Notes under the pieces: generated by a model
Databases searched by the model: none
Seen by the model: the letters and a program-made list of their open reading frames with translations, nothing else
Told to the model about the DNA's origin: nothing
Shown here: positions 1-60,846 of the stretch, piece after piece
Numbering within the stretch: position 1 is the stretch's first letter
How the letters are laid out: the number at the start of each line of letters is the position of its first letter
NCBI GenBank assembly: GCA_029263075.1
Contig: JAJCYE010000034.1
Span: 1 to 60,846 of the forward strand
Reading direction: 5' to 3'
DNA length: 60,846 nt
Origin: Actinomycetes bacterium
GTDB taxonomy: Bacteria > Actinomycetota > CADDZG01 > JAHWKV01
Translations under genes and position numbers: made by a program

Positions 1-190
1 ATGTGAAGCATCTTGCCCCGGTAACGCAGCGTCACCCGGGAGTCCTTGTCCACCTTGTCGTGACGAACCCGTGCGTCGACTGGGAGATTTTTGACCTTGG
101 CTGCTGATGGGACCGCCTTGTCCCGGCCGGCAAACGCCTCGGCCGGTGTCATTCGGTCTCTTGCCCGATGGGGCCTGGTCTGTTGTAACG
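1..190 (-). pseudogene. IS481-type transposase, C-terminal fragment (runs off the left edge)
   Basis: Translating the minus strand in the frame with ATG at 150-152 gives a run ending each arm of an IS481/IS3-like integrase: TRPHRARDRMTPAEAF, then a stretch with RVRHDKVDK and RVTLRYRGKM. These are typical of the last 80 or so residues of IS481-family DDE transposases. The catalytic DDE residues lie upstream of this segment in the family and are absent here. The reading continues past base 1, so the extreme C-terminus is outside the window. The 5' side runs directly into the recombinase relic in another frame, so the fragment cannot be an intact gene. Family assignment is from motif memory, not a search. 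Confidence 0.65.
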
Positions 191-1073
191 CATGGCCGTG
201 CGCAGCACCTCCTGCCACTCCTGCAGGTTGGCGTCCAGTCCCACCAGCGATGATTGGCAGGCCCGAATCTCCTGGCCAAGTCGGTCCTGTTCCGCCTTTA
301 GCATCGGAACATCGATGGCGCCGGCGTAGTAGGCGTCGAGCAGCTTGCGCTTCTGTGTCTCCAGCTTCGCCAGCCGCCGGGTGGCAAGCTCTCGTTCGGC
401 CGAGCTGCGGGATTGGCGGGCAATGACCTCCGCCTCCAGATCCTCTTCCAGCCGCTCCAGCCAGCCATCCGGTAGCTGCACTCTGCGGTACAGCTTGACG
501 ACCTCGTCCTCCAGGATGTCGGCGGCGATGTAGCGCTCCCGGCAACCGGTCGGGTACCGGGCGCTCTTTTGGCCCAGGCAGTAAGAGTACAGATAGCGGC
601 CCTTGGATAGCTGGCAGGAAAGCGCGCGACCGCATACGCCGCAGTACAGCACGCCCTTCAGGTAGTGATTGTGGCGGCACTCCCGGGTGCCTCGGACCGA
701 GCGGGCCTCCAGCAGATCCTGCACCTTCTGGAACGTGGCCGCATCTACCAGCGGCTCGTGCTGGCCGGGGTACTCGACGCCGGACCACTCAACCACCCCG
801 GCGTAGACCTTGTTGGACAGCAGCTTGGCCACTCCAGACACCGACAAAGGCTTGGGCTCGTAGTCGGCTCTTCCGCGATTGGTAAGACCCGGTGGGCAGC
901 TCCTTGGTCAAACTCTCCACCGTCCACTCTCCGGTGGAGTACAGACGAAATGCCTCGACAACCAGCTCGGCTCGATTCGGGTCTGGCACTATGTGGGCGA
1001 CTTGCCGCCCGCCGATGGTCTTCCGGACGTTGCGGTAGCCCACGGGAGCGCCCAGCCCGACGAGCGGGACCAC
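149..1073 (-). pseudogene. large serine recombinase relic, frameshifted and without catalytic domain
   Basis: Two minus-strand frames together encode the middle and end of a large serine recombinase. The 5' part (about 900-1073) has the Recombinase-domain opening APVGYRNVRKTIGG and HIVPDPNRAELV. The 3' part (149 to about 895) has LSVSGVAKLLSNKVYAG, the zinc ribbon with CGVCG and a later Cys (residues about 70-100), and a Lys/Glu-rich coiled coil. A single-base indel near 893-900 separates them: the second frame reads upstream as GLTNRGRADYEPKPLS, which fits the family. The N-terminal resolvase domain with its catalytic Ser is missing upstream of 1073. No phage genes are nearby, so this is a remnant. 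Confidence 0.8.
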
Positions 1074-1172
1074 CGTACGGCAGACGTTAAAAAGCGAGAG
1101 TTCGTCGACCGCTACCGTCTACTCCCATCTGCTCGCCTGGCGGAGCGGCCGATGCGGCATCGGAAAGAGCGT

Positions 1173-1544
1173 TTAGTTGCCGTCGAGTTTATTCGGGCGC
1201 CCTTGGAGTCCATCCAGGCAACCCTCGTAGGCTCCCTGATGTGCGGGACCCTCTTTCGTTCCTTCAGCGAGCCAAAGGGCAGCATCGATCGGATCAGTGG
1301 TGCCTGCCTGCCGGAACGTTTCTTGCGGATCGTGTGAGCACGTCAGATAGGAAGCGTTGTACTGGATTGAGTAAACATCCGGAGGGCTTATCTGTGTTTC
1401 CCGAGCTGAGTCGCCGGAAGTACTCGATGAGTTCCCAGAAGAGCTTCCGCGGGAAGAACTGGAATCAGGTGAGCAACCAAACAAGACCAAGACGGCCCAC
1501 AGCGCGAGAGCTAGATTGGCCCCCCTTAGCGCTCGGCGATTCAT
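1173..1544 (-). CDS. small Ser-rich putative lipoprotein
   Basis: A 123-residue protein with a signal peptide (Arg at 3 and 4, hydrophobic core about residues 8-22) ending in the lipobox LFGC, so it is probably lipid-anchored at Cys24. A Ser/Gly linker (about 27-44) precedes a small domain with two further Cys residues that could form a disulphide. The function is unknown. Its ATG overlaps the stop of the upstream gene as ATGA (1541-1544), which indicates translational coupling and supports both small genes. The right-hand neighbours are regulatory modules and the left-hand side is mobile-element debris, so it may sit at the edge of an accessory region. Confidence 0.6.
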   Translation of the reverse strand: MNRRALRGANLALALWAVLVLFGCSPDSSSSRGSSSGNSSSTSGDSARETQISPPDVYSIQYNASYLTCSHDPQETFRQAGTTDPIDAALWLAEGTKEGPAHQGAYEGCLDGLQGRPNKLDGN

Positions 1545-1804
1545 GGCGCCGGCCCTGTTCCCTGGAAGGAGACATCAACCCTGCCACCGCTTTGCCCGAT
1601 TCGCTCAATGATGATTTGCCCTCGGCCGCCGTCCTGCAGGACAAGCGTGTGAACTTCCCCACGGTCGAGGGTAGCAGGCGCTCCGATGATAGAATCAGCC
1701 CAGGACTTTAGGCCGCCGGCCTCTTCGACAACATCGAAGACGACCTCAATGTCGTCGGCTACGATTTCTTCGTTGGCCTCGAGGTGTCCTAGCGCTTTCC
1801 TCAC
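1541..1804 (-). CDS. hypothetical 87-residue acidic protein
   Basis: An 87-residue soluble protein, acidic in its first half, with no recognised domain. Translation starts at GTG 1802-1804. An AGGGG Shine-Dalgarno lies about 6 bases upstream, and an in-frame TAG 12 bases upstream excludes a longer start. Its stop overlaps the start of the following lipoprotein gene (ATGA), so the two form a small operon. About 160 bases upstream (1805-1963) show no gene and presumably hold the promoter. No function is proposed. Confidence 0.5.
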   Translation of the reverse strand: MRKALGHLEANEEIVADDIEVVFDVVEEAGGLKSWADSIIGAPATLDRGEVHTLVLQDGGRGQIIIERIGQSGGRVDVSFQGTGPAP

Positions 1805-1963
1805 TAAATTCCCCTATGTGCTAATCGGTCCGAAAGGGCGGTTAATGTTGGTTTACGGTCAAGGTACAGTACGGCAGGTGCGTTTGCTCCGACAGTGGCC
1901 CGACACATCAACCTCGAAGGAGCGCGTGAGACGAGATTCCTCCTTGGATTGAGTTCGACGCAA

Positions 1964-2440
1964 CTACGAAGCCGTCTGCAGCCACGGATCGGGGCCCGGA
2001 TCGCCTCCGGCACCGGCCACCTCGAGGCGAGCGAGGAAGTGCCTCCAGCCTTCGGTGTGTGCTTCTGCCATCTGCCGGCTGGGGAGTGCGGAGTGGACAA
2101 GCGACAGGACGGTGCCGCCCCCATCGGGTTCCAGCGTTATCCGGACCTTGCTGGACCCTACCGGCAGGGGGCTCCCTTCCCCCTCCCATCCCCAACTGAA
2201 CGAGACGGAACGTGGGGGGTCGATCTCAAGGTACTCACCCACCGCGATCGAACCGGGCTTGACCACCACCCGGAAAATCCCTCCCGGGCGGGGGTCAAGT
2301 TGGGCCTCCACGCCCTTCCATAGCAGCATCCGGCGTTCATCGACCAGGAACTGGAACACCGTTTCCGGCGAGGCTTCGATGCGAACCCGGCACCCGGCCA
2401 TAAAGTCCGCAAGCGGCGACACCTGCTTAACTTGTTCCAC
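1964..2440 (-). CDS. SRPBCC / AHSA1-type protein
   Basis: A 158-residue START/Bet v1-like (SRPBCC) protein of the AHSA1 type. Visible signatures are RVRIEASPETVFQFLVD at the N-terminus, the middle GGIFRVVV, a segment resembling the family's FSWGWE, and a C-terminal helix with HTEGWRHFLARLE. Such proteins bind hydrophobic ligands, and in this setting usually follow an ArsR regulator. The start is GTG 2438-2440 with an AGGAG Shine-Dalgarno about nine bases upstream. The first codons overlap the 3' end of the ArsR gene by 14 bases, so the pair is co-transcribed and probably coupled. The ligand is unknown. Confidence 0.85.
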   Translation of the reverse strand: MEQVKQVSPLADFMAGCRVRIEASPETVFQFLVDERRMLLWKGVEAQLDPRPGGIFRVVVKPGSIAVGEYLEIDPPRSVSFSWGWEGEGSPLPVGSSKVRITLEPDGGGTVLSLVHSALPSRQMAEAHTEGWRHFLARLEVAGAGGDPGPDPWLQTAS

Positions 2441-2747
2441 GACTCTTTCTCCTCTCTTCCCACTCGGCCGCCTGCTTCAGGCGCATCAGCCCCTCCGACC
2501 AGAACTCCTCCAAAAACTGCTGGACGTCCTTCAAGCCCTCCGGCCGAGCGATGTAAAGGCGGCGGGTCCCCTCCCGGCGTTCGGTCACCAGTCCTGCCTC
2601 CTTCAACACGCTCAGGTGCTGCGAGATGGCCGGACGGGTTACGTCGAAAGAACCGGCGATCTCTCCCGCCGACAGTTCGTTGTCCCGCACGAGCCGGAGA
2701 ATTTCCCGGCGCCGGGGTTCGGCAATCGCCTTGAGAGCAGCATCCAT
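2427..2747 (-). CDS. ArsR-family transcriptional regulator
   Basis: A 106-residue winged-helix repressor. It carries EPRRREILRLVRDNELSAGEIA, the recognition helix VTRPAISQHLSVLKEAGLV, and the wing RREGTRRLYIARPEGL. The metal-binding Cys motif of classical ArsR (ELCVCDL) is absent, so it belongs to the metal-independent group that commonly pairs with AHSA1 proteins. The ATG at 2745-2747 lies six bases after a -10 box, so the mRNA is probably leaderless. A perfect palindrome sits inside the promoter, which implies autorepression. It is followed by the SRPBCC gene in one operon. Confidence 0.9.
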   Translation of the reverse strand: MDAALKAIAEPRRREILRLVRDNELSAGEIAGSFDVTRPAISQHLSVLKEAGLVTERREGTRRLYIARPEGLKDVQQFLEEFWSEGLMRLKQAAEWEERRKSRGTS

Positions 2748-2753
2748 TTGCAG

Positions 2754-2783
2754 TAGTTAAGCACTCACTTACGTAAGTGTCAA
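2754..2783 (-). promoter_or_regulatory. arsR promoter with internal palindromic operator
   Basis: Minus strand: -35 TTGACA (2778-2783), 18-base spacer, -10 TAACTA (2754-2759). A perfect 14-base palindrome, CACTTACGTAAGTG (2766-2779), occupies the spacer and overlaps the -35. Transcription would start at or next to the ATG (2747), giving a leaderless mRNA. Placement of the palindrome predicts repression by the ArsR protein it precedes. Confidence 0.7.
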
Positions 2784-2832
2784 CTAACGAATAGTCGAGC
2801 CGTGACTGCCGCTGCCCTGAAACCCGGCTCCG

Positions 2833-3906
2833 CTACTTCCGGAGGACGTGGAGTTGGAAGAAGCCGGCGTCGACCTCCAGACGTTCAACGGAGGTGAAGC
2901 CCGCTTCCAGGGCGAGGCGGCGCACCACCGGCGCCCGGATTACTGTGCCTATGGCTGCCGACGGCTGCTCGGACATGGCGGCCGGCAGGCAGTGGGTCAC
3001 GCTCCAGCCGTACATCATCCGCTCCAGTTCGTCGCCCGGCGCGGTGAACTCATCGGCGACCTTCTCGTCGGCCACCAGCACCACCCCGCCCTCGGAGAGC
3101 ACCTCGGCGGCGGCCCGCAACACCTCCACCGGGTTGGACATGTCGTGCAGGGCTTCCAGAATCGTGACCAGGTCGAAGGGCCCCTCCCGCACCATGGCGG
3201 CCGCGTTGGCCGGCTCAAAACGCACCTCGACCCCGGACGCAGCCGCGTTCTCGCGGGCGGCGGTGATGCTGGCGGGGTCCAGGTCCCAGCCGATGACCGA
3301 GGCGCCGGGGAGGTGCCGGGCCATCCCGATCGCCGCCCACCCGACACCACACCCCAGATCGGCGATGGACCCGCCGTCGTTCAGGCGGTCGACCAAACCC
3401 TCTATCGACCCGATCCAGGACGGGACCAGGTCGTGGGTGAACGCGGGCCGGTTGATTGCTCCCTGCCCGTGCATCATGTGCGGGCCGTAGTCGGCAAAGC
3501 TCACTCCCCCGCCGGTGACGAAGGCGTCGGTCACCCGGTCCAGGGTCTGACCGATGCCCGCCAGGATGTCGGCCAACGGAGAAACATGGCTCGGGTCCTG
3601 TTCACCCGTGAAGATGGCCGCCTCATGGGCGCCCAGGCGGTAGGTCCGTTCGTCGGCAACGCCCGCCGGGTCGTCAACCGAAATGAACCCCGCGACCGCC
3701 TGCTGTTCCAGCCACTCGCGGGCGTACCTCGGGTGGATCCCCGCCGCGGCCGCCAGCTCCGCCGGCGTGCGCGGTGCAGCAGCCAGAGCCCGGTAGAGGC
3801 CCAGGGTGCGGCCGATGTGGACGCAGAACATCTCGAGCGTTGCGGTCGCCGCCGAGATCAGTCGATCCTCGAGCGCGGCCGGGGCGGGGGCAACTGAAGT
3901 GGTCAT
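2833..3906 (-). CDS. class I SAM-dependent methyltransferase with N-terminal winged helix
   Basis: A 357-residue protein. Residues about 15-95 look like the winged-helix/dimerisation domain of O-methyltransferase-like regulators (TPAELAAAAGIHPRYAREWLE). Residues about 180-350 form a Rossmann methyltransferase with motif I IADLGCGVGW (181-190), an acidic residue at WDLDP, and FDLVTILEALHDM further on. The substrate is not evident; a small hydrophobic or phenolic compound would fit the family. ATG 3904-3906 is preceded by an AAAGGA Shine-Dalgarno. It is divergent from a TetR gene and shares twin operators with it, so the regulator very likely represses this gene. Confidence 0.88.
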   Translation of the reverse strand: MTTSVAPAPAALEDRLISAATATLEMFCVHIGRTLGLYRALAAAPRTPAELAAAAGIHPRYAREWLEQQAVAGFISVDDPAGVADERTYRLGAHEAAIFTGEQDPSHVSPLADILAGIGQTLDRVTDAFVTGGGVSFADYGPHMMHGQGAINRPAFTHDLVPSWIGSIEGLVDRLNDGGSIADLGCGVGWAAIGMARHLPGASVIGWDLDPASITAARENAAASGVEVRFEPANAAAMVREGPFDLVTILEALHDMSNPVEVLRAAAEVLSEGGVVLVADEKVADEFTAPGDELERMMYGWSVTHCLPAAMSEQPSAAIGTVIRAPVVRRLALEAGFTSVERLEVDAGFFQLHVLRK

Positions 3907-3924
3907 GACTTGTCCTTTCCACGA

Positions 3925-3969
3925 ACCGACTAATTAGTCTGTAGTATGTGGACCGACTAGTTGGTCTGT
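3925..3969. promoter_or_regulatory. twin TetR-type operators between methyltransferase and tetR
   Basis: Two near-identical 18-base sites, ACCGACTAATTAGTCTGT (3925-3942) and ACCGACTAGTTGGTCTGT (3952-3969), are spaced 27 bases apart. Each is an imperfect palindrome centred on the TA-rich core. They lie between the divergent methyltransferase and TetR genes, the standard position for a TetR autoregulatory operator pair. Confidence 0.8.
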
Positions 3970-3992
3970 CAAGGGGTTACAATCAAACCATC

Positions 3993-4607
3993 GTGAGGAA
4001 CCCAACCGATACCCGCCGGAGGATTCTGGACGCCGCCCAGGAGTTGGTACTGGATCGCGGGTTCAGCGGGACCACGGTCGACGCCGTCATCGACGCCGCC
4101 GGCATCTCCAAAGGGGCCTTTTTCCACCACTTCTCATCAAAGGGCGAACTCGGGCAGTCGATGCTCCAGCGCTACGCAGCAGCCGACGCCGAAGTCCTTG
4201 AAACCTTCATGGCGCGGGCGGAGGCCTCGTCGGACGACCCCGCCGAACAGTTGGTGAACTTCGTCCGTGCGTTCGAGGACGTGTCCGACGAGATGTACGC
4301 GGAACCCGGGTGCCTTTTTGTCTCCTTCGTCTACGAGCGGATGCCGGGCAGCCCCGAGGCCCACGCCGTCATCCGCCGCAACATCGGGCTCTGGCGGGAC
4401 CGGCTCGGCGGAAAGATTGAGCGGGCGCTTGCGTCCCGTTCGGTCGACGCCGACCCCTTTTCGCTGGCAGATCTGATGTTCACCGTATTCGAGGGGGCGT
4501 TCATCCTGGCCCGGGCCACGGCCCAACCGGCCGAGGTGGGCCGCCATCTCGGCCACTACCGACGATACCTGGAGCTAGTGCTCGGCCTACCGGAAGATCC
4601 GCGATAA
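3993..4607 (+). CDS. TetR-family transcriptional regulator
   Basis: A 204-residue repressor beginning at GTG 3993. The N-terminal helix-turn-helix reads TRRRILDAAQELVLDRGFSGTTVDAVIDAAGISKGAFFHHFSSK, a textbook TetR DNA-binding domain with the FFHHF signature. The C-terminal half is an all-helical ligand/dimerisation domain. A longer in-frame start at 3948 is rejected because it lies inside the operator. It is divergent from the methyltransferase and probably represses it and itself. The inducer is unknown. Confidence 0.9.
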   Translation: MRNPTDTRRRILDAAQELVLDRGFSGTTVDAVIDAAGISKGAFFHHFSSKGELGQSMLQRYAAADAEVLETFMARAEASSDDPAEQLVNFVRAFEDVSDEMYAEPGCLFVSFVYERMPGSPEAHAVIRRNIGLWRDRLGGKIERALASRSVDADPFSLADLMFTVFEGAFILARATAQPAEVGRHLGHYRRYLELVLGLPEDPR

Positions 4608-4614
4608 TTGCACC

Positions 4615-4893
4615 ATGTCTGAGTCGGCCTTCTGGTATTTCGAGCCCTGCGAGGCAGAGCGGGTAACCATCACCGTGGCCGACATGCCCGAAAATCCCGG
4701 GTACTGGGTGCGGGAACAGGGCCTGGTGGGGACCGACAGGGCTGCGGTCAAGGTGACCTACCGCAAGACGACCTTCTACCTGGACGACGAATTCGGCAAA
4801 GGATGGCGCAAGGTCACCGAGGAGCAGGGCAGCCCGCAGGCGGCTCACGCCGAACTCCACCCGGTCGAAGGCTCCGTGAGGCCCCGGCCCTAG
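4615..4893 (+). CDS. hypothetical 92-residue protein
   Basis: A small soluble protein without recognised domains. It starts at ATG 4615, seven bases after the tetR stop, so it is probably in the same transcript. It is rich in charged and aromatic residues and has one Cys near residue 12. Its stop overlaps the stop of the convergent DUF4389 gene by four bases. No function can be inferred beyond possible co-expression with the TetR regulator. Confidence 0.6.
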   Translation: MSESAFWYFEPCEAERVTITVADMPENPGYWVREQGLVGTDRAAVKVTYRKTTFYLDDEFGKGWRKVTEEQGSPQAAHAELHPVEGSVRPRP

Positions 4894-5564
4894 CCGGTTT
4901 CGACGGTCTCCGAGGGTCCCAGGTCCAGGCGGAACGGCGGGTAGTCGTCGGTCATAAGCAGCGCGTAGGACCACACCCGGTAGACCCATCGGTTCATCCC
5001 CAGGTTCAGGTTGAACAGGGTTTCCGGGTACCGCCCGGTAAACAGCAAGGCGATAGCTGCGATGAACGCCAGCAGGCCTATCAAGCCCGGGTACGTCAGG
5101 TTCAGCGAAGTGTCGCCCGCAGCCACTTCGTACGAGAACCCTACGAAAAAGGCGACGATGAGGTAGTGCGGGATCGCCAGCAGCCAGGCTTTGACAAGCA
5201 CCAGGCCCCGGGACAACTTCTCCGGGTATTCGACGTTCAGTCGCGCCGGGTAGTCCGGGTCGTCTTCCAAGGAGAACGGCGGGTACCGGTCGGTCCCCAG
5301 CACCTCAAACGCGTAGAACGAAACTCTCCAGCCCCACCGCATGACCCCTACGTTGTAGTCGAAGAGGGCCCGCGGGTACCTGCCGGTAAAAAGGATGGCA
5401 AACCAGGCGGCGATCGAAGCCAGCACGGCACCTATCGCCAGGACGATCAGCACGAATACGTGGGGTAGGGCAAGAAACCACTTCACCAGCCACTTCCACC
5501 GAGACAAACCTTCGTCCAGGTGGCCTTCGATCGAAACCGGATACTTGCCGGGGCTAAGCGACAT
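4890..5564 (-). CDS. DUF4389 membrane protein, two tandem repeats
   Basis: A 224-residue integral membrane protein with two DUF4389 modules. Each contains a hydrophobic stretch, the motif LFTGRYPxxLFxxNxGxxRW and a following DxYPPF segment. The copies are FTGRYPRALFDYNVGVMRW at about 60-80 and FTGRYPETLFNLNLGMNRW at about 175-195. About four transmembrane helices are visible. The molecular role of DUF4389 is unknown. ATG 5562-5564 follows a good GGGAGGT Shine-Dalgarno. It is divergent from the MerR gene. Confidence 0.85.
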   Translation of the reverse strand: MSLSPGKYPVSIEGHLDEGLSRWKWLVKWFLALPHVFVLIVLAIGAVLASIAAWFAILFTGRYPRALFDYNVGVMRWGWRVSFYAFEVLGTDRYPPFSLEDDPDYPARLNVEYPEKLSRGLVLVKAWLLAIPHYLIVAFFVGFSYEVAAGDTSLNLTYPGLIGLLAFIAAIALLFTGRYPETLFNLNLGMNRWVYRVWSYALLMTDDYPPFRLDLGPSETVETG

Positions 5565-5666
5565 CTGACCTCCCTCTTTGGGACCTGGACCTGTCGGGCG
5601 ACGAGGCTACTTACACTGTAAACCTCCCGATGGGCCCTGTCACGAACATCCTGCCGCCGAACCCGC

Positions 5667-5698
5667 TTGACCTTGGAGTCGGCTCCAAGGTGTACGCT
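5667..5698 (+). promoter_or_regulatory. MerR-type promoter/operator with long spacer
   Basis: A -35 box TTGACC (5667-5672) and a -10-like TACGCT (5693-5698) are separated by 20 bases that are filled by the palindrome CCTTGGAGTCGGCTCCAAGG (5671-5690). A long spacer containing a dyad is the hallmark of MerR-activated promoters. Transcription would begin at about 5705, adjacent to the ATG at 5706, so the mRNA is probably leaderless. Confidence 0.8.
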
Positions 5699-5705
5699 CC
5701 TGACT

Positions 5706-6185
5706 ATGGGACTGAAGGTATCGCAGGTGGCCAAGAAAACGGGGATCTCCCCCGATGCAATTCGCTACTACGAGGAGTTGGGGCTGCTGCCCGCGGCCGA
5801 GCGGACGGCGTCCGGATACCGGCAGTTCGGCGAAGAGACGGTGAAGCGGATCGGATTTATCAAGGACGCCCAGAGCCTGGGTCTTCGTCTCGATGAGATC
5901 GGCGAACTGCTCAAGATTCAAGACGACGGGGCTTGTCCCTGTGGCCACACCAAGCTGCTCCTCGAGCGCAAGCTGGAACAGGTGAACCGGGAGCTAGAAG
6001 TCCTCACCGGCCTGAAGAGGCAGCTTGAGCGCCTCAGCGCCCAGGAATGTTATTCGGACCCAGACACCCCGGTCTGGCCGTGCGAGATCGAGCTGAAGAG
6101 AGGGGGTGAAACCATGACCGAACCCGACTGCCCCTGCGGCTGCACCTGCGGAAGCAACGATGGACCGTGCACCTGCGGCTGCTAG
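5706..6185 (+). CDS. MerR-family metal-responsive regulator with cysteine-rich tail
   Basis: A 159-residue regulator. Residues 4-70 are the MerR winged helix (SQVAKKTGISPDAIRYYEELGLL, SGYRQFGEE). Residues about 75-120 form the dimerisation coiled coil with the metal-loop pair CPCGH at its start. The last 23 residues are unusual: seven Cys in CPCGCTC...CTCGC spacing, resembling a metallothionein. An operator of MerR type lies immediately upstream, so the gene is autoregulated. A heavy-metal inducer is likely; which metal is not readable. The start at ATG 5706 is chosen because any longer frame would run through the promoter. Confidence 0.9.
   Translation: MGLKVSQVAKKTGISPDAIRYYEELGLLPAAERTASGYRQFGEETVKRIGFIKDAQSLGLRLDEIGELLKIQDDGACPCGHTKLLLERKLEQVNRELEVLTGLKRQLERLSAQECYSDPDTPVWPCEIELKRGGETMTEPDCPCGCTCGSNDGPCTCGC
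6114..6185 (+). CDS. possible internally initiated 23-residue metallothionein-like peptide
   Basis: An in-frame ATG at 6114 inside the merR gene is preceded by a strong Shine-Dalgarno-like GAGAGGGGGTG at normal spacing. Translation from it would give a free 23-residue peptide with seven Cys (positions 6, 8, 10, 12, 19, 21, 23). It may instead act only as the C-terminal tail of the regulator. It is listed separately because the ribosome-binding signal is better than that of the parent gene, which appears leaderless. Unproven. Confidence 0.35.
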   Translation: MTEPDCPCGCTCGSNDGPCTCGC

Positions 6186-6268
6186 CAACCCGGCGATAGC
6201 CCCCTGAGGGGCAACCGGTGCGACGGCGGGCCCTCCCGATCGGGCCGTCGATCCGGCATCACCAACGA

Positions 6269-6766
6269 TTATCCGGCACTGTTGGGCGGCTGGAACGCCA
6301 CTCCGGGGTGCACCCCGGGTGCCAGCCCCTGCGCGGTCGCCACCTTGCCGAGCAGGCCTACCAGCTGAACTCTTTCCGCCTCGCTAAGGCCCTTGGTGAG
6401 TTCCGTCTCGTGATCGGCGCTTATCTTCATCACCGTATTCAGGATCTCTCGTCCCCTGTCGGTGAGGTGAAGGGCCCTGATCCGCCTGTCGTCGGGGTTG
6501 GGTCGCCTCTCCAAAAGGCCCAGATCTTCAAGCTCGTCGACGAAGGCCACCATCCGGCTAGGCGGGAGCCGCATCTGCGTACCCAGCGCCAGTTGAGAGC
6601 GGCCCTCCTCCACGCTCACCAGCCTCAACAACACCACGTGCCTGGAGTCGAGACCCAGTTTTTTCATGCGTTCCCGCCAAATCTGACCGGAGTGCACACC
6701 GACCTGCGACATTAAGAACGCCGCACCCGGAACCACAATCTTTTTCGGATCGCCTCTTTCGCTCAC
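6269..6766 (-). CDS. MarR-family transcriptional regulator
   Basis: A 165-residue MarR protein. The winged helix spans about residues 40-105: VVLLRLVSVEEGRSQLALGTQMRLPPSRMVAFVDELEDLGLLERRPNPDDRRIRALHLTDRG, with the diagnostic DDRRxRxLxLTxxG wing. GTG 6764-6766 is the start, with a weak Shine-Dalgarno. It is divergent from a membrane-protein gene, and an 8-base inverted repeat lies between them, so it probably regulates that gene and itself. The effector is unknown. Confidence 0.9.
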   Translation of the reverse strand: MSERGDPKKIVVPGAAFLMSQVGVHSGQIWRERMKKLGLDSRHVVLLRLVSVEEGRSQLALGTQMRLPPSRMVAFVDELEDLGLLERRPNPDDRRIRALHLTDRGREILNTVMKISADHETELTKGLSEAERVQLVGLLGKVATAQGLAPGVHPGVAFQPPNSAG

Positions 6767-6789
6767 GGCTCATATCATGCCATCATTGA

Positions 6790-6812
6790 AATGATTCAAT
6801 CTTCGAATCATT
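6790..6812. promoter_or_regulatory. inverted repeat in marR/membrane-protein intergenic region
   Basis: Perfect 8-base arms AATGATTC (6790-6797) and GAATCATT (6805-6812) are separated by seven bases, 24 bases beyond the marR start and 30 before the divergent ATG. Size and AT-rich character fit a MarR operator. Confidence 0.65.
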
Positions 6813-6841
6813 CGGTCGCTAAATCGATTACGGAGGTGGGT

Positions 6842-7408
6842 ATGGTTAGCGAGCGTTCCGTCGCTCTGTTCGTCCACATTCTCGGAGCCGTCGCCCTTGC
6901 TATTGCGATGGGCATGGTCCAGGTTGTCGGATCCCGGATCCGTACCGCTTCCGACATCACCGAGCTACGCCTGTGGCTCGGTCTGATGAAGAGCACGGGA
7001 GCACTCTGGCCCGCCTCTTTCGGGACAATTTTGTTGAGCGGCCTCTACTTGGCCGGAACCGGATGGTCGTTCGGCTCCCCGTGGATCGTCACCGCCATCG
7101 GGTCGGTCGTGGTCATGGGCGCGCTGGGCAGAGGGGTGGTCGGGCGGTCGTTCGCGTCTCTCGGGCAGGGGGCGGGTCGGGCCTCCCAACTGGACCTGGA
7201 GTTGATAGCCCGGGTTAACCGTCCGGGGCTGTGGGCCACAACCACCGCACTGAACGGGATGGCCATCGGGGTGCTGTGGCTCATGGTGAGCAAGCCGGGC
7301 TGGGGCCAGTCGCTGAGCGTGGTCGTCTTGCTTGGGCTGCTAGGAGCCGGCGCCGGCGAGAGGTTGGCCCGCCGGTCAGGCGTCGCGCAGCGGGGCGTGC
7401 TTGATTGA
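6842..7408 (+). CDS. integral membrane protein, DUF2269-like
   Basis: A 188-residue protein with about five transmembrane helices (ALFVHILGAVALAIAMGMVQVVG, WPASFGTILLSGLYLAG, PWIVTAIGSVVVMGALG, then two near the C-terminus). The His in the first helix and the general layout resemble DUF2269 proteins, but the match is not strong. ATG 6842 is chosen because GGAGG lies five bases upstream; a longer frame from 6791 would cross the operator. It is divergent from and probably controlled by the MarR regulator. No biochemical role is known. Confidence 0.75.
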   Translation: MVSERSVALFVHILGAVALAIAMGMVQVVGSRIRTASDITELRLWLGLMKSTGALWPASFGTILLSGLYLAGTGWSFGSPWIVTAIGSVVVMGALGRGVVGRSFASLGQGAGRASQLDLELIARVNRPGLWATTTALNGMAIGVLWLMVSKPGWGQSLSVVVLLGLLGAGAGERLARRSGVAQRGVLD

Positions 7409-7894
7409 AGCCTCGTTCGGCTTGCTGAAGATGTTGACGCCCTGCGTCCACAGGGGCGCCTGGTCGTTGTCGAACCAACGGTCGGCGGTCTCGGTCAGGC
7501 ACTCCCGATGTCCCCACCTACGCTCAGCCCTCCCCTGGGTGGTGGAGAGGACAAACCCCTCGCCCTCCACCGGCTTGGCGCTGCAGATGTCACAACCGCC
7601 GGCGTTGGCCTTGACCTCTTCGAGAATCTGCTTGGCCAGAGAGGTGTCTCCGGACTCAACCGCCGCAACGATCTCCGCTTCGCGACCTTGAATCTTGACC
7701 TCGCGCCAGTCTCGCGAGTCGACATGTACGGCTTCTTCCCGGGTGGCGGCACCCCGCGCCGCGGCCTCCCGGAGTTCTTTGGTCATTTCAGGGGCTTGGG
7801 GCGACAGGCGGTCCGGCGCCGATCTCTGCTTGGCCCGCCGGGCCATCTCCGCGCCGCCGGGGCCCTTGCGCTTCTTTCGGTTCTGTTTTCCCAC
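7376..7894 (-). CDS. hypothetical protein with basic N-terminus and CxxC
   Basis: A 172-residue soluble protein. The first 30 residues are strongly basic (GKQNRKKRKG), followed by a helical charged region, then GGCDICSAKP (a CxxC), and later HREC. The Cys/His set could bind zinc. It starts at GTG 7892-7894 with no clear Shine-Dalgarno; a TAGTCT hexamer ending six bases upstream would allow leaderless transcription. Its 3' end overlaps the convergent membrane-protein gene by 33 bases. No function assigned. Confidence 0.6.
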   Translation of the reverse strand: MGKQNRKKRKGPGGAEMARRAKQRSAPDRLSPQAPEMTKELREAAARGAATREEAVHVDSRDWREVKIQGREAEIVAAVESGDTSLAKQILEEVKANAGGCDICSAKPVEGEGFVLSTTQGRAERRWGHRECLTETADRWFDNDQAPLWTQGVNIFSKPNEASIKHAPLRDA

Positions 7895-7929
7895 GGCCCC
7901 AGACTAGTGCCTCGCGGGCACCCGGCCGC

Positions 7930-8196
7930 TCAAGCGGTCCATCCGAAGATCATCGAACCCCCCTGAATCACCAAAAACCACACCAGCGCCGACACCAGGG
8001 GAACCACCAGAACGCTGGGGCGGTGCCGGATCGTGTACCCCCAAAAGGTTAGACCGACCCAGATGACCAGGAGCAGGACCACCGCCCACAACGGCGCAAG
8101 CAGACCCGAGGCAAAGAAGAAAAACCCTGCAACCAGTTGCAGGGCGATAGCCACGACCAAGATCACCCATTGGCCGGCGGAGACTTTAGCTTTCAC
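7930..8196 (-). CDS. small membrane protein, three transmembrane helices
   Basis: An 88-residue, strongly hydrophobic protein with three predicted helices (about 9-29, 34-52, 60-82) and a basic loop RHRPS between the second and third. It starts at GTG 8194-8196 with GAGGTAG upstream. It is the same strand as the neighbouring hypothetical gene and probably shares its transcript. Function unknown. Confidence 0.6.
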   Translation of the reverse strand: MKAKVSAGQWVILVVAIALQLVAGFFFFASGLLAPLWAVVLLLVIWVGLTFWGYTIRHRPSVLVVPLVSALVWFLVIQGGSMIFGWTA

Positions 8197-8317
8197 GTCG
8201 CTACCTCACCCCATGAACACGAACAGACCAATTGGGTGCCCTCTCCAGTCGACGCCCGCGAGGTCTGGGCGGCACCTCACAACCATATTCCCGCCGGGCC
8301 GGATTCGTGCGGATGAT

Positions 8318-10870
8318 TTAGCCCAGAACGGCCGCAAATCTTTCCGCCTCCCGATCCCTGAGCCTGACCATGTTCCGCATCCGCTCCAGATTCTGAGCAA
8401 GGGTCTTTTCCCCTTGAGGAACCGGGTTTGCAGCGAAGAATTCTTCTACTTCGGCGGCCCAGACGGAGTCGGCTATCGCGGTGATCCCGCCTGTCATCCT
8501 TACGATGCTCCCGGCAGGCAGTCGCTGCAGCAACAGGTCCCAGTTCGCCACCATAAAATCCCACGCATGCCGTCCGGTCTCCCGCCTGCCCAGGGCCCGG
8601 CCCAGGGTAAACGGCGCATCCTGGGTGCGCACCTCGGTGACGATGAGGTCCAACAGCCGGGCGATCAGGTCCGGGTCCTTGAACCGGGCCATTGAGTGCA
8701 GATAGCGAACCGACAGTTGGGGACTGACGGAAGAGTTGTGCCGCTGCCAGAACAGCTCGAAATCCTCGGCACCGCCGGTATCGGCGATGACCCCGATTGC
8801 GGCAGCCGCCAGAGCCGGGTCGACCGAAGCCGGTTCCGCCAGGAACCGGGTGTGTATGGCCCGGGACCTTTCGATTGCCTCATCATCGGCACCCAGCGAG
8901 CCGAGAGTTTCCAAGAGCACCCCCCGCAGTTGAGAGGTTCGTTCATCCTCACCCGCTGAAGGCTCCCAACCGAGACGGGCCAAAGCGGGTCCGACCAAGT
9001 CCCGGACCTGCTTGCGGAAGGCCTGGCGGGCGGAACCCTCGACCAACCGGTCCAGGCTGCCGAGCGCTCCGGCTATCCGCTGCCAGACCGAAAGGTCACC
9101 TTCGCCGGCAAAGCGGCGGAGAAGTTCCAGATACTCGGCGGCGGTCGTCCTCCCGGCCACCAACGCGGCGTAGTGGTCGTCGACAACGCCGTAGCGTTCA
9201 CCGGCCGTAAGGGAGTCGAGACCGGCGCCCATAAGGCCGTCGAGGAGTTCTGCCGAATAGTGGACCCGGTAAAAACCTGTGGCGCCGGCGTTGACCACCA
9301 ACCAGTCGGGGCGGAACATCAGGTCGAACTCGTTTTCTGCCGAGTCCAGCATCAACTTGGCGCTGCCCTTGAACTCACCCTGCCCGTAGCGGATCAGGAC
9401 CGGCACCACCCACCTCTGACCCGGGTCGGGTCCGTCCTGGTAGGTGAACCGCCTCTGGCGAAGCCGCAACTTCGGCTGCCACTCGTCGCCGCCGATGTCG
9501 GCCGAGATGAGCGGGAACCCGCCGCGGAAAATCCAGCCGTCCATGGTGCGCCGGACCGGAGCGGCCGTGGAGTCCTCCAGGGCATCCCAAAGGTCGGTGG
9601 TGTCGGTGTTGCCGTAGGCGTTGATCTTCAAGTAGTCGCGCACCCCGTCCCGGAACAGGTCCTCGCCGAGGTACTGCTCGAGCATCCGGAGCACGGCGGC
9701 GCCCTTTTCGTAGGTCAAGATGTCGAACATGCCGTCGGCGTCTTTGGGCGACACCACCTCGAACTCGATGGGGCGGGTGCTTTCAAGCGAATCCACCTCG
9801 AACGCCGCGGTCCGGGAGATGCCGAAGTCGGTCCATCGGTCCCACTGGGGGCGGAACGCGTCGGTGCATTTCATCTCCATAAAGGTGGCGAAGGCCTCGT
9901 TCAGCCACAGCCCGTTCCACCAGCGCATGGTGACCAGGTCCCCGAACCACATGTGAGCTATCTCGTGATGGACTACGTCGGCAACCCTCTGCAACTCCTG
10001 CTGGGTGGCCGCCTCGGGGTCGACCAGCAGGGCCGTCTCCCGGAAGGTGATACACCCCAGGTTCTCCATCGCCCCGGCGGCGAAGTCCGGGATCGCCACC
10101 AGATCCAGCTTGTCCGCCGGATAGCCGATGTCGTAATAGCCGGCAAAGTAGTTGAGGGCGAACTTTCCGGACTCGAGGGCAAAATCGGTGAGTCCGTCCC
10201 GGCCCGGCGGGTACGCCACCCGGAGTGGAGTACCTCCGGCGTCGGCGGGTTCGGTGATCCCCAAAGGACCCACTACAAAGGCCACCAGGTAGGTGGACAT
10301 CTTCATGGTTTCGGCAAAGACCACCCGGCGGCGCCCGTCACCGGTGGGCTCGTCGGAGACCTGAGCGCTGTTGCTCAGGGCCAGCACTCCCTCGGGCACC
10401 ACCAGGGTCACGGCAAACGTCGCCTTGAGGTCCGGCTCGTCCCAGCAGGGAAAGGCCAGCCGGGCGTCCGTCGACTCGAACTGGGTGGTCGCCAGAACCC
10501 GTTCCGAACCGGAAGCATCCTTGAAGCTGGACCGGTAAAATCCTTCAAGCTTGTCGTTCAGTACCCCGCGGAACCGGCTCCTGAGCGTCCACGGACCGGG
10601 CTGGGCAACGGCGCTCAGCTTGAGCAGGCAGCGTTCGGTTTCGGTTTCGAAAGTGGCCGACGCTTCGATGCGGGTGCCGTCCTGCTCCAGCCAGACCTCA
10701 TCGATCTCAAGTTCTTTGGCGTTGAGGACTATCTCGCCGACCGGCTCTTTGACCTCAACCGAAACCGCAACCTCGCCGGCAAAACGTGCCGCGGAGAGAT
10801 CGGGCTCTAGGGTCAGCTCATACCTGGACGGGAGGACGGTGCGGGGAAGGCGGTAGCGGTCGATTTCCAT
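8318..10870 (-). CDS. pepN: aminopeptidase N, M1 family
   Basis: An 850-residue zinc metallo-aminopeptidase, the usual length for bacterial/actinobacterial PepN. It removes N-terminal residues from peptides in the cytoplasm. The substrate-anchoring GAMEN motif is at 266-270, and the zinc site is HEIAH at 302-306 with the third ligand Glu325 (LNEAF). The N-terminal beta domain (1-190) and C-terminal helical ERAP1-like domain (about 530-850) are both present, so the enzyme looks intact. No signal peptide. The gene follows a YceI relic and faces intergenic DNA of about 120 bases downstream that holds nothing obvious. Confidence 0.95.
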   Translation of the reverse strand: MEIDRYRLPRTVLPSRYELTLEPDLSAARFAGEVAVSVEVKEPVGEIVLNAKELEIDEVWLEQDGTRIEASATFETETERCLLKLSAVAQPGPWTLRSRFRGVLNDKLEGFYRSSFKDASGSERVLATTQFESTDARLAFPCWDEPDLKATFAVTLVVPEGVLALSNSAQVSDEPTGDGRRRVVFAETMKMSTYLVAFVVGPLGITEPADAGGTPLRVAYPPGRDGLTDFALESGKFALNYFAGYYDIGYPADKLDLVAIPDFAAGAMENLGCITFRETALLVDPEAATQQELQRVADVVHHEIAHMWFGDLVTMRWWNGLWLNEAFATFMEMKCTDAFRPQWDRWTDFGISRTAAFEVDSLESTRPIEFEVVSPKDADGMFDILTYEKGAAVLRMLEQYLGEDLFRDGVRDYLKINAYGNTDTTDLWDALEDSTAAPVRRTMDGWIFRGGFPLISADIGGDEWQPKLRLRQRRFTYQDGPDPGQRWVVPVLIRYGQGEFKGSAKLMLDSAENEFDLMFRPDWLVVNAGATGFYRVHYSAELLDGLMGAGLDSLTAGERYGVVDDHYAALVAGRTTAAEYLELLRRFAGEGDLSVWQRIAGALGSLDRLVEGSARQAFRKQVRDLVGPALARLGWEPSAGEDERTSQLRGVLLETLGSLGADDEAIERSRAIHTRFLAEPASVDPALAAAAIGVIADTGGAEDFELFWQRHNSSVSPQLSVRYLHSMARFKDPDLIARLLDLIVTEVRTQDAPFTLGRALGRRETGRHAWDFMVANWDLLLQRLPAGSIVRMTGGITAIADSVWAAEVEEFFAANPVPQGEKTLAQNLERMRNMVRLRDREAERFAAVLG

Positions 10871-10919
10871 GCCCCGAGACTATCTCTCCCGGGGCAGTTT
10901 GGCAGCCGTGGGCCCCGCC

Positions 10920-11090
10920 TCAGGCGGCGGCTGCCCGGGCCTGGAACGCCACCTTTAAGTTGCCGTACTGATCCGTAGACGTACCCAGAAACTCCAGATC
11001 CAGCGTCACCGGGCGGGTCACTCCGAGAAGCGTGAGGTCTCCGGTCAGCTTGCCGAAGGCTAGGGCGGGTTGGGCTCCCGCGAACAATCG
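10920..11090 (-). pseudogene. YceI-family protein, C-terminal relic
   Basis: A minus-strand frame with stop TGA at 10920-10922 encodes about 55 residues ending in AFQARAAA. It contains FGKLTGDLTLLGVTRPVTLDLEF, the characteristic C-terminal beta-strand block of YceI lipocalin-like proteins. YceI proteins are normally about 170-200 residues; the first two thirds are gone. An in-frame stop lies just upstream inside the terminator hairpin at 11098-11130, so no longer product is possible. The relic probably marks an old deletion. Confidence 0.75.
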
Positions 11091-11097
11091 GCGCACC

Positions 11098-11130
11098 AAA
11101 AGAGCCGGTTACCCGAAGGAAACCGGCTCT
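11098..11130 (-). terminator. Rho-independent terminator of the delta-60 lipoprotein gene
   Basis: Perfect 10-base arms AGAGCCGGTT (11101-11110) and AACCGGCTCT (11121-11130) with a 10-base loop. On the minus strand the stem is followed by a short T run (TTTT). It lies about 55 bases after the lipoprotein stop. Confidence 0.75.
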
Positions 11131-11184
11131 CTTGCCAAGCCACATCGAGGGGCGTCTGCAATCCAGACCAACCCGGCTGCGGAC

Positions 11185-12582
11185 CTACAGGTTGATGCGG
11201 GCCACCACGCCTTCCTCGTTGCCCCCGGATGCTGCATCGGGACCCATCCACCCCGCCACGGTCGCCCGGGACCCGTCCTCATCGAGCGCAATGGAGAAGA
11301 ATGAGTCGGTCTGGCCTCCCAGGTCGATCCGCAGAATGCCACCCCGGCCGAAGGTCTCGTCCAGGTCACCGTCCTCCGTGAGGAGCACCAGCATGCCGTT
11401 CATGTCCGACTCGGTTGGCTTGCCGCTGCCGGCGATGAGAATCCCCCCGTCCTCCAGCACCACCAGGTCGCGGCCCCGGTCGTCCTGCCCCGCAATATCG
11501 ATGCGGACCAACCCGTCCTCGCCAAACTCCCTGTCCCACTCACCGTCGGACGTGAACCTGGCTGCAATGAGGTCCACCTTCTCCCCTTCGGCCGCCCGTC
11601 CGTACCCGGTGATGATGAAGTCTTCTCCCTGGAGGCCGACCTCGTAGGCTTCGGCGACGGCAGGCAACATTTCGGCCGTGGCAACACCGCCGGTGCCGAA
11701 GTCGTCCACCAGTTCGCCCCGGTCGTCGAGCTTGAACAGGACCGGCGAGATCGGTCCATCACCCACTCCCGAGTAGCCGCTCACCACTACTGCGCCGTCC
11801 TCCAACTCAACCGCCTGGCGCGGAGACTCGTTGCCGTCCTTGAGATCCATCACGAACAGCCCATCGGTGCCGAATGAAGTATCCCTATCGCCGTCGGCGG
11901 TCAGCCTGAGAACAGCAAAATCCCTGTCGGTTTCGTCTGGGCCGTCGTGAAGCTTCGCCCCGACCAGCACCAGCTTGTCGTCCCCCAAAACGGTCATGCC
12001 GAACATGGTGTCGCCCACGAAGTTGTCCCCCACCGCCCGGCCGTCGCCCAGGTTGAAGCGGGCGATCCCGCCTTCGCCGAAGGTGGCGTCCAGCGTGCCG
12101 TCCGGCTTGATCCGGACCGCCGCAATGTCGGTGTCCCGGCCGGCTTCCCCGGCGGCACCCGGGTCGTGTTCGATGGGTCCGGCCAGGACCACCGAGCCGT
12201 CCGACTGCACGCCGACCGCGCTCGCGCGCTCCCCGGTCCCGCCGCCGGCGGCAACGTTGACGCTGGTAAATCCGGTCCCCGCAAATCCCGTATCCAGATC
12301 TCCGCTCTCGTCGAACCGCGCTACAGCCATGGACTGGTCCCCGGCCGCCGTGACAAACCCGGCGGCGTAACTGCCGCCTTCAGTAGCCACAACCGAGACG
12401 AAGCGGTCCGCCTCCGCCGACATCGACACCCGGGTGAATCCCCCGAGTCCGAACGACGGATCCAGTGCCCTGACCGGCACGGCGGACGCCTTGTCATCGG
12501 TGCTCGCAGTCTGCGCACACCCGCCGGTAACTCCCAAAGCCAGGACCGTCAACAGTCCCAAACCACGCCTGCTCCCAATCAT
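11185..12582 (-). CDS. delta-60 repeat lipoprotein
   Basis: A 465-residue exported protein. A signal peptide (RRGLGLLTVLALGVTGGC) ends in a lipobox-like GGC, so it is probably lipid-anchored at Cys22. The mature part consists of seven repeats of the delta-60 type, each with a LDxxFGxxG core (for example LDPSFGLGG, LDATFGEGG, RDTSFGTDG, WDREFGEDG, LDETFGRGG) followed by beta strands, likely forming a propeller. Such proteins are extracellular and of unknown function. A terminator follows. Its promoter shares the AT-richer spacer at 12583-12734 with the divergent kinase gene. Confidence 0.85.
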   Translation of the reverse strand: MIGSRRGLGLLTVLALGVTGGCAQTASTDDKASAVPVRALDPSFGLGGFTRVSMSAEADRFVSVVATEGGSYAAGFVTAAGDQSMAVARFDESGDLDTGFAGTGFTSVNVAAGGGTGERASAVGVQSDGSVVLAGPIEHDPGAAGEAGRDTDIAAVRIKPDGTLDATFGEGGIARFNLGDGRAVGDNFVGDTMFGMTVLGDDKLVLVGAKLHDGPDETDRDFAVLRLTADGDRDTSFGTDGLFVMDLKDGNESPRQAVELEDGAVVVSGYSGVGDGPISPVLFKLDDRGELVDDFGTGGVATAEMLPAVAEAYEVGLQGEDFIITGYGRAAEGEKVDLIAARFTSDGEWDREFGEDGLVRIDIAGQDDRGRDLVVLEDGGILIAGSGKPTESDMNGMLVLLTEDGDLDETFGRGGILRIDLGGQTDSFFSIALDEDGSRATVAGWMGPDAASGGNEEGVVARINL

Positions 12583-12647
12583 CTACAAATCCCTCCGCCA
12601 AAGTATTAGGTGAGACACATCTTCTGTTGTAGCCTCCCTGCCCTCAG

Positions 12648-12667
12648 ATATTAGGCAGCCCTAATAT
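12648..12667. promoter_or_regulatory. perfect 20-base dyad in divergent spacer
   Basis: ATATTAGG-CAGC-CCTAATAT: 8-base arms with a 4-base gap, lying between the divergent delta-60 lipoprotein and PfkB genes. The spacer is markedly AT-richer than its surroundings and also holds the outer pair TGAGAC (12611-12616) / GTCTCA. It is likely an operator; the cognate regulator is not adjacent. Confidence 0.5.
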
Positions 12668-12734
12668 AGAAGGTAAGTCTCAACATAACAAGGCGACCCC
12701 CGCCGGGGGAGCCCGGAGTTGTTAGCCTTGCCGG

Positions 12735-13565
12735 ATGCGAGTTGCGGTTGTCGGACACATCGAGTGGATCGACTTCATCCGGGTAGCCCGCATGCCTCGC
12801 CCCGGGGAGATAGTTCATGCGGAACAAGCGTGGGCCGATGTGGGAGGCGGTGGCGCCGTCTCCGCGGTCCAACTGGCCAGACTGGCGGGCTCGGCCGACT
12901 TCTACACCACCATCGGGGACGACGAACTCGGCCGGCGCGCCCGGCATCAACTCGTCGAGATGGGCCTTTCGGTCCACAGCGCCGTAAAAAACAACGCCCA
13001 ACGGCGAGCCATTACCTACATCGACGACTCGGGCGACCGGTCCATCACGGTCCTGGGGATCAGGTCTTCGCCGTCCTCGTCCGATCCCCTCCCCTGGGCG
13101 GAACTTGAGAGAACAGATGCGGTCTACCTGACTGCAGGTGACCCCGAGGCGATTCGGCTGGCCCGCAAGGCCCGGGTCCTGGTGGCGACCTCCCGGATCC
13201 TGCCTCTGCTCCAAGACGCCGGGGTGGAACTGGACGCCGTGGTGGGAAGCAAGCTGGACCCGGCCGAGCAGTACAGGGAAGGGGACCTGATCCGCACCCC
13301 CGGTCTGGTCGTGCGCACCGCAGGCGCCGCAGGGGGGACCTATCAGGCTGCCGGCGGGTCCGAGACGCCATACCCGGCCACCCGGCTGCCCGGACCGGTT
13401 GTCGATACCTACGGCTGCGGGGACAGTTTTGCCGCCGGGCTGACCTTCGGGCTGGGCCTGGGTCTACCCCACGAAGAGGCTTTAACTCTTGCCGCCAGGT
13501 GCGGAGCTGCCGCGGCGACCGGCCGGGGACCCTACCAAACTCAGCTCACCGCTTCGGATCTTTGA
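12735..13565 (+). CDS. PfkB-family carbohydrate/nucleoside kinase
   Basis: A 276-residue ribokinase-like enzyme. Signature 1 is visible at WADVGGGGAVSAVQLARLAG (33-52). Signature 2 is at PVVDTYGCGDSFAAG (221-235), with the anion hole GCGD and catalytic Asp230. The second residue of the usual GAGD is Cys here, a tolerated variant. It phosphorylates a hydroxymethyl group using ATP; the sugar or nucleoside cannot be read. ATG 12735 is a good start. It ends close to the convergent O-mannosyltransferase gene. Confidence 0.85.
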   Translation: MRVAVVGHIEWIDFIRVARMPRPGEIVHAEQAWADVGGGGAVSAVQLARLAGSADFYTTIGDDELGRRARHQLVEMGLSVHSAVKNNAQRRAITYIDDSGDRSITVLGIRSSPSSSDPLPWAELERTDAVYLTAGDPEAIRLARKARVLVATSRILPLLQDAGVELDAVVGSKLDPAEQYREGDLIRTPGLVVRTAGAAGGTYQAAGGSETPYPATRLPGPVVDTYGCGDSFAAGLTFGLGLGLPHEEALTLAARCGAAAATGRGPYQTQLTASDL

Positions 13566-13611
13566 ACCGGAGAGCGACCCAACCATGGGCCGGCCGCCTA
13601 CGGGCGAATGC

Positions 13612-15270
13612 CTAGATCCAGCCGCATTTGAGGCCCCCGCAATCGAACATCGGCATCCACATCAGGCGGCGCCAAAGTTCGTAATCGATGCTGATCGCCG
13701 AGAGGATCGGGAAAAAGATCACCGTCATCACCAGCACTCCGACCACCAGATAGCCCAAGACCAGCCTCCTCGGAACCTTGCCCCTCCGGCGGATCCGGTT
13801 CAGGCCCGCAGCCAGTCCGATCAACAGGAAGGGGACGGCGGGCGTCATGTAAAAAAAGAACAGGGGCCTGCTGACCGCCAACCAGGGCAGGTACTGGGCG
13901 GCGAACGCCGCCAAGACGAACGACTCGGGGCGCCAACTGCGGAGGCTACGGACCGCCAGCCAGATCAGAGCGACGATCGCCGCGTACCAGACGGCCGGGT
14001 TGGCCATTCCTATGATCTCGACGGAGTTGCCGTACGCCCCATCGTAGTAGTACGACACCGGCCGCAGGATGAACAGCCAGGTCCACGCCTTCGACTGGTA
14101 CGGGTGGGTGGCCGTGAGATGCAGGTGATAGTCGGCCACCCGGTCGTGGAGGTCGGCGAAGTTGAGGGCCAGCCCGGGAACACCGTTCAGGCACTCGCCC
14201 TCCACCAGCCCGTAAAAGCCGGCGCTGAAGTAGCGCTCGGCGGACTGCGCAGGAACCGTGTAGGCGCACGGCCGGGAGTTTTCGCGCACGAACCACTCGG
14301 TGTAGGAGAAGAGATACACGACGAGGGGGACCAGACCAAAGACGAGCGCCGTAACAAGAGCGTCCTTTGCCAGCGCCGAGCGTCGGGGCCCGGTATCCGG
14401 GGCTTGCGGCCGGGAGCCCTCCTCGCCCGGGGCGGACTCCTCGCCCAGCTCGCCCGGGGCGGACTCCTCGCCCAGTGCGGACTCCTCCGCCGGCGAGACT
14501 CGCGTTTGCCTGCGGCGGATCCGCCAGAGGCCTACCGTCCAGCCGAAGCCGAGGAGGGCGGCGGCGGCAAGGGCGTAGACCGCAGACCACTTGACCGATA
14601 GCGCAAGGCCAAAGGCCACGCCGGCCGCCAGGCGGTTAACCAAACTACGGACCGGAGGCGGGCCGGGTTCACCGGAGTCAAGGTGCGCCCTGACGGCCAC
14701 CACCTTCTCCCGATCGATAGCAAGGAACAAGAACCCGAGGGCGATAAAAAAGGCCAGGAAGATGTCCAGCATGGCAATCCGGCTCTGGACGAACAGCAAG
14801 AAGTCCGTAGCAACCAGAAAACCGGCGGTCATTGAGATCCACCGGTTCTTGAACAGCCGCTGCGCCAGCAGGTAGGTCACAAGAACCAGCCCGACTCCAC
14901 ACACCACTGCGCTTATCCGCCAACCCATTGAGTTGTTGCCGAAAACCTTGATCCCGGCGGCGATCAGCCACTTGCCCAAAGGTGGGTGGACATAACTTTG
15001 TTCGGTGGTGCCGGTCAGCCCGCAGGTGTCCGGGAGATTGCCCAGGTAAAGGCAGGCGTCCTTGGCGTAGTAGGTCTCGTCGAAGACCAACTCCTCAGGC
15101 TCAGCCAGGCGCACGTATCGGATGATCGCGGCGAAAGCGAGGAGGATCACCACGGCCCAACGCGCCTCCCACCAGTGGTGGCGGCCACGTTTGTTGTTAC
15201 CTTTGGTCCCCTCCAACAAGCCCGGCCCCGACTTCAGTGGGTCCGATTCCTTGGTGGGGGGCGACGTCAT
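13612..15270 (-). CDS. pmt: protein O-mannosyltransferase (GT39)
   Basis: A 552-residue polytopic membrane enzyme that transfers mannose from polyprenyl-phosphate-mannose to Ser/Thr of exported proteins. The essential acidic pair is in FDETYYAKD in the first extracytoplasmic loop, followed by HPPLGKW, and then about ten transmembrane helices. A charged Glu/Pro/Ala-rich cytoplasmic loop near the middle (EESALGEESAPGE) is low complexity. ATG 15268-15270 is preferred over one nine codons upstream because of nearby AGGAT. In mycobacteria Pmt is adjacent to rsmI, as here, so the context supports the call. Confidence 0.9.
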   Translation of the reverse strand: MTSPPTKESDPLKSGPGLLEGTKGNNKRGRHHWWEARWAVVILLAFAAIIRYVRLAEPEELVFDETYYAKDACLYLGNLPDTCGLTGTTEQSYVHPPLGKWLIAAGIKVFGNNSMGWRISAVVCGVGLVLVTYLLAQRLFKNRWISMTAGFLVATDFLLFVQSRIAMLDIFLAFFIALGFLFLAIDREKVVAVRAHLDSGEPGPPPVRSLVNRLAAGVAFGLALSVKWSAVYALAAAALLGFGWTVGLWRIRRRQTRVSPAEESALGEESAPGELGEESAPGEEGSRPQAPDTGPRRSALAKDALVTALVFGLVPLVVYLFSYTEWFVRENSRPCAYTVPAQSAERYFSAGFYGLVEGECLNGVPGLALNFADLHDRVADYHLHLTATHPYQSKAWTWLFILRPVSYYYDGAYGNSVEIIGMANPAVWYAAIVALIWLAVRSLRSWRPESFVLAAFAAQYLPWLAVSRPLFFFYMTPAVPFLLIGLAAGLNRIRRRGKVPRRLVLGYLVVGVLVMTVIFFPILSAISIDYELWRRLMWMPMFDCGGLKCGWI

Positions 15271-15315
15271 CGAATCGATCCTGATTCTCCTGCCCAAACG
15301 GAATTGGGTCAGTAT

Positions 15316-15684
15316 ATGGACGCCCGCACCATGCTCAAGGAGAAGCCTGTGTTCCTAGTCGATCCGGACAACCCGAGCGCCGTTGTTGAGGTGTGGGAGC
15401 CGCTGGGACTCTTCGGGCGAGCCAGGGGCCTTTTGGGCACTACAAGCGTCGGCCGCGGACGGGGATTTCTCCTTAGGGCCAAACAGGTGCACACAATAGG
15501 AATGGTGTACCCCATCGATGTCATCCACATCTCTCGCAAAGGAGTAGTGGTGAGAGTACAGACCATGCAGCCGGGCCGGATAGGCCACTTCACAGTCAGG
15601 GCCCGATGGACATTGGAGATGGACATCGGGGAGGCGGAGCGGCTGGGGATCAAAGTCGGGGGAAGGCTGGTCCGGCAACCATGA
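15316..15684 (+). CDS. DUF192 family protein
   Basis: A 122-residue protein of the DUF192 family. Recognisable elements are the early GRARGLLGTTSVGRGRGFLL and the central HTIGMVYPIDVIHISRKGVVV. Unlike many members it has no signal peptide. The function is unknown. ATG 15316 is used because the longer frame has no ribosome site and overlaps pmt. Its stop overlaps the rsmI start as ATGA (15681-15684), so the two genes are coupled. Confidence 0.8.
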   Translation: MDARTMLKEKPVFLVDPDNPSAVVEVWEPLGLFGRARGLLGTTSVGRGRGFLLRAKQVHTIGMVYPIDVIHISRKGVVVRVQTMQPGRIGHFTVRARWTLEMDIGEAERLGIKVGGRLVRQP

Positions 15685-16499
15685 CCGGGCGCCTCTATGT
15701 GTGCGCCACTCCAATCGGCAACCTGGAGGACACCTCGCTGCGGCTGATCCGTATCCTTGCCGAGGTCGATCTAATTGCCGCCGAAGACACCCGGCGAACC
15801 CGCAAACTCCTCACCCACCACGGCATCCACGCCCAACTGACCTCGTACCACCAGGCCAACGAACACAAGCAGACGGACTGGCTGGTCAATAAGCTCCAGC
15901 AGGGCGCCCGGGTTGCACTGGTAAGCGACGGCGGCATGCCCGCAATCTCCGATCCCGGATACATGCTGGTCCGGGCTTGCATCAAGGCCGACCTTCCCAT
16001 CGAGGTGGTTCCGGGCCCATCGGCGGTTCCGACCGCACTGGTCCTATCGGGGCTACCGACCGCCCGGTTTGTCTTCGAAGGCTTCTTGCCCAAACCCCAG
16101 GGGGAGAAGCGCACCCGGCTCGAACAACTGGCGGCGGACGAGAGGACACTTGTCTTCTTCGAGGCCCCTAGCCGGGTGCGCCCTACCCTCAAGGCGATGC
16201 TTCAGGCTTTTGGAGACCGGCAAATAGCGGTTGCCCGCGAACTCACAAAAGTCCATGAAGAGGTGTTGCGAGGAACGATAAATGAGGTGCTTCTCCTACT
16301 GGAGGAGAACCTACGCGGGGAGGTGGTACTGGTCATTGAAGGCGCAGACACACTTCCCGCGAGCATTTCTGATGCGGTGGCCTTGGCTCAACAACTCGTT
16401 GACGGGGGAATGACCAAATCGAAGGCGGCTGCCCAGGCGGCTTCTTCGCTGGGGACTCCGAGACGGTCCGTCTACGAGGGGCTGATCGGACGCATCTGA
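15681..16499 (+). CDS. rsmI: 16S rRNA (cytidine1402-2'-O)-methyltransferase
   Basis: A 272-residue tetrapyrrole-methylase-fold enzyme that 2'-O-methylates C1402 in the ribosomal P-site. Diagnostic segments are YVCATPIGNLEDTSLRLIRIL, AEDTRRTRKLL, VSDGGMPAISDPGY and FEAPSRVRPTLKAM. Length is normal for the family. Translationally coupled to the DUF192 gene upstream. The gene order rsmI, abrB (reversed), metG, tatD matches the Bacillus subtilis chromosome as recalled from memory. Confidence 0.95.
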   Translation: MTGRLYVCATPIGNLEDTSLRLIRILAEVDLIAAEDTRRTRKLLTHHGIHAQLTSYHQANEHKQTDWLVNKLQQGARVALVSDGGMPAISDPGYMLVRACIKADLPIEVVPGPSAVPTALVLSGLPTARFVFEGFLPKPQGEKRTRLEQLAADERTLVFFEAPSRVRPTLKAMLQAFGDRQIAVARELTKVHEEVLRGTINEVLLLLEENLRGEVVLVIEGADTLPASISDAVALAQQLVDGGMTKSKAAAQAASSLGTPRRSVYEGLIGRI

Positions 16500-16523
16500 G
16501 TGAACCTCGGGTTGAAACTCCCG

Positions 16524-16826
16524 CTACGCTGTTAGGGAGTCCAATCCGACAATGCATGAGGAGCAAATCATTCTTCCGCTGTATTCCTTGAGTTCTGAGC
16601 GACTGCCGCAGAAAACGCAGGAGTCCTGGCGGGGCGTGAGAATGATGCGATCCTCCTCCAGCGAGATGTCCAGTACACCGCCCTCTTTGAGGTCGAGTGA
16701 CTTGCGGATCTCCGCGGGAATGACGATTCGACCGAGTACGTCCAACTTGCGGTTCATGCCTGTGTTCTTCAAACCATTCGATAGTATCCGCACTTCGGAT
16801 ACATCTCCGGAAGCTCGCTTCGCCAT
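16524..16826 (-). CDS. abrB: AbrB/SpoVT-type transcription factor with C-terminal zinc ribbon
   Basis: A 100-residue DNA-binding protein. The swapped-hairpin AbrB domain covers about residues 23-66 (MNRKLDVLGRIVIPAEIRKSLDLKEG). A zinc ribbon follows with Cys70, Cys73, Cys88 and Cys91 (CVFCGS, ICSSC), like the C-terminus of clostridial AbrB relatives. ATG 16824-16826 is preceded by AAGGAG, which rules out the much longer upstream frame. It is divergent from metG and converges with rsmI. It is probably a global transition-state-type regulator; targets are unknown. Confidence 0.88.
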   Translation of the reverse strand: MAKRASGDVSEVRILSNGLKNTGMNRKLDVLGRIVIPAEIRKSLDLKEGGVLDISLEEDRIILTPRQDSCVFCGSRSELKEYSGRMICSSCIVGLDSLTA

Positions 16827-16865
16827 ATTTCTCCTTTTAAACGGTCTAGAAAGTCCCCATTCCCC

Positions 16866-18488
16866 ATGGATATAGACATTACCAGTTACCCAGATAAAGA
16901 CGTGTCGATAGACGCTGACATAGACATTAGCGCGGAGTCTGCCCCCAAGAAAGACATATTCTATGTAACGACACCAATTTACTACGTTAACGATGTTCCC
17001 CACATCGGACATGCCTACACCACGGTCAACGCCGATTTCATCGTCAGGTACCACCGTCTCGCGGGCGAACAAGTCTTCTTTTTGACCGGCACCGACGAGC
17101 ATGGCCAAAAGATTGCCCAGGCTGCTGAGGCCAACGGCGTTTCCCCGCAGGAATGGGCCGACCGGATCCACCCCCGGTGGCGTGAGGTGTGGGAGCGGTT
17201 GGAGATTTCATACGACGACTTCATCCGCACCACAGAAGACCGTCACATCAAGCCGGTGCAGGAACTGGTTCAGCGGTTGTACGACCAGGGCGACATCTAC
17301 CTTGCGACCTACACCGGCCCCTACTGTGTTGCCTGCGAAGCCTTTTACCAGCCCAGCGAGATTGTTGGCGGACTCTGCCCGATCCACGAGCGGCCGGTGG
17401 AATGGATCGAGGAGGAGAACTACTTCTTTCGCCTCTCCGCCTACGCCGACCGGCTCATCGAACTCTACGAATCCCGGCCCGATTTCGTTCAGCCCGACAT
17501 CCGGCGAAACGAAGTCTTAAGTTTCGTTCGCAGCGGCCTGCAGGATCTGTCGATTTCCCGCACTTCGTTCTCCTGGGGGGTGTCTATCCCGTGGGACCCT
17601 CGCCACGTCATGTACGTATGGCTCGACGCCCTTCAGAACTACACGACGGCGGTGGGGCAGGGTACCGATCCCGATCGATTCGCCCGCACCTGGCCCGCGG
17701 ACCTGCATCTGATCGGCAAAGACATCCTGCGCCAGCACGCAATCATCTGGCCGGCGATTCTTATGGCCGCCGGCTTTGACCTCCCGCGCAAGGTCTTCGC
17801 CCACGGCTTTCTAACGGTGGGCGGCAAAAAGATGTCCAAGACCAGCCTGACCGGCATCTCTCCCCACCTACTGTTGGACACCTTCGGCTCCGACGGGTAT
17901 CGCTACCACTTCCTGCGTGAAGGGACTTTCGGGCAGGACGGACCGTTCTCCTGGGAGTCGATGACGGCCCGCTACAACGCCGATCTGGCCAACGACCTGG
18001 GGAACCTGGTCAGCCGGTCCCTGGCGATGACCACGAAGAACTTCGACGCCGTGGTCCCCGCCCCCGGCGAATCCACCCCGCTGGAGGATGCCCTGCTGGC
18101 CGCTGGGGTCCTGGCTGCCGAACAGATGGATGAACGGGTGCGCAAGTTGGACCCCGCAGGCGCCCTGGGGGCCGTCTTCGAGTTCGTCCGGGCCGTCAAC
18201 CATTACATCGACGACACGGCGCCCTGGAAACTCGCCAAAGATCCCGCCCAGCGGGAGCGCCTGGGAACCGTCCTGCACACGGTCTGCGAGGCGATCCGGC
18301 AGATCTCGATTCTGATCTCGCCGGCCATGCCGTCGGCGTCCCGGCGGATCCGCGAGCAGCTTGGGATCGGACCCGTCGACTCCCGGCCATTGTCCGAATC
18401 AGTAATTTCGGGGACGTCGCTGGTCGGCGTCAAGGTGACCAAGGGCGACTCCATCTTCCCCAGGGTCGAGGTAGAAAAACCCGCTTGA
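16866..18488 (+). CDS. metG: methionyl-tRNA synthetase
   Basis: A 540-residue class Ia synthetase charging tRNA-Met. HIGH box HIGHAYTTVNADF (about 46-58), KMSKS-type loop KKMSKTSL (about 325), the connective-peptide Cys pair CVAC with a later Cys, and the C-terminal anticodon-binding helices are all present. There is no C-terminal dimerisation (Tyr-tRNA-like) domain, as in many actinobacteria. The first 28 residues are an unusual Asp-rich extension (DIDITSYPDKDVSIDADIDI) before the conserved YVTTPIYYVNDVPHIGH. No good Shine-Dalgarno precedes ATG 16866, so the true start could be GTG 16902 or later. Confidence 0.95.
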   Translation: MDIDITSYPDKDVSIDADIDISAESAPKKDIFYVTTPIYYVNDVPHIGHAYTTVNADFIVRYHRLAGEQVFFLTGTDEHGQKIAQAAEANGVSPQEWADRIHPRWREVWERLEISYDDFIRTTEDRHIKPVQELVQRLYDQGDIYLATYTGPYCVACEAFYQPSEIVGGLCPIHERPVEWIEEENYFFRLSAYADRLIELYESRPDFVQPDIRRNEVLSFVRSGLQDLSISRTSFSWGVSIPWDPRHVMYVWLDALQNYTTAVGQGTDPDRFARTWPADLHLIGKDILRQHAIIWPAILMAAGFDLPRKVFAHGFLTVGGKKMSKTSLTGISPHLLLDTFGSDGYRYHFLREGTFGQDGPFSWESMTARYNADLANDLGNLVSRSLAMTTKNFDAVVPAPGESTPLEDALLAAGVLAAEQMDERVRKLDPAGALGAVFEFVRAVNHYIDDTAPWKLAKDPAQRERLGTVLHTVCEAIRQISILISPAMPSASRRIREQLGIGPVDSRPLSESVISGTSLVGVKVTKGDSIFPRVEVEKPA

Positions 18489-19252
18489 TCTGGCTCGACT
18501 CCCACTGCCACCTGGACTCGCTCGCAGGCGACCTTTCCGGCTTCCTCGAGCGGGCCGCGGGTGCCGGGGTGGGGACGATGATAACCATCGGCACCGATCT
18601 ACCCAGCAGTCGGGAAGCCGTCCGCCTGGCCTCCCGGCACCCGAATGTATACGCCACCGTGGGGATTCACCCCCACGACGCGGTGGGCTTCAATGAGGCC
18701 GTGGAGGCCGAGATCAGCAGTTTGGCACGGCAGCCAAAGGTGGTTGCGATCGGCGAGGTGGGCCTGGACTATTACCGGGACCACACCGGCCCCGAGGCTC
18801 AGCAACGGGCGTTCGGCGCCCAGATCGAGTTGGCCAAGCGCCTGGAATTGCCGATGGTCATGCATATCCGGGAGGCGTTCCCGCAGGTTATCGAGCAGTT
18901 GAACCGGGCCGGCCCGCCCGAGACCTTGATTTTCCACTGCTTTTCCGGGGGAGCCCCGGAGGCCGAAATCGCGGTGGGGATGGGCGGCTACGTCTCCTTT
19001 GCCGGGAACGTGTCGTACAAAAGCGCCGAGAATCTGCGGGAGGCGGCACGGGTGGTGCCTCTGGATCGGCTGCTTGTCGAAACCGACTCACCCTACCTGT
19101 CCCCGGTCCCCCACCGGGGTAAGCCGAACGAACCCCGCAACGTCGCCGATGTGGGTGCCGCGCTGGCGGCGGCGACCGGGAGGTCCGCCCAAGAGATCGC
19201 GGACGCGACTACAACCAACGCCGCGAGGGCGTTCGGAATCGATTTACTTTAA
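18485..19252 (+). CDS. tatD: TatD-family metal-dependent DNase
   Basis: A 255-residue TIM-barrel metallohydrolase. Metal ligands are visible in DSHCHLD (about 5-11), GEVGLDYY (Glu about 93), MHIREAF, FHCFSG and ETDSPYL. Family members are 3'-5' exonucleases and are also linked to D-aminoacyl-tRNA-like hydrolysis. TTG 18485 overlaps the metG stop, so the genes are co-transcribed, as in many bacteria where tatD follows metG. Length is normal. Confidence 0.93.
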   Translation: MIWLDSHCHLDSLAGDLSGFLERAAGAGVGTMITIGTDLPSSREAVRLASRHPNVYATVGIHPHDAVGFNEAVEAEISSLARQPKVVAIGEVGLDYYRDHTGPEAQQRAFGAQIELAKRLELPMVMHIREAFPQVIEQLNRAGPPETLIFHCFSGGAPEAEIAVGMGGYVSFAGNVSYKSAENLREAARVVPLDRLLVETDSPYLSPVPHRGKPNEPRNVADVGAALAAATGRSAQEIADATTTNAARAFGIDLL

Positions 19253-19273
19253 GGCCCTCCCCCGGGCGCCGGG

Positions 19274-20950
19274 TCAGACCACCTGGAGGTTGGTCCGGAT
19301 CAGCCGCTTGACGACATCGCCCGAGTCCGGGAACTCGGGAAAATCCATCATCACGGTGCCGAAATTACCCTTGTTGTTCGTCCCGAGGTAGGACTGGAGT
19401 TTCTTGTTGACCCCGTCCTGGCCGCTCCACCCTTGGGCGATGTGAACCGGGTCCAGCACCGCCGGATCACCCGAAGCACTGGAGAAGTTGATCCACCAAT
19501 TCCCGGCGTCGGTATCGCCCTTTGCGCCGTTCAGATGCTGTTCCACCAAGGACCACTTGGTGTCGACCTTGGCTCCAAGATCCGTCACCCCGCCGAACGA
19601 GTACACGTCCTGAACCTTCAGCACATTGCTCCCGGTGTTCACGTCACCCGTGCCGTCGTTGGGCCAGCCGGTTCCCGCAAGAATTCCCAGGGTCCCGAAG
19701 TCGCATCGGTTGAACAGGACAATCCGACCCCGCGCCCGGGCCATCGACGGGGCGTCTTGGGCCTTGAGGCACAGCGAGTCGGTCAGGTACAGCTCCAGGT
19801 GGGACTCAAAATCGACTGTTGATCCCCACTCGTCCTTGACGCACATGATGATGGTCTCCGACGGGTGGTCGGAGAGGAACTGCTTGCAGGTGGCAACTAT
19901 GTCGGAAGAGAACCACAGGTGCATCCACTCGGTGTTGCCCTTCCCGTGGTAGATCCCGAAGTCGGGGGAACCGTTGTTGTCGTCCTGCTTGACCCGGACA
20001 TCGATGAAGCGGATACCTGCCTGGAGTTGCTCCTTGAGGCTGATGGCCTGGCACTTCGAGTGCGGCTTGTCGGTGTTCCACGTGCCGGTGTCGTGGCTTC
20101 CGGGGATGGTGAACTGCGTGACCCTTCGCCCGGGCGGGATCACGCTCATCCACGACGCCGTATCCACGCCCAGGCCGTAAACAACCCCGCCTCCGGCTGC
20201 AAACACCGACCGGTAGACCAGCCATCCCCCCACGCCGACGACCGCCCCTCCCTCCGGCGCCGCCCACTCCTGGGTACCCTTCAGCCAACCGTCGTGCCGG
20301 TGCCAGGCGAGATCGCCTGTTGGCGTCACGGAGTAGATGGTCCCGTTTTCCCCGGCGAACACCGACACGTACTGATCCCAGCCCCCGGTCCCCACGACCT
20401 GGGCTTTCCCGCCATTCCACATGGTCGTGGTGCCGTCCTCGTAGCCCTCATGCAGGTACCACAGCAGCACGCCTTGGGCGTTGACTCCGTAGATCACCCC
20501 ATCGGCGGCGGCGAAGACACATGAATAGTCGGCCCACCCTCCGTGCCCCAGTCGTATCGGCCCCTTCGATGAGGGAGATCCGTCCTTCCACCCGGTGTGG
20601 CTGAAGTAGTAGAGGTCGCCGTCGGGCGTTACCCCGTAGAGCGCACCCTCGCTCGAGGCCGTAATCGACCGGTATCTTTCCCAGCCTCCCGCCTGGACCA
20701 GGGTGGGGCCCCTCCAACGCGCTGAGCCGTCCTCCATCCCGTCGTGGATAAACCAGTAGAGATCCCCGCCGGGGGTAACCGCGTAGACCACCCCTTGGGG
20801 AGAGACCGCCATCAACCGGTAGTCGGCAAAGGTCCCGGGGGCGACGCTCTGTCTGGCGTCCCACCTTTGGGTCCCGTCTGTGTACCCGGTGTGCCGGTAC
20901 CAGTAAAAGTTGCGCGAGAGTTCCGTCAACGCCGTGTCTAGCCCAGCCAT
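19274..20950 (-). CDS. tachylectin-like beta-propeller fused to a PI-PLC domain
   Basis: A 558-residue two-domain protein. Residues about 14-260 hold five tachylectin-2-type blades of about 47 residues, each with a GDLYWF/HDG core and an acidic DG turn (for example GGDLYWFIHDGMEDG, TGDLAWHRHDGWLKG). Residues about 265-555 match the PI-PLC X domain: SHDTGTW (His286, Asp287), GIRFIDVRV (Arg314, Asp317) and IYHGKGN (His335) supply the usual catalytic set. It would cleave phosphatidylinositol-type lipids, with the lectin targeting GlcNAc/GalNAc-like sugars. No signal peptide or lipobox is visible, so its site of action is unclear. The calls are from motifs only. Confidence 0.85.
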   Translation of the reverse strand: MAGLDTALTELSRNFYWYRHTGYTDGTQRWDARQSVAPGTFADYRLMAVSPQGVVYAVTPGGDLYWFIHDGMEDGSARWRGPTLVQAGGWERYRSITASSEGALYGVTPDGDLYYFSHTGWKDGSPSSKGPIRLGHGGWADYSCVFAAADGVIYGVNAQGVLLWYLHEGYEDGTTTMWNGGKAQVVGTGGWDQYVSVFAGENGTIYSVTPTGDLAWHRHDGWLKGTQEWAAPEGGAVVGVGGWLVYRSVFAAGGGVVYGLGVDTASWMSVIPPGRRVTQFTIPGSHDTGTWNTDKPHSKCQAISLKEQLQAGIRFIDVRVKQDDNNGSPDFGIYHGKGNTEWMHLWFSSDIVATCKQFLSDHPSETIIMCVKDEWGSTVDFESHLELYLTDSLCLKAQDAPSMARARGRIVLFNRCDFGTLGILAGTGWPNDGTGDVNTGSNVLKVQDVYSFGGVTDLGAKVDTKWSLVEQHLNGAKGDTDAGNWWINFSSASGDPAVLDPVHIAQGWSGQDGVNKKLQSYLGTNNKGNFGTVMMDFPEFPDSGDVVKRLIRTNLQVV

Positions 20951-20982
20951 CGATTCCCCTTATCTGACCAATGAAACCAGCG

Positions 20983-21004
20983 AGGTTCCGCACCCTCGGA
21001 ACCT
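20983..21004. terminator. hairpin between msrB and the PLC gene
   Basis: Perfect 8-base arms AGGTTCCG (20983-20990) and CGGAACCT (20997-21004) with a 6-base loop. It lies after the msrB operon on the minus strand. There is no T run, so termination is only possible. The rest of the 185-base gap shows nothing else. Confidence 0.35.
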
Positions 21005-21135
21005 TGGATTGGAAGGGGCGGGGTTGTTCGGGACCAGGCGTGCGCTACGCGCCCGCTCTTTGCAGAGAAAGCGGATTCTAAGCCAAATCGAACGACAAGA
21101 TAGCGGTCAACACCGCAGGGACAAAACCAGGTTTC

Positions 21136-21543
21136 CTAAGAGTTTTGAACCGGCTTTTCTTCAAACTGCAGCGAGCAGGAGTTTATGCAGTAGCGCTGGC
21201 CGTTCGGGCCTGGGCCGTCGTTGAAAACGTGACCCAGGTGGCCGCCGCAAGCGCCGCACAGAACTTCCGTCCGGCGCATGAACATTGTGTTGTCGGCCTT
21301 CAATTCCACCCGGCCGTCTGAAACCGGCTCGGTGAAGCTGGGCCAACCGGTGCCGGAGTCGAACTTCACGTCGGAGCTGAACAGGTCGGCACCACAGGCG
21401 CCGCACTGATACATCCCGTCGGCCTTGTTGTGGACATAGGCGCCGGTGAACGGCCGCTCGGTCCCCTTCTCCCGCAGCACGCGGTATTGCTCGGGGGTGA
21501 GTTCGGCCTTCCACTCCTGTTCGGTCTTGACTACCTTTTCCAA
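21136..21543 (-). CDS. msrB: peptide-methionine (R)-S-oxide reductase
   Basis: A 135-residue repair enzyme reducing methionine-R-sulfoxide in oxidised proteins, using thioredoxin. Zinc ligands are Cys47, Cys50, Cys96 and Cys99 (two CxxC motifs). The catalytic Cys119 is in RYCINSCSL, with a possible resolving Cys123. The family motifs [11 protein letters not shown] and [11 protein letters not shown] are intact. It follows a small membrane protein on the same strand, 17 bases away, and probably shares its transcript. Confidence 0.96.
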
Positions 21544-21560
21544 ATCGCCTTCTCCTTCGT

Positions 21561-21806
21561 TCAGGAAAACTGATCGAGGCCTTCCAACGTCACCTTTGCA
21601 TGGCCATTGCTGTTCACCTCAGCAGTCAAAACGCCCACGTCTTGCGAATTGTTCCTTCGCCTTTTCACCCAGTAACCGAGTACTGCCGCCAGGGCCACGC
21701 CGGCGACCAGTCCGGGGATCATCTCCTCGAAGCTCCTGACGGCAGCATGAGACCGGGGGTCCGGGCGGTTGGGTACCAGTTTGAGTTTGGTTCTCCTACG
21801 GCGCAT
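21561..21806 (-). CDS. small single-pass membrane protein
   Basis: An 81-residue protein with a very basic N-terminus ([11 protein letters not shown]), one transmembrane helix (about 30-46, [17 protein letters not shown]) followed by KRRRNN, and a short soluble tail. ATG 21804-21806 has an ideal AGGAGGT Shine-Dalgarno. It lies just upstream of msrB in the same direction. No function recognised. Confidence 0.65.
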
Positions 21807-21949
21807 AAATGACCTCCTGTTCGGCCTGAGCCGATATTAGTGGCACCCGGGTTTCAGCACCCTCAATCCGATCGGCAAAAGATGCGCTGAGGCGCAGGCG
21901 GGCGTATGGTTTACCGCGTAGCTTGCTCTACCCGGAAAGGAGTTGCGCC

Positions 21950-22249
21950 ATGTTGGACGATCCCGAATTCCTGGCCGCCGCCGCCCGCGCCCAGAAGGAG
22001 ATCAACGCAGTCCTGAAGTCGGAAACGTGCAGGCACGGACAACGCAAATTTGACGACAAGGGCAGCCCGAGCCCATGCCCGGAATGCGTCAAGGCCGCCG
22101 AGGACCGGTCTTCGGGGTTCTGGAACAACGCCAAGTCCTACATGGACGGCGTGAAGCCGGTGGAGGAGGTCATGGGCCCCAAGAACACAACCTTCCAGGA
22201 GACGCCGGGCTTCGCCGAACCGCAACTCAAGGACAAGGCCTCAAGCTAA
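21950..22249 (+). CDS. hypothetical 99-residue protein with Cys/His cluster
   Basis: A small soluble protein with one zinc-binding-like set, CRHG ... CPEC (Cys26, His28, Cys42, Cys45). The rest is charged and helical. ATG 21950 follows GGAAAGGAG, a strong ribosome site. It is transcribed alone, opposite to its neighbours on both sides. No known domain; zinc binding is inferred only from the Cys spacing. Confidence 0.65.
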   Translation: MLDDPEFLAAAARAQKEINAVLKSETCRHGQRKFDDKGSPSPCPECVKAAEDRSSGFWNNAKSYMDGVKPVEEVMGPKNTTFQETPGFAEPQLKDKASS

Positions 22250-22268
22250 AGTTTCGCAACCTCACCGC

Positions 22269-22679
22269 TTAGGGTGCCGTGATCGCCTCAAACTCCTGCG
22301 GTTTCTGCTTGGCGAAGCCCCACGCCCAGTAGACCAGGAACGGCTGGACCGGTAGGCGGAGCCACAACATCAAGGTCGACCCGGCGAACCACCCGCCGCC
22401 CGGCCGGCCACCGTCGATAGCCATCTGGACGTTTGCCGGGAGGACGGCCACCAGGATCGCCATGGTCAAGATCGCCCCCCACCGCCTGGACTTGGGAATC
22501 ACGAGCAGGACCCCGGCGACCATCTCCGAAATGCCGCTCCAAAACACCCAGAACTCGGCATGGCCCAACATCCGGGGGACCATCGGGGTGTAGAGCTCGG
22601 GTTTTTTTAAGTGGATGGCGCCGGCACCCGCCATCATCAGCACCAGACCGGCCAACGAGGCCCGCCGGCGCAGGCTCAA
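22269..22679 (-). CDS. DoxX-like integral membrane protein
   Basis: A 136-residue protein with four hydrophobic helices resembling the DoxX/MauE-type fold (AGLVLMMAGAGAIHLKKPELYTPMVP, then SGISEMVAGVLLVIPKSRRW). The conserved Glu in the second helix and the short loop are typical. The function of such proteins is poorly known; some act in redox or copper stress. Its ATG overlaps the stop of the upstream SRPBCC gene (ATGA, 22676-22679), so the two are coupled. Confidence 0.75.
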   Translation of the reverse strand: MSLRRRASLAGLVLMMAGAGAIHLKKPELYTPMVPRMLGHAEFWVFWSGISEMVAGVLLVIPKSRRWGAILTMAILVAVLPANVQMAIDGGRPGGGWFAGSTLMLWLRLPVQPFLVYWAWGFAKQKPQEFEAITAP

Positions 22680-23125
22680 ACCTTCGCCGCTAGGAACTCT
22701 CGCAGGCCCTTCTCCCCCCGGTGCATCATCAGCCGGTGGTTGAGCCTGAAGATGGGCCGGGCGACCGGGGCAAGGATCCGCAGCAGCCTTTTGCTTACAT
22801 CCACTTCCTGGTCGTAGATCAACCGACAGCCGTCTCCCTCCGGCTGGACCTTAAAGCTGGAGAACCCGATCAAGTCTCCGGTCATCTGAGCGCTGAGCAC
22901 CCCGGCCTCGGGGTCCTCTGTCAGTTTTTCCATCAGGAACTCCAACGCGTACGGCAGCAGGCCCATGATCAGCAGCACCGCCTTTTCTTCGCTTACCGGG
23001 ATCACGCTTTTTACTTCGGGCCACCACTTGGCATAGGTCCGCAGGTCCTTGAGGGCACTGAAGGTGGCGTCGAAGCTGGCCGGCACCGTCCATTCAGAAT
23101 GAAACTTGTAGTGATTGAGGTTGAT
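22676..23125 (-). CDS. SRPBCC-family protein with no canonical start codon
   Basis: A START/polyketide-cyclase-like protein. The fold begins at HYKFHSEWTVPASFDATFSAL and ends with RLNHRLMMHRGEKGLREFL. The frame is open from the kgd stop (TAG 23141-23143) and is the same frame as kgd. Between that stop and the conserved first strand there is no ATG, GTG or TTG. The only GTG (23084-23086) would remove the first strand and has no ribosome site. A perfect AAGGAG (23132-23137) sits six bases before an ATC codon (23123-23125), so AUC initiation, UAG read-through or a sequence error must be considered. Coordinates assume the ATC start (149 residues). Confidence 0.75.
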   Translation of the reverse strand: MNLNHYKFHSEWTVPASFDATFSALKDLRTYAKWWPEVKSVIPVSEEKAVLLIMGLLPYALEFLMEKLTEDPEAGVLSAQMTGDLIGFSSFKVQPEGDGCRLIYDQEVDVSKRLLRILAPVARPIFRLNHRLMMHRGEKGLREFLAAKV

Positions 23126-23140
23126 CGAGGGCTCCTTCGG

Positions 23141-26100
23141 CTACTCGGCGAGGCCGGCGAGAGCGGAGCCGATGAGTTGCTCCTGCTCCCACTCGTGCGC
23201 CCTGGCGCTCCCCGATGCCGGGCTGGCGCTTTCTGGTCTGGTCCGGCAGAGCAAAGGCACCTTGAAGTGGTCCGCAAACTTCATATGCATGTACCGCCAG
23301 GCCCCCATGTTCTCCGGCTCCTCTTGGACCCATAGCACCTCGGCACCATCGTAGCGGTGAAGCTCCTCGGCGATCTCATCCACCGGGAAGGGGTAAAGCT
23401 GCTCCACACGGACCAGTGCCAGACCGGAGATGCCGTGTTTCTCCCGGGCGGTTGCCAGGTCGTAGTAGACCTTGCCCGAACACAGGATCACGCGCCGAAT
23501 CGAGTCGGCGTTGGGACGGGTGACATCAGACAGCACCGGGTTCCAACTACCGGAGATCAGGTCGATCACGCCGCTGGCGGCGGCCGGCAGGCGAAGAAGT
23601 GACTTGGGCGTGAGAACGACAAGAGGTTTGCGGATGGCATGGGCGCCCTGTTCCCTCAACACGTGGAAATACTGAGCGGCAGTTGAGGGCTGGACCACCC
23701 GGTAGTTGTCCTCCGCACCGAGCGCCAAGAACCGCTCCAGCCGGGAGCTTGAGTGTTCCGGGCCCTGGCCTTCGAACCCGTGCGGGAGGAGCATCACCAG
23801 GTTGCTGGTCTGTTGCCACTTGTCCTCGCCCGCGGCTATGAACTGATCGATGGCCACCTGCGCCCCGTTGGCGAAGTCCCCGAACTGGGCCTCCCAGATG
23901 GTCAAGCAGTCGTCGGCCGCCGTCGAGTAGCCGTACTCGAAGCCGAGGGCGGCGAACTCGGAGAGCATGCTGTCGTAGATGAGGAACTTGGCCCCCTGCT
24001 TGCCGACCCGCATCAACGGCGTGTACTCGGCTCCGGTTTCCTGGTCGATCAACACCGCGTGGCGCTGGCTGAACGTCCCGCGGCGGGAATCCTGGCCCGC
24101 CATCCGGATGGAGATCCCGTTGATGAGTAGCGACCCGAAGGCGAGGGCTTCCGCCACCGCCCAGTCGATGTGGTCGTCCACCAGCGCCCGGCTGCGGGCC
24201 TTTAGGAGCTTGGCCAGCTTCGGGTGTAGGGCGAAGTCCTCCGGCACCCGGCCGATGATCTCAAGCACCTGACTGAGAGTAGCCAGGCCGACGGACTCCG
24301 GCGCCTTCATCTGGGCAGGCGATGGCACGGGTTCAAGTTGTTCCGGTGGCTCGTGCAAGGCGTTGAATGCCCCCTGCAGCTTGGATCTGAAGTCCTCCAG
24401 CGCCCCCTCCGCCTCCTCCAGGGTCAGGCGGTTCCGGTAGAGCAACGACTCGGTGTACAGCTTGCGCACGGACCGCCGGGAGGCGATTCGTTTGTACATG
24501 AGCGGCTGGGTGTAAGACGGCTCGTCGGCCTCGTTGTGGCCCCACTTGCGGTAGCACCACATGTCGATCACCACGTCTTTGTGGAACTCCTGACGGTACT
24601 CGAACGCCAGGCGGGCTACCCGGACACACGCCTCGGGGTCGTCGCCGTTCACGTGAAAGATGGGGGCCTGGATCATCTTGGCGACGTCGCTGGCGTAGGT
24701 GCTGGAACGGGTCTCCCCGGCGGTGGCCGTAAAGCCCACCTGGTTGTTGACGATGATGTGAACCGTCCCGCCGGTCCGGTACCCGCGCAGCTGGGACAGG
24801 TTGAGCGTTTCCGCGACCACCCCCTGGCCGGCGAACGCCGCGTCGCCGTGTACCAGTACCGGCAGCACCCCGAACTCCTCCGGCCGGTTCAAAGCGTCCT
24901 GCTTGGCCCGGACGACCCCTTCGACCACCGGATCCACCGACTCAAGGTGGCTGGGGTTGGAAACCACGGAAACCGGCATCGAGACACCCTGGGGGTTGAT
25001 GTAGCGGCCCGCCGCCCCCACGTGGTACTTCACGTCGCCCGAACCGTGGACTGACTCGGGGTCGATGTCACCCTCGAACTGCTTGAAGATCTGGGTGTAA
25101 CTCTTGCCGATTATGTTGGCCAGCACATTCAGCCGGCCCCGGTGGGCCATGCCGATCACCGACTCCTCCATCGACGCCCGGGTTGCGGCGTCCAGCACCG
25201 CGTCCAGCATCGGGATCAGGCTGAGGGCACCCTCCAGACTGAAACGTTTGTGGCCGATGTACTTGGTGTGCAGGAAAGCTTCGAATGCCTCCGCTTCATT
25301 GAGCTTGGCCAGGATCCGGTCGTGGTCGTGGGGATCAAGTTGGATGTCGGTACCCTCCACGCGCTGTTGGATCCAACTTTTTTCCGCCGGGTTGGAGATG
25401 TGCATGTACTCGATGCCGACGGTCCGGCAGTAGGCATCCCGCAGGACCTGGAGGATGTGACCCAGGGTTTCGGGGCGCCCCCCGTCGGTGGCCCGGCGAT
25501 TCAGTTGGGTGGTGACCGACAACGTCCCGGTGGCGAACTTGCGGTCAAGGTCCCAGATTGTGAAGCCGTAGGTGGCAGGGTCCAGTTCGGACGGCATCTT
25601 GGGCGGATCGGCGTCGAGGGGGTCCAGGTCGGCCAGCAGGTGGGCCCTCACCCGGTAGATATTGATGAGCTGCAGCACCCGGGATTGTTTGGCGTCCGCC
25701 TGTTCGCTGTTGCGGGCCGGGTTGCGATCGATGCGCCACTGCACGGGAACGTAGGGGACGCCTACGCTGCGGAAGATTTCATCGTAGAAACCGTCCTCAC
25801 CCATGAGGAGGCGTTGTACCTCGGCCAGGAACTCGCCGCTCAGGGCCCCCTGGATCACGCGGTGGTCGTAGGTGCTGGTCAGGGTGACCACCTTGCCAAT
25901 CCCCAGGTCGGCCAGCATGCTCGGATCCGCTCCCTGATACTCCGCCGGGAAGCCGATGGAGCCGACCCCAATGATGGCCGCCTGCCCCTCCATGAGCCGG
26001 GGTACCGATTGAGCGGTTCCGAGCATGCCCGGGTTGGTCAGAGTTACCGTGGTGCCCTCCATATCGCCCGGAGTGATCCGCCGGGAGCGAACCTTGCGGA

Positions 26101-26737
26101 TTAGGTCCTCGTAGGCGGCGAAGAACTGGGCGAACGAGAGCCGTCCGGCCCCCTTGATGTTGGGAACCCACAAACTGCGGGAGCCGTCATCTTGGCTGAT
26201 ATCGACCGCCAGGCCGAAATTTAACTCGGGGTGGTGGACGGCATAAGGTTTGCCTTCCCTCTCGGCGTACGAGGTGTTCATCCCCGGGTACTTGGAGATC
26301 GCCTGGACCACGGCCCAGCCAAGCAGGTGGGTAAAGCTGACCTTCTTGCTGCGCGATCGGGCCTGGTGGTTGTTCAGGATGTTGCGGTTGACCTCCAGGA
26401 GCTTGGCGGGGATAACCCGGACCGAGGTGGCGGTGGGCACGCTGAGGCTGTCTTCCATACGGCCGGCGAGCACCGCGTCGGACCGCGAAAGGGGAATTCC
26501 CGCTTGCCCGTTGGGTGAGGCGGGGGTCGACACGACGGACGCCGTCTCCGGGGCTTCTAAGAGGGTTTCGGGTACCTGGGGTGCCGGCGGCCGTGCCTGA
26601 TGGTCACCGGGAGAGTAGTCGGCAAAAAACTCCTGCCACGCCTCCGACACCGACTCCGGATCCCTGAGATATTGCTCGTGCATCTCCTGCATGAGCCACA
26701 AGTTAGGACCGAATTGCGCACTGTCCAGCTTTGGCAT
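23141..26737 (-). CDS. kgd: multifunctional 2-oxoglutarate decarboxylase / dehydrogenase E1-E2 fusion
   Basis: A 1198-residue protein like mycobacterial Kgd. The N-terminal 40 residues are the E1o-type segment (FGPNLWLMQEMHEQYLRDPESVSEAWQEFF). Residues about 105-340 form an E2-like acyltransferase core (TNPGMLGTAQSVPRLMEGQAAIIGVG, YDHRVIQGA). The rest is a thiamine-diphosphate E1 with GMAHRGRLNVLANI, VHGDAAFAGQGVVAET and the ThDP-binding GDDPEA...N region. No lipoyl domain is present. It oxidatively decarboxylates 2-oxoglutarate in the TCA cycle with a separate lipoylated E2 and E3, or alone to succinic semialdehyde. The SRPBCC gene follows in frame. Confidence 0.95.
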   Translation of the reverse strand: MPKLDSAQFGPNLWLMQEMHEQYLRDPESVSEAWQEFFADYSPGDHQARPPAPQVPETLLEAPETASVVSTPASPNGQAGIPLSRSDAVLAGRMEDSLSVPTATSVRVIPAKLLEVNRNILNNHQARSRSKKVSFTHLLGWAVVQAISKYPGMNTSYAEREGKPYAVHHPELNFGLAVDISQDDGSRSLWVPNIKGAGRLSFAQFFAAYEDLIRKVRSRRITPGDMEGTTVTLTNPGMLGTAQSVPRLMEGQAAIIGVGSIGFPAEYQGADPSMLADLGIGKVVTLTSTYDHRVIQGALSGEFLAEVQRLLMGEDGFYDEIFRSVGVPYVPVQWRIDRNPARNSEQADAKQSRVLQLINIYRVRAHLLADLDPLDADPPKMPSELDPATYGFTIWDLDRKFATGTLSVTTQLNRRATDGGRPETLGHILQVLRDAYCRTVGIEYMHISNPAEKSWIQQRVEGTDIQLDPHDHDRILAKLNEAEAFEAFLHTKYIGHKRFSLEGALSLIPMLDAVLDAATRASMEESVIGMAHRGRLNVLANIIGKSYTQIFKQFEGDIDPESVHGSGDVKYHVGAAGRYINPQGVSMPVSVVSNPSHLESVDPVVEGVVRAKQDALNRPEEFGVLPVLVHGDAAFAGQGVVAETLNLSQLRGYRTGGTVHIIVNNQVGFTATAGETRSSTYASDVAKMIQAPIFHVNGDDPEACVRVARLAFEYRQEFHKDVVIDMWCYRKWGHNEADEPSYTQPLMYKRIASRRSVRKLYTESLLYRNRLTLEEAEGALEDFRSKLQGAFNALHEPPEQLEPVPSPAQMKAPESVGLATLSQVLEIIGRVPEDFALHPKLAKLLKARSRALVDDHIDWAVAEALAFGSLLINGISIRMAGQDSRRGTFSQRHAVLIDQETGAEYTPLMRVGKQGAKFLIYDSMLSEFAALGFEYGYSTAADDCLTIWEAQFGDFANGAQVAIDQFIAAGEDKWQQTSNLVMLLPHGFEGQGPEHSSSRLERFLALGAEDNYRVVQPSTAAQYFHVLREQGAHAIRKPLVVLTPKSLLRLPAAASGVIDLISGSWNPVLSDVTRPNADSIRRVILCSGKVYYDLATAREKHGISGLALVRVEQLYPFPVDEIAEELHRYDGAEVLWVQEEPENMGAWRYMHMKFADHFKVPLLCRTRPESASPASGSARAHEWEQEQLIGSALAGLAE

Positions 26738-26838
26738 TACCTGGCGTCCCCCGGGGCCCCGCCCATCTTCAGGGCTGTGCTATCCAGGATAGACCTACGG
26801 GAGATCGGAGATCGGGTTTCTCCGACCTCCCCGGTCGG

Positions 26839-27351
26839 CTAAACGCTCGGCCCGGAGGCCCTGACCTGTTCGACCTGAGAGAGAGCGTCCTTCAGGTTGT
26901 CCAGCCACTCCTGCTGGTTCTGCCCGACGAGCCGTACGCACCAGGCAAGGGCGTGACTGCGGCTTTTGGCCACCCCGGCCTCCACCAGGCGGTCGAGCAC
27001 CTGCCGTTCGGGCATCCTCAGCCGGGTCATCACCGGCATGCTGAGGTTGGTGAACAAGACCTCATCCTCGCCGCACCGCACCCCCCATGAGACCTTTTTG
27101 CCGAAACGGGTCTCCGCCTCCGAGGCAATCTTCATCCGCTCCCGGCGGGTGTCTTCGCGGTGCTGGTTGATCCTCCCCGCCCGGGCCGCGGCCGCAGCGT
27201 CGGGGCCGGCGTCGTCGGCCAGCTTGGGCTCGGCGATCCGCCCGATGATCAGCACCTCTTCCCGGTCGTGGGTCACCTCCGGGGCAGCTTGATAAAGCCC
27301 ATCGGGTATCCGGCCGGAGAACCAACCCTGAATCTCATCGATTTCAGCCAT
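26839..27351 (-). CDS. hypothetical 170-residue protein
   Basis: A soluble, charged protein with an N-terminal segment EIQGWFSGRIPDGLY and a C-terminal helical part with KSRSHALAWCVRLVGQNQQEWLDNLKDAL. The middle is Ala-rich and basic. No domain recognised; the C-terminal part looks like a ribbon-helix or helical DNA-binding scaffold, but this is weak. ATG 27349-27351 has an AGGAGG Shine-Dalgarno. A dyad lies in its promoter. A weak hairpin (26822-26838) follows the stop. Confidence 0.55.
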   Translation of the reverse strand: MAEIDEIQGWFSGRIPDGLYQAAPEVTHDREEVLIIGRIAEPKLADDAGPDAAAAARAGRINQHREDTRRERMKIASEAETRFGKKVSWGVRCGEDEVLFTNLSMPVMTRLRMPERQVLDRLVEAGVAKSRSHALAWCVRLVGQNQQEWLDNLKDALSQVEQVRASGPSV

Positions 27352-27383
27352 TACAACCTCCTCTGTCAGGACAATTGTAACTC

Positions 27384-27399
27384 TGTAATCAGAATTACA
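27384..27399. promoter_or_regulatory. inverted repeat upstream of the 170-residue gene
   Basis: TGTAAT-CAGA-ATTACA, perfect 6-base arms with a 4-base gap, 33 bases before the ATG at 27351 on the minus strand. A TACAAT -10-like hexamer follows on the minus strand, so the repeat would lie in or near the promoter. The regulator is unknown. Confidence 0.5.
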
Positions 27400-27407
27400 C
27401 CACTTGG

Positions 27408-27725
27408 TTAGGCCGGTTCGTAGCCCTTTGGATTGTCGACAAGCTCACCGGTGCGGTAGGTCTTCACAACCACGCCGTTGGGCCCCCCACTTACCTTTAC
27501 CGTCGATCCGTCCTCAATCAGTTGGTAAGCTGCGTGGGCAGTTTTGATTACCAGCAATCCGGTGGAGGTGGCGCCGATCCCAACCGGCTCGTCGTGCATG
27601 ATCTCCCCGATGGGAAGGTTCGCCTGCAGGCGAGCCAAATCCACCCGGATCTCATCCTTCGCCTCTTCGGGCAGCGCCTCGAACGCCTCGGCGTCGGTCA
27701 GAGGCTGGCCGTGTCCGTCCGGCAT
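27408..27725 (-). CDS. hypothetical 105-residue protein
   Basis: A soluble, acidic protein with helical N-terminal half (TDAEAFEALPEEAKDEIRVDLARLQANLP) and beta-rich C-terminal half (GLLVIKTAHAAYQLIEDGSTVKVSGG). No domain recognised and no membrane segment. It lies upstream of the 170-residue hypothetical gene on the same strand, but the dyad and promoter between them suggest separate regulation. The divergent neighbour is the DNA glycosylase gene. Confidence 0.55.
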   Translation of the reverse strand: MPDGHGQPLTDAEAFEALPEEAKDEIRVDLARLQANLPIGEIMHDEPVGIGATSTGLLVIKTAHAAYQLIEDGSTVKVSGGPNGVVVKTYRTGELVDNPKGYEPA

Positions 27726-27755
27726 GGTGTTCCTCCCCTCAGTACGATCCGTCGA

Positions 27756-28649
27756 ATGAACCGGGTCCTACGCTCCCCCGGTCCCCTCGATCTTAGCTGC
27801 ACGCTGCGCCCGCTTCGCCGGGGGCAGGGCGACCCCACCGTGCGACTGGCGGGCGGCGAGGTCTGGCGAGCCACCCGGACCCCCCAGGGGCCGGCGACCG
27901 CCCACTTTTACCGGACCGGCCACGACATCGGGGTTTCGGCCTGGGGCCCGGGGGCCGACTGGATCCTGGAACGGTCCGAGGCGCTGGTCGGCCTCGACGA
28001 CCTGCCGGAGCGATTTACCCCCCACCACCCGCTAATACGGGACCTCCACGCCCGGCACCCCGGGCTGCGGTTCGGGGCTACCGGAGCGGTAGCCGAAGCC
28101 GCGTTGTGTTCGGTGATCGAGCAAAAGGTGACCGGCCGGGAAGCCTGGCGCTCCTACCGGCAACTCGTCAACCGCTACTCGGAACCGGCCCCCGGGGACC
28201 ACGGACTCATGCTCCCGCCGGACCCGCGGGTCCTGGCCGGCCTCGGCTACTACGATTTCCACCCCTTCGGCATCGAGAAGCGCCGGGCCGACACGCTGCT
28301 GAGGGTGGCTTCGATGGCCAACAACCTTGACTCGCTGGCGTCCGCAACCACGCATGGGGCCAAGGCCGTACTGGCGAAGGTCCCCGGCATCGGGCCGTGG
28401 ACGGTGGCGGAGGTGGCCCGTCAGGCTCTGGGCGACGTTGATGCGGTCAGCGTGGGCGACTTCCACCTGCCGAATCTGGTCAGCTGGAACCTGGCCGGCG
28501 AACCCCGGGGTGACGACGCGCGCATGCTGGAACTGCTGGAACCGTACCGGGGCCAAAGAGCCCGGGCACTGCGGCTTCTGGAACTCTCGGGCAACGGGGC
28601 GCCCAGGTGGGGGCCCCGGTACAACCCAATCCCCATAGCCAAGCTGTGA
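27756..28649 (+). CDS. AlkA-like DNA-3-methyladenine glycosylase
   Basis: A 297-residue HhH-GPD base-excision-repair glycosylase removing alkylated purines. The helix-hairpin-helix is KVPGIGPWTVAEVARQALGD (208-227) and the catalytic Asp is Asp235 in SVGDFHLPN. The N-terminal AlkA-type domain (about 1-85) precedes the helical core. ATG 27756 is chosen because the longer frame from 27522 lies over the divergent gene. There is no Ada partner nearby. Confidence 0.88.
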   Translation: MNRVLRSPGPLDLSCTLRPLRRGQGDPTVRLAGGEVWRATRTPQGPATAHFYRTGHDIGVSAWGPGADWILERSEALVGLDDLPERFTPHHPLIRDLHARHPGLRFGATGAVAEAALCSVIEQKVTGREAWRSYRQLVNRYSEPAPGDHGLMLPPDPRVLAGLGYYDFHPFGIEKRRADTLLRVASMANNLDSLASATTHGAKAVLAKVPGIGPWTVAEVARQALGDVDAVSVGDFHLPNLVSWNLAGEPRGDDARMLELLEPYRGQRARALRLLELSGNGAPRWGPRYNPIPIAKL

Positions 28650-28665
28650 TTGACCCCGGCCCCCT

Positions 28666-29397
28666 TTGACCCCGTTGGCGGCCGCCTACGTCCTGGGCGG
28701 TGTTCTGGGAGCGGTGGGAGCGCAAACCAACCGGGTCCGGACCTCCGACGAGCGCATCCTGTGGATCCTGTCCGGACTCATCGGTGGCCCGCTCGCCCTA
28801 GTCCAATGGTCGGTATTGATCCGGATGACCCACCCGGCACCCGGCCTAAACCTGCCCCCGGTTCCCGCGGCGGCCTGGGTGGTCTGCATCACGGGGGTTC
28901 TGGGCGCCGGCCTCACGCCGTCCCTGGATAACTCGGAATCGCCGGCTCGCTGGGTCGTGAGCTTCGTCATCAAGTGGCTCAGGTCTCCCATCGCCACGAC
29001 GGCCGGTCTGGTAGCGGCCGCGGCCATCCGCACCCGCAAGCGGGGGCCGGACTTCCGCCGGGGCATGTTGTTCATCGACGTCGGACCGGGCGGCAGCGCA
29101 CTTGCCCTGGGTGCAGTGGCCTGGTGCCAGAACCGGTGCTTCGACGGCGACCGGTGCATGACGGACTCGCTGGCGCGGCATGAGGCAGTACACAGCCGGA
29201 CCGTGGCATCGGTCGGAGAACTCGGCTTCTATCTCACCTATCTGACGGCGGGCACAGCCTGGGCGAGGGTCCAGGGCGGTCCCTGGAATAGTCTCACCCG
29301 GCAGGGATGCGGTCAGCCTTTCGAAAAAACCGCCCACACCTTTACCGGCGACCCGGCCGAAGCAAACCCGTGCGGCCGGGGGGTGCGACGCAGATAA
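28666..29397 (+). CDS. hypothetical protein with a HExxH motif
   Basis: A 243-residue protein, probably starting at TTG 28666 (weak ribosome site). Residues about 5-70 and 100-150 contain hydrophobic segments likely to be membrane helices. Near residue 165 is LARHEAVHSRTVASVGELGF, which includes HEAVH, a possible zincin motif with the helix spacing of metallopeptidases. A later segment QPFEKTAHTFTGDP resembles the C-terminal E..A region of related uncharacterised proteins. Function is unknown and peptidase activity is only a possibility. Confidence 0.5.
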   Translation: MTPLAAAYVLGGVLGAVGAQTNRVRTSDERILWILSGLIGGPLALVQWSVLIRMTHPAPGLNLPPVPAAAWVVCITGVLGAGLTPSLDNSESPARWVVSFVIKWLRSPIATTAGLVAAAAIRTRKRGPDFRRGMLFIDVGPGGSALALGAVAWCQNRCFDGDRCMTDSLARHEAVHSRTVASVGELGFYLTYLTAGTAWARVQGGPWNSLTRQGCGQPFEKTAHTFTGDPAEANPCGRGVRRR

Positions 29398-29401
29398 TTT
29401 C

Positions 29402-29431
29402 GTTGCGATCGCAACTACCAGCATCTATGAT
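29402..29431 (+). promoter_or_regulatory. marR promoter and operator GTTGC-N4-GCAAC
   Basis: -35 TTGCGA (29403-29408), 17-base spacer, -10 TATGAT (29426-29431). The dyad GTTGC-GATC-GCAAC (29402-29415) covers the -35. Transcription would start at about the GTG at 29438, so the mRNA is probably leaderless. The same dyad occurs twice at the lon promoter. Confidence 0.75.
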
Positions 29432-29437
29432 TGGAGT

Positions 29438-29917
29438 GTGTCCACCACCGATCACCCCGAGGCTCGCGCAGCGTTCCCGATCTTCCTGAAAAGCTGCGCC
29501 CTCCTGGTGGACCGGCTGGATCGGGAGTTGCAGGAGCGGGTCGGCATCCAGCTCACCTGGTACGAGGTGCTGGCGCAGCTCAGCTCGACACCCGCCGGCC
29601 GAATGTCAATGAAACAACTGGCGGAGTCGGTCAGCCTCAGCAAGAGCGGGATCACCCGACTTATAGATCGGATGGAACGTTCCGGGCTGGTGGAAAGGCA
29701 CTCATGCCTAGACGACGCACGAGTCTGCTTTGCCGGACTGACCCGCCAGGGCCTGTCCGTCCTCCAAGTGGCGCGACCAGTGGCCGCTGAGGGGGTTGAG
29801 GTGTACTTCGCCAGGTACGTCACCTCCCAAGAGGCGGCGGTAATGATCAAGGCGCTCAGCCGGGTCCTGGAAGCGGACCCCCAGCGTCAAACGGTGCGGC
29901 TCAAGACCGGGACCTGA
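29438..29917 (+). CDS. MarR-family transcriptional regulator
   Basis: A 159-residue MarR protein starting with GTG. The winged helix covers about residues 35-100: LTWYEVLAQLSSTPAGRMSMKQLAESVSLSKSGITRLIDRMERSGLVERHSCLDDARVCFAGLTRQG. The wing DDAR is a variant of the typical DDRR. The operator overlapping its own promoter implies autorepression, and the matching dyads before lon suggest that it also controls that gene. No ligand is known. Confidence 0.9.
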   Translation: MSTTDHPEARAAFPIFLKSCALLVDRLDRELQERVGIQLTWYEVLAQLSSTPAGRMSMKQLAESVSLSKSGITRLIDRMERSGLVERHSCLDDARVCFAGLTRQGLSVLQVARPVAAEGVEVYFARYVTSQEAAVMIKALSRVLEADPQRQTVRLKTGT

Positions 29918-29939
29918 CCGGCCGGTACCGGCCCTGGTT

Positions 29940-30509
29940 TCAAACCCGGCCGGGTACGGATCCCCCTTGCATCAACTTCACCAGAGCCTCGCCATCCCAA
30001 AGTTCGATCCCGTGCTGCTGAGCCAGTTCGATCGCAGGAGCGGAGAAGCGGGAGGTGGTTACCAGGATTCCCCGGTCGGCCCCGGCGTGGGTGATGGACC
30101 CGAGGAACCTCTGCACCACCGCCGATCCGACGGCGACCCCCGGAGCGTGCCGTTTGCACTGCACAACAAGCGACCGGCCGCGCCGGTCGAATCCCTCGAT
30201 GTCGACGCCCAGGTCTGCGGACCCCCCGACAACGGTTACCCGCCGCCAGCCCGCCCGCGATAGGAGTCCCGCCACGGATTCCTCGAACTCAGCCGGGGAC
30301 AGGCTGAGGAGGTCTCCCAAGGTCCTGAGCCGGCGCCGGGCGAACCTCGACCCGACGACCCGGAACACCAAAGAACAGGCCAGCCCGACCCCGACCACCC
30401 CGGCGACCGCCGCCCCCACCGGCGGGTTCTCGGAAAGGTACCAGAGGCCCGCCGCCAGCAGGGCGGCAACGAGCAAAGCTCCTTTTAGGCGGGCAATCAA
30501 ACGGGACAT
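29940..30509 (-). CDS. membrane-anchored Mrr-like restriction endonuclease-fold protein
   Basis: A 189-residue protein. Residues about 9-48 hold two transmembrane helices. The rest is a Mrr_cat-type nuclease domain: the acidic residue in SPAEFEESVAGLL (about Glu77), GGSADLGVDIEG (Asp103) and VVQCKRH (Gln117, Lys119), giving the PD-(D/E)xK pattern. Such membrane-tethered Mrr-like proteins occur in actinobacteria; their targets are unknown. No methylase is adjacent, so it is not a classic restriction system. It is divergent from the LysR-like gene. Confidence 0.8.
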   Translation of the reverse strand: MSRLIARLKGALLVAALLAAGLWYLSENPPVGAAVAGVVGVGLACSLVFRVVGSRFARRRLRTLGDLLSLSPAEFEESVAGLLSRAGWRRVTVVGGSADLGVDIEGFDRRGRSLVVQCKRHAPGVAVGSAVVQRFLGSITHAGADRGILVTTSRFSAPAIELAQQHGIELWDGEALVKLMQGGSVPGRV

Positions 30510-30529
30510 GGTCCCACCATAGGACCGGG

Positions 30530-31189
30530 GTGAGACAATCCGGCGTATCCAATCCGAAGGGGACTACGTTGACGCCCTCGAAAGCAACAAGCGGCTTCCG
30601 GCTCCGGCTCGCCGGACCCCCGGAATTCACCGCCGCCTGCGTGCTGCCGGCGCTCGCCGGCAGGATCCAACAGGGACTGGACCTGCAGGTCACGCTTGGG
30701 CGGCCGGCCGAACTCCTGCTGGCCGGTCTGCGGGCCGGCAACTTCGACCTGTTGATCGCAACCGTCGGGCCGGAGGGCGACGATCTGGACGTCACACCGC
30801 TGTTCACCGAGGAGTTCGTGATGGTTGCGGCCGAGCGCTCCGATGCAGGCCCCCCGCCCCCCACCGATCAGCCGATGCTCGCCTTTTCCGACGAAATGCC
30901 CTTGATCCGCAGCTTCTTCAATACCGTATTCGGCGCGCCACCGGAGGCAAGCCCATCGGTGGTGGTACCGGACCTGCGGGGCATCCTGGCGCTGGCCGTG
31001 GCCGGTGCGGGCTATACCGTGCTCCCCCGGTACCTGTGCCGGGAAGAACTCGCCTCGGGCAAGCTGGTAACGCTCGTCGATCCCGACCCGTGCCCCGCAC
31101 GGACGATGTTCCTGGCCACCAGACCCGGTCCGGGTCCGCAGATTGAGAGCGTGAGCCGCCTCCTGTTGGAGTCCGCCGCCCGCTGGTGA
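30530..31189 (+). CDS. LysR-type substrate-binding domain without helix-turn-helix
   Basis: A 219-residue protein that is only the C-terminal effector domain of a LysR regulator: FRLRLAGPPEFTAACVLPALAGRI at the start, then GNFDLLIATVG and LAFSDEMPLIRSFF, and AGAGYTVLPRYLCREELASGKL near the end. The usual N-terminal DNA-binding helix-turn-helix (about 90 residues) is missing. The start is uncertain (GTG 30530 or TTG 30569). It may be a truncated regulator or a stand-alone sensor. Its stop is followed by a strong bidirectional terminator. Confidence 0.7.
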   Translation: MRQSGVSNPKGTTLTPSKATSGFRLRLAGPPEFTAACVLPALAGRIQQGLDLQVTLGRPAELLLAGLRAGNFDLLIATVGPEGDDLDVTPLFTEEFVMVAAERSDAGPPPPTDQPMLAFSDEMPLIRSFFNTVFGAPPEASPSVVVPDLRGILALAVAGAGYTVLPRYLCREELASGKLVTLVDPDPCPARTMFLATRPGPGPQIESVSRLLLESAARW

Positions 31190-31227
31190 AGCCGGGGTGG
31201 TGGCTTCAGGTGCAAGAGGACACAAAA

Positions 31228-31260
31228 ATCCCCGCCCGGGTCCCAGTCCCGGGCGGGGAT
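31228..31260. terminator. bidirectional Rho-independent terminator
   Basis: Perfect 13-base arms ATCCCCGCCCGGG (31228-31240) and CCCGGGCGGGGAT (31248-31260) with a 7-base loop. On the minus strand the stem is followed by TTTTTG, ending the lon transcript; on the plus strand by TGTTTG, ending the LysR-like transcript. Confidence 0.9.
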
Positions 31261-31277
31261 TGTTTGCTGCTACCTGT

Positions 31278-33635
31278 TTACGCTGCTTCGACTGCGTCCT
31301 GCTGCTTGGGCTCCAGGGCGATGGCGAGGACCTCGGAGATCCTCTTCGCCAGGTGCACGTTCAACTCCTTCAGAACGCTCTCCGGCACATCGTCCAGGTC
31401 CGCCTCGTTGCGGTAAGGAAGGATCACGTCCTTCATTCCCGCCCGGTGGGCAGCCAGCAGCTTCTGCTTCACGCCGCCGATCGGCAACACATTGCCTTGC
31501 AGCGTCACCTCGCCGGTCATCGCAACCGTCCCCTTAACCGGGCGCCCGGTGAGCAGGCTCACCAGGGCCGTGGTCATGGCGGTCCCTGCCGACGGGCCGT
31601 CCTTGGGCACCGCCCCTGCAGGAACGTGCAGGTGGAAGCTGCGATTCTCGAAGGTACCCTCGATGCCCAACTCCTCAGCGTGGCTCCGCACGTAGGAGAG
31701 AGCGATCTGTGCCGACTCCTTCATGACGTCACCCAGCTGACCGGTCAGGGTCAAGCCCGGCTTTCCCGCCATCTCGGTGGCCTCGATGAACAGGACGTCC
31801 CCGCCGTGCCCGGTGACCGCCAGCCCGGTGGAAACCCCTGCCACTCCCGTCCGTTCGGCGGCCTCGAAGTGGAACTTGATGCGTCCCAGGTACTCCTTCA
31901 CCTGGTCTGCGTCGATCTCCAAGGGCGCCTTTACGGTCCCGGCAGCGATCTTGGTCGCAGCCTTGCGGAGGATCTTGCCGATCTCCCGCTCCAGGCTCCG
32001 CACACCGGCTTCCCGGGTGTAGTCGCCGATGACCTTCAGCAGGGCGTCGTCGGTCAGGACAACTTCGCCGTCGTTCAGGCCGTTGCGTTCGACCTGGCGC
32101 CGGACCAGGTGGTGCCTGGCGATGCCCAACTTCTCCTGTTCGGTGTAGCCGTCCAACCGCACGATCTCCATCCGGTCCAACAGCGGGCCGGGGATGGTCT
32201 CCGCCACGTTGGCGGTGGGGATGAACAGCACCTCGGACAGGTCCAGGTCGACATCCAGGTAGTGGTCCCTAAACGAGTGGTTCTGCGCCGGGTCCAGCAC
32301 CTCGAGCAGAGCGGACGACGGGTCGCCCCTCCAGTCCGCCCCGACCTTGTCGATCTCGTCGAACATGATCACTGGGTTCTTGGTGCCCGCTTCCTTCAGG
32401 GCCCTGACGATGCGGCCGGGAAGTGCGCCGACATAGGTTCGCCGGTGTCCACGGATCTCCGCCTCATCGTGGATGCCTCCCAAAGACACCCGGGCGAACT
32501 TGCGGCCCATGGCACGGGCAACCGACTCGCCGAGCGAAGTTTTACCCACCCCCGGCGGACCGACCAACGTGATGATGGCGCCCAGGCCCCGTCCTTGGAC
32601 GGCGCCCATGCCCCGGGAATCCCTGAGCTTTTTGACCGCCAGGAACTCGATGATCCGGTCCTTGACGTCGTCCAAGCCGGTGTGGTCCGCGTCCAGGACG
32701 GCACGCGCCTCGTTGATGTCGAAGTTGTCGTCTGAGCGGGTGCCCCACGGCAGATCGCTCATCCAGTCGAGATAGTTGCGGATGTAGCCCTGCTCGGGGT
32801 TTTGGGCACTGGTCCGCTCCAGGCGGTCCAACTCCTTGTTGACCTCCTTGCGGACGTCGTCGGGCATCTCGATCTTGGAGAACTTCTCCCGGTACTCGGC
32901 AACCACGTCGTCGCCCTCTTCGCCCAACTCCTTACGGATGGCCTCCATCTGCTGGCGCAACAAGAACTCGCGCTGGGTCTTCTCCATCCCTTCGGCGACG
33001 TCGGTGCGGATCTTGTCCTTCAGGGAGAAGTCGGCCAGGGTGTCGCGGTTCCAGACCAGCAACTGCTCCAGCCGCTCTTTGACGTCGACCGTCTCCAGGA
33101 TCTGCTTCTTCTGATCAAAGGTCAGGTACGGCGAGTAGCCGGAGGTGTCGGCCAGATGTCCCGGGTTGGTGATGCCGCGGAGGAATCGGGCCACGCCGCG
33201 CTCCCCGCGCATCTCCAGGATGTTCTCCACCAGGGCCCGGTACTCTTTGCCCAACTCGTGGACTTCGGGCGGGTAGATGTGGGGGTCTTCGGCCGAGGCC
33301 GCCTCAACCCAGGTGGCGTTGCCCCCGTCACCGGGAACGCCGGTTCCGACGACTGCCCGGTACAGGCCGCGAACGATATAAACCTCTTCGCCGCCCGGCG
33401 TCGTTGCGCCCTGTGGGTTGTCTTCCAGTTTGCCGACGGTGCCGATACGGGCATACTGCCCTTCGACCCGCGGCACCAGCAACACCATTCCGTCGGCCCG
33501 GCGGGCGGCTGCGATCGCTTCGAAGCTTTCGTCGCTGCTGTCGGAGTCAACCGAGATGGTAACTACCATGTGAGGCAGAATTACGCCTTCCTTCAACGGC
33601 AGAAGGGGCAGGGTTTGCGTCGCGGTTTCACTCAT
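31278..33635 (-). CDS. lon: ATP-dependent Lon protease
   Basis: A 785-residue AAA+ serine protease of the LonA type. The N-terminal substrate domain (about 1-300) is followed by the AAA module with GPPGVGKTSL (Walker A, about 350) and the proteolytic domain with the active-site Ser in PKDGPSAGTAM and Lys in HRAGMKDVILP. It degrades misfolded and regulatory proteins in the cytoplasm. ATG 33633-33635 with GAGAGGA upstream is the start; a longer frame crosses the promoter. A twin dyad covers its promoter, so it is probably repressed by a MarR protein. Confidence 0.97.
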   Translation of the reverse strand: MSETATQTLPLLPLKEGVILPHMVVTISVDSDSSDESFEAIAAARRADGMVLLVPRVEGQYARIGTVGKLEDNPQGATTPGGEEVYIVRGLYRAVVGTGVPGDGGNATWVEAASAEDPHIYPPEVHELGKEYRALVENILEMRGERGVARFLRGITNPGHLADTSGYSPYLTFDQKKQILETVDVKERLEQLLVWNRDTLADFSLKDKIRTDVAEGMEKTQREFLLRQQMEAIRKELGEEGDDVVAEYREKFSKIEMPDDVRKEVNKELDRLERTSAQNPEQGYIRNYLDWMSDLPWGTRSDDNFDINEARAVLDADHTGLDDVKDRIIEFLAVKKLRDSRGMGAVQGRGLGAIITLVGPPGVGKTSLGESVARAMGRKFARVSLGGIHDEAEIRGHRRTYVGALPGRIVRALKEAGTKNPVIMFDEIDKVGADWRGDPSSALLEVLDPAQNHSFRDHYLDVDLDLSEVLFIPTANVAETIPGPLLDRMEIVRLDGYTEQEKLGIARHHLVRRQVERNGLNDGEVVLTDDALLKVIGDYTREAGVRSLEREIGKILRKAATKIAAGTVKAPLEIDADQVKEYLGRIKFHFEAAERTGVAGVSTGLAVTGHGGDVLFIEATEMAGKPGLTLTGQLGDVMKESAQIALSYVRSHAEELGIEGTFENRSFHLHVPAGAVPKDGPSAGTAMTTALVSLLTGRPVKGTVAMTGEVTLQGNVLPIGGVKQKLLAAHRAGMKDVILPYRNEADLDDVPESVLKELNVHLAKRISEVLAIALEPKQQDAVEAA

Positions 33636-33669
33636 CGGGATTCCTCTCTGGTTTCGTAAGAGGTAGAAC

Positions 33670-33711
33670 GTTGCTGTCGCAACTATATTCCCGGATGGTT
33701 GCGTTTGCAAC
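33670..33711 (-). promoter_or_regulatory. lon promoter with two GTTGC-N4-GCAAC operators
   Basis: Minus strand: -35 TTGCAA (33705-33710), 17-base spacer, -10 TATAGT (33682-33687). Two dyads, GTTGC-TGTC-GCAAC (33670-33683) and GTTGC-GTTT-GCAAC (33698-33711), 28 bases centre to centre, cover the -10/start region and the -35. The same dyad lies at the MarR gene at 29402. Confidence 0.75.
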
Positions 33712-33795
33712 CAAAACTTGAGTGTCGCTGCATCAATGTTACGGGATTACATACTGTCGTTGGTCCGTCTTGGCTCCTGAGAGGATAATTCGCGG

Positions 33796-34728
33796 ATGGA
33801 ACCCACAACCCCCCGACACCGCTGCTCGGCCATCGCCAGGGAGCAGGACGAGCCGCTCTTCGGCACTGCGCCTCATTCCCAGGCGTGGGTCCTGCTTGAG
33901 CAGCCCGGCGCCTGGGGGCCGGATGCGCTGACCACAAGCGCCATCGACCCGGAGGTCGGGGCCGAGTTGAACCGGCTCTCCAAGGAGCACGGGTTTCGGA
34001 TCATGCTGATCAGGCGGGGCGCCGGCCGATCATCCGGCGGAGCCCGGAGTTGCTTTTTGGCCCGGTCCGCCCAGTCTGAGACGTGGATGGAGCGGCTGGA
34101 GATGGCGAACCCCGCGGAACTGCTAACCGTCGACCTGGATGTGTTGAGCCGTCCCCTACCCCCGGGGCTCGGCGAGCCCGCCGGTCCCCTTTGGGCAATC
34201 TGCACCCACGGGCGGCGGGACCCCTGCTGCGCGGAGTACGGCCGGCGACTCATCCGCATGTGGGCGGAAAACGCCGTCGACGATACCTGCCACGGCCTGT
34301 GGGAGTCCTCCCACCAGGGCGGCCACCGCTTCGCGGCCAACCTTGCCATCTTCCCCCACGCCCTTTTCTACGGGCAGGTCGAAGCGGGCAACGCCCAACA
34401 GATCGTCGACGCCTACCGGGACGGGCGCCTAACCCTGGACGGCTACCGGGGACGCTCCGCATTCGACGGGGTCACCCAGGCCGCCGACTATCTGGTCCGC
34501 CGTCGGGAAAACATCACCGGCATCGATGACCTGCGGCCGGCGGGGAGGGCCGACTTGGGGGCGGGTCGCTATCGGGTCACCTTCGACTCGCCTTCAGGGG
34601 AAGTCGGCGTGCTCCTCGAGGTCGATGAGGGCCCGCTGAGACCGGAGAGCTGCAACAAGCCCAAGCTGACCCCCAGCAAGATCTACCGCCGGCTTGACGT
34701 CGCTCCCATCGGCTTGCCTACCGCCTGA
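33796..34728 (+). CDS. sucrase/ferredoxin-like (Suc_Fer-like) protein
   Basis: A 310-residue protein with the thioredoxin-fold 2Fe-2S-type Suc_Fer-like domain. The signature CTHGRRDPCCAEYGRRL is at about residues 136-152, preceded by a Cys in ARSCFLARS and followed by CHGLWESSHQGGHRFAANL. The role of the family is poorly known, and the iron-sulfur cluster is inferred from the Cys spacing. A short conserved tail (PSKIYRRLDV) ends the protein. It converges with the exonuclease gene, with an overlap of 11 bases at the stops. Confidence 0.85.
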   Translation: MEPTTPRHRCSAIAREQDEPLFGTAPHSQAWVLLEQPGAWGPDALTTSAIDPEVGAELNRLSKEHGFRIMLIRRGAGRSSGGARSCFLARSAQSETWMERLEMANPAELLTVDLDVLSRPLPPGLGEPAGPLWAICTHGRRDPCCAEYGRRLIRMWAENAVDDTCHGLWESSHQGGHRFAANLAIFPHALFYGQVEAGNAQQIVDAYRDGRLTLDGYRGRSAFDGVTQAADYLVRRRENITGIDDLRPAGRADLGAGRYRVTFDSPSGEVGVLLEVDEGPLRPESCNKPKLTPSKIYRRLDVAPIGLPTA

Positions 34729-35617
34729 GGGCGGTCAGCAGCCGGTCGACCGGGTTGTTCAAGCCGTACCTCTTCGCCAGCGCTTCGAGTTCGGGCGACG
34801 ACGAACCGCTGGGGCGTGCCATGTCCACCTCGCCAACCGGTGCCTCGTCGGAAATCAAGGACACCTGGGCCGCCCGGTCGACGTAATCCAGGCCCCGGCG
34901 GACTTTGCCCAACGCACCGGCGCCGTCCCCGGTCATCGCCGCCTCCAGTACCGCACTCAACGATTTGTACTTGCTGATCAGCGCCTGGGCCGTCTTTTCA
35001 CCGACGCCGGGTACGCCGGGCAAGCCATCCGAGGAGTCGCCCCGCAGGATCGCGTAGTCGCCGTAGGCCCGGCCGGGAATGCCGTACTTCTTCTCTATGT
35101 AGCGCTCGTTGATCAACGACAATTCAGAGACCCCCCGGAGGGGATACAGGATGACGACGTCGGGGTCCCGCACCAATTGGAAGAGATCCCGGTCCCCGGA
35201 GACGATCTCAACCCGGCCGGGACAGCGGGGGATCAACGCGCCGATGACGTCTTCGGCTTCCCAGTCGGGCACGCCGGCGGTGGGGACACCGGCGGCCTCA
35301 AGGACCTGGTAGATAACGGGTATCTGGGCATCTAGGAGTGGTTGGGGCACTCCTACCCTGTGAGTTTTGTAGCTGGGGATGAGGTCCACCCGCCACTGAG
35401 GCCGCCAGTCCTCATCGTCGGCGCACACCAACAGATCCGGGTTCCGGTCCTGCACCAGCCGGGCCAGCATGTTCAAAAAGCCGTAGGCGGCGTTGACCTG
35501 CATCCCGTCGGGGGCGGTAACCGAGTCCGGCGTTGAAAAAAACGCCCGGTAGATCAGACTGGCGGCGTCTATCAGAAGAGCCCGGGGTGCCGGGGGCGAC
35601 GAATCGGCGGCGGACAT
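34718..35617 (-). CDS. stand-alone 5'-3' exonuclease (PolA N-terminal-like)
   Basis: A 299-residue FEN-type nuclease resembling the 5'-nuclease domain of DNA polymerase I (LLIDAASLIYRAFFS, then the Asp cluster in DWEAEDVIGAL and VSGDRDLFQLV). The H3TH motif GDSSDGLPGVPGVGEKTAQALI is at about residues 195-215. There is no polymerase domain, so the enzyme is separate. It is likely to act in Okazaki fragment or repair flap processing. It converges with the Suc_Fer-like gene and follows glpX on the same strand. Confidence 0.9.
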   Translation of the reverse strand: MSAADSSPPAPRALLIDAASLIYRAFFSTPDSVTAPDGMQVNAAYGFLNMLARLVQDRNPDLLVCADDEDWRPQWRVDLIPSYKTHRVGVPQPLLDAQIPVIYQVLEAAGVPTAGVPDWEAEDVIGALIPRCPGRVEIVSGDRDLFQLVRDPDVVILYPLRGVSELSLINERYIEKKYGIPGRAYGDYAILRGDSSDGLPGVPGVGEKTAQALISKYKSLSAVLEAAMTGDGAGALGKVRRGLDYVDRAAQVSLISDEAPVGEVDMARPSGSSSPELEALAKRYGLNNPVDRLLTALRR

Positions 35618-35669
35618 TCAGATCCGGGGACGTGCGGGGGGAATCCCCGGCACATTTCGTCCCCGCATG

Positions 35670-36677
35670 TCAGTCGTAGTGGATTCCCGAGTACTTCATG
35701 AGCTTGGTCCACTGGTGCTCTGCGGTGATCGTCCGCACCGTACCGGACCTGGAACTCATAACCAGCGAATGGGTGGTGGCACCGTCCGCCCGGTACTGGA
35801 CCGCCGGGAGAAGGTCCCCGCCGGTGATCCCGGTGGCGGCGAAGAAAGAGTCACCCACGCACAACTCGTCCTGATTCAGGACCTGGGTCAGGTCGTATCC
35901 GGCGTCGATGAGGTCCTGCCGCTCCCCATCGCTCTGGGGGTCGAGGCGTCCCTGCAGACATCCGCCCAGCGCCTTGATCGCCGCCGCGGTGATCACCCCC
36001 TCCGGGGTGCCGCCGGTGCCCAGCAACAGGTCGACACCGCTCCGGTTGGTGGCCGCCGAAAGACCGGCCGCAACATCACCGTCGGTGATAAGCCGGATCC
36101 GGGCGCCCGCTTCGCGGATCTGGCGGATCAACTCCTTGTGCCGGGGTTTGTCCATCAGGATGACGGTGACGTCCTCCACGTCGATCCCTTTGGCCTTGGC
36201 TACTGCCTTGATGTTGTCGGCGACCGGGGCCTCCAACTCAACCACGTCGGCGGCTTCGGGACCGGTAGCAATCTTCTTCATATAGAACGCGGGCCCCGGG
36301 TCCCACATGGCGCCCCGGCCTGCCACCGCGATAACCGCGATTCCTCCGGGCATGCCGCGGGAGGTAATTGTGGTTCCTTCAACCGGGTCTACGGCCACGT
36401 CCACCTCGGGAGGAACGCCGGTCCCCACCCGCTCTCCGTTGGAGAGCCACGGGGCGTCGTCCTTCTCGCCCTCGCCGATGACGATAATGCCGTCCATCTG
36501 GCAGGTTGCGATCATCAGGCGCATGGCATCGACGGCAGCACCGTCGGCTGCCTCCTTGTCTCCACGTCCCATCCAGCGGCCGGCGGCCATAGCCCCCGCC
36601 TCGGTTACACGCACGAGTTCCATCCCCAGGTTGCGGTCCCCGGAGGTCAGGCTGAATACTTCGGTTTCGTCGGTCAT
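35670..36677 (-). CDS. glpX: fructose-1,6-bisphosphatase class II
   Basis: A 335-residue metal-dependent phosphatase of gluconeogenesis. Characteristic segments are IGEGEKDDAPWL (about 66-77), DVAVDPVEGTTI (about 93-104), FYMKKIATGPE and GGTPEGVITAAAIKALGG. This type is the usual FBPase of actinobacteria. Length is normal and the metal-binding acids are present. ATG 36675-36677 is the start. The exonuclease gene lies downstream on the same strand. Confidence 0.95.
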   Translation of the reverse strand: MTDETEVFSLTSGDRNLGMELVRVTEAGAMAAGRWMGRGDKEAADGAAVDAMRLMIATCQMDGIIVIGEGEKDDAPWLSNGERVGTGVPPEVDVAVDPVEGTTITSRGMPGGIAVIAVAGRGAMWDPGPAFYMKKIATGPEAADVVELEAPVADNIKAVAKAKGIDVEDVTVILMDKPRHKELIRQIREAGARIRLITDGDVAAGLSAATNRSGVDLLLGTGGTPEGVITAAAIKALGGCLQGRLDPQSDGERQDLIDAGYDLTQVLNQDELCVGDSFFAATGITGGDLLPAVQYRADGATTHSLVMSSRSGTVRTITAEHQWTKLMKYSGIHYD

Positions 36678-36775
36678 AGGCGCATATTAACTGAAACAGC
36701 CGGGAGCGCCGCCCCGTCCTAGGGGTCGCAGCACCCCTTTCGGTGTTCTTCCCAAACCAGCGAGGCTAGACTTTA

Positions 36776-37060
36776 ATGATGAGGCCCCAAGATACCCAGC
36801 AGTTCGACAGGGCACGAACGCGTGAAATGCCCCGGGTATCCGCGGTCAAACACACCAAGCGGCTCCTGGTTTTGGCTTTGGGCTCAACACTGATCGCGGC
36901 GGGACTTGTCCTCCTGGTTCTTCCCGGACCCGGCATCGCCGTCCTATTTTTGGGTCTGACCGTACTCTCCTGGGAGTTCCCCGCGGCCAAGCGCCTTTTG
37001 TTCAAGATGAAGATGAAGATCAAGCACCTGCGGGAGTCCCGCAGCCGCAGCCGAAGCTAG
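36776..37060 (+). CDS. PGPGW-family small membrane protein
   Basis: A 94-residue protein with two membrane helices (about 28-48 and 52-70) separated by LVLPGPGIAVLFLGL, the PGPGW-family core, and ending with a very basic tail. The name-giving Trp sits slightly further on (LSWEF). Function unknown. It lies 14 bases upstream of gdhA on the same strand, so the two probably form one transcript. Confidence 0.85.
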   Translation: MMRPQDTQQFDRARTREMPRVSAVKHTKRLLVLALGSTLIAAGLVLLVLPGPGIAVLFLGLTVLSWEFPAAKRLLFKMKMKIKHLRESRSRSRS

Positions 37061-37074
37061 GTCTGCGGAAAGCC

Positions 37075-38334
37075 TTGGCGGAGGCGCAACCAACCCAGGA
37101 CATGAGCCCGTTCGAAGCGGTGACTCATTTCTTCAACCGTGCCGCCGACCTCATTCAACTCCCCGACTCCACGCGGTCGGTCCTGCGCCGCAGCTACCGA
37201 GAACTAACCGTTCAAGTGGTACTGCTCAAGGACAACGGGGACCACGACGTACTGACCGGTTTTAGGATCCAGCACAACGGCGCCCGGGGCCCGTACAAGG
37301 GCGGCGTTCGTTTCCACCCCGACGTCGACGCCGACCAGATACGTTCGCTCGCAGCCCTGATGACGTGGAAGGCGGCAGTTGTCGATGTTCCCTTCGGTGG
37401 GGCGAAGGGCGGCATCCAGGTCGACCCCCGCAACCTAACCGTCAACGAACTCGAGCGGATGACCCGCGTCTACACCAACCAGATCTCGCATTTCCTCGGC
37501 AGCCACCGGGACATCCCGGCCCCCGACGTCAATACCAATGCCCAGGTCATGGCGTGGATGATGGACGAATACGGCAAACGACACGGCTACACGCCGGAAA
37601 TCGTCACCGGCAAACCCATCGCCCTCGGCGGATCCTACGGGAGGGACGCCGCAACCGGGAGGGGCACCGTGATCGTCATGCACGAAGCGGCCGAACGTAT
37701 GGGACTGACTCCCGGGGAGTGCCGGGTAGCCATCCAAGGATTCGGGAACGTCGGCGGGTGGGCCGCCCGGGTTGCACACGAGCGGGGCTACAAGGTGATC
37801 GCAGTCTCCGATGTCGAAGGCGGGATCCTCAACGAGGACGGCCTGGACATCCCGAAACTGCTGGCCCACCACACCGAGACGGGATTTGTGGGAGGTTTCC
37901 CCCGGGCGCAGCCCATCTCCAACGCCGATCTGTTGGCCCTCCCGGTAGAGGTGCTGCTCCCGGCGGCTATGGGCCGGGCCATCCACTGCGGCAACGTCGA
38001 CAGCTTGAGGTGCCGCATAGTGGTGGAGGGAGCGAACAACCCCATCACCCCCGAAGCCGACGAGGTCCTTAACCGCCGGGGCGTGCTGATCGTTCCCGAC
38101 ATCCTGGCCAACGCCGGCGGCGTCATCGTCAGCTACTTCGAGTGGACCCAGAACATCCAGCAGTTCCGGTGGGATGAGGTCGACGTCAACCGGCGTCTCA
38201 CCACCAGACTGGTCGCCGCGTACGACCGGGTCGCCACCTTTGCCCGGCTCCAGAACGTCTCGATGCGTGAGGCGGCGTTTGCCATCGCCGTCCAGCGGGT
38301 TGCCGAGACCGCCCACCTGCGCGGCTACATCTAG
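37075..38334 (+). CDS. gdhA: glutamate dehydrogenase
   Basis: A 419-residue enzyme interconverting glutamate and 2-oxoglutarate plus ammonia. The Glu-Dehydrogenase dimerisation/substrate domain shows KGGVRFHPDVDADQIRSLAALMTWKAAVVDVPFGGAKGGI with the catalytic Lys in the last GGAKGG, then APDVNTN. The NAD(P) domain has the glycine-rich QGFGNVGGWAARV. Length and motifs match the hexameric short-chain type. TTG 37075 follows a GGAAAG Shine-Dalgarno. Confidence 0.96.
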   Translation: MAEAQPTQDMSPFEAVTHFFNRAADLIQLPDSTRSVLRRSYRELTVQVVLLKDNGDHDVLTGFRIQHNGARGPYKGGVRFHPDVDADQIRSLAALMTWKAAVVDVPFGGAKGGIQVDPRNLTVNELERMTRVYTNQISHFLGSHRDIPAPDVNTNAQVMAWMMDEYGKRHGYTPEIVTGKPIALGGSYGRDAATGRGTVIVMHEAAERMGLTPGECRVAIQGFGNVGGWAARVAHERGYKVIAVSDVEGGILNEDGLDIPKLLAHHTETGFVGGFPRAQPISNADLLALPVEVLLPAAMGRAIHCGNVDSLRCRIVVEGANNPITPEADEVLNRRGVLIVPDILANAGGVIVSYFEWTQNIQQFRWDEVDVNRRLTTRLVAAYDRVATFARLQNVSMREAAFAIAVQRVAETAHLRGYI

Positions 38335-38439
38335 CGTTCAACCCGGCCGCAGGAGCGGACACCCGTCGGACGCGTCGAGGCCTAGCGACCAACCTCCCGG
38401 TGCCGTCCACCCACGGCACGCCACCGTCGCCGTAAGATT

Positions 38440-39768
38440 GTGATTCTGAATACGACCCCTGCCCCCACCACGAGGAGCCCCTCATACCTACGTCTCCTTC
38501 TGGTCGTCCTGGGCACGGCGACTTTCTTTGAGGGTTTCGACACCGCGATCAGCGCGATCGTCCTCAAAGACCTGGCCGAGTCGTTCAATATCCCCCTCGA
38601 TGAGACCGCTCAAATCACGGGGCCCCTCATACCCATCGGCCTCGGCGCCTTCGGGGCGCTGGCCGTCACCATGCTCGGCGACCGCATCGGCCGGCGGCCC
38701 CTACTGGTGGGTACGACCTTCCTCTACGCAATATTCACCGGCCTGACTGCCACTTCGCAGACTCTCACCATGTTCGTGGTCTTCCAGTTCTTCGCCCGCA
38801 CCTTCCTGCTGGCGGAGTACGCCACGGCGATCACGATGGTCACCGAAGAGTTCCCCGCCGAGCGAAGAGGCCGGGCCCTGGGAACATTGACGGCGCTGGG
38901 GGCGCTGGGGCTCCCCATAGTTGCGGTCCTGCACCTGCTGGTAAAGGACACCGCCCTCGGCTGGCGCATCCTCTACCTCGTAGGCCTGATCCCGCTGGTT
39001 GTCGTCGGCTTCTTGAGGCTGAAGCTGAAAGAAACGGAACGATGGACAACGGCCAAGGCCGAGGGGTCCACGCTCAATCACCACAAGATCCGCCAACTGC
39101 TTCATCAGGCCGACCGTTCGATCATCTGGAAGGTCGGGGCGCTCTACTTCTTCTCTCACTTCGCCCTATTGGGTGCGGTGACCTGGTGGCCGTTTTATGC
39201 GGGCGTCCACCTGGATTACAGCGACGCCACCATTACCCTGCTGCTGGGGGTCGCCTACCCGCTGGGGGTGACCGGCTACTACCTGGCCGGCCGGCTCGCC
39301 GACCGATACGGCCGGAGAAGAACCGGCACCCTGTTCCTATTCGTCGGCATGGTTTTCGGGATAGCGGTGTTTCAGATCTCGGACGCCACCTTGATGTTCC
39401 CGGCTCTGGTGCTTGCGGTCTTCTTCGGATTCGGGATGAACCCCATCCTGGCGGCGATAGCCTCCGAACTGTTCCCCACCGCCCTCAGGGCCACCGCGGT
39501 CGCCTTCGTACGGTCGATCTTCGGGACCATCGGCGGGATCGCCGGACCCATCACGGTGGGAGTCCTGGCCGGTGCCAGCGCCGCCGAAAGGTTCCCCTCG
39601 ATGCCCCTGCTCGGAAATATGGGGGACGTGGTGGCGATGGTCGCTCTGATGAACATCCCGGCGGCGATCATGCTCTGGAAGCTGCCCGAGACCGCGGGAA
39701 CCGAACTGGAGGACATAGGGACCGGTTCAACCAAACCCGGCGACGAACTACAGCCCGACGCCTCCTAG
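38440..39768 (+). CDS. MFS transporter
   Basis: A 442-residue transporter with 12 transmembrane helices. The cytoplasmic loop motif GDRIGRRPLL lies between helices 2 and 3, and its repeat ADRYGRRRTG between 8 and 9. The helix-4 region RTFLLAEYATAITMVTEEFPAERRGRALG is typical of sugar/aromatic-acid/H+ symporters. The substrate cannot be read from sequence. GTG 38440 is used as start. It converges with the ctaA-ctaB gene. Confidence 0.9.
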   Translation: MILNTTPAPTTRSPSYLRLLLVVLGTATFFEGFDTAISAIVLKDLAESFNIPLDETAQITGPLIPIGLGAFGALAVTMLGDRIGRRPLLVGTTFLYAIFTGLTATSQTLTMFVVFQFFARTFLLAEYATAITMVTEEFPAERRGRALGTLTALGALGLPIVAVLHLLVKDTALGWRILYLVGLIPLVVVGFLRLKLKETERWTTAKAEGSTLNHHKIRQLLHQADRSIIWKVGALYFFSHFALLGAVTWWPFYAGVHLDYSDATITLLLGVAYPLGVTGYYLAGRLADRYGRRRTGTLFLFVGMVFGIAVFQISDATLMFPALVLAVFFGFGMNPILAAIASELFPTALRATAVAFVRSIFGTIGGIAGPITVGVLAGASAAERFPSMPLLGNMGDVVAMVALMNIPAAIMLWKLPETAGTELEDIGTGSTKPGDELQPDAS

Positions 39769-39784
39769 GTAGCGACGATCCGGG

Positions 39785-41797
39785 TCAGTGGGAAGCCAGG
39801 GCCACCGAACCCCACGACAGCAAGAACAGAGCGGTCATCATGACCAGTGGGATCGTCGTCCACAACACCTCGATTGCCAGCACCCGCAACCGCCCGGGTG
39901 CCTCCTCGGGCCTGCGGTAGCCGATCACGCCAACCAGGATAGCGGCCGAGAAGCCGACGAAGATGGTACCGGCGGCCACCAGCACAACCTGGTAGATCGA
40001 CTCGATGGCCGGGACGTTCAGCAGGACGTCCGCCGCCAGCGCAACGAACACCACCACCAGATACATGATCGAAAAGTGAAACAGGCTCATCGCCTGCTTG
40101 CCGTCCGGGTTCTTGCGGAGCCGCAGGGAGTAGAACACGAAGGCCAGGCCCATGACGCTGGCGGACGCCAGGTACAAGACTCCTAGCTGGGCCACCGGGT
40201 ACATCAGCAGGCTCACGGCAAACAGCACCACCGAGTAAAGGACAATCTGGCGCGTCGTCTCCTGAACGCCCCGGACCACCGGAAGCATCGGCACGCCTGC
40301 CGCCTTGTAGTCATCCGAATACCTCAGCGCCAGCGCCCAAAAGTGCGGGGGCGTCCAGTAGAAGATGATTGCGAACAGGACCCAGGCCGGACGGCCGACA
40401 TCGCCGGTGACCGCCGCCCACCCGATCAACGCGGGAGCGGCCCCCGCCGCCCCTCCGATGACGATGTTGGACGGCGTGTATCTCTTGAGCCCGATCGTGT
40501 AGACAAAGACGTAAAAAAGGATGGCGGCCAGCGACCACCAGGCCGCAGGCATGTTGATTGTCAACGCCATGAAGATGAAGCTGACAACTCCCAGGATGAC
40601 CCCGAACCTGAGGGCGTTGGCCGGGGTTACATCGTGACTCGGCAGGGGCCTGATCGACGTCCGCTGCATCTTTTCGTCGATGTCACGATCCAGATAGCAG
40701 TTGATGCAGTTGGCCGATCCGGCAGCCATGCTTCCACCGACGAGGGTCGCCAGCACCAGCCAAGGCGCCGGCCATCCCCGCTGGGCGACGATCATCGCAG
40801 GGACCGTGGTAATCAGCAGCAACTCGATAATCCGGGGTTTGGTGAGCATGAAGTAGGCCTTGATCCGGCCGCCTCCGCCACCCTTGGCCCCGGCACCCTC
40901 CGCTTCCCTCCCACCCGCAGGTGCGGCCACCCCGCCCTTGCGGTAGGCGAGGATACTCAACGACACCAGCGCCACCCACAACAACTCACCGGTAAGGACG
41001 TGGCCCACAATGGTCCACGGCGCCGAACCCGACAGGACATTGAACCCGCCCAGAAGCACCTGCACCAACCAGAGCGCAAACGCGCCGTGACCGAGCATGA
41101 GCAACGTGCGGTCCTTGGGGTCCCGCTTGGTGATGCGGTAAGCGAGCAGACCGATGGACACACCCAACAACGCGGCAACCAGCCGGTGGGTGTAGTGCAA
41201 CAGGGGTTTGGCGCCGTCGGGCGGTAGGAGCGAGCCGTTCATCAACGGCCAATCGGAAAACACTTCCGCTCCGGCCCGCTGCTGGACCACCGAAGCACCC
41301 ACCATCAGGACGATGAACGCCGCTGCCGTGGTCCACGCGGCCAGCCGGGACACCCGATCCCACCCTCCCCCGCGGGAGTGGAAGCTGTTCACCGTGGCGG
41401 TGGCCAGCAGCCCCACCAGAGTCAGCGACAAGAAGAAGTGAAGGACCACCGTGTCGGCGTGAAGCTCGTCGAGCACCACCTGGCGGCCGACGCCGGCCTG
41501 GATGATGACCGCCACCAGAGCGAGCAGCGAAGGCCAGAACACCGCGGGCCTCGTCCGCTGCTTCAGCCAGGCGACTACCGCCAGGGCCAGGACCAGGAAG
41601 CCCACGATCGACGCCACCAATCGGTGGCTGTACTCGATGATGGCCGTCTTCTCCAACGGGGGAATCCAATTACCGTGGCAACGGGGCCAGTCCGGGCAGC
41701 CGAGCCCCGATCCGGAGGCGCGCACCACAGCGCCGACCATTACCAGGATCATGGCCATCACGGTAGTGGCCGATGCGAGCTTCTGAAAACGGGTCAT
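39785..41797 (-). CDS. ctaA-ctaB: heme A synthase / heme O synthase fusion with a subunit-II-like tail
   Basis: A 670-residue polytopic protein. Residues about 1-290 are CtaA (COX15): EYSHR (His58), VVLHFF (His120), HYTHRL (His204) and GHVL (His266) are the heme ligands, with the Cys34/Cys40 pair in GCPDWPRC. A Gly-rich linker (about 287-312) leads to CtaB (about 313-590), with NCINCYLDRDIDEKM (363-377) and a later YSDDYKAAGVPML. Residues about 600-665 add two helices joined by a loop that ends in AIEVLWTTIP, like the IWTAIP of subunit II. It would farnesylate heme B and oxidise heme O to heme A for the oxidase. First gene after the cupredoxin in the operon. Confidence 0.93.
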   Translation of the reverse strand: MTRFQKLASATTVMAMILVMVGAVVRASGSGLGCPDWPRCHGNWIPPLEKTAIIEYSHRLVASIVGFLVLALAVVAWLKQRTRPAVFWPSLLALVAVIIQAGVGRQVVLDELHADTVVLHFFLSLTLVGLLATATVNSFHSRGGGWDRVSRLAAWTTAAAFIVLMVGASVVQQRAGAEVFSDWPLMNGSLLPPDGAKPLLHYTHRLVAALLGVSIGLLAYRITKRDPKDRTLLMLGHGAFALWLVQVLLGGFNVLSGSAPWTIVGHVLTGELLWVALVSLSILAYRKGGVAAPAGGREAEGAGAKGGGGGRIKAYFMLTKPRIIELLLITTVPAMIVAQRGWPAPWLVLATLVGGSMAAGSANCINCYLDRDIDEKMQRTSIRPLPSHDVTPANALRFGVILGVVSFIFMALTINMPAAWWSLAAILFYVFVYTIGLKRYTPSNIVIGGAAGAAPALIGWAAVTGDVGRPAWVLFAIIFYWTPPHFWALALRYSDDYKAAGVPMLPVVRGVQETTRQIVLYSVVLFAVSLLMYPVAQLGVLYLASASVMGLAFVFYSLRLRKNPDGKQAMSLFHFSIMYLVVVFVALAADVLLNVPAIESIYQVVLVAAGTIFVGFSAAILVGVIGYRRPEEAPGRLRVLAIEVLWTTIPLVMMTALFLLSWGSVALASH

Positions 41798-41828
41798 CGG
41801 GCTACTTCAGCGGTCGGGAGACCGGAGA

Positions 41829-42467
41829 TCAATGTTCTCCAGCGGGAACTTCGCCGCCCGACGACTCACCCTCTGCCGCAATCACTTTCCCGTTCATCGT
41901 GGGGTGAACGTCGCACTGAAAGTAGTACTCGCCGGCGGCGATGGGATCTACCTTCTCCTCGACTTCTTTGGGGCCGGTGATGATGGCACCCCGGAACAAG
42001 GCGTTGGTGGAACCCGCTGCCTCCAGGATGGAAACGTTGTGGGGCTGGGCTTCTTTGTTGTCGAAGGCGATGATGAATTCTTTGTCCGCCGGGATAGAGA
42101 GTTCCGTCTGCTCGAAGGCCAGGTTATCGGCAACCAAGTCAACCTTCACAATCTCTTCGCCGTGGCCCTCCTCTTCGGGAAAGCTAACGACACCGGCAGC
42201 CGCAGCCCCACCCAAAACCAGCGGGACCACCGCGATGATCCCCAGGAACATCGCGAGGGGTTTCCCGGCGCTCGGTTTGGCTGCCATCACGCTGAATGCG
42301 ACAAGCAAGTTGATGGCCGTCATTATCGCTACCGAGGTGGCGATCTCTGCCGGTACGTTCAGCAGGATCTGGGACATGACCAACGCCAGGAACAGGACAA
42401 AGGCCAGTGCTCCCACCGGAATAAGGATGGGAAGGATCAGCCGGTCCCGCATCTTGTCGTCACTCAT
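41829..42467 (-). CDS. membrane-anchored cupredoxin
   Basis: A 212-residue protein with three N-terminal membrane helices (about 9-34, 43-62, 70-95) and a periplasmic blue-copper domain. The copper ligands are visible as His143 (AQPHNVSI), Cys185, His188 and Met191 (FQCDVHPTM), the type 1 set. In an oxidase operon it could donate electrons to the caa3 oxidase or handle copper. ATG 42465-42467 with GGTGGAG upstream overlaps the ctaG stop as ATGA. The N-terminal helices are unlike those of soluble plastocyanins. Confidence 0.88.
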   Translation of the reverse strand: MSDDKMRDRLILPILIPVGALAFVLFLALVMSQILLNVPAEIATSVAIMTAINLLVAFSVMAAKPSAGKPLAMFLGIIAVVPLVLGGAAAAGVVSFPEEEGHGEEIVKVDLVADNLAFEQTELSIPADKEFIIAFDNKEAQPHNVSILEAAGSTNALFRGAIITGPKEVEEKVDPIAAGEYYFQCDVHPTMNGKVIAAEGESSGGEVPAGEH

Positions 42468-43342
42468 CGCGTCTCCACCTTGTTCAACTCCCTTTCGAGG
42501 TCTTGCCACTTTGTGGCATCCGGGGTACCCGACTCCTGCTGGGCGGCCCATTTGAAGAAAAGTACGGCAATTATCGTCCAAAGTAGCAGACCGCCGCCCA
42601 CCTTCATTATCAGGCCCGACACACCCTGATCGGCAACCGCGCTAAATCCCGAGATCAACCTGGGCGCTTCGGCGTACGACCGGTACAAAGGGTACTCGCC
42701 AAACGTAAGGAACGACGCCGGGACCGTGGGTACGATCGTCTGCCCGAACAGGTAGAGCATCTGGCCCGGCATCGATAGCCTCGGCAACTCGGGCATGGGA
42801 CTGAGGACCGGCCACCACATCAAGAGCGAGGTCGCTACCAGCAGGATGTGGGCGCCGAAGTGGAACGCCTCGTTGGAGGTGGTCTCGTTGACAAATCCCG
42901 GCCAGTGGGTGAACACCAAAAATACGTTGAAAATAATCAGCGCCGGAAGGGGCCTGGTAAGGCGGCGCATGATCGCCATCGCCCACCGGGGCCGAAGGAT
43001 CCGCCGGGCCAACCAGTCCGGGGTACCCATCAGGACCAGGGCCGGCGCGATCAGCGAAAACATAAGGTGCTGCAGCATGTGCATGCTGAACAGGTAGTTT
43101 TCGCTGATTTCGTGCATCGGCCAGTCGGCGCCGATCCAAAACACCAGGATTCCCGACACGAAATACCCGACCTGCGACTTGGTCGCCGCCGGTTCGCCGG
43201 GCGACACGTACCGAGGGCCCCAGAACTTTAAGGCTGCCCAGTACCAGGCCAGCACTGCGCCCATGATGAGCCAGACATCCAGGTGCGGCGCCCATAACCA
43301 GGGTCCGCCCACCTGTCCATGGGCCAGCAGGTCCGTCGCCAC
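42464..43342 (-). CDS. ctaG: CtaG-type cytochrome c oxidase assembly protein
   Basis: A 292-residue polytopic protein of the Caa3_CtaG family with about seven transmembrane helices. Conserved His-bearing segments are visible: DWPMHEISENYLFSMHMLQHLMFSLIAPALVLMGTP and THWPGF, later AFHFGAHILL. These proteins help assemble the caa3 oxidase and probably deliver copper. It lies 12 bases downstream of the subunit IV gene and is coupled to the cupredoxin gene by the ATGA overlap. Confidence 0.93.
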   Translation of the reverse strand: MATDLLAHGQVGGPWLWAPHLDVWLIMGAVLAWYWAALKFWGPRYVSPGEPAATKSQVGYFVSGILVFWIGADWPMHEISENYLFSMHMLQHLMFSLIAPALVLMGTPDWLARRILRPRWAMAIMRRLTRPLPALIIFNVFLVFTHWPGFVNETTSNEAFHFGAHILLVATSLLMWWPVLSPMPELPRLSMPGQMLYLFGQTIVPTVPASFLTFGEYPLYRSYAEAPRLISGFSAVADQGVSGLIMKVGGGLLLWTIIAVLFFKWAAQQESGTPDATKWQDLERELNKVETR

Positions 43343-43354
43343 GAAAGGCCGCGT

Positions 43355-43687
43355 TTAGCTAGCTGCCCCGGCGAGGCGCTCGGCGAAGGTAAAGGTCCAC
43401 AGGACGACGCCGTAAATGGCCATAGCCAGGATGATCCCAAGGATAAAAAAGCGCCGGAAGATCTTCGAATCGAACTTCAGGTGCATGAAGTACCCGGCCA
43501 CCGCTACAAACTTGACGATCATCATGGCGCTAAGAATCGGCACGATCAAGTTCGTCAGCGAGTCGATGTAGACGACCACCACCTCCAACGCCGTGACGAT
43601 GCCCAGGAAAATGGCGATCTTTACGTATTGGAACTCGGATGGGTGATCGTGAGCGTGCTCTTCCAAAGAAGTCTCCGTTGTACTCAT
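43355..43687 (-). CDS. cytochrome c oxidase subunit IV
   Basis: A 110-residue small subunit of the COX4_pro/CyoD family with three transmembrane helices (about 25-45, 47-68, 78-100). MMIVKFVAVAGYFMHLKFDSKIFRRFF is the recognisable segment. It stabilises the binuclear centre in quinol and cytochrome c oxidases. The start overlaps the stop of the subunit III gene (ATGA, 43684-43687). Length is normal. Confidence 0.9.
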   Translation of the reverse strand: MSTTETSLEEHAHDHPSEFQYVKIAIFLGIVTALEVVVVYIDSLTNLIVPILSAMMIVKFVAVAGYFMHLKFDSKIFRRFFILGIILAMAIYGVVLWTFTFAERLAGAAS

Positions 43688-44298
43688 GGGAACAGGTAAA
43701 CGACGGTGAAGATGACAATCCAGATGATGTCCACGAAGTGCCAGTACAGACCCACCATCTCGACCTTCTTAGCTCCCTCCGAGAACGGATCGAGCTTGCC
43801 CAACTTCGACAGCGTGTACATGGTCAGCAGCATCAGGATCCCGATGGCGACGTGGGTTCCGTGGAACCCGGTCAGGACGAAAAAGCTGGATCCGAAGGGG
43901 CTGGTCTGAAGCGTCAGGCCCTTGTGGACGAATTCGGTGAACTCGAAAAACTGCCCGCCGATGAAGCTGGCGCCCAGCAACGAAGTTGCCAGCAGCCAGA
44001 TCCTCAGCTTGCGATGGTCGCCCCGCTGAATGGCCGCGAGGGCCAGCACCATGGTCAGCGAACTCATCAACAGGACGAACGAGGACACAGAGGTGTAGGG
44101 AATGTCGTAGACATCGTGCCTGGTGGGCCCGGTGCCGGTTCGGTTCCGGTAAAGAAGGTGTGAGGCGATCAGTGCACCGAAGAACAGGCACTCCGATCCC
44201 AGGAAGGCCCACATCGCCAGCTTGACGTTGTCCAAACCGGTGTAAGTAGCATGCGGGTCGTGCTCCGCGTGGGTCTCCTCGACTGTGGCGTCGTGCAT
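43684..44298 (-). CDS. ctaE: cytochrome c oxidase subunit III
   Basis: A 204-residue protein with five transmembrane helices, the shortened form common in caa3-type enzymes. Family segments are AMWAFLGSECLFFGALIASHLLYR, LGASFIGGQFFEF and GFHGTHVAIGILMLL, with the conserved Glu and His. It lies one base after ctaD and before the subunit IV gene in the same operon. Confidence 0.95.
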   Translation of the reverse strand: MHDATVEETHAEHDPHATYTGLDNVKLAMWAFLGSECLFFGALIASHLLYRNRTGTGPTRHDVYDIPYTSVSSFVLLMSSLTMVLALAAIQRGDHRKLRIWLLATSLLGASFIGGQFFEFTEFVHKGLTLQTSPFGSSFFVLTGFHGTHVAIGILMLLTMYTLSKLGKLDPFSEGAKKVEMVGLYWHFVDIIWIVIFTVVYLFP

Positions 44299-46185
44299 TT
44301 AGTGCTCCTCCGCCGTAGCCGGCTCTAGTACCCAACCGTAGAACCCCGCCAGGGTGATGACCGTTCCGACGATACCCAACGGCCACGAGTGCAGAATCAC
44401 CGCGAAACCGGCAACCGGCATCCCGATGGCAGCAACGAGCGGGAAGTAGGACGGCGACGGCATGTGGATGCCGTGGCCGGCGTCGTGTTCGGCGTCCTCC
44501 GAGTGCTCCTCCGAGCCACCCACGGGAACCGGGACCGGCCGGCCCTTCTTGTCCTCTTTGTACTTGCGGTGCCAGAAGTCATCGCGCTCGGTGACGGTGG
44601 GTATCACTGCAAAGTTGTATTCGGGGGGAGGCGACGGGATGGTCCACTCCAGCGTACGAGCGTCCCACGGGTCGTTCCCGGCGATCTCGCCCTTCCGCTT
44701 GCTCTTCACCCAGTTGTGCATGAAGACCAGGGTGGAGGCTGCAATCAGGAAGGCGCCCACCGTGGAGAGCATGTTCCACATTTCCCAGCCGAGGCCGGCC
44801 TGGTAGGTGTAGTAGCGACGGGGCATGCCCTTGAGGCCGAGGATGTGGAAAGGACCGAAGGTCATGTTGAAGCCGATGAGCATCATCCAAAAGTGGATCT
44901 TGCCCAAGCGCTCGTCCATCATTTTGCCGTAGATCTTCGGGAACCAGAAGTACAGACCACCGAACAGACCGATGATGGCGCCACCGAACAGCACGTAGTG
45001 GAAGTGGGCCACGATGTAGTAGGTGTCCTGCTGCTGGGCGTCGTGGGGGACAATCGAGTGCGTAACTCCCGACAGGCCACCGATGATGAACATGGCGATG
45101 AAGCCGATGGAAAACAACATGGGTGTCTTGAACTTCAGCGAACCGCCGGCCATGGTGGCCATCCAGTTGAAGATCTTCACCCCGGTCGGCACTGCGATGA
45201 ACATGGTGGAGACGGCGAACGCCGAGTTGGCGGCCGGACCCAGGCCCACGGTGAACATGTGGTGCGCCCACACGCCCCAACCCATAAAGCCGATGGCCGC
45301 TCCGGAGAACACCACGAAGCTGTAGCCGAACAGCGGCTTGCGGGAGAAGACCGGGAGGATCTCCGAGACAATTCCCATCGCCGGGAGGATCAGGATGTAC
45401 ACCTCGGGGTGCCCGAACAACCAGAACAGGTGTTGCCACAGGATCGGGTCACCGCCACCCGCCGGCGCAAAGAACAGGGCGCCGAAGGTGCGGTCGAAGG
45501 TCATGAAGAAAAGGGCGACCGCGATCACCGGCATGGCGAACAGGAGCAAGAAGTTGACGACCAGCGACATCCAGATGAACACCGGCATCTTCATCAGCTT
45601 CATGCCTGGCGCCCTCATGTTGAGGATGGTGGTGATGAAGTTGGCCGAAGCCACGATCGATGCGACACCCAGGATCTGCAGACCCAGCGCGTAAAAGTCG
45701 ATCCGGTGATCGCCGGGCAGGAAACCCGCCGAGCTCGACAGGGGGGCGTAACCGAACCAACCGCCGTCGGGTGCTCCACCGAAGAACCAACTCGAATAAA
45801 GGAACAGGCCGCCGAACAAAAAGACCCAATACGATAACGAGTTCAGTCTGGGAAAGGCCACATCTCGGGCCCCGATCATTAACGGGATGAAGTAGTTGAA
45901 GAAGGCCGCACCCATTGGCATGACCACCAGGAAAATCATGGTTACGCCGTGGGTGGTGAAAAGCTGGTTGTAGAGGTCGGCGCTGATCAGCTTGCCCTCA
46001 GGGGTAGCCAACTGAGCGCGGATCAGGAGGGCTTCCAAACCGCCGAGGATGAAGAACACAAAGGCGGTGTAGCCGTACATGATGCCGATTCGTTTGTGGT
46101 CGACCGTGGTTACCCAGCTCCAGATGCCGTGGCTGGCCTTGGGCCGGCGAAGGAACCATGGGGTCGGCGTAGTTACCATAGCCAT
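44299..46185 (-). CDS. ctaD: cytochrome c oxidase subunit I
   Basis: A 628-residue heme-copper oxidase subunit with 12 helices. Ligands are visible: FTTHGVTMIF (His of heme a), WLFGHPEVYILILP (Cu_B His and cross-linked Tyr), and the pair in YYIVAHFHYVLFGG (heme a3 and heme a). The sequence HPEVYILILPAMGIVSEI is the A-type signature. The C-terminal extension (about 560-628) adds two more helices, as in caa3 oxidases where part of subunit III is fused. The partners are ctaC upstream and ctaE downstream. Confidence 0.97.
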   Translation of the reverse strand: MAMVTTPTPWFLRRPKASHGIWSWVTTVDHKRIGIMYGYTAFVFFILGGLEALLIRAQLATPEGKLISADLYNQLFTTHGVTMIFLVVMPMGAAFFNYFIPLMIGARDVAFPRLNSLSYWVFLFGGLFLYSSWFFGGAPDGGWFGYAPLSSSAGFLPGDHRIDFYALGLQILGVASIVASANFITTILNMRAPGMKLMKMPVFIWMSLVVNFLLLFAMPVIAVALFFMTFDRTFGALFFAPAGGGDPILWQHLFWLFGHPEVYILILPAMGIVSEILPVFSRKPLFGYSFVVFSGAAIGFMGWGVWAHHMFTVGLGPAANSAFAVSTMFIAVPTGVKIFNWMATMAGGSLKFKTPMLFSIGFIAMFIIGGLSGVTHSIVPHDAQQQDTYYIVAHFHYVLFGGAIIGLFGGLYFWFPKIYGKMMDERLGKIHFWMMLIGFNMTFGPFHILGLKGMPRRYYTYQAGLGWEMWNMLSTVGAFLIAASTLVFMHNWVKSKRKGEIAGNDPWDARTLEWTIPSPPPEYNFAVIPTVTERDDFWHRKYKEDKKGRPVPVPVGGSEEHSEDAEHDAGHGIHMPSPSYFPLVAAIGMPVAGFAVILHSWPLGIVGTVITLAGFYGWVLEPATAEEH

Positions 46186-46202
46186 AGGTGCTCTCCCATC
46201 AG

Positions 46203-47243
46203 TTATTTCAGGCTCAACAGGTAGGCGGTCAGATCGTCGATCTGCTCATCCGTCAGGTTCAGCTGCGGCATCTTTGAACCGGGCTTGAGCTCCGGAGGAT
46301 CGTTGAGCCACGCCTTCAAATTTTCTTCGTTCATCTCGAACATCGAGCCTGCAAACCGGGTGCGACTGCCCACGTGGGTGAGGTTCGGGCCGACAATGCC
46401 CGCCGCGTCGCTGCCTTGGACTGCGTGACAGGCGACACACATCTGGCCATCGGCGAAGACGCCGGTCATAAACAGGTCTTCACCTTCCTGTACCGACGCG
46501 TCGCTCGCTGCATCTTCCAGTTGATCGGCAACCCACTGGTCGAAGTCGGCCGGCTCGTGGGCAATGGCCTTGGCACGCATGTTGGCATGCGACAAACCGC
46601 AGTACTCCGCACACTGGCCCAGGTACTCGCCCGGCTTGGTTGCCTCAATGGTCATGTGGTTGATCCGGCCCGGAACCACGTCCTGCTTGCCGGCCAGCTT
46701 GGGAATCCAGTAGCTGTGGATGACATCAACCGACTTGAGAGTCAGGTAAACCGGACGGTCGGTGGGGATGTGCAGTTCGTTGGCGGTGACGACACCGTTG
46801 TCGTACTTGTACTCCCACCACCACTGGTGTCCGATGACTTCAACCTGGAGTGCATCCGCAGGCTCCCGGGCCTGGTCGAAGATCACCGGGACGGTCATGA
46901 ACGCGATGCCGGTGAGGATGACGGCCGGGATGGCGGTCCAGATCAACTCAAACTTGGTGTGTCCTTCGATCTGGCGGGGCGAACCATGGGCTTTGCCCTC
47001 ACGGTATTTGAAGAGGATGAAGATGAGGCCACCCTCCACCGCAATGAAGACGAAGGCGGCGATGCCGAAGGTCACGTCCCACAGGCGGTCGGCCTGAATG
47101 GCCCGGGGGCCCTCGGGGTACAGGTAGTTCATCGGGGCATCCGCCGAGATACACGCGCTTAGCAGCAGCGTGGAGGCGAGGGCCACCAAACGAACGACGT
47201 AATTAAGTTTGCTTCGAGCGCGTTTGCGCAGAGGTCGATCCAT
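46203..47243 (-). CDS. ctaC: cytochrome c oxidase subunit II with fused cytochrome c
   Basis: A 346-residue lipoprotein: basic start, hydrophobic core and lipobox LLSAC (Cys31). Two transmembrane helices (about 55-80 and 95-115, with FELIWTAIP) precede the CuA cupredoxin domain with VIGHQWWWEYKYDNG, HSYWIPKL and the CuA loop GQCAEYCGLSHANM (two Cys, His, Met). The C-terminal domain (about 245-346) is cytochrome c with CVACH and an axial Met in GSKMPQLNL. This defines a caa3-type oxidase. It is the first gene of the minus-strand operon. Confidence 0.96.
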   Translation of the reverse strand: MDRPLRKRARSKLNYVVRLVALASTLLLSACISADAPMNYLYPEGPRAIQADRLWDVTFGIAAFVFIAVEGGLIFILFKYREGKAHGSPRQIEGHTKFELIWTAIPAVILTGIAFMTVPVIFDQAREPADALQVEVIGHQWWWEYKYDNGVVTANELHIPTDRPVYLTLKSVDVIHSYWIPKLAGKQDVVPGRINHMTIEATKPGEYLGQCAEYCGLSHANMRAKAIAHEPADFDQWVADQLEDAASDASVQEGEDLFMTGVFADGQMCVACHAVQGSDAAGIVGPNLTHVGSRTRFAGSMFEMNEENLKAWLNDPPELKPGSKMPQLNLTDEQIDDLTAYLLSLK

Positions 47244-47294
47244 CGGAATTGGATGCTAGCAGATACAGTGGATCGATCCCCTTGGAAACGTCCT

Positions 47295-48413
47295 ATGAAC
47301 GCTAAAAAGTCTGTAGTTGGGCAGAAGTCCAGCCTGGAGACGGTCCGATCTCAGATCGATCTCGCCCTCCAAACGCGCCTGGACGAGGTCCGAGCCGGGT
47401 TTGTGGCGAGCTCAAGCCAACGAATCGTCGAGGAAGTTACGAGGGCAACCATTCGCCAGGGAGGCCGGATCCGGCCCCTACTCTGCTGCTGCGGTTACGC
47501 CGCGTGCGGGGGCGCCGGAGGCCCCTCGGACAAGCGAATAATCCAGGCCGCGGCCAGCCTCGAACTGCTGCACACCTTCGCGATCCTGCACGACGACGTC
47601 ATGGACGGATCGTCCCTTCGCCGGGGGGAACCGACCGTTCACCGGAGGCTGGCCGACGAACATCGGTCGTCCGGGGTGCCCGGAGACTCAGAGCGCCACG
47701 GCATCTCGGTGGCGATACTGGCCGGCGACCTGGCGCTCGTTATCTCCGACTACCTGATGGCCCAGTCCGGATTCGGTTCCGACCTGCTGGCCGACGCCGC
47801 AGTCCCGATTACCCGGATGCGCCTGGACGCCATCGCAGGCCAGTACCTGGACCTCAACCACAGCGGCCGGGGAGTGGCCGACCCCAACCTGACCGCCCGA
47901 ATCGCCCGGCTGAAGACCGGAAGCTACAGCGTCGAGGGCCCACTGCTGGTGGGAGCCACGCTCGCAGGAGGCGGCGAGGCGGCCATCGACGCCCTCCAGA
48001 GATTCGCCCGGCCGCTGGGCGAAGCGTTCCAGTTGACCGACGATCTGTTGGGGATGTTCGGGGACCCGCAGGTGACGGGCAAGAGCGCAGAGGCCGATCT
48101 GCGACAGGGCAAGCCGACCTCGCTCATGGCCCAGAGTCTTGCCCTGGTAGACACCACGACCAGACAACACATCCTCGAGGTTTGGGGGAACCCCGACGCG
48201 TCGGATGAGGACCTTCAGATCCTGCGCAAGGTGGTCTACGAGTCCGGGGCCGTCAAGTCGATGATCCGGTCGATCAAACTCTTGGTCTCCGAGGCCAACG
48301 CAGCGATCGAAGACCCACCGAGCGTCGGGCTGCTTCCCGGCCCCTGCAAGCAGATGTTGAAGCTGGCCGAGTCGATAGTCGCCCGGGCTCGCGAGCTCGG
48401 ACGGCCGGGCTAA
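47295..48413 (+). CDS. polyprenyl diphosphate synthase
   Basis: A 372-residue trans-prenyltransferase making isoprenoid chains for quinones or cell-wall carriers. The first Asp-rich motif is DDVMDG preceded by LHTFAILH (about 100-110); the second is FQLTDDLLGMFGD (about 250). The GGRIRPLL segment near residue 60 is typical. The product length cannot be read reliably. ATG 47295 is preferred; an in-frame ATG at 47253 would add 14 poorly conserved residues. It is divergent from ctaC. Confidence 0.92.
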   Translation: MNAKKSVVGQKSSLETVRSQIDLALQTRLDEVRAGFVASSSQRIVEEVTRATIRQGGRIRPLLCCCGYAACGGAGGPSDKRIIQAAASLELLHTFAILHDDVMDGSSLRRGEPTVHRRLADEHRSSGVPGDSERHGISVAILAGDLALVISDYLMAQSGFGSDLLADAAVPITRMRLDAIAGQYLDLNHSGRGVADPNLTARIARLKTGSYSVEGPLLVGATLAGGGEAAIDALQRFARPLGEAFQLTDDLLGMFGDPQVTGKSAEADLRQGKPTSLMAQSLALVDTTTRQHILEVWGNPDASDEDLQILRKVVYESGAVKSMIRSIKLLVSEANAAIEDPPSVGLLPGPCKQMLKLAESIVARARELGRPG

Positions 48414-48414
48414 G

Positions 48415-48999
48415 TTGGCTTCGTTCGGCGGGCCGTTTAGGGTCCGCCGGCCCTCGTCGGACAGGCTTGAGCAGCTCTTGGAGCACCAGCGGACCCTCCC
48501 ACTGACCTACTCCGAGGTCGGGGCCACCCGGGGAATCACACCGCCCGGTTACGTCGCCGAACACCTTTCAGTTCGGCTCGGCTCGGGGTCGCAAACCTTC
48601 CTGCGAGGGGCCTCTGCCCTGCGGGATTGGGCAGCTCAACGTGGAGCGGGGATCCAGCTGACCCCGAGAAGCCCTGAAATCGCTCAGGACGAGTGCGTTT
48701 TGATGCTGCTACGCCTCATGGGCGGTTACGTCACCGCGACCGCACGGATCGTCTACGTCGTGGATGAGCCGGATCGTTTTGGATTTGCCTACGGCACCCT
48801 CCCCCTCCATCCCGTCCGCGGGGAAGAGGCGTTCATGGTGAGCCGGGACGCCGGCGGCAACGTCACCTACAGCATCGACGTTTTCTCTAAACCGAACCAC
48901 CTCCTGACGCGCCTCGGTCGCCCCTTCTCCCGGCTGGTCCAAAAAAGCACCACCCGCCGGTACATGCGGTCAATGCAGGAGGCGGTCCGAGCCGAATAG
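48415..48999 (+). CDS. DUF1990 family protein
   Basis: A 194-residue protein of the DUF1990 family, which resembles a START/SRPBCC-like fold. LTYSEVGATRG near the start and GFAYGTLPLHPVRGEEAFMV near the middle are the family landmarks. It starts at TTG 48415, two bases after the prenyl synthase stop, so the two genes are in one transcript. Function unknown. A strong hairpin follows the stop. Confidence 0.85.
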   Translation: MASFGGPFRVRRPSSDRLEQLLEHQRTLPLTYSEVGATRGITPPGYVAEHLSVRLGSGSQTFLRGASALRDWAAQRGAGIQLTPRSPEIAQDECVLMLLRLMGGYVTATARIVYVVDEPDRFGFAYGTLPLHPVRGEEAFMVSRDAGGNVTYSIDVFSKPNHLLTRLGRPFSRLVQKSTTRRYMRSMQEAVRAE

Positions 49000-49009
49000 C
49001 CCCGGACGC

Positions 49010-49043
49010 GCAGGAGCCCCCGGATCGCTCCGGGGGCTCCTGC
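49010..49043. terminator. bidirectional terminator hairpin
   Basis: Perfect 15-base arms GCAGGAGCCCCCGGA (49010-49024) and TCCGGGGGCTCCTGC (49029-49043) around the loop TCGC, between convergent DUF1990 and groL genes. No T run follows on either side, but the very stable stem and position suggest bidirectional termination. Confidence 0.65.
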
Positions 49044-49062
49044 GAGACAGTTCGGGAAGGCT

Positions 49063-50712
<1,650 letters not shown>

Positions 50713-50773
50713 ACAAAACCTCCTCTGAGGGCTGACCCGCCCTCCTAGAGCTGGCAGTCCTACCACTAAAGCG

Positions 50774-50814
50774 TTAGCACTCCCGAGTCTAGAGTGCTAA
50801 CCGGGTTATGACAA
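50774..50814 (-). promoter_or_regulatory. CIRCE element and groL promoter
   Basis: TTAGCACTC (50774-50782), 9-base spacer, GAGTGCTAA (50792-50800): the perfect CIRCE dyad bound by HrcA. It overlaps a minus-strand promoter with -35 TTGTCA (50809-50814), 17-base spacer and -10 TAGACT (50786-50791). The -10 box lies inside CIRCE. Confidence 0.95.
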
Positions 50815-50960
50815 ATGGTTGCCATCGGAGTGTTCGCAGTCCGGGCAAGACCGACGCGGCAGGGTCGCTCGCCACAACTTGGCTTTGATTTATCCCTATT
50901 AGTCACTTACTATTGTGCCGAAGCATTCGGCGGCAGATTTTCAGGTTGTAGGAGAGACAT

Positions 50961-51401
50961 TTGGCTCACCCCAAACAAGTAGATTCCGCAGTTCCCCGGG
51001 CTAAGGCTGCCCTTCACTTCGCGTTGCCCGCGATCGCCTTCCTTATCGGCCCGTCGCCGGCGCAGTTCATTTTGGCTTTCACCGGTTTGATCATGGCCGC
51101 CAGCGTGCTGGGCGGACCCCGGTTCAGCCTGTTCGGGCGCCTATTCAAAGCGGTGCGTCCGGCGCTGGGTATCGGACCGGGCAAGTTGGAAGCCGTGACA
51201 CCCCACCGTTTCGCCGAGGCCGTCGGGTCCGCAACCTTGCTGGCCGCGGCTGCCCTCTACGCCGCCGGAGCCAGCGTTGGCGGAGGGGTCCTCACTTTGA
51301 TTGTCGCTTCCCTTGCGCTGCTGAACGCAGCCGCCGGTATCTGCATCGGATGCCAGATGTACCTGCTGCTCAAGCGCTTCAGCGGCGGGGCGACCGCCTG
51401 A
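50961..51401 (+). CDS. DUF4395 membrane protein
   Basis: A 146-residue protein with about four transmembrane helices of the DUF4395 family. It ends with AAGICIGCQMYLLLKR, the family signature with two Cys. Members are frequently next to thioredoxin-like genes and may be thiol-redox partners, though this is unproven. TTG 50961 is the start. Its stop TGA shares its last base with the ATG of the thioredoxin gene (TGATG), so the two are coupled. Confidence 0.85.
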   Translation: MAHPKQVDSAVPRAKAALHFALPAIAFLIGPSPAQFILAFTGLIMAASVLGGPRFSLFGRLFKAVRPALGIGPGKLEAVTPHRFAEAVGSATLLAAAALYAAGASVGGGVLTLIVASLALLNAAAGICIGCQMYLLLKRFSGGATA

Positions 51402-51805
51402 TGGAACTGGCCTTTCGTCTGTTGATACTGCTGGGGGTGGGTGGAGCCGCGACTTTCACCAGCTTCGCACTCAAAAGGTACTTCAACAATGCCGAGCTAC
51501 CGACCCGGTTCGACCGGGCCGACGTCGAACTGTCGCACCAGGGGCCGATGCTCGTGGAGTTCACCAGCCCCTACTGCTACGAGTGCCAGCAGGCGTACCC
51601 CCTACTGCAAGCCGCGTCGGCCAAGCACTCCGCGCCCCTTGCGGTGATCGACGCCAAGGACCGGCCCGACCTGACCGCCAAGTACTCCATCCGCACCACG
51701 CCGACCATCCTCGTGGTGGACGGCAAAGGGAAGGTGATCACCGGCTGGCTGGACATGAGCCCGTCGCCGGATCAATTGACCGAGGCGCTGGCCGTCGTCC
51801 GCTAG
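51401..51805 (+). CDS. membrane-anchored thioredoxin-like protein
   Basis: A 134-residue protein with a single N-terminal transmembrane helix (about 4-22) and a thioredoxin domain containing LVEFTSPYCYECQQAYP (Cys59 and Cys62, motif CYEC). The fold continues with AKYSIRTTPTILVVDGKG, the cis-Pro included. A membrane-anchored thiol oxidoreductase is likely; its partner is presumably the co-expressed DUF4395 protein. ATG 51401. Confidence 0.88.
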   Translation: MELAFRLLILLGVGGAATFTSFALKRYFNNAELPTRFDRADVELSHQGPMLVEFTSPYCYECQQAYPLLQAASAKHSAPLAVIDAKDRPDLTAKYSIRTTPTILVVDGKGKVITGWLDMSPSPDQLTEALAVVR

Positions 51806-51859
51806 ACCGGGCCCCCAAAGGTCCGGGTTGTGCCCGGGCCGGCGGGAAAGTTATGTTCG

Positions 51860-52126
51860 CTAGCCGCCCGCTACCGCAGGCAGGATAGACACCAGGTTGC
51901 CGCTGGCCAGCGGCGTGTTGAGGCCATCCAGGAAACGTACGTCCTCATCGCCGACGTAAATATTTACGAAGCGACGGATTTCGCCCTTTTCATCCAGAAG
52001 GCGATCGGCCAAATCCGGGTGCTCCAGCTTGATCTTGCCCAGCAACTGGCGCATATCCGAAGCACCGTCAACGCTCAACTCGGCCTGGCCGCCGGTTAAC
52101 GTGCGCAACTGGGTGGGGACTTTCAC
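51860..52126 (-). CDS. CysO-like MoaD/ThiS-family sulfur carrier
   Basis: An 88-residue ubiquitin-fold protein ending in VAGG, the Gly-Gly tail that is adenylated and thiocarboxylated. The segment RRFVNIYVGDEDVRFLDGL and ending SILPAVAGG closely resemble mycobacterial CysO, which carries sulfide for CysM. The GTG start overlaps the stop of the threonine-synthase-like gene (GTGA, 52123-52126), so the two are translationally coupled. The partner differs from CysM and the mec gene is absent nearby, which makes the sulfur acceptor the interesting question. Confidence 0.92.
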   Translation of the reverse strand: MKVPTQLRTLTGGQAELSVDGASDMRQLLGKIKLEHPDLADRLLDEKGEIRRFVNIYVGDEDVRFLDGLNTPLASGNLVSILPAVAGG

Positions 52127-53367
52127 TCGTACGCTGATAGCAGCCTCATCTCCTCTTCGAATTTCTCCAGGTCACCCGAGATGTGAACATTGGGGCCGAC
52201 TCGGCCCGTAAGGGCTTCCGCGGTCTTCAGGCCCATCCCGGTGATCAGTGCCACCACCGACTCTCCCGGCTTAAAGGCGCCCCGCTCGGCCATTTTCTTC
52301 AATGCGCCAATGGTTACGCCGCCGGCGGTCTCGGCAAATACACCTTCGGTTGACGCCAGCAGGCGGATCGCGCTGACGATCTCCTCGTCGGTGACGTCCT
52401 CCCCCATGCCGCCGGTGTCGTTGACGGCCGACACCGCATAGTAGCCGTCGGCAGGGTTGCCGATTGCCAGCGACTTGGCGATGGTGTCCGGCCTGACCGG
52501 GCGGATGGTGTCGACGCCTGCCTTAATGGCGGTCACCACCGGATTGCAACCCAGCGCCTGAGCGGCATGGACCTTGGTGTGGGGAGCGGCGTCGGTAATC
52601 CCGACCTTGTAGAACTCCTCCAGGCCCTTGCGGAACTTGGTCAACAAAGACCCACTTGCCACCGGCACCACAACGTGGTCGGGGGCCTGCCATCCGAGTT
52701 GCTCGGCCACCTCGAACGCCAGCGTCTTGGAGCCCTCGGAGTAGTACGGCCGCAGATTTACGTTGACGAAGCCCCACTCCCCCTTCTGGGCGATCTCCGA
52801 GCACAACTTGTTCACGTGGTCGTAGTTGCCGTCCACGGCGATGACGTTTCCCCCGTAAACGGCGGTGGTCAGGATCTTGTTCTGTTCCAGGTTGGCCGGG
52901 ATGAACACGAAGGACCTGAGGCCGGCCCGTGCCGCGTGGGCCGCCACTGCGTTGGCCAGGTTGCCGGTGGAGGCGCAGGCAACCGTGTTGAAGCCCATCT
53001 CGCGGGCAACGGTAAGGGCCACACTGACCACCCGGTCCTTGAACGAGTGGGTGGGGTTGGCGGTGTCGTTTTTGATGTAGAGGTTGTCGATCCCCAACTC
53101 CGCACCCAGACGTGGGCACTTGAGGAGCGGCGTAAGGCCGGCGCCTATGTCGATCCGATCGGTCTCCGAGTCCACCGGGAGAAGATCAACGTACCGCCAG
53201 ATGGACTGAGGGCCCGCCTGAATCGTCTCGCGGGTCATGCGGTCGGCTATCGATCCGTAGTCGTAGACCGGCTCCAGGGGGGCGAAACAGAAGTCGCAAA
53301 CATAGATGGCGGCGGCTTCGTAGGTACGTCCACACTCTCTGCATTCCAGCTTCTCTACTCTGGCCAC
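52123..53367 (-). CDS. thrC: threonine synthase-like PLP enzyme
   Basis: A 414-residue fold-type II PLP enzyme. A zinc ribbon (Cys9, Cys12, Cys24, Cys27) is followed by KNDTANPTHSFKDR with the PLP Lys110, ACASTGNLANAVAAHAARAG and the phosphate-binding VPVASGSLLTKF. By family it uses O-phosphohomoserine. The start GTG 53365-53367 lies 7 bases after GAAGGG; the TTG at 53382 would lie within the terminator. It is under a SAM-I riboswitch and coupled to a CysO-like gene, so it could instead make homocysteine from O-phosphohomoserine and a carrier thiocarboxylate. Plain threonine synthase is still the default name. Confidence 0.88.
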   Translation of the reverse strand: MARVEKLECRECGRTYEAAAIYVCDFCFAPLEPVYDYGSIADRMTRETIQAGPQSIWRYVDLLPVDSETDRIDIGAGLTPLLKCPRLGAELGIDNLYIKNDTANPTHSFKDRVVSVALTVAREMGFNTVACASTGNLANAVAAHAARAGLRSFVFIPANLEQNKILTTAVYGGNVIAVDGNYDHVNKLCSEIAQKGEWGFVNVNLRPYYSEGSKTLAFEVAEQLGWQAPDHVVVPVASGSLLTKFRKGLEEFYKVGITDAAPHTKVHAAQALGCNPVVTAIKAGVDTIRPVRPDTIAKSLAIGNPADGYYAVSAVNDTGGMGEDVTDEEIVSAIRLLASTEGVFAETAGGVTIGALKKMAERGAFKPGESVVALITGMGLKTAEALTGRVGPNVHISGDLEKFEEEMRLLSAYE

Positions 53368-53384
53368 TTTTACACCCTTCAAAT

Positions 53385-53411
53385 AAAAAATCGCCTACCG
53401 ATGGCAGGCGA
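53385..53411 (-). terminator. SAM-responsive intrinsic terminator
   Basis: Arms TCGCCTGCC and GGTAGGCGA on the minus strand (53403-53411 and 53391-53399, one G-U pair) followed by six T (53385-53390). The stem's 5' arm CCTGC can pair with GCAGG just after the aptamer's P1, giving an antiterminator, so bound SAM should favour termination. Confidence 0.85.
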
Positions 53412-53427
53412 CCCGGATGTTGACCTG

Positions 53428-53538
53428 CTCATCTTCCCCGGGATCAACCGGGCGGGAATTAGCACCTTTCAGTCGTTGTTAGCCGACTGACGGCTGCCGA
53501 GGCGTCACAGGGCCCGTCCCTAAGCCTCTCTTGATGAG
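53428..53538 (-). ncRNA. SAM-I riboswitch (S-box leader) upstream of thrC
   Basis: On the minus strand the RNA begins CTCATCAAGAGAGGC, continues with TAGGGACGGGCCCT, ACGCCTCGGCAGCC and GGTGCTAATTCC, and ends with GATGAG. P1 pairs CTCATC (53533-53538) with GATGAG (53428-53433). These are the conserved core elements of the SAM-I aptamer. It sits between a promoter and a terminator, 61 bases ahead of the thrC GTG. An OFF switch is predicted. Confidence 0.93.
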
Positions 53539-53544
53539 GAAATA

Positions 53545-53573
53545 ACCATCGCACCGACCCCTGTCCGTGTCAA
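53545..53573 (-). promoter_or_regulatory. promoter of the riboswitch-thrC transcript
   Basis: Minus strand: -35 TTGACA (53568-53573), 17-base spacer, -10-like GATGGT (53545-53550). Initiation about seven bases downstream would place the transcript start at the first bases of the SAM-I aptamer (53538). The -10 is weak; the -35 is consensus. Confidence 0.6.
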
Positions 53574-53602
53574 ACCAGATCTCAGGGAAAGAATGTTTGT
53601 AC

Positions 53603-54889
53603 TTAGGATCCCTTTTTGGCCTCGGCGGGTTTCTCGCTCCGGGTGGGGGGCTCGGTGCCGCCCCCCTTGGACTTCGGCAGGCGTTTGGTGGTGGCGTCGG
53701 CCGGCAGTTCGGGTTCTGGGATCCCGGGCTCGACGTCCGGATGATCGACACCGGCCGCGGCGCGTTGGTAGTCCCAGTTCCCCAGCACCCGGGTTTCGTA
53801 GTAGTGGACGAACAGGATTTTGGCGACGCCCATCATGGGTACAGCCAGCAACATGCCCCAGATGCCACCCAGCGACGCACCGAGAATCAGGGCGATCATC
53901 ACCGCCACCGGGTGGAGGCGCACAGCCCAGCCCATCACTTTTGGGCTGATGAAATGGTTGTCGATCTGCTGGACTATCAACATCGCCACTGCCGCCTTGA
54001 TCGATAGGGAAGGTCCGCCCTCAATGGCCCCCACGATTGTGGCGGCGGCCCCTCCAACGAACGGTCCGATAAGCGGAATGATGTTGAAGAACCCCGCGAG
54101 CAGCCCAATGGGCAGCCAGAAGGGCAGGCCGATGATGGCAAATGCCACACAGGACATCACACCGACGATCGCGGCAACCAGGAGCTGGCCCCTAAAGAAG
54201 GCCCCCACGGTGTTGCCGATTCGCTCCAGGACCGGTAGCAACTCCTCCCGGTACCGAGGAGGCATGTAGTGGAGCCCGGCTTTTTTGATTTTGGGCAGGT
54301 CTATCAGCAGGTACGCAGCAAAAACCGGCGCCAGGATGAAGTTGAGGATGGTGTGGAGTGCGCCCGTGGCGAACCGGCCGGCGCCGGCAAACAACCGGCT
54401 GCCCCAATCTTCAATGAACGAAGATCCGCCCGCACCGTTGCCATCCCCCACCTGCCCTTCGTCCACCAGGGTGCCTAGACCAACCGCGCTCAGGTCGATG
54501 TTGAGCCGGTCGGCAAAGCTCTCGATGCCAGAAATGGTGTCGGCCTGGATTTGGGGGCCCCGGTCAACAAGGGCGTTGATTTGCGCGGCAAGCGGAGGCA
54601 CCAACAACGAAAGCCCCAATGCGACCGCCCCAATGAACACCAGGTAGATCAAAGCGGTTCCCAGGCCCCTACGGACCCGGTGGCGCTCCAACCGGCTAAC
54701 CATAGGGTTCAGCAGGAATATCAGGATCAGCGCCAAAGCAATGGGGGGGAACACATCCCGCAGATAGGCGAGCAGATAGGCAACCGAGCCGGCCAGGGCA
54801 AGGCACCCGATCAATGACCACGACACAATTCCGGCCCGCCGAAAGCTGTCACTCGGTTTTGCGCCCTGGCGACGATTGGTGACAGTCAC
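53603..54889 (-). CDS. AI-2E family (TqsA-like) transporter
   Basis: A 428-residue membrane protein of the AI-2E exporter family (PF01594) with about eight helices. Recognisable are FPPIALALILIFLLNPMVSRLERHRVRRGLG and FWLPIGLLAGFFNIIPLIGPFVGG. The last 80 residues are a charged cytoplasmic tail rich in Pro, Lys and Glu. Substrate unknown; the family covers autoinducer export as well as other transport. Divergent from otsA with an intergenic gap of about 77 bases. Confidence 0.88.
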   Translation of the reverse strand: MTVTNRRQGAKPSDSFRRAGIVSWSLIGCLALAGSVAYLLAYLRDVFPPIALALILIFLLNPMVSRLERHRVRRGLGTALIYLVFIGAVALGLSLLVPPLAAQINALVDRGPQIQADTISGIESFADRLNIDLSAVGLGTLVDEGQVGDGNGAGGSSFIEDWGSRLFAGAGRFATGALHTILNFILAPVFAAYLLIDLPKIKKAGLHYMPPRYREELLPVLERIGNTVGAFFRGQLLVAAIVGVMSCVAFAIIGLPFWLPIGLLAGFFNIIPLIGPFVGGAAATIVGAIEGGPSLSIKAAVAMLIVQQIDNHFISPKVMGWAVRLHPVAVMIALILGASLGGIWGMLLAVPMMGVAKILFVHYYETRVLGNWDYQRAAAGVDHPDVEPGIPEPELPADATTKRLPKSKGGGTEPPTRSEKPAEAKKGS

Positions 54890-54966
54890 CCCCGAAGTAT
54901 AAGGTCGGTGCCCCCCCGTTCGGCGGAGCGAATTTCAGCGATGAAGTCCTCGGGTAGTCTTGTGAC

Positions 54967-56499
54967 GTGTCTGATACAGAACCTGTGCCAAGCCCGCTGA
55001 ACGACCCCTCCTTTTCGCTGTCCGAGGTCCTTAAGGACCGCTCTCTGGTGATCGCCTCCAACCGGGGGCCGGTCAAGTACGAGGCCGATGAACAGGGCGA
55101 TCTCGTCGCCAGCCGCGGGGCCGGTGGTTTGGTTACCGCACTTACCGACGTGATGAAGCACGCGGACGGCCTGTGGGTCGCAGCTGCGCTCACCCCCGGC
55201 GACCGAAAGATGGTCCGCAACCACCCGGAAGGCCACCTGGTAGCACCCCTGGACGACGCAGAACTGCGACTGCGCTATCTGACCTTCGACCGCGACACCT
55301 TCGACCGCTACTACAACCGAATCTCCAACTCGGTCTTTTGGTTCTTGAACCACAGCATGTGGAACCTGCCTATGCACCCCCGCTTTACCGCCCGCTGGCG
55401 GCGGGACTGGGATGCCTTCAAAGAGGTCAACCGCATTTTCGCCGAGGCGCTGGCTCAGGAGATCTCCGGCTCCGAATCGAAAACGCCGGTGATGCTCCAC
55501 GACTACCACCTGACCCTGGTCGCCAAGTACCTGCGGGAACTGGTCCCGTCGGCGTTCGCCTACCACTTCACCCACACCCCGTGGGCCCAACCCGACATGA
55601 TGCGGGTACTGCCCGGCGATATGGCCAAAGAGATCCTCGAAGGCATGCTGGCCAACGATCTTGTCGGATTTCAGGCCCGGCGGTGGTCCCAGAACTTCAT
55701 GTTGTGCTGCCAGGATCTACTGGGTGCCGACATCGATTTCGAACACGGTTTGGTCCACCACAAGCAGATCAGCACCGTGGTGCGGGACTACCCCATCTCC
55801 ATCGATGCCACGGCGGTCCGCAAACTGGCGCACTCGCCCGACGCCGCCAAACACCTCCGGTGGCTGGACCGGGTACTGGAGGGTCGCAAACTGATCCTCA
55901 GGATCGATCGCCTGGAACTCTCCAAGAACGTGGTCCGGGGATTTAAGGCCTACGAGACCATGCTCAACAGCCATCCCGAACTGATGGGCCGGGTGGTTCA
56001 CGTCGCTCTGCTCTACCCATCACGCCGGGCTATCCCCGAGTACCGCAACTACGAAGCTGAGGTTCTGGCCTTCCACGACCAGGTCAACAAGGAGTTGGGT
56101 ACCGACGACTGGCAGCCGATCGTGCTGATAAACGAGGACAACTACGTCAGGGCTTTGGCGTGTAGCCGCCGGTACGACGTGCTTATGGTCAACCCCATCC
56201 TCGACGGAATGAACCTGGTCGCAAAAGAGGGACCCACCGTCAACGAGGTCGACGGGGTGGTCGTCCTATCGAAAAACGCCGGGGCCTGGTACGAGTTGGA
56301 GTACGGAGTACTCGGCATCAACCCCTACGACATCGAGGAGATGTCGGAAGCGCTTTACCGGGGCCTGACGATGGAGCCGGAGGAGAAAAAGCGGATGGCC
56401 AAGCTCAACCGGGAAATCATCGAGCGCAACTCACCGAGCAAATGGGTCTGGCGGCAACTCAACGACATCACCCGCCTACACGACGAGTCGGGCGTTTAG
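54967..56499 (+). CDS. otsA: trehalose-6-phosphate synthase
   Basis: A 510-residue GT20 glycosyltransferase making trehalose 6-phosphate from UDP/ADP-glucose and glucose 6-phosphate. The N-terminal NRGPVKYE, RGAGGLVTAL, VMLHDYHLTLVAKYLRE and MNLVAKEGPTVNE motifs are present. A slightly divergent but complete catalytic core is seen. It converges with otsB (stops overlap by four bases), so the pathway is split into two opposing genes. Confidence 0.95.
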   Translation: MSDTEPVPSPLNDPSFSLSEVLKDRSLVIASNRGPVKYEADEQGDLVASRGAGGLVTALTDVMKHADGLWVAAALTPGDRKMVRNHPEGHLVAPLDDAELRLRYLTFDRDTFDRYYNRISNSVFWFLNHSMWNLPMHPRFTARWRRDWDAFKEVNRIFAEALAQEISGSESKTPVMLHDYHLTLVAKYLRELVPSAFAYHFTHTPWAQPDMMRVLPGDMAKEILEGMLANDLVGFQARRWSQNFMLCCQDLLGADIDFEHGLVHHKQISTVVRDYPISIDATAVRKLAHSPDAAKHLRWLDRVLEGRKLILRIDRLELSKNVVRGFKAYETMLNSHPELMGRVVHVALLYPSRRAIPEYRNYEAEVLAFHDQVNKELGTDDWQPIVLINEDNYVRALACSRRYDVLMVNPILDGMNLVAKEGPTVNEVDGVVVLSKNAGAWYELEYGVLGINPYDIEEMSEALYRGLTMEPEEKKRMAKLNREIIERNSPSKWVWRQLNDITRLHDESGV

Positions 56500-57269
56500 A
56501 GCAGACGCTTCAACAGTTCAACTACTTCCTGCGGTGAGCCGACCTGCAGGTCCGAGTTCTCGAGCATCCCCGCAGGCGCCTCCGCGGAAACCACCCCCAC
56601 CCGGATCAGGGTTCCGGGAACCACCGAAACCGACCGCTCCATCATCCCGACATCGGCGGAGTCATCGCCGGCGACCAAGACGTTGTGAACACCGGACGCG
56701 TGCACCAGGCGCTCGAAGGCCTCCGCCTTGGAGACCGACTGCGGCTTCAACTCAAGAACCATCCGGCCCACTTCGACTTTGAAGTTGTGGGCGGCGGCGG
56801 CCCGGTGCGACCACTCGGTTAGCGGGAGCGGCGCTTCGGTAAGCCCGGACTTGCGATAGTGAAGGGACAGAGCCAGGTCCTTGTTCTCCGCCTCACAACC
56901 GGTGAGCCCACGGGATCGGATCAACTCCACCGCCTCTTCGTACATCTGCTCGACGGCCAACCTCCAGCCGGCGGCCATCGGGGACTGCACCAGGCCGGAG
57001 GTGGTCATCTCCTCCGCTCCGTAGAGCCCAAAGAACCGGGGGCCCTCCACGCCCACCCTGGCAAACAGGTCCTCGGCGCCCCTGCCCGAGACAAACGCCA
57101 CCAGGGGGTAGAGCCCGGCAAGGGCCGAAAGCACCTCGGGCGCGCCGGGGACGATGGCGGCAGCACCCCTGTCCCGCACTATCGGGGCCAGCGTCCCGTC
57201 AAAATCCAAGATGATCCCGGTCCGGCTGCGCTCCCGGCGCAACAGCGCTAACTGCTCGGTGTTATCCAC
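56496..57269 (-). CDS. otsB: trehalose-6-phosphate phosphatase
   Basis: A 257-residue HAD-superfamily phosphatase. Motif I is LDFDGTLAPI (Asp22, Asp24), motif II is VSGRGAED and motif IV is GDDSADVGM. It releases trehalose from trehalose 6-phosphate. ATG 57267-57269 is the start. The divergent lipoprotein gene follows with a 50-base gap. Confidence 0.95.
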   Translation of the reverse strand: MDNTEQLALLRRERSRTGIILDFDGTLAPIVRDRGAAAIVPGAPEVLSALAGLYPLVAFVSGRGAEDLFARVGVEGPRFFGLYGAEEMTTSGLVQSPMAAGWRLAVEQMYEEAVELIRSRGLTGCEAENKDLALSLHYRKSGLTEAPLPLTEWSHRAAAAHNFKVEVGRMVLELKPQSVSKAEAFERLVHASGVHNVLVAGDDSADVGMMERSVSVVPGTLIRVGVVSAEAPAGMLENSDLQVGSPQEVVELLKRLL

Positions 57270-57319
57270 CCCCCCACACTAGCGTCCCCAGTTCGTCCGG
57301 ACCTACTAGACTGCCCTCT

Positions 57320-58132
57320 GTGAAAAGGTTTGGGCGTCCGGCGGTGCTTGCGTTGCTGCTGGTGCTTGTTTCCTGCTCGAGCGGAACCATCCCCCTTGAA
57401 TACCGTTTCGATGACAACGACGGCACCCGCTACCTTTGGACCATCGACTCCAAGACCTCGGTCAACTCGACCAGCGAACAGAGCGTCACCACCACCAAGA
57501 TGGTGGTTGCCGTTCACGAGCAGGTTGCGCCGGCCAAAGGCCGCCAGAACGCACTGCTCACCATCTCCCTCACCCCCAGGAGCCTGAGTCAGGGAGGCCA
57601 CTCCGTGAAACTCCCGGAGCCGGTGACCGTGAAGTATGAGTTAGGTAAGCAGGGTGAAATCGTCAAGGTGATCACCGAAGAACTCACCCCCCAGGCCGCT
57701 TCGGCTCTTCAGCTCGGGGCTACGCTGATCCACAGCCGGATCGATCTTCCCGTGGATGAGGTCGGAATCGGCGACGAGTGGGACACCCCGCTGATCCTGG
57801 ACGGGGATCTGGGCAACATAGATCTGACCGGACACGGCAAGCTTCTCGGATTCGAGCTCAAGGGCAAACGCAAGCTGGCTCGAATCGAAACCACACGGGA
57901 GGGCGAGATCGTCACCCACCAACAGCAGGGCGGAGTACCGGTCCGCCTCCGGGGTACCTCCACCAGCAAAGCAATGTCCAGCCTGGACGTCGACAACGGA
58001 GTCCTCTACTCCTCCAACGCCCGGCTAACTACCGACTTCGACATCGCCTCTCAGGAAAGCGGGAAGTTGTTGGGCACCATGCAGGTAACCCTCAACAGCA
58101 AACTGAGTTTGGAGCCGTCCTCCACCGCTTAG
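57320..58132 (+). CDS. putative lipoprotein
   Basis: A 270-residue protein with a signal peptide (KRFGRPAVLALLLVLVSC) whose LVSC forms a lipobox at Cys19. The mature region is beta-rich with no recognised domain; repeated Thr/Ser and Lys/Gly strands suggest a beta-sandwich. GTG 57320 starts the frame. It faces the LytR_C gene convergently. Function unknown, localisation at the cell surface is likely. Confidence 0.75.
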   Translation: MKRFGRPAVLALLLVLVSCSSGTIPLEYRFDDNDGTRYLWTIDSKTSVNSTSEQSVTTTKMVVAVHEQVAPAKGRQNALLTISLTPRSLSQGGHSVKLPEPVTVKYELGKQGEIVKVITEELTPQAASALQLGATLIHSRIDLPVDEVGIGDEWDTPLILDGDLGNIDLTGHGKLLGFELKGKRKLARIETTREGEIVTHQQQGGVPVRLRGTSTSKAMSSLDVDNGVLYSSNARLTTDFDIASQESGKLLGTMQVTLNSKLSLEPSSTA

Positions 58133-58151
58133 GCTAAAGACTCGGTCGGCT

Positions 58152-58685
58152 TCAGCCGGCGTAATCCGCTCCGACGACCACCGTTACCGGTATCGAGGGG
58201 TCGAGCCGGAGGTCGCCCACCGGTTGCACCAGGGTGGCGCCCAAAAGACTCGCCACGGCTTCCCCAAGTTGCTGGCTGCCCGGATGGTAAAAGACTGTGG
58301 TCAATTCACGTGGGGTGGCTGCGGTGCCCTTGGCAACGACTTCGTACCCGGCTTCCTCCAACTTGGCCTCGGCTGCGTCAAGCCTGGCCTGTGAATCGCT
58401 GCCGTCTAGGACCTGCGCCTTCCCCGTCGCCGGCGGCGCTTCCGAGGGCACCGGTTCCGCGCTGGGGGTGGCCTCAGGTGGCGGGGTTTCTTCCAGGAAC
58501 GGGTCGGTGGGGAGCGGCGAAAGCGTCTCTTCGGTGTCCGGGGTTGCGCCGTCATTCTCAAACGCAACTTTGTAGATCCCAAACGCTACGGCTGCCACCA
58601 CGGCCACCAAGACCAAATAGCGGAGTCCCGCAATTGTTACTGCCCGCCAAAACCCGGGGCTATCCGGAAGTGAGTGCTTTCCCAT
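58152..58685 (-). CDS. LytR_C-domain membrane protein
   Basis: A 177-residue protein with one membrane helix (about 20-42), a Pro/Glu/Thr-rich linker (about 50-90) and a C-terminal LytR_C-like domain (about 90-177: AQVLDGSDSQARLDAAEAKLEEAGYEVVAKG). The domain is often at the C-terminus of LytR-CpsA-Psr proteins or alone in actinobacteria. It is probably extracytoplasmic and could act in cell-wall assembly. Follows DUF3263 on the same strand by about 20 bases. Confidence 0.82.
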   Translation of the reverse strand: MGKHSLPDSPGFWRAVTIAGLRYLVLVAVVAAVAFGIYKVAFENDGATPDTEETLSPLPTDPFLEETPPPEATPSAEPVPSEAPPATGKAQVLDGSDSQARLDAAEAKLEEAGYEVVAKGTAATPRELTTVFYHPGSQQLGEAVASLLGATLVQPVGDLRLDPSIPVTVVVGADYAG

Positions 58686-58704
58686 GAGTGGACCTGATTA
58701 TCTG

Positions 58705-58986
58705 CTAACCGTTCTCGGACAGGTGAATGCCGAGTCGGCGGGCCATGCGCTGGCGCTGCCGGAAGGCCCGCAAACGCTGAAGCCGCTTGACCAGAATTGG
58801 GTCGTGGGCGAGCGCCTCGGGCATGTCGATTATCTCGTTCAACAGCGAGTAGTAGCGGGTGGCCGAGAACTCGAATAGTTCCCGGATTGCCCGCTCCTTG
58901 GCGCCTGAGTATTTCCACCAGTTCCGCTCGAACTCGAGGATCTTGGCTTCGCGTTCGCCGAACTTGGTATCGGAGCCGGGACTCAA
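58705..58986 (-). CDS. DUF3263 protein
   Basis: A 93-residue protein of the actinobacterial DUF3263 family: FGEREAKILEFERNWWKYSGAKERAIRELFEFSATRYYSLLNEIIDMPEALAHDP is the core and is complete. The start is uncertain; TTG 58984-58986 gives the best fit to family length. The function is not known, although the helix-rich and ArsR-like spacing suggests DNA binding. Located just upstream of the LytR_C gene; the pair is commonly adjacent in actinobacteria. Confidence 0.82.
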   Translation of the reverse strand: MSPGSDTKFGEREAKILEFERNWWKYSGAKERAIRELFEFSATRYYSLLNEIIDMPEALAHDPILVKRLQRLRAFRQRQRMARRLGIHLSENG

Positions 58987-59291
58987 GGCGCGACCCGAAT
59001 GACATAGGTGTAATTCATTGTCCCTAACCTTAGGTAAACGGACTGCCCGAAGCAAGGACCGACGCTCGCCCGCCCCGGGCGCCGCCAGGAGGGGACGTGG
59101 GCGGCGGGGGGCCGCCAGGCTGGGGGCAGCCGCCGGGCAGCCCCGCCGGGCAAGTGACGCGGGCGCCGCCGGGCAGCCCCGCCGGGCAAGTGAGGCGGGC
59201 GCCGCCGGGCAGGCCCGCCGGGCAGAGTGCAGCCCAGGGGGAAGTTGGGGGCGATAATGGGGTACAGCAAGGGGGCCCGAGCCCCCAACTG
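58987..59291. other. 305-base intergenic region with GC-rich repeats
   Basis: Between the DUF3263 gene and tRNA-Thr. I see no gene. The left half carries the DUF3263 promoter region. From 59129 three directly adjoining copies of a 36-base GC-rich unit follow (see next entry). Plus- and minus-strand frames through it are low complexity (Gly, Ala, Pro, Arg) and are not credible proteins. Confidence 0.6.
59129..59232. repeat. 36-base tandem repeat, about 2.9 copies
   Basis: Unit 1 59129-59164 and unit 2 59165-59200 differ by one base; unit 3 (59201 to about 59232) is partial and diverged. The units begin GCCGCCGGGC and contain CCGCCGGGCA. The repeats are contiguous, without spacers, so it is not a CRISPR array. 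Confidence 0.85.
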
Positions 59292-59365
59292 GCTGGTGTG
59301 GCGCAATCCGGTAGCGCAACCGACTTGTAATCGGTAGGTTCCCAGTTCGAATCTGGGCACCAGCT
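59292..59365 (+). tRNA. tRNA-Thr (anticodon UGU)
   Basis: The cloverleaf is complete: acceptor GCTGGTG/CACCAGC, D stem GCGC pairs with GCGC, anticodon stem ACCGA/TCGGT with loop CTTGTAA (anticodon TGT at 59326-59328), and T arm CCCAG/CTGGG with loop TTCGAAT. CCA is not encoded. It reads ACA (and perhaps other ACN) threonine codons. Confidence 0.97.
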
Positions 59366-59485
59366 CTTAGTTGAAACAGCCCGGCACGGCCGCCGTCTAT
59401 CCGGGGCGAAAATTGGGCTTGCCTTTCAACTCCCCGGGGAGTTGAATACGCGTGATTCGGTAGTCGACTCGGTTAGGCGGACCCA

Positions 59486-60133
59486 ATGGGCGACGAAGAC
59501 TTCTCGAAGCTGGCGGGCAACAGCGCATTCCTAGCCGCAACGGCGGGCATCCTTTACACGGGCACTTTCGTGGCCGCGGTCAAAGGTCAAAGCTGGGCGG
59601 GGCGACCCAGTGCCCTGCTGCTGATGTTGACCGGGTTGTTCGCGATCCCGGTGGTGGTTGCTCTTTACGAGCGCTTGAAGACGGCTGGCTCGGGCTTGGC
59701 GCTATTGGGTCTGATCTCCGGCGTCCTCGGGGGCGCGGGCGCTCTTGTGCATGGTGGGTACGAACTTGCCGTCATCCTGCACCCCGCAGACACCAGACTG
59801 CCGGCCAGTCAGGCCGACCCCCGCGGCCTTCTGACTTTCGCCGCAACCGGAATCGGCGTCTACCTGTTCGCCCGGTTGATGGCGACCACCGGCACCTACC
59901 CGAAGTCTCAGACCACGATCGGGTACGTCCTGGCGGCACTCCTGGGGATCATCTACCTGGGTCGGCTGTTGCTGCTGGACCCAAATCAGCCGGTCCTGGG
60001 CGTCTCGGCGGTGGCGGCGGGCCTGGTAGTCGGGCCCGCCTGGTACCTGCGGCTGGGCACACTCCTCAAAGGTCAAGCTGCTCCTCAGGCGGCTACGTCG
60101 AGCACAATCCCCGAGGGCGGAGCAACAACCTAG
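59486..60133 (+). CDS. integral membrane protein, unknown
   Basis: A 215-residue protein with about six transmembrane helices (FLAATAGILYTGTFVAAV, LLLMLTGLFAIPVVVALYE, LALLGLISGVLGGAGALVHGGY, ending with LVVGPAWYLRLGTLL). It lacks a recognised signature; DUF4386-like proteins have a similar layout. ATG 59486. It converges with cysS. The preceding 120 bases hold no other gene. Confidence 0.7.
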   Translation: MGDEDFSKLAGNSAFLAATAGILYTGTFVAAVKGQSWAGRPSALLLMLTGLFAIPVVVALYERLKTAGSGLALLGLISGVLGGAGALVHGGYELAVILHPADTRLPASQADPRGLLTFAATGIGVYLFARLMATTGTYPKSQTTIGYVLAALLGIIYLGRLLLLDPNQPVLGVSAVAAGLVVGPAWYLRLGTLLKGQAAPQAATSSTIPEGGATT

Positions 60134-60134
60134 C

Positions 60135-60846
60135 TCATCCGCTCCGGTGCCAGCGGGTTCCCGCCGGTGTGTCCTCGACGATGATTCCCAGACCGGCCAA
60201 CTGGTCCCTCAACCGGTCCGACTCGGCCCAGTTCTTGCTCTTGCGGGCGTCATTGCGCCGCTCCAGAAGCTCTGCCTCCTCCGCGGAAAGCGTCGGTTCT
60301 TCGGCTTCGCCGGCACCGGCCGGGTCATATGAGATCCCCAAAACTCCCGTCATCTGGTTGAATGCCGCCACCAGCCCGGCGACCCGCGGCTTGTCACCGG
60401 ATTCGATGGCGGTGTTCCCCGCCTTCACCAGATCGAACATCACGCTGATGGCCAGCGGAGTGTTGAAGTCGTCGTCCATGGCGGTCCGGAATCGGTCCAG
60501 GAACCCGGTGCCCTCTTCCGAGACCTCCGCGGCCGGGCTGCCTGCGGCCCGCGAGAAGTTTTCAAATCGCTCGACCCCCCGGCGGGCCTGCTCCAATGAG
60601 GCTTCGCCGAAGTCGACGTCACTGCGATAGGCCGCCGAGACCGCCATCATCCTCAGCACCGCCGGCTTCACCTCGTTGAGCAGGTCCTTGACCAAAGCTA
60701 TGTTGCCCAGCGACTTGGACATCTTCTCCGAGTCCATTTTCACCATGCCGCCGTGGAGCCAGTACCGCACAAACGGCTCGGACCCGGTGGCGGCTTCCGC
60801 CTGGGCGATCTCGTTTTCGTGGTGGGGGAAGACCAGGTCGGAGCCG
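60135..60846 (-). CDS. cysS: cysteinyl-tRNA synthetase, 3' part (truncated by window edge)
   Basis: The C-terminal 236 residues of CysRS. The minus frame from the window edge reads GSDLVFPHHENEIAQAEAATG, then MDSEKMSKSLGNI with the KMSKS loop and the helical C-terminal domain. The N-terminal catalytic half (HIGH box and zinc ligands) lies beyond base 60846. The 3' end is intact with a normal stop. Confidence 0.95.
   Translation of the reverse strand, partial: GSDLVFPHHENEIAQAEAATGSEPFVRYWLHGGMVKMDSEKMSKSLGNIALVKDLLNEVKPAVLRMMAVSAAYRSDVDFGEASLEQARRGVERFENFSRAAGSPAAEVSEEGTGFLDRFRTAMDDDFNTPLAISVMFDLVKAGNTAIESGDKPRVAGLVAAFNQMTGVLGISYDPAGAGEAEEPTLSAEEAELLERRNDARKSKNWAESDRLRDQLAGLGIIVEDTPAGTRWHRSG

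Follow-up and report, generated by a model that had tools for sequence, protein, structure and literature searches.

CtaB makes heme O and CtaA makes heme A; SURF1 is the usual heme-insertion factor, and SURF1/Shy1 presumably inserts heme a into subunit I. Fusions of CtaA and CtaB are known from Deinococcus-Thermus, Chloroflexota, Acetothermia, Ktedonobacter, Bdellovibrio, and others (PMC8239418), and are also described in a second study (PMC9145763), in agreement with an earlier note on this DNA, which held that such fusions exist in some prokaryotes. Here, we analyzed a stretch of 60,846 nucleotides from an uncultured actinobacterium (the whole of which we call the window) that encodes a fusion of this kind, CtaAB. 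Like the known fusions, CtaAB has both synthases in one polypeptide, keeps their ligand residues, and is encoded among oxidase genes. Unlike them, it carries a C-terminal COX2_TM hairpin, a feature not described in the accessible part of PMC8239418. We found no report of a COX2_TM tail on CtaA-CtaB fusions in the accessible parts of the open-access literature, which is weak evidence of absence. The CtaA-CtaB fusion is known, and what appears to be new is the subunit-II hairpin on it, in one small order of uncultured actinobacteria.

Two other known systems resemble the tail. The transmembrane domain of CtaC/CoxB (PF02790), in the clade of CtaCs that bear a cupredoxin domain, also has two helices in the same predicted orientation and shares with the tail F613, the E..WT..P motif, and L-F-x-x-S; the tail differs from CtaC in that it lacks a signal peptide, lipobox, and CuA domain as well as the Q.HGN loop and the VE pair of TM1, and in that it is joined to a heme synthase. 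SURF1/Shy1, on the other hand, has the same proposed role as the tail, which would be to hand heme A to subunit I while subunit II is still absent, but it belongs to a different family and is a separate gene in the genome of the window (G000).

The reading frame that the earlier note placed at 39785-41797 is present and lies on the minus strand, which that note left unstated, with 670 codons for 670 residues. Its parts, and the features of its tail, are as follows.

40946-41797, minus strand: heme A synthase (CtaA) domain, residues 1-284, 8 predicted helices (Pfam; AF2 model against 6a2j)
40874-40945, minus strand: Gly/Ala-rich linker, residues 285-308 (sequence, low pLDDT, relaxed dN/dS)
40019-40873, minus strand: heme O synthase (CtaB, UbiA fold) domain, residues 309-593, 9 predicted helices (NCBIfam, Pfam, fold match)
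39788-40018, minus strand: COX2_TM-derived transmembrane hairpin tail, residues 594-670 (COX2_TM, hhalign, PDB, dN/dS)
39923-40003, minus strand: tail helix 1, residues 599-625, equivalent to CtaC TM1 (AF2 helix, CtaC alignment)
39794-39892, minus strand: tail helix 2, residues 636-668, equivalent to CtaC TM2 and the more constrained half (dN/dS, AF2)
39848-39871, minus strand: E643-V-L-W646-T647-T-I-P650, the E..WT..P motif that opens TM2, invariant in all tails and in CtaCs (PDB alignment)

Both the fusion and its Gly-rich linker had been claimed before and are confirmed: within the one frame, Pfam COX15-CtaA matches residues 7-278 (5e-37), Pfam UbiA matches residues 327-575 (1e-69), and the NCBIfam heme o synthase model matches residues 311-595 (2e-121). 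Extra C-terminal residues with two predicted helices are also there, although they number 77 and not the roughly 65 that had been claimed. The CtaA heme ligands His58, His120, His204, and His266, the Cys34/Cys40 pair of ECL1, and residues N363, N366, D370, and D374 of the Asn/Asp-rich CtaB motifs are all present, and nearly all such ligand and motif residues show no variation across 40 aligned CtaAB fusions. Judged by its sequence, CtaAB is a putative bifunctional heme A synthase, which would convert heme B to heme A. An AlphaFold (AF2) model of the monomer has a mean pLDDT of 86 and matches the heme A synthase 6a2j and UbiA-family structures, with pLDDT below 50 at linker residues 292-305.

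The hairpin is complete in four genomes of one genus (G000-G003) and in one genome of a second genus of the same family (G004); in a third genus (G005), the contig ends near the CtaAB linker. All five available tails match COX2_TM. For the isolated window tail, COX2_TM was the sole Pfam match below E = 1 (0.011, or 0.0042 with a slightly longer cut), at 16.3-17.7 bits against a curated gathering cut-off of 22.8 bits. This shortfall is what speaks for a chance resemblance or for ordinary extra helices of CtaB. However, the G004 tail scores 25.5 bits (E 1.5e-5), above the cut-off, and 24.0 bits in a whole-genome scan; hhalign gave 98.8% (E 7e-17) for the tails against CtaC transmembrane regions but 0.3% against CtaB's own last helices; and shuffled tails reached Smith-Waterman scores of at most 61, compared to 120-140 for the real tails against the best CtaCs. 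Chance resemblance is thus refuted for practical purposes, and the 0.3% value rules out a duplication of CtaB helices. A profile of the five tails searched against 177,635 PDB sequences found heme-copper oxidase subunit II only (best E 0.0016), while a fold search with the isolated hairpin, which is uninformative for two helices, returned no significant matches. COX2 (PF00116), the CuA cupredoxin domain, had no match in CtaAB, whose tail stops shortly past TM2, and a column comparison showed that the Q.HGN loop, with its His96 equivalent, and the TM1 VE pair, both invariant in CtaCs, are lost from the tails. Together, the matches to COX2_TM, CtaC, and subunit II in the PDB show that the CtaAB tail shares ancestry with the subunit II transmembrane hairpin, in line with the subunit-II-like hairpin of the earlier note. 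It is not a set of ordinary CtaB helices devoid of any COX2_TM score, the outcome that would have spoken against that note.

The same tail had been suggested as something to look for in other CtaB proteins, and among the genomes and records covered we found it in one order only. Among 130 CtaB ORF records inspected, those with at least 40 extra residues (14 records, with some genes represented more than once) all came from the order, while one Gemmatimonadales CtaB has 30 extra residues unrelated to the tail. Among the matches listed for 397 genomes of the phylum, a list cut at its weak end, none from outside the order extends through the tail. A separate scan of genome contigs covered the best 80 matches, and tails in other phyla are conceivable. 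CtaA and CtaB are separate, tail-less genes in the rest of the class. In a sister family (G006 and G007), CtaAB (L131 10894-12903; L132 1427-3406) has lost helix 2 but retains the first tail helix and a basic end, and no remnants of helix 2 were seen past the stop in three frames; the C-terminus of these proteins would lie in the cytoplasm. A phylogeny of 101 CtaABs unites the proteins with a full tail and those with helix 1 alone (99% SH-aLRT), and one branch (93%) has all the full-tail proteins on the same side.

ctaAB is the last gene of an operon on the minus strand that reads, 5' to 3', ctaC, ctaD, ctaE, subunit IV, ctaG, cupredoxin, and ctaAB.

46203-47243, minus strand: complete caa3-type CtaC with COX2_TM, CuA domain, and cytochrome c (Pfam)
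44299-46185, minus strand: oxidase subunit I (CtaD), the proposed docking partner (Pfam)
43684-44298, minus strand: oxidase subunit III (CtaE) (Pfam)
43355-43687, minus strand: oxidase subunit IV (COX4_pro) (Pfam)
42464-43342, minus strand: caa3-type CtaG assembly factor (Pfam Caa3_CtaG)
41832-42467, minus strand: membrane-anchored cupredoxin gene between ctaG and ctaAB (Pfam Cupredoxin_1), in a gene order conserved across the taxonomic order

A likeness of the tail to this operon's own CtaC, claimed previously, did not hold up. The two are 18-20% identical and score 62-71 by Smith-Waterman, at the level of the best of 87 decoy membrane windows (68), which rules out the operon's own CtaC as the source of the tail. 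They have only the universal E..WT..P motif in common, and the earlier comparison with KFELIWTAIP is weak because that motif is common to all CtaCs. The best matches are instead CtaCs of the cupredoxin-bearing clade (from Chloroflexota and from the Actinomycetota family f15, G035 and G049), with identities of 33-38% and scores of 127-140. The domain of the window cupredoxin (41832-42467) is itself 33-37% identical to the extra C-terminal domain of this CtaC clade. Since both the tail and the cupredoxin resemble one CtaC clade, domains that elsewhere belong to one protein appear here in two genes.

In many relatives, ctaAB is followed downstream by a ctaC on the same strand, in some cases directly adjacent, so fusion of neighboring genes is the simplest origin for the tail. 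We infer that ctaAB became joined to the 5' portion of a ctaC, whose CuA domain was lost; no intermediate of such a fusion was seen. The hairpin could also be a functionless relic of a deletion that joined ctaAB to part of a downstream ctaC, an origin made plausible by the many relatives with ctaC beside ctaAB, and one with which the loss of helix 2 in the sister family and the low tail identity between the two tail-bearing genera (only 34%) would agree. However, we found that the tail has a within-genus dN/dS of 0.11-0.19 and its helix 2 one of 0.07-0.14 (Nei-Gojobori), compared to 0.08-0.12 for CtaA, 0.06-0.11 for CtaB, and, where it is defined, 0.31-0.38 for the linker, ratios that are approximate because synonymous divergence is high (0.5-1.3). 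Since the tail values are far below 1 and below the linker, the invariant residues are non-random, and the hairpin is kept in five independent genome assemblies from two genera, a neutral relic is quite improbable. The tail is clearly constrained, under purifying selection.

We found that the invariant positions of the tails coincide with the conserved columns of CtaC (Mann-Whitney p 0.0015; Fisher p 0.006) and also that E643, W646, T647, P650, L657, F658, and S661 share one face of helix 2 (p 0.001), although these statistics amount to roughly a two-lineage comparison because four of the five tails come from one genus. In the PDB alignment, E643 aligns with Glu101 of Rhodobacter sphaeroides subunit II, with an H and an E spaced five residues apart as in H96/E101; H96 and E101 lie at the mouth of the K-channel (PMC10341450). 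The channel that a Glu101-type residue serves belongs to subunit I, so the side of the tail that is conserved is probably the one that corresponds to the contact with subunit I. The predicted topology also follows CtaC: CtaB ends outside, tail helix 1 runs out-in, a basic loop lies inside, and helix 2 runs in-out.

In Paracoccus, subunit I is inferred to be hemylated before subunit II joins, the farnesyl of heme a3 is embedded between subunits I and II, contacts between CtaA and the oxidase were too transient to catch, and the route of heme delivery into subunit I is called unresolved (PMC5249081). Given this hemylation order and farnesyl position, together with the topology and conserved face of the tail, we tentatively favor a reading to which we would give somewhat less than an even chance, namely that CtaAB is a bifunctional synthase with a ctaC-derived hairpin that holds the enzyme on CtaD during heme A insertion. 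The hairpin would occupy the CtaD surface where subunit II binds later and would keep the heme-making enzyme beside apo-CtaD while heme A goes in, until arrival of the real CtaC displaces it. A more specific version, in which the tail mimics subunit II at CtaD and the fused synthase passes heme A on directly, with the tail possibly closing the pocket of the heme a3 farnesyl as its second wall for the time being, is a possibility that we hold to be somewhat unlikely.

The homology, the purifying selection, the CtaC-like face with its K-channel Glu, the topology, and the shared operon, which unites ctaAB and ctaD throughout the order, are all compatible with docking on CtaD. On the other hand, the tail is missing the CtaC-invariant Q.HGN loop and TM1 VE pair, it is most closely related to CtaCs from a different oxidase clade than that of the CtaD in its own operon, and a separate SURF1 is encoded in G000. 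The five tails represent about two independent lineages, and the sister family has no helix 2, which is therefore dispensable there. In CtaAB, evolution has joined the two enzymes of heme A synthesis to part of the oxidase, which suggests a specific place of contact, namely the site on subunit I where subunit II binds, and the CtaAB tail offers a construct in which this contact is testable by cutting or mutating 77 residues.

It is also conceivable, if somewhat unlikely, that contact with CtaD was lost after capture from ctaC and that the hairpin now packs on CtaB or CtaA or mediates oligomerization of CtaAB. Heme A synthases do oligomerize (trimer 8aw5; CtaA oligomer, PMC5249081), the sister family retains helix 1 alone, and the helix 1 block is modeled fairly confidently after CtaB in the AF2 monomer (pLDDT ~82-84). 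However, the helix 2 block has low confidence in the same model (57-63, where the alignment is only two rows deep), the conserved face is CtaC-like and not new, and all other examined CtaABs work without a tail. An improbable alternative is that the hairpin acts as a checkpoint or competitor, blocking the subunit II site or binding a candidate partner (CtaC, CtaG, SURF1, or the cupredoxin) until cofactors are loaded. The presence of ctaG and the cupredoxin gene in the operon and of SURF1 in the genome would suit such a role, which differs from docking merely in binding order and purpose.

The genome of the window encodes a second heme-copper oxidase (L124 on contig C133, 6601-9068, minus strand), whose CtaD2 shares 56-62% identity with cupredoxin-clade CtaDs of Chloroflexota but 48% with the window CtaD, and whose CtaC2 has no cytochrome c domain. 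From these identities, the hairpin might have been shaped for this cupredoxin-clade type of oxidase. Another type takes the place of this second oxidase in G003, G006, and G007, and it was not found in G004. However, G004 keeps the hairpin with one detected ctaC and a single full-scoring COX1, so the partner there, if a CtaD, should be the CtaD of the same operon. A tie to the Chloroflexota-type oxidase is thus unlikely as a general rule. That the tail serves a second oxidase lacking subunit II is also unsupported, since the second CtaD of G000 has its own CtaC. SURF1 was detected in G000-G003 and G005 but not in the G004, G006, and G007 genomes, each of which has an A-type oxidase and CtaAB; this pattern gives no support to the tail as a replacement for missing SURF1.

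Divergently beside ctaC, at 47253-48413 on the plus strand of the window, lies a polyprenyl synthase gene, whose product might provide heme O synthesis with its farnesyl donor. Almost every genome of the order in which the region is covered has such a gene divergently beside ctaC, and G060 and G029 have one near ctaAB.
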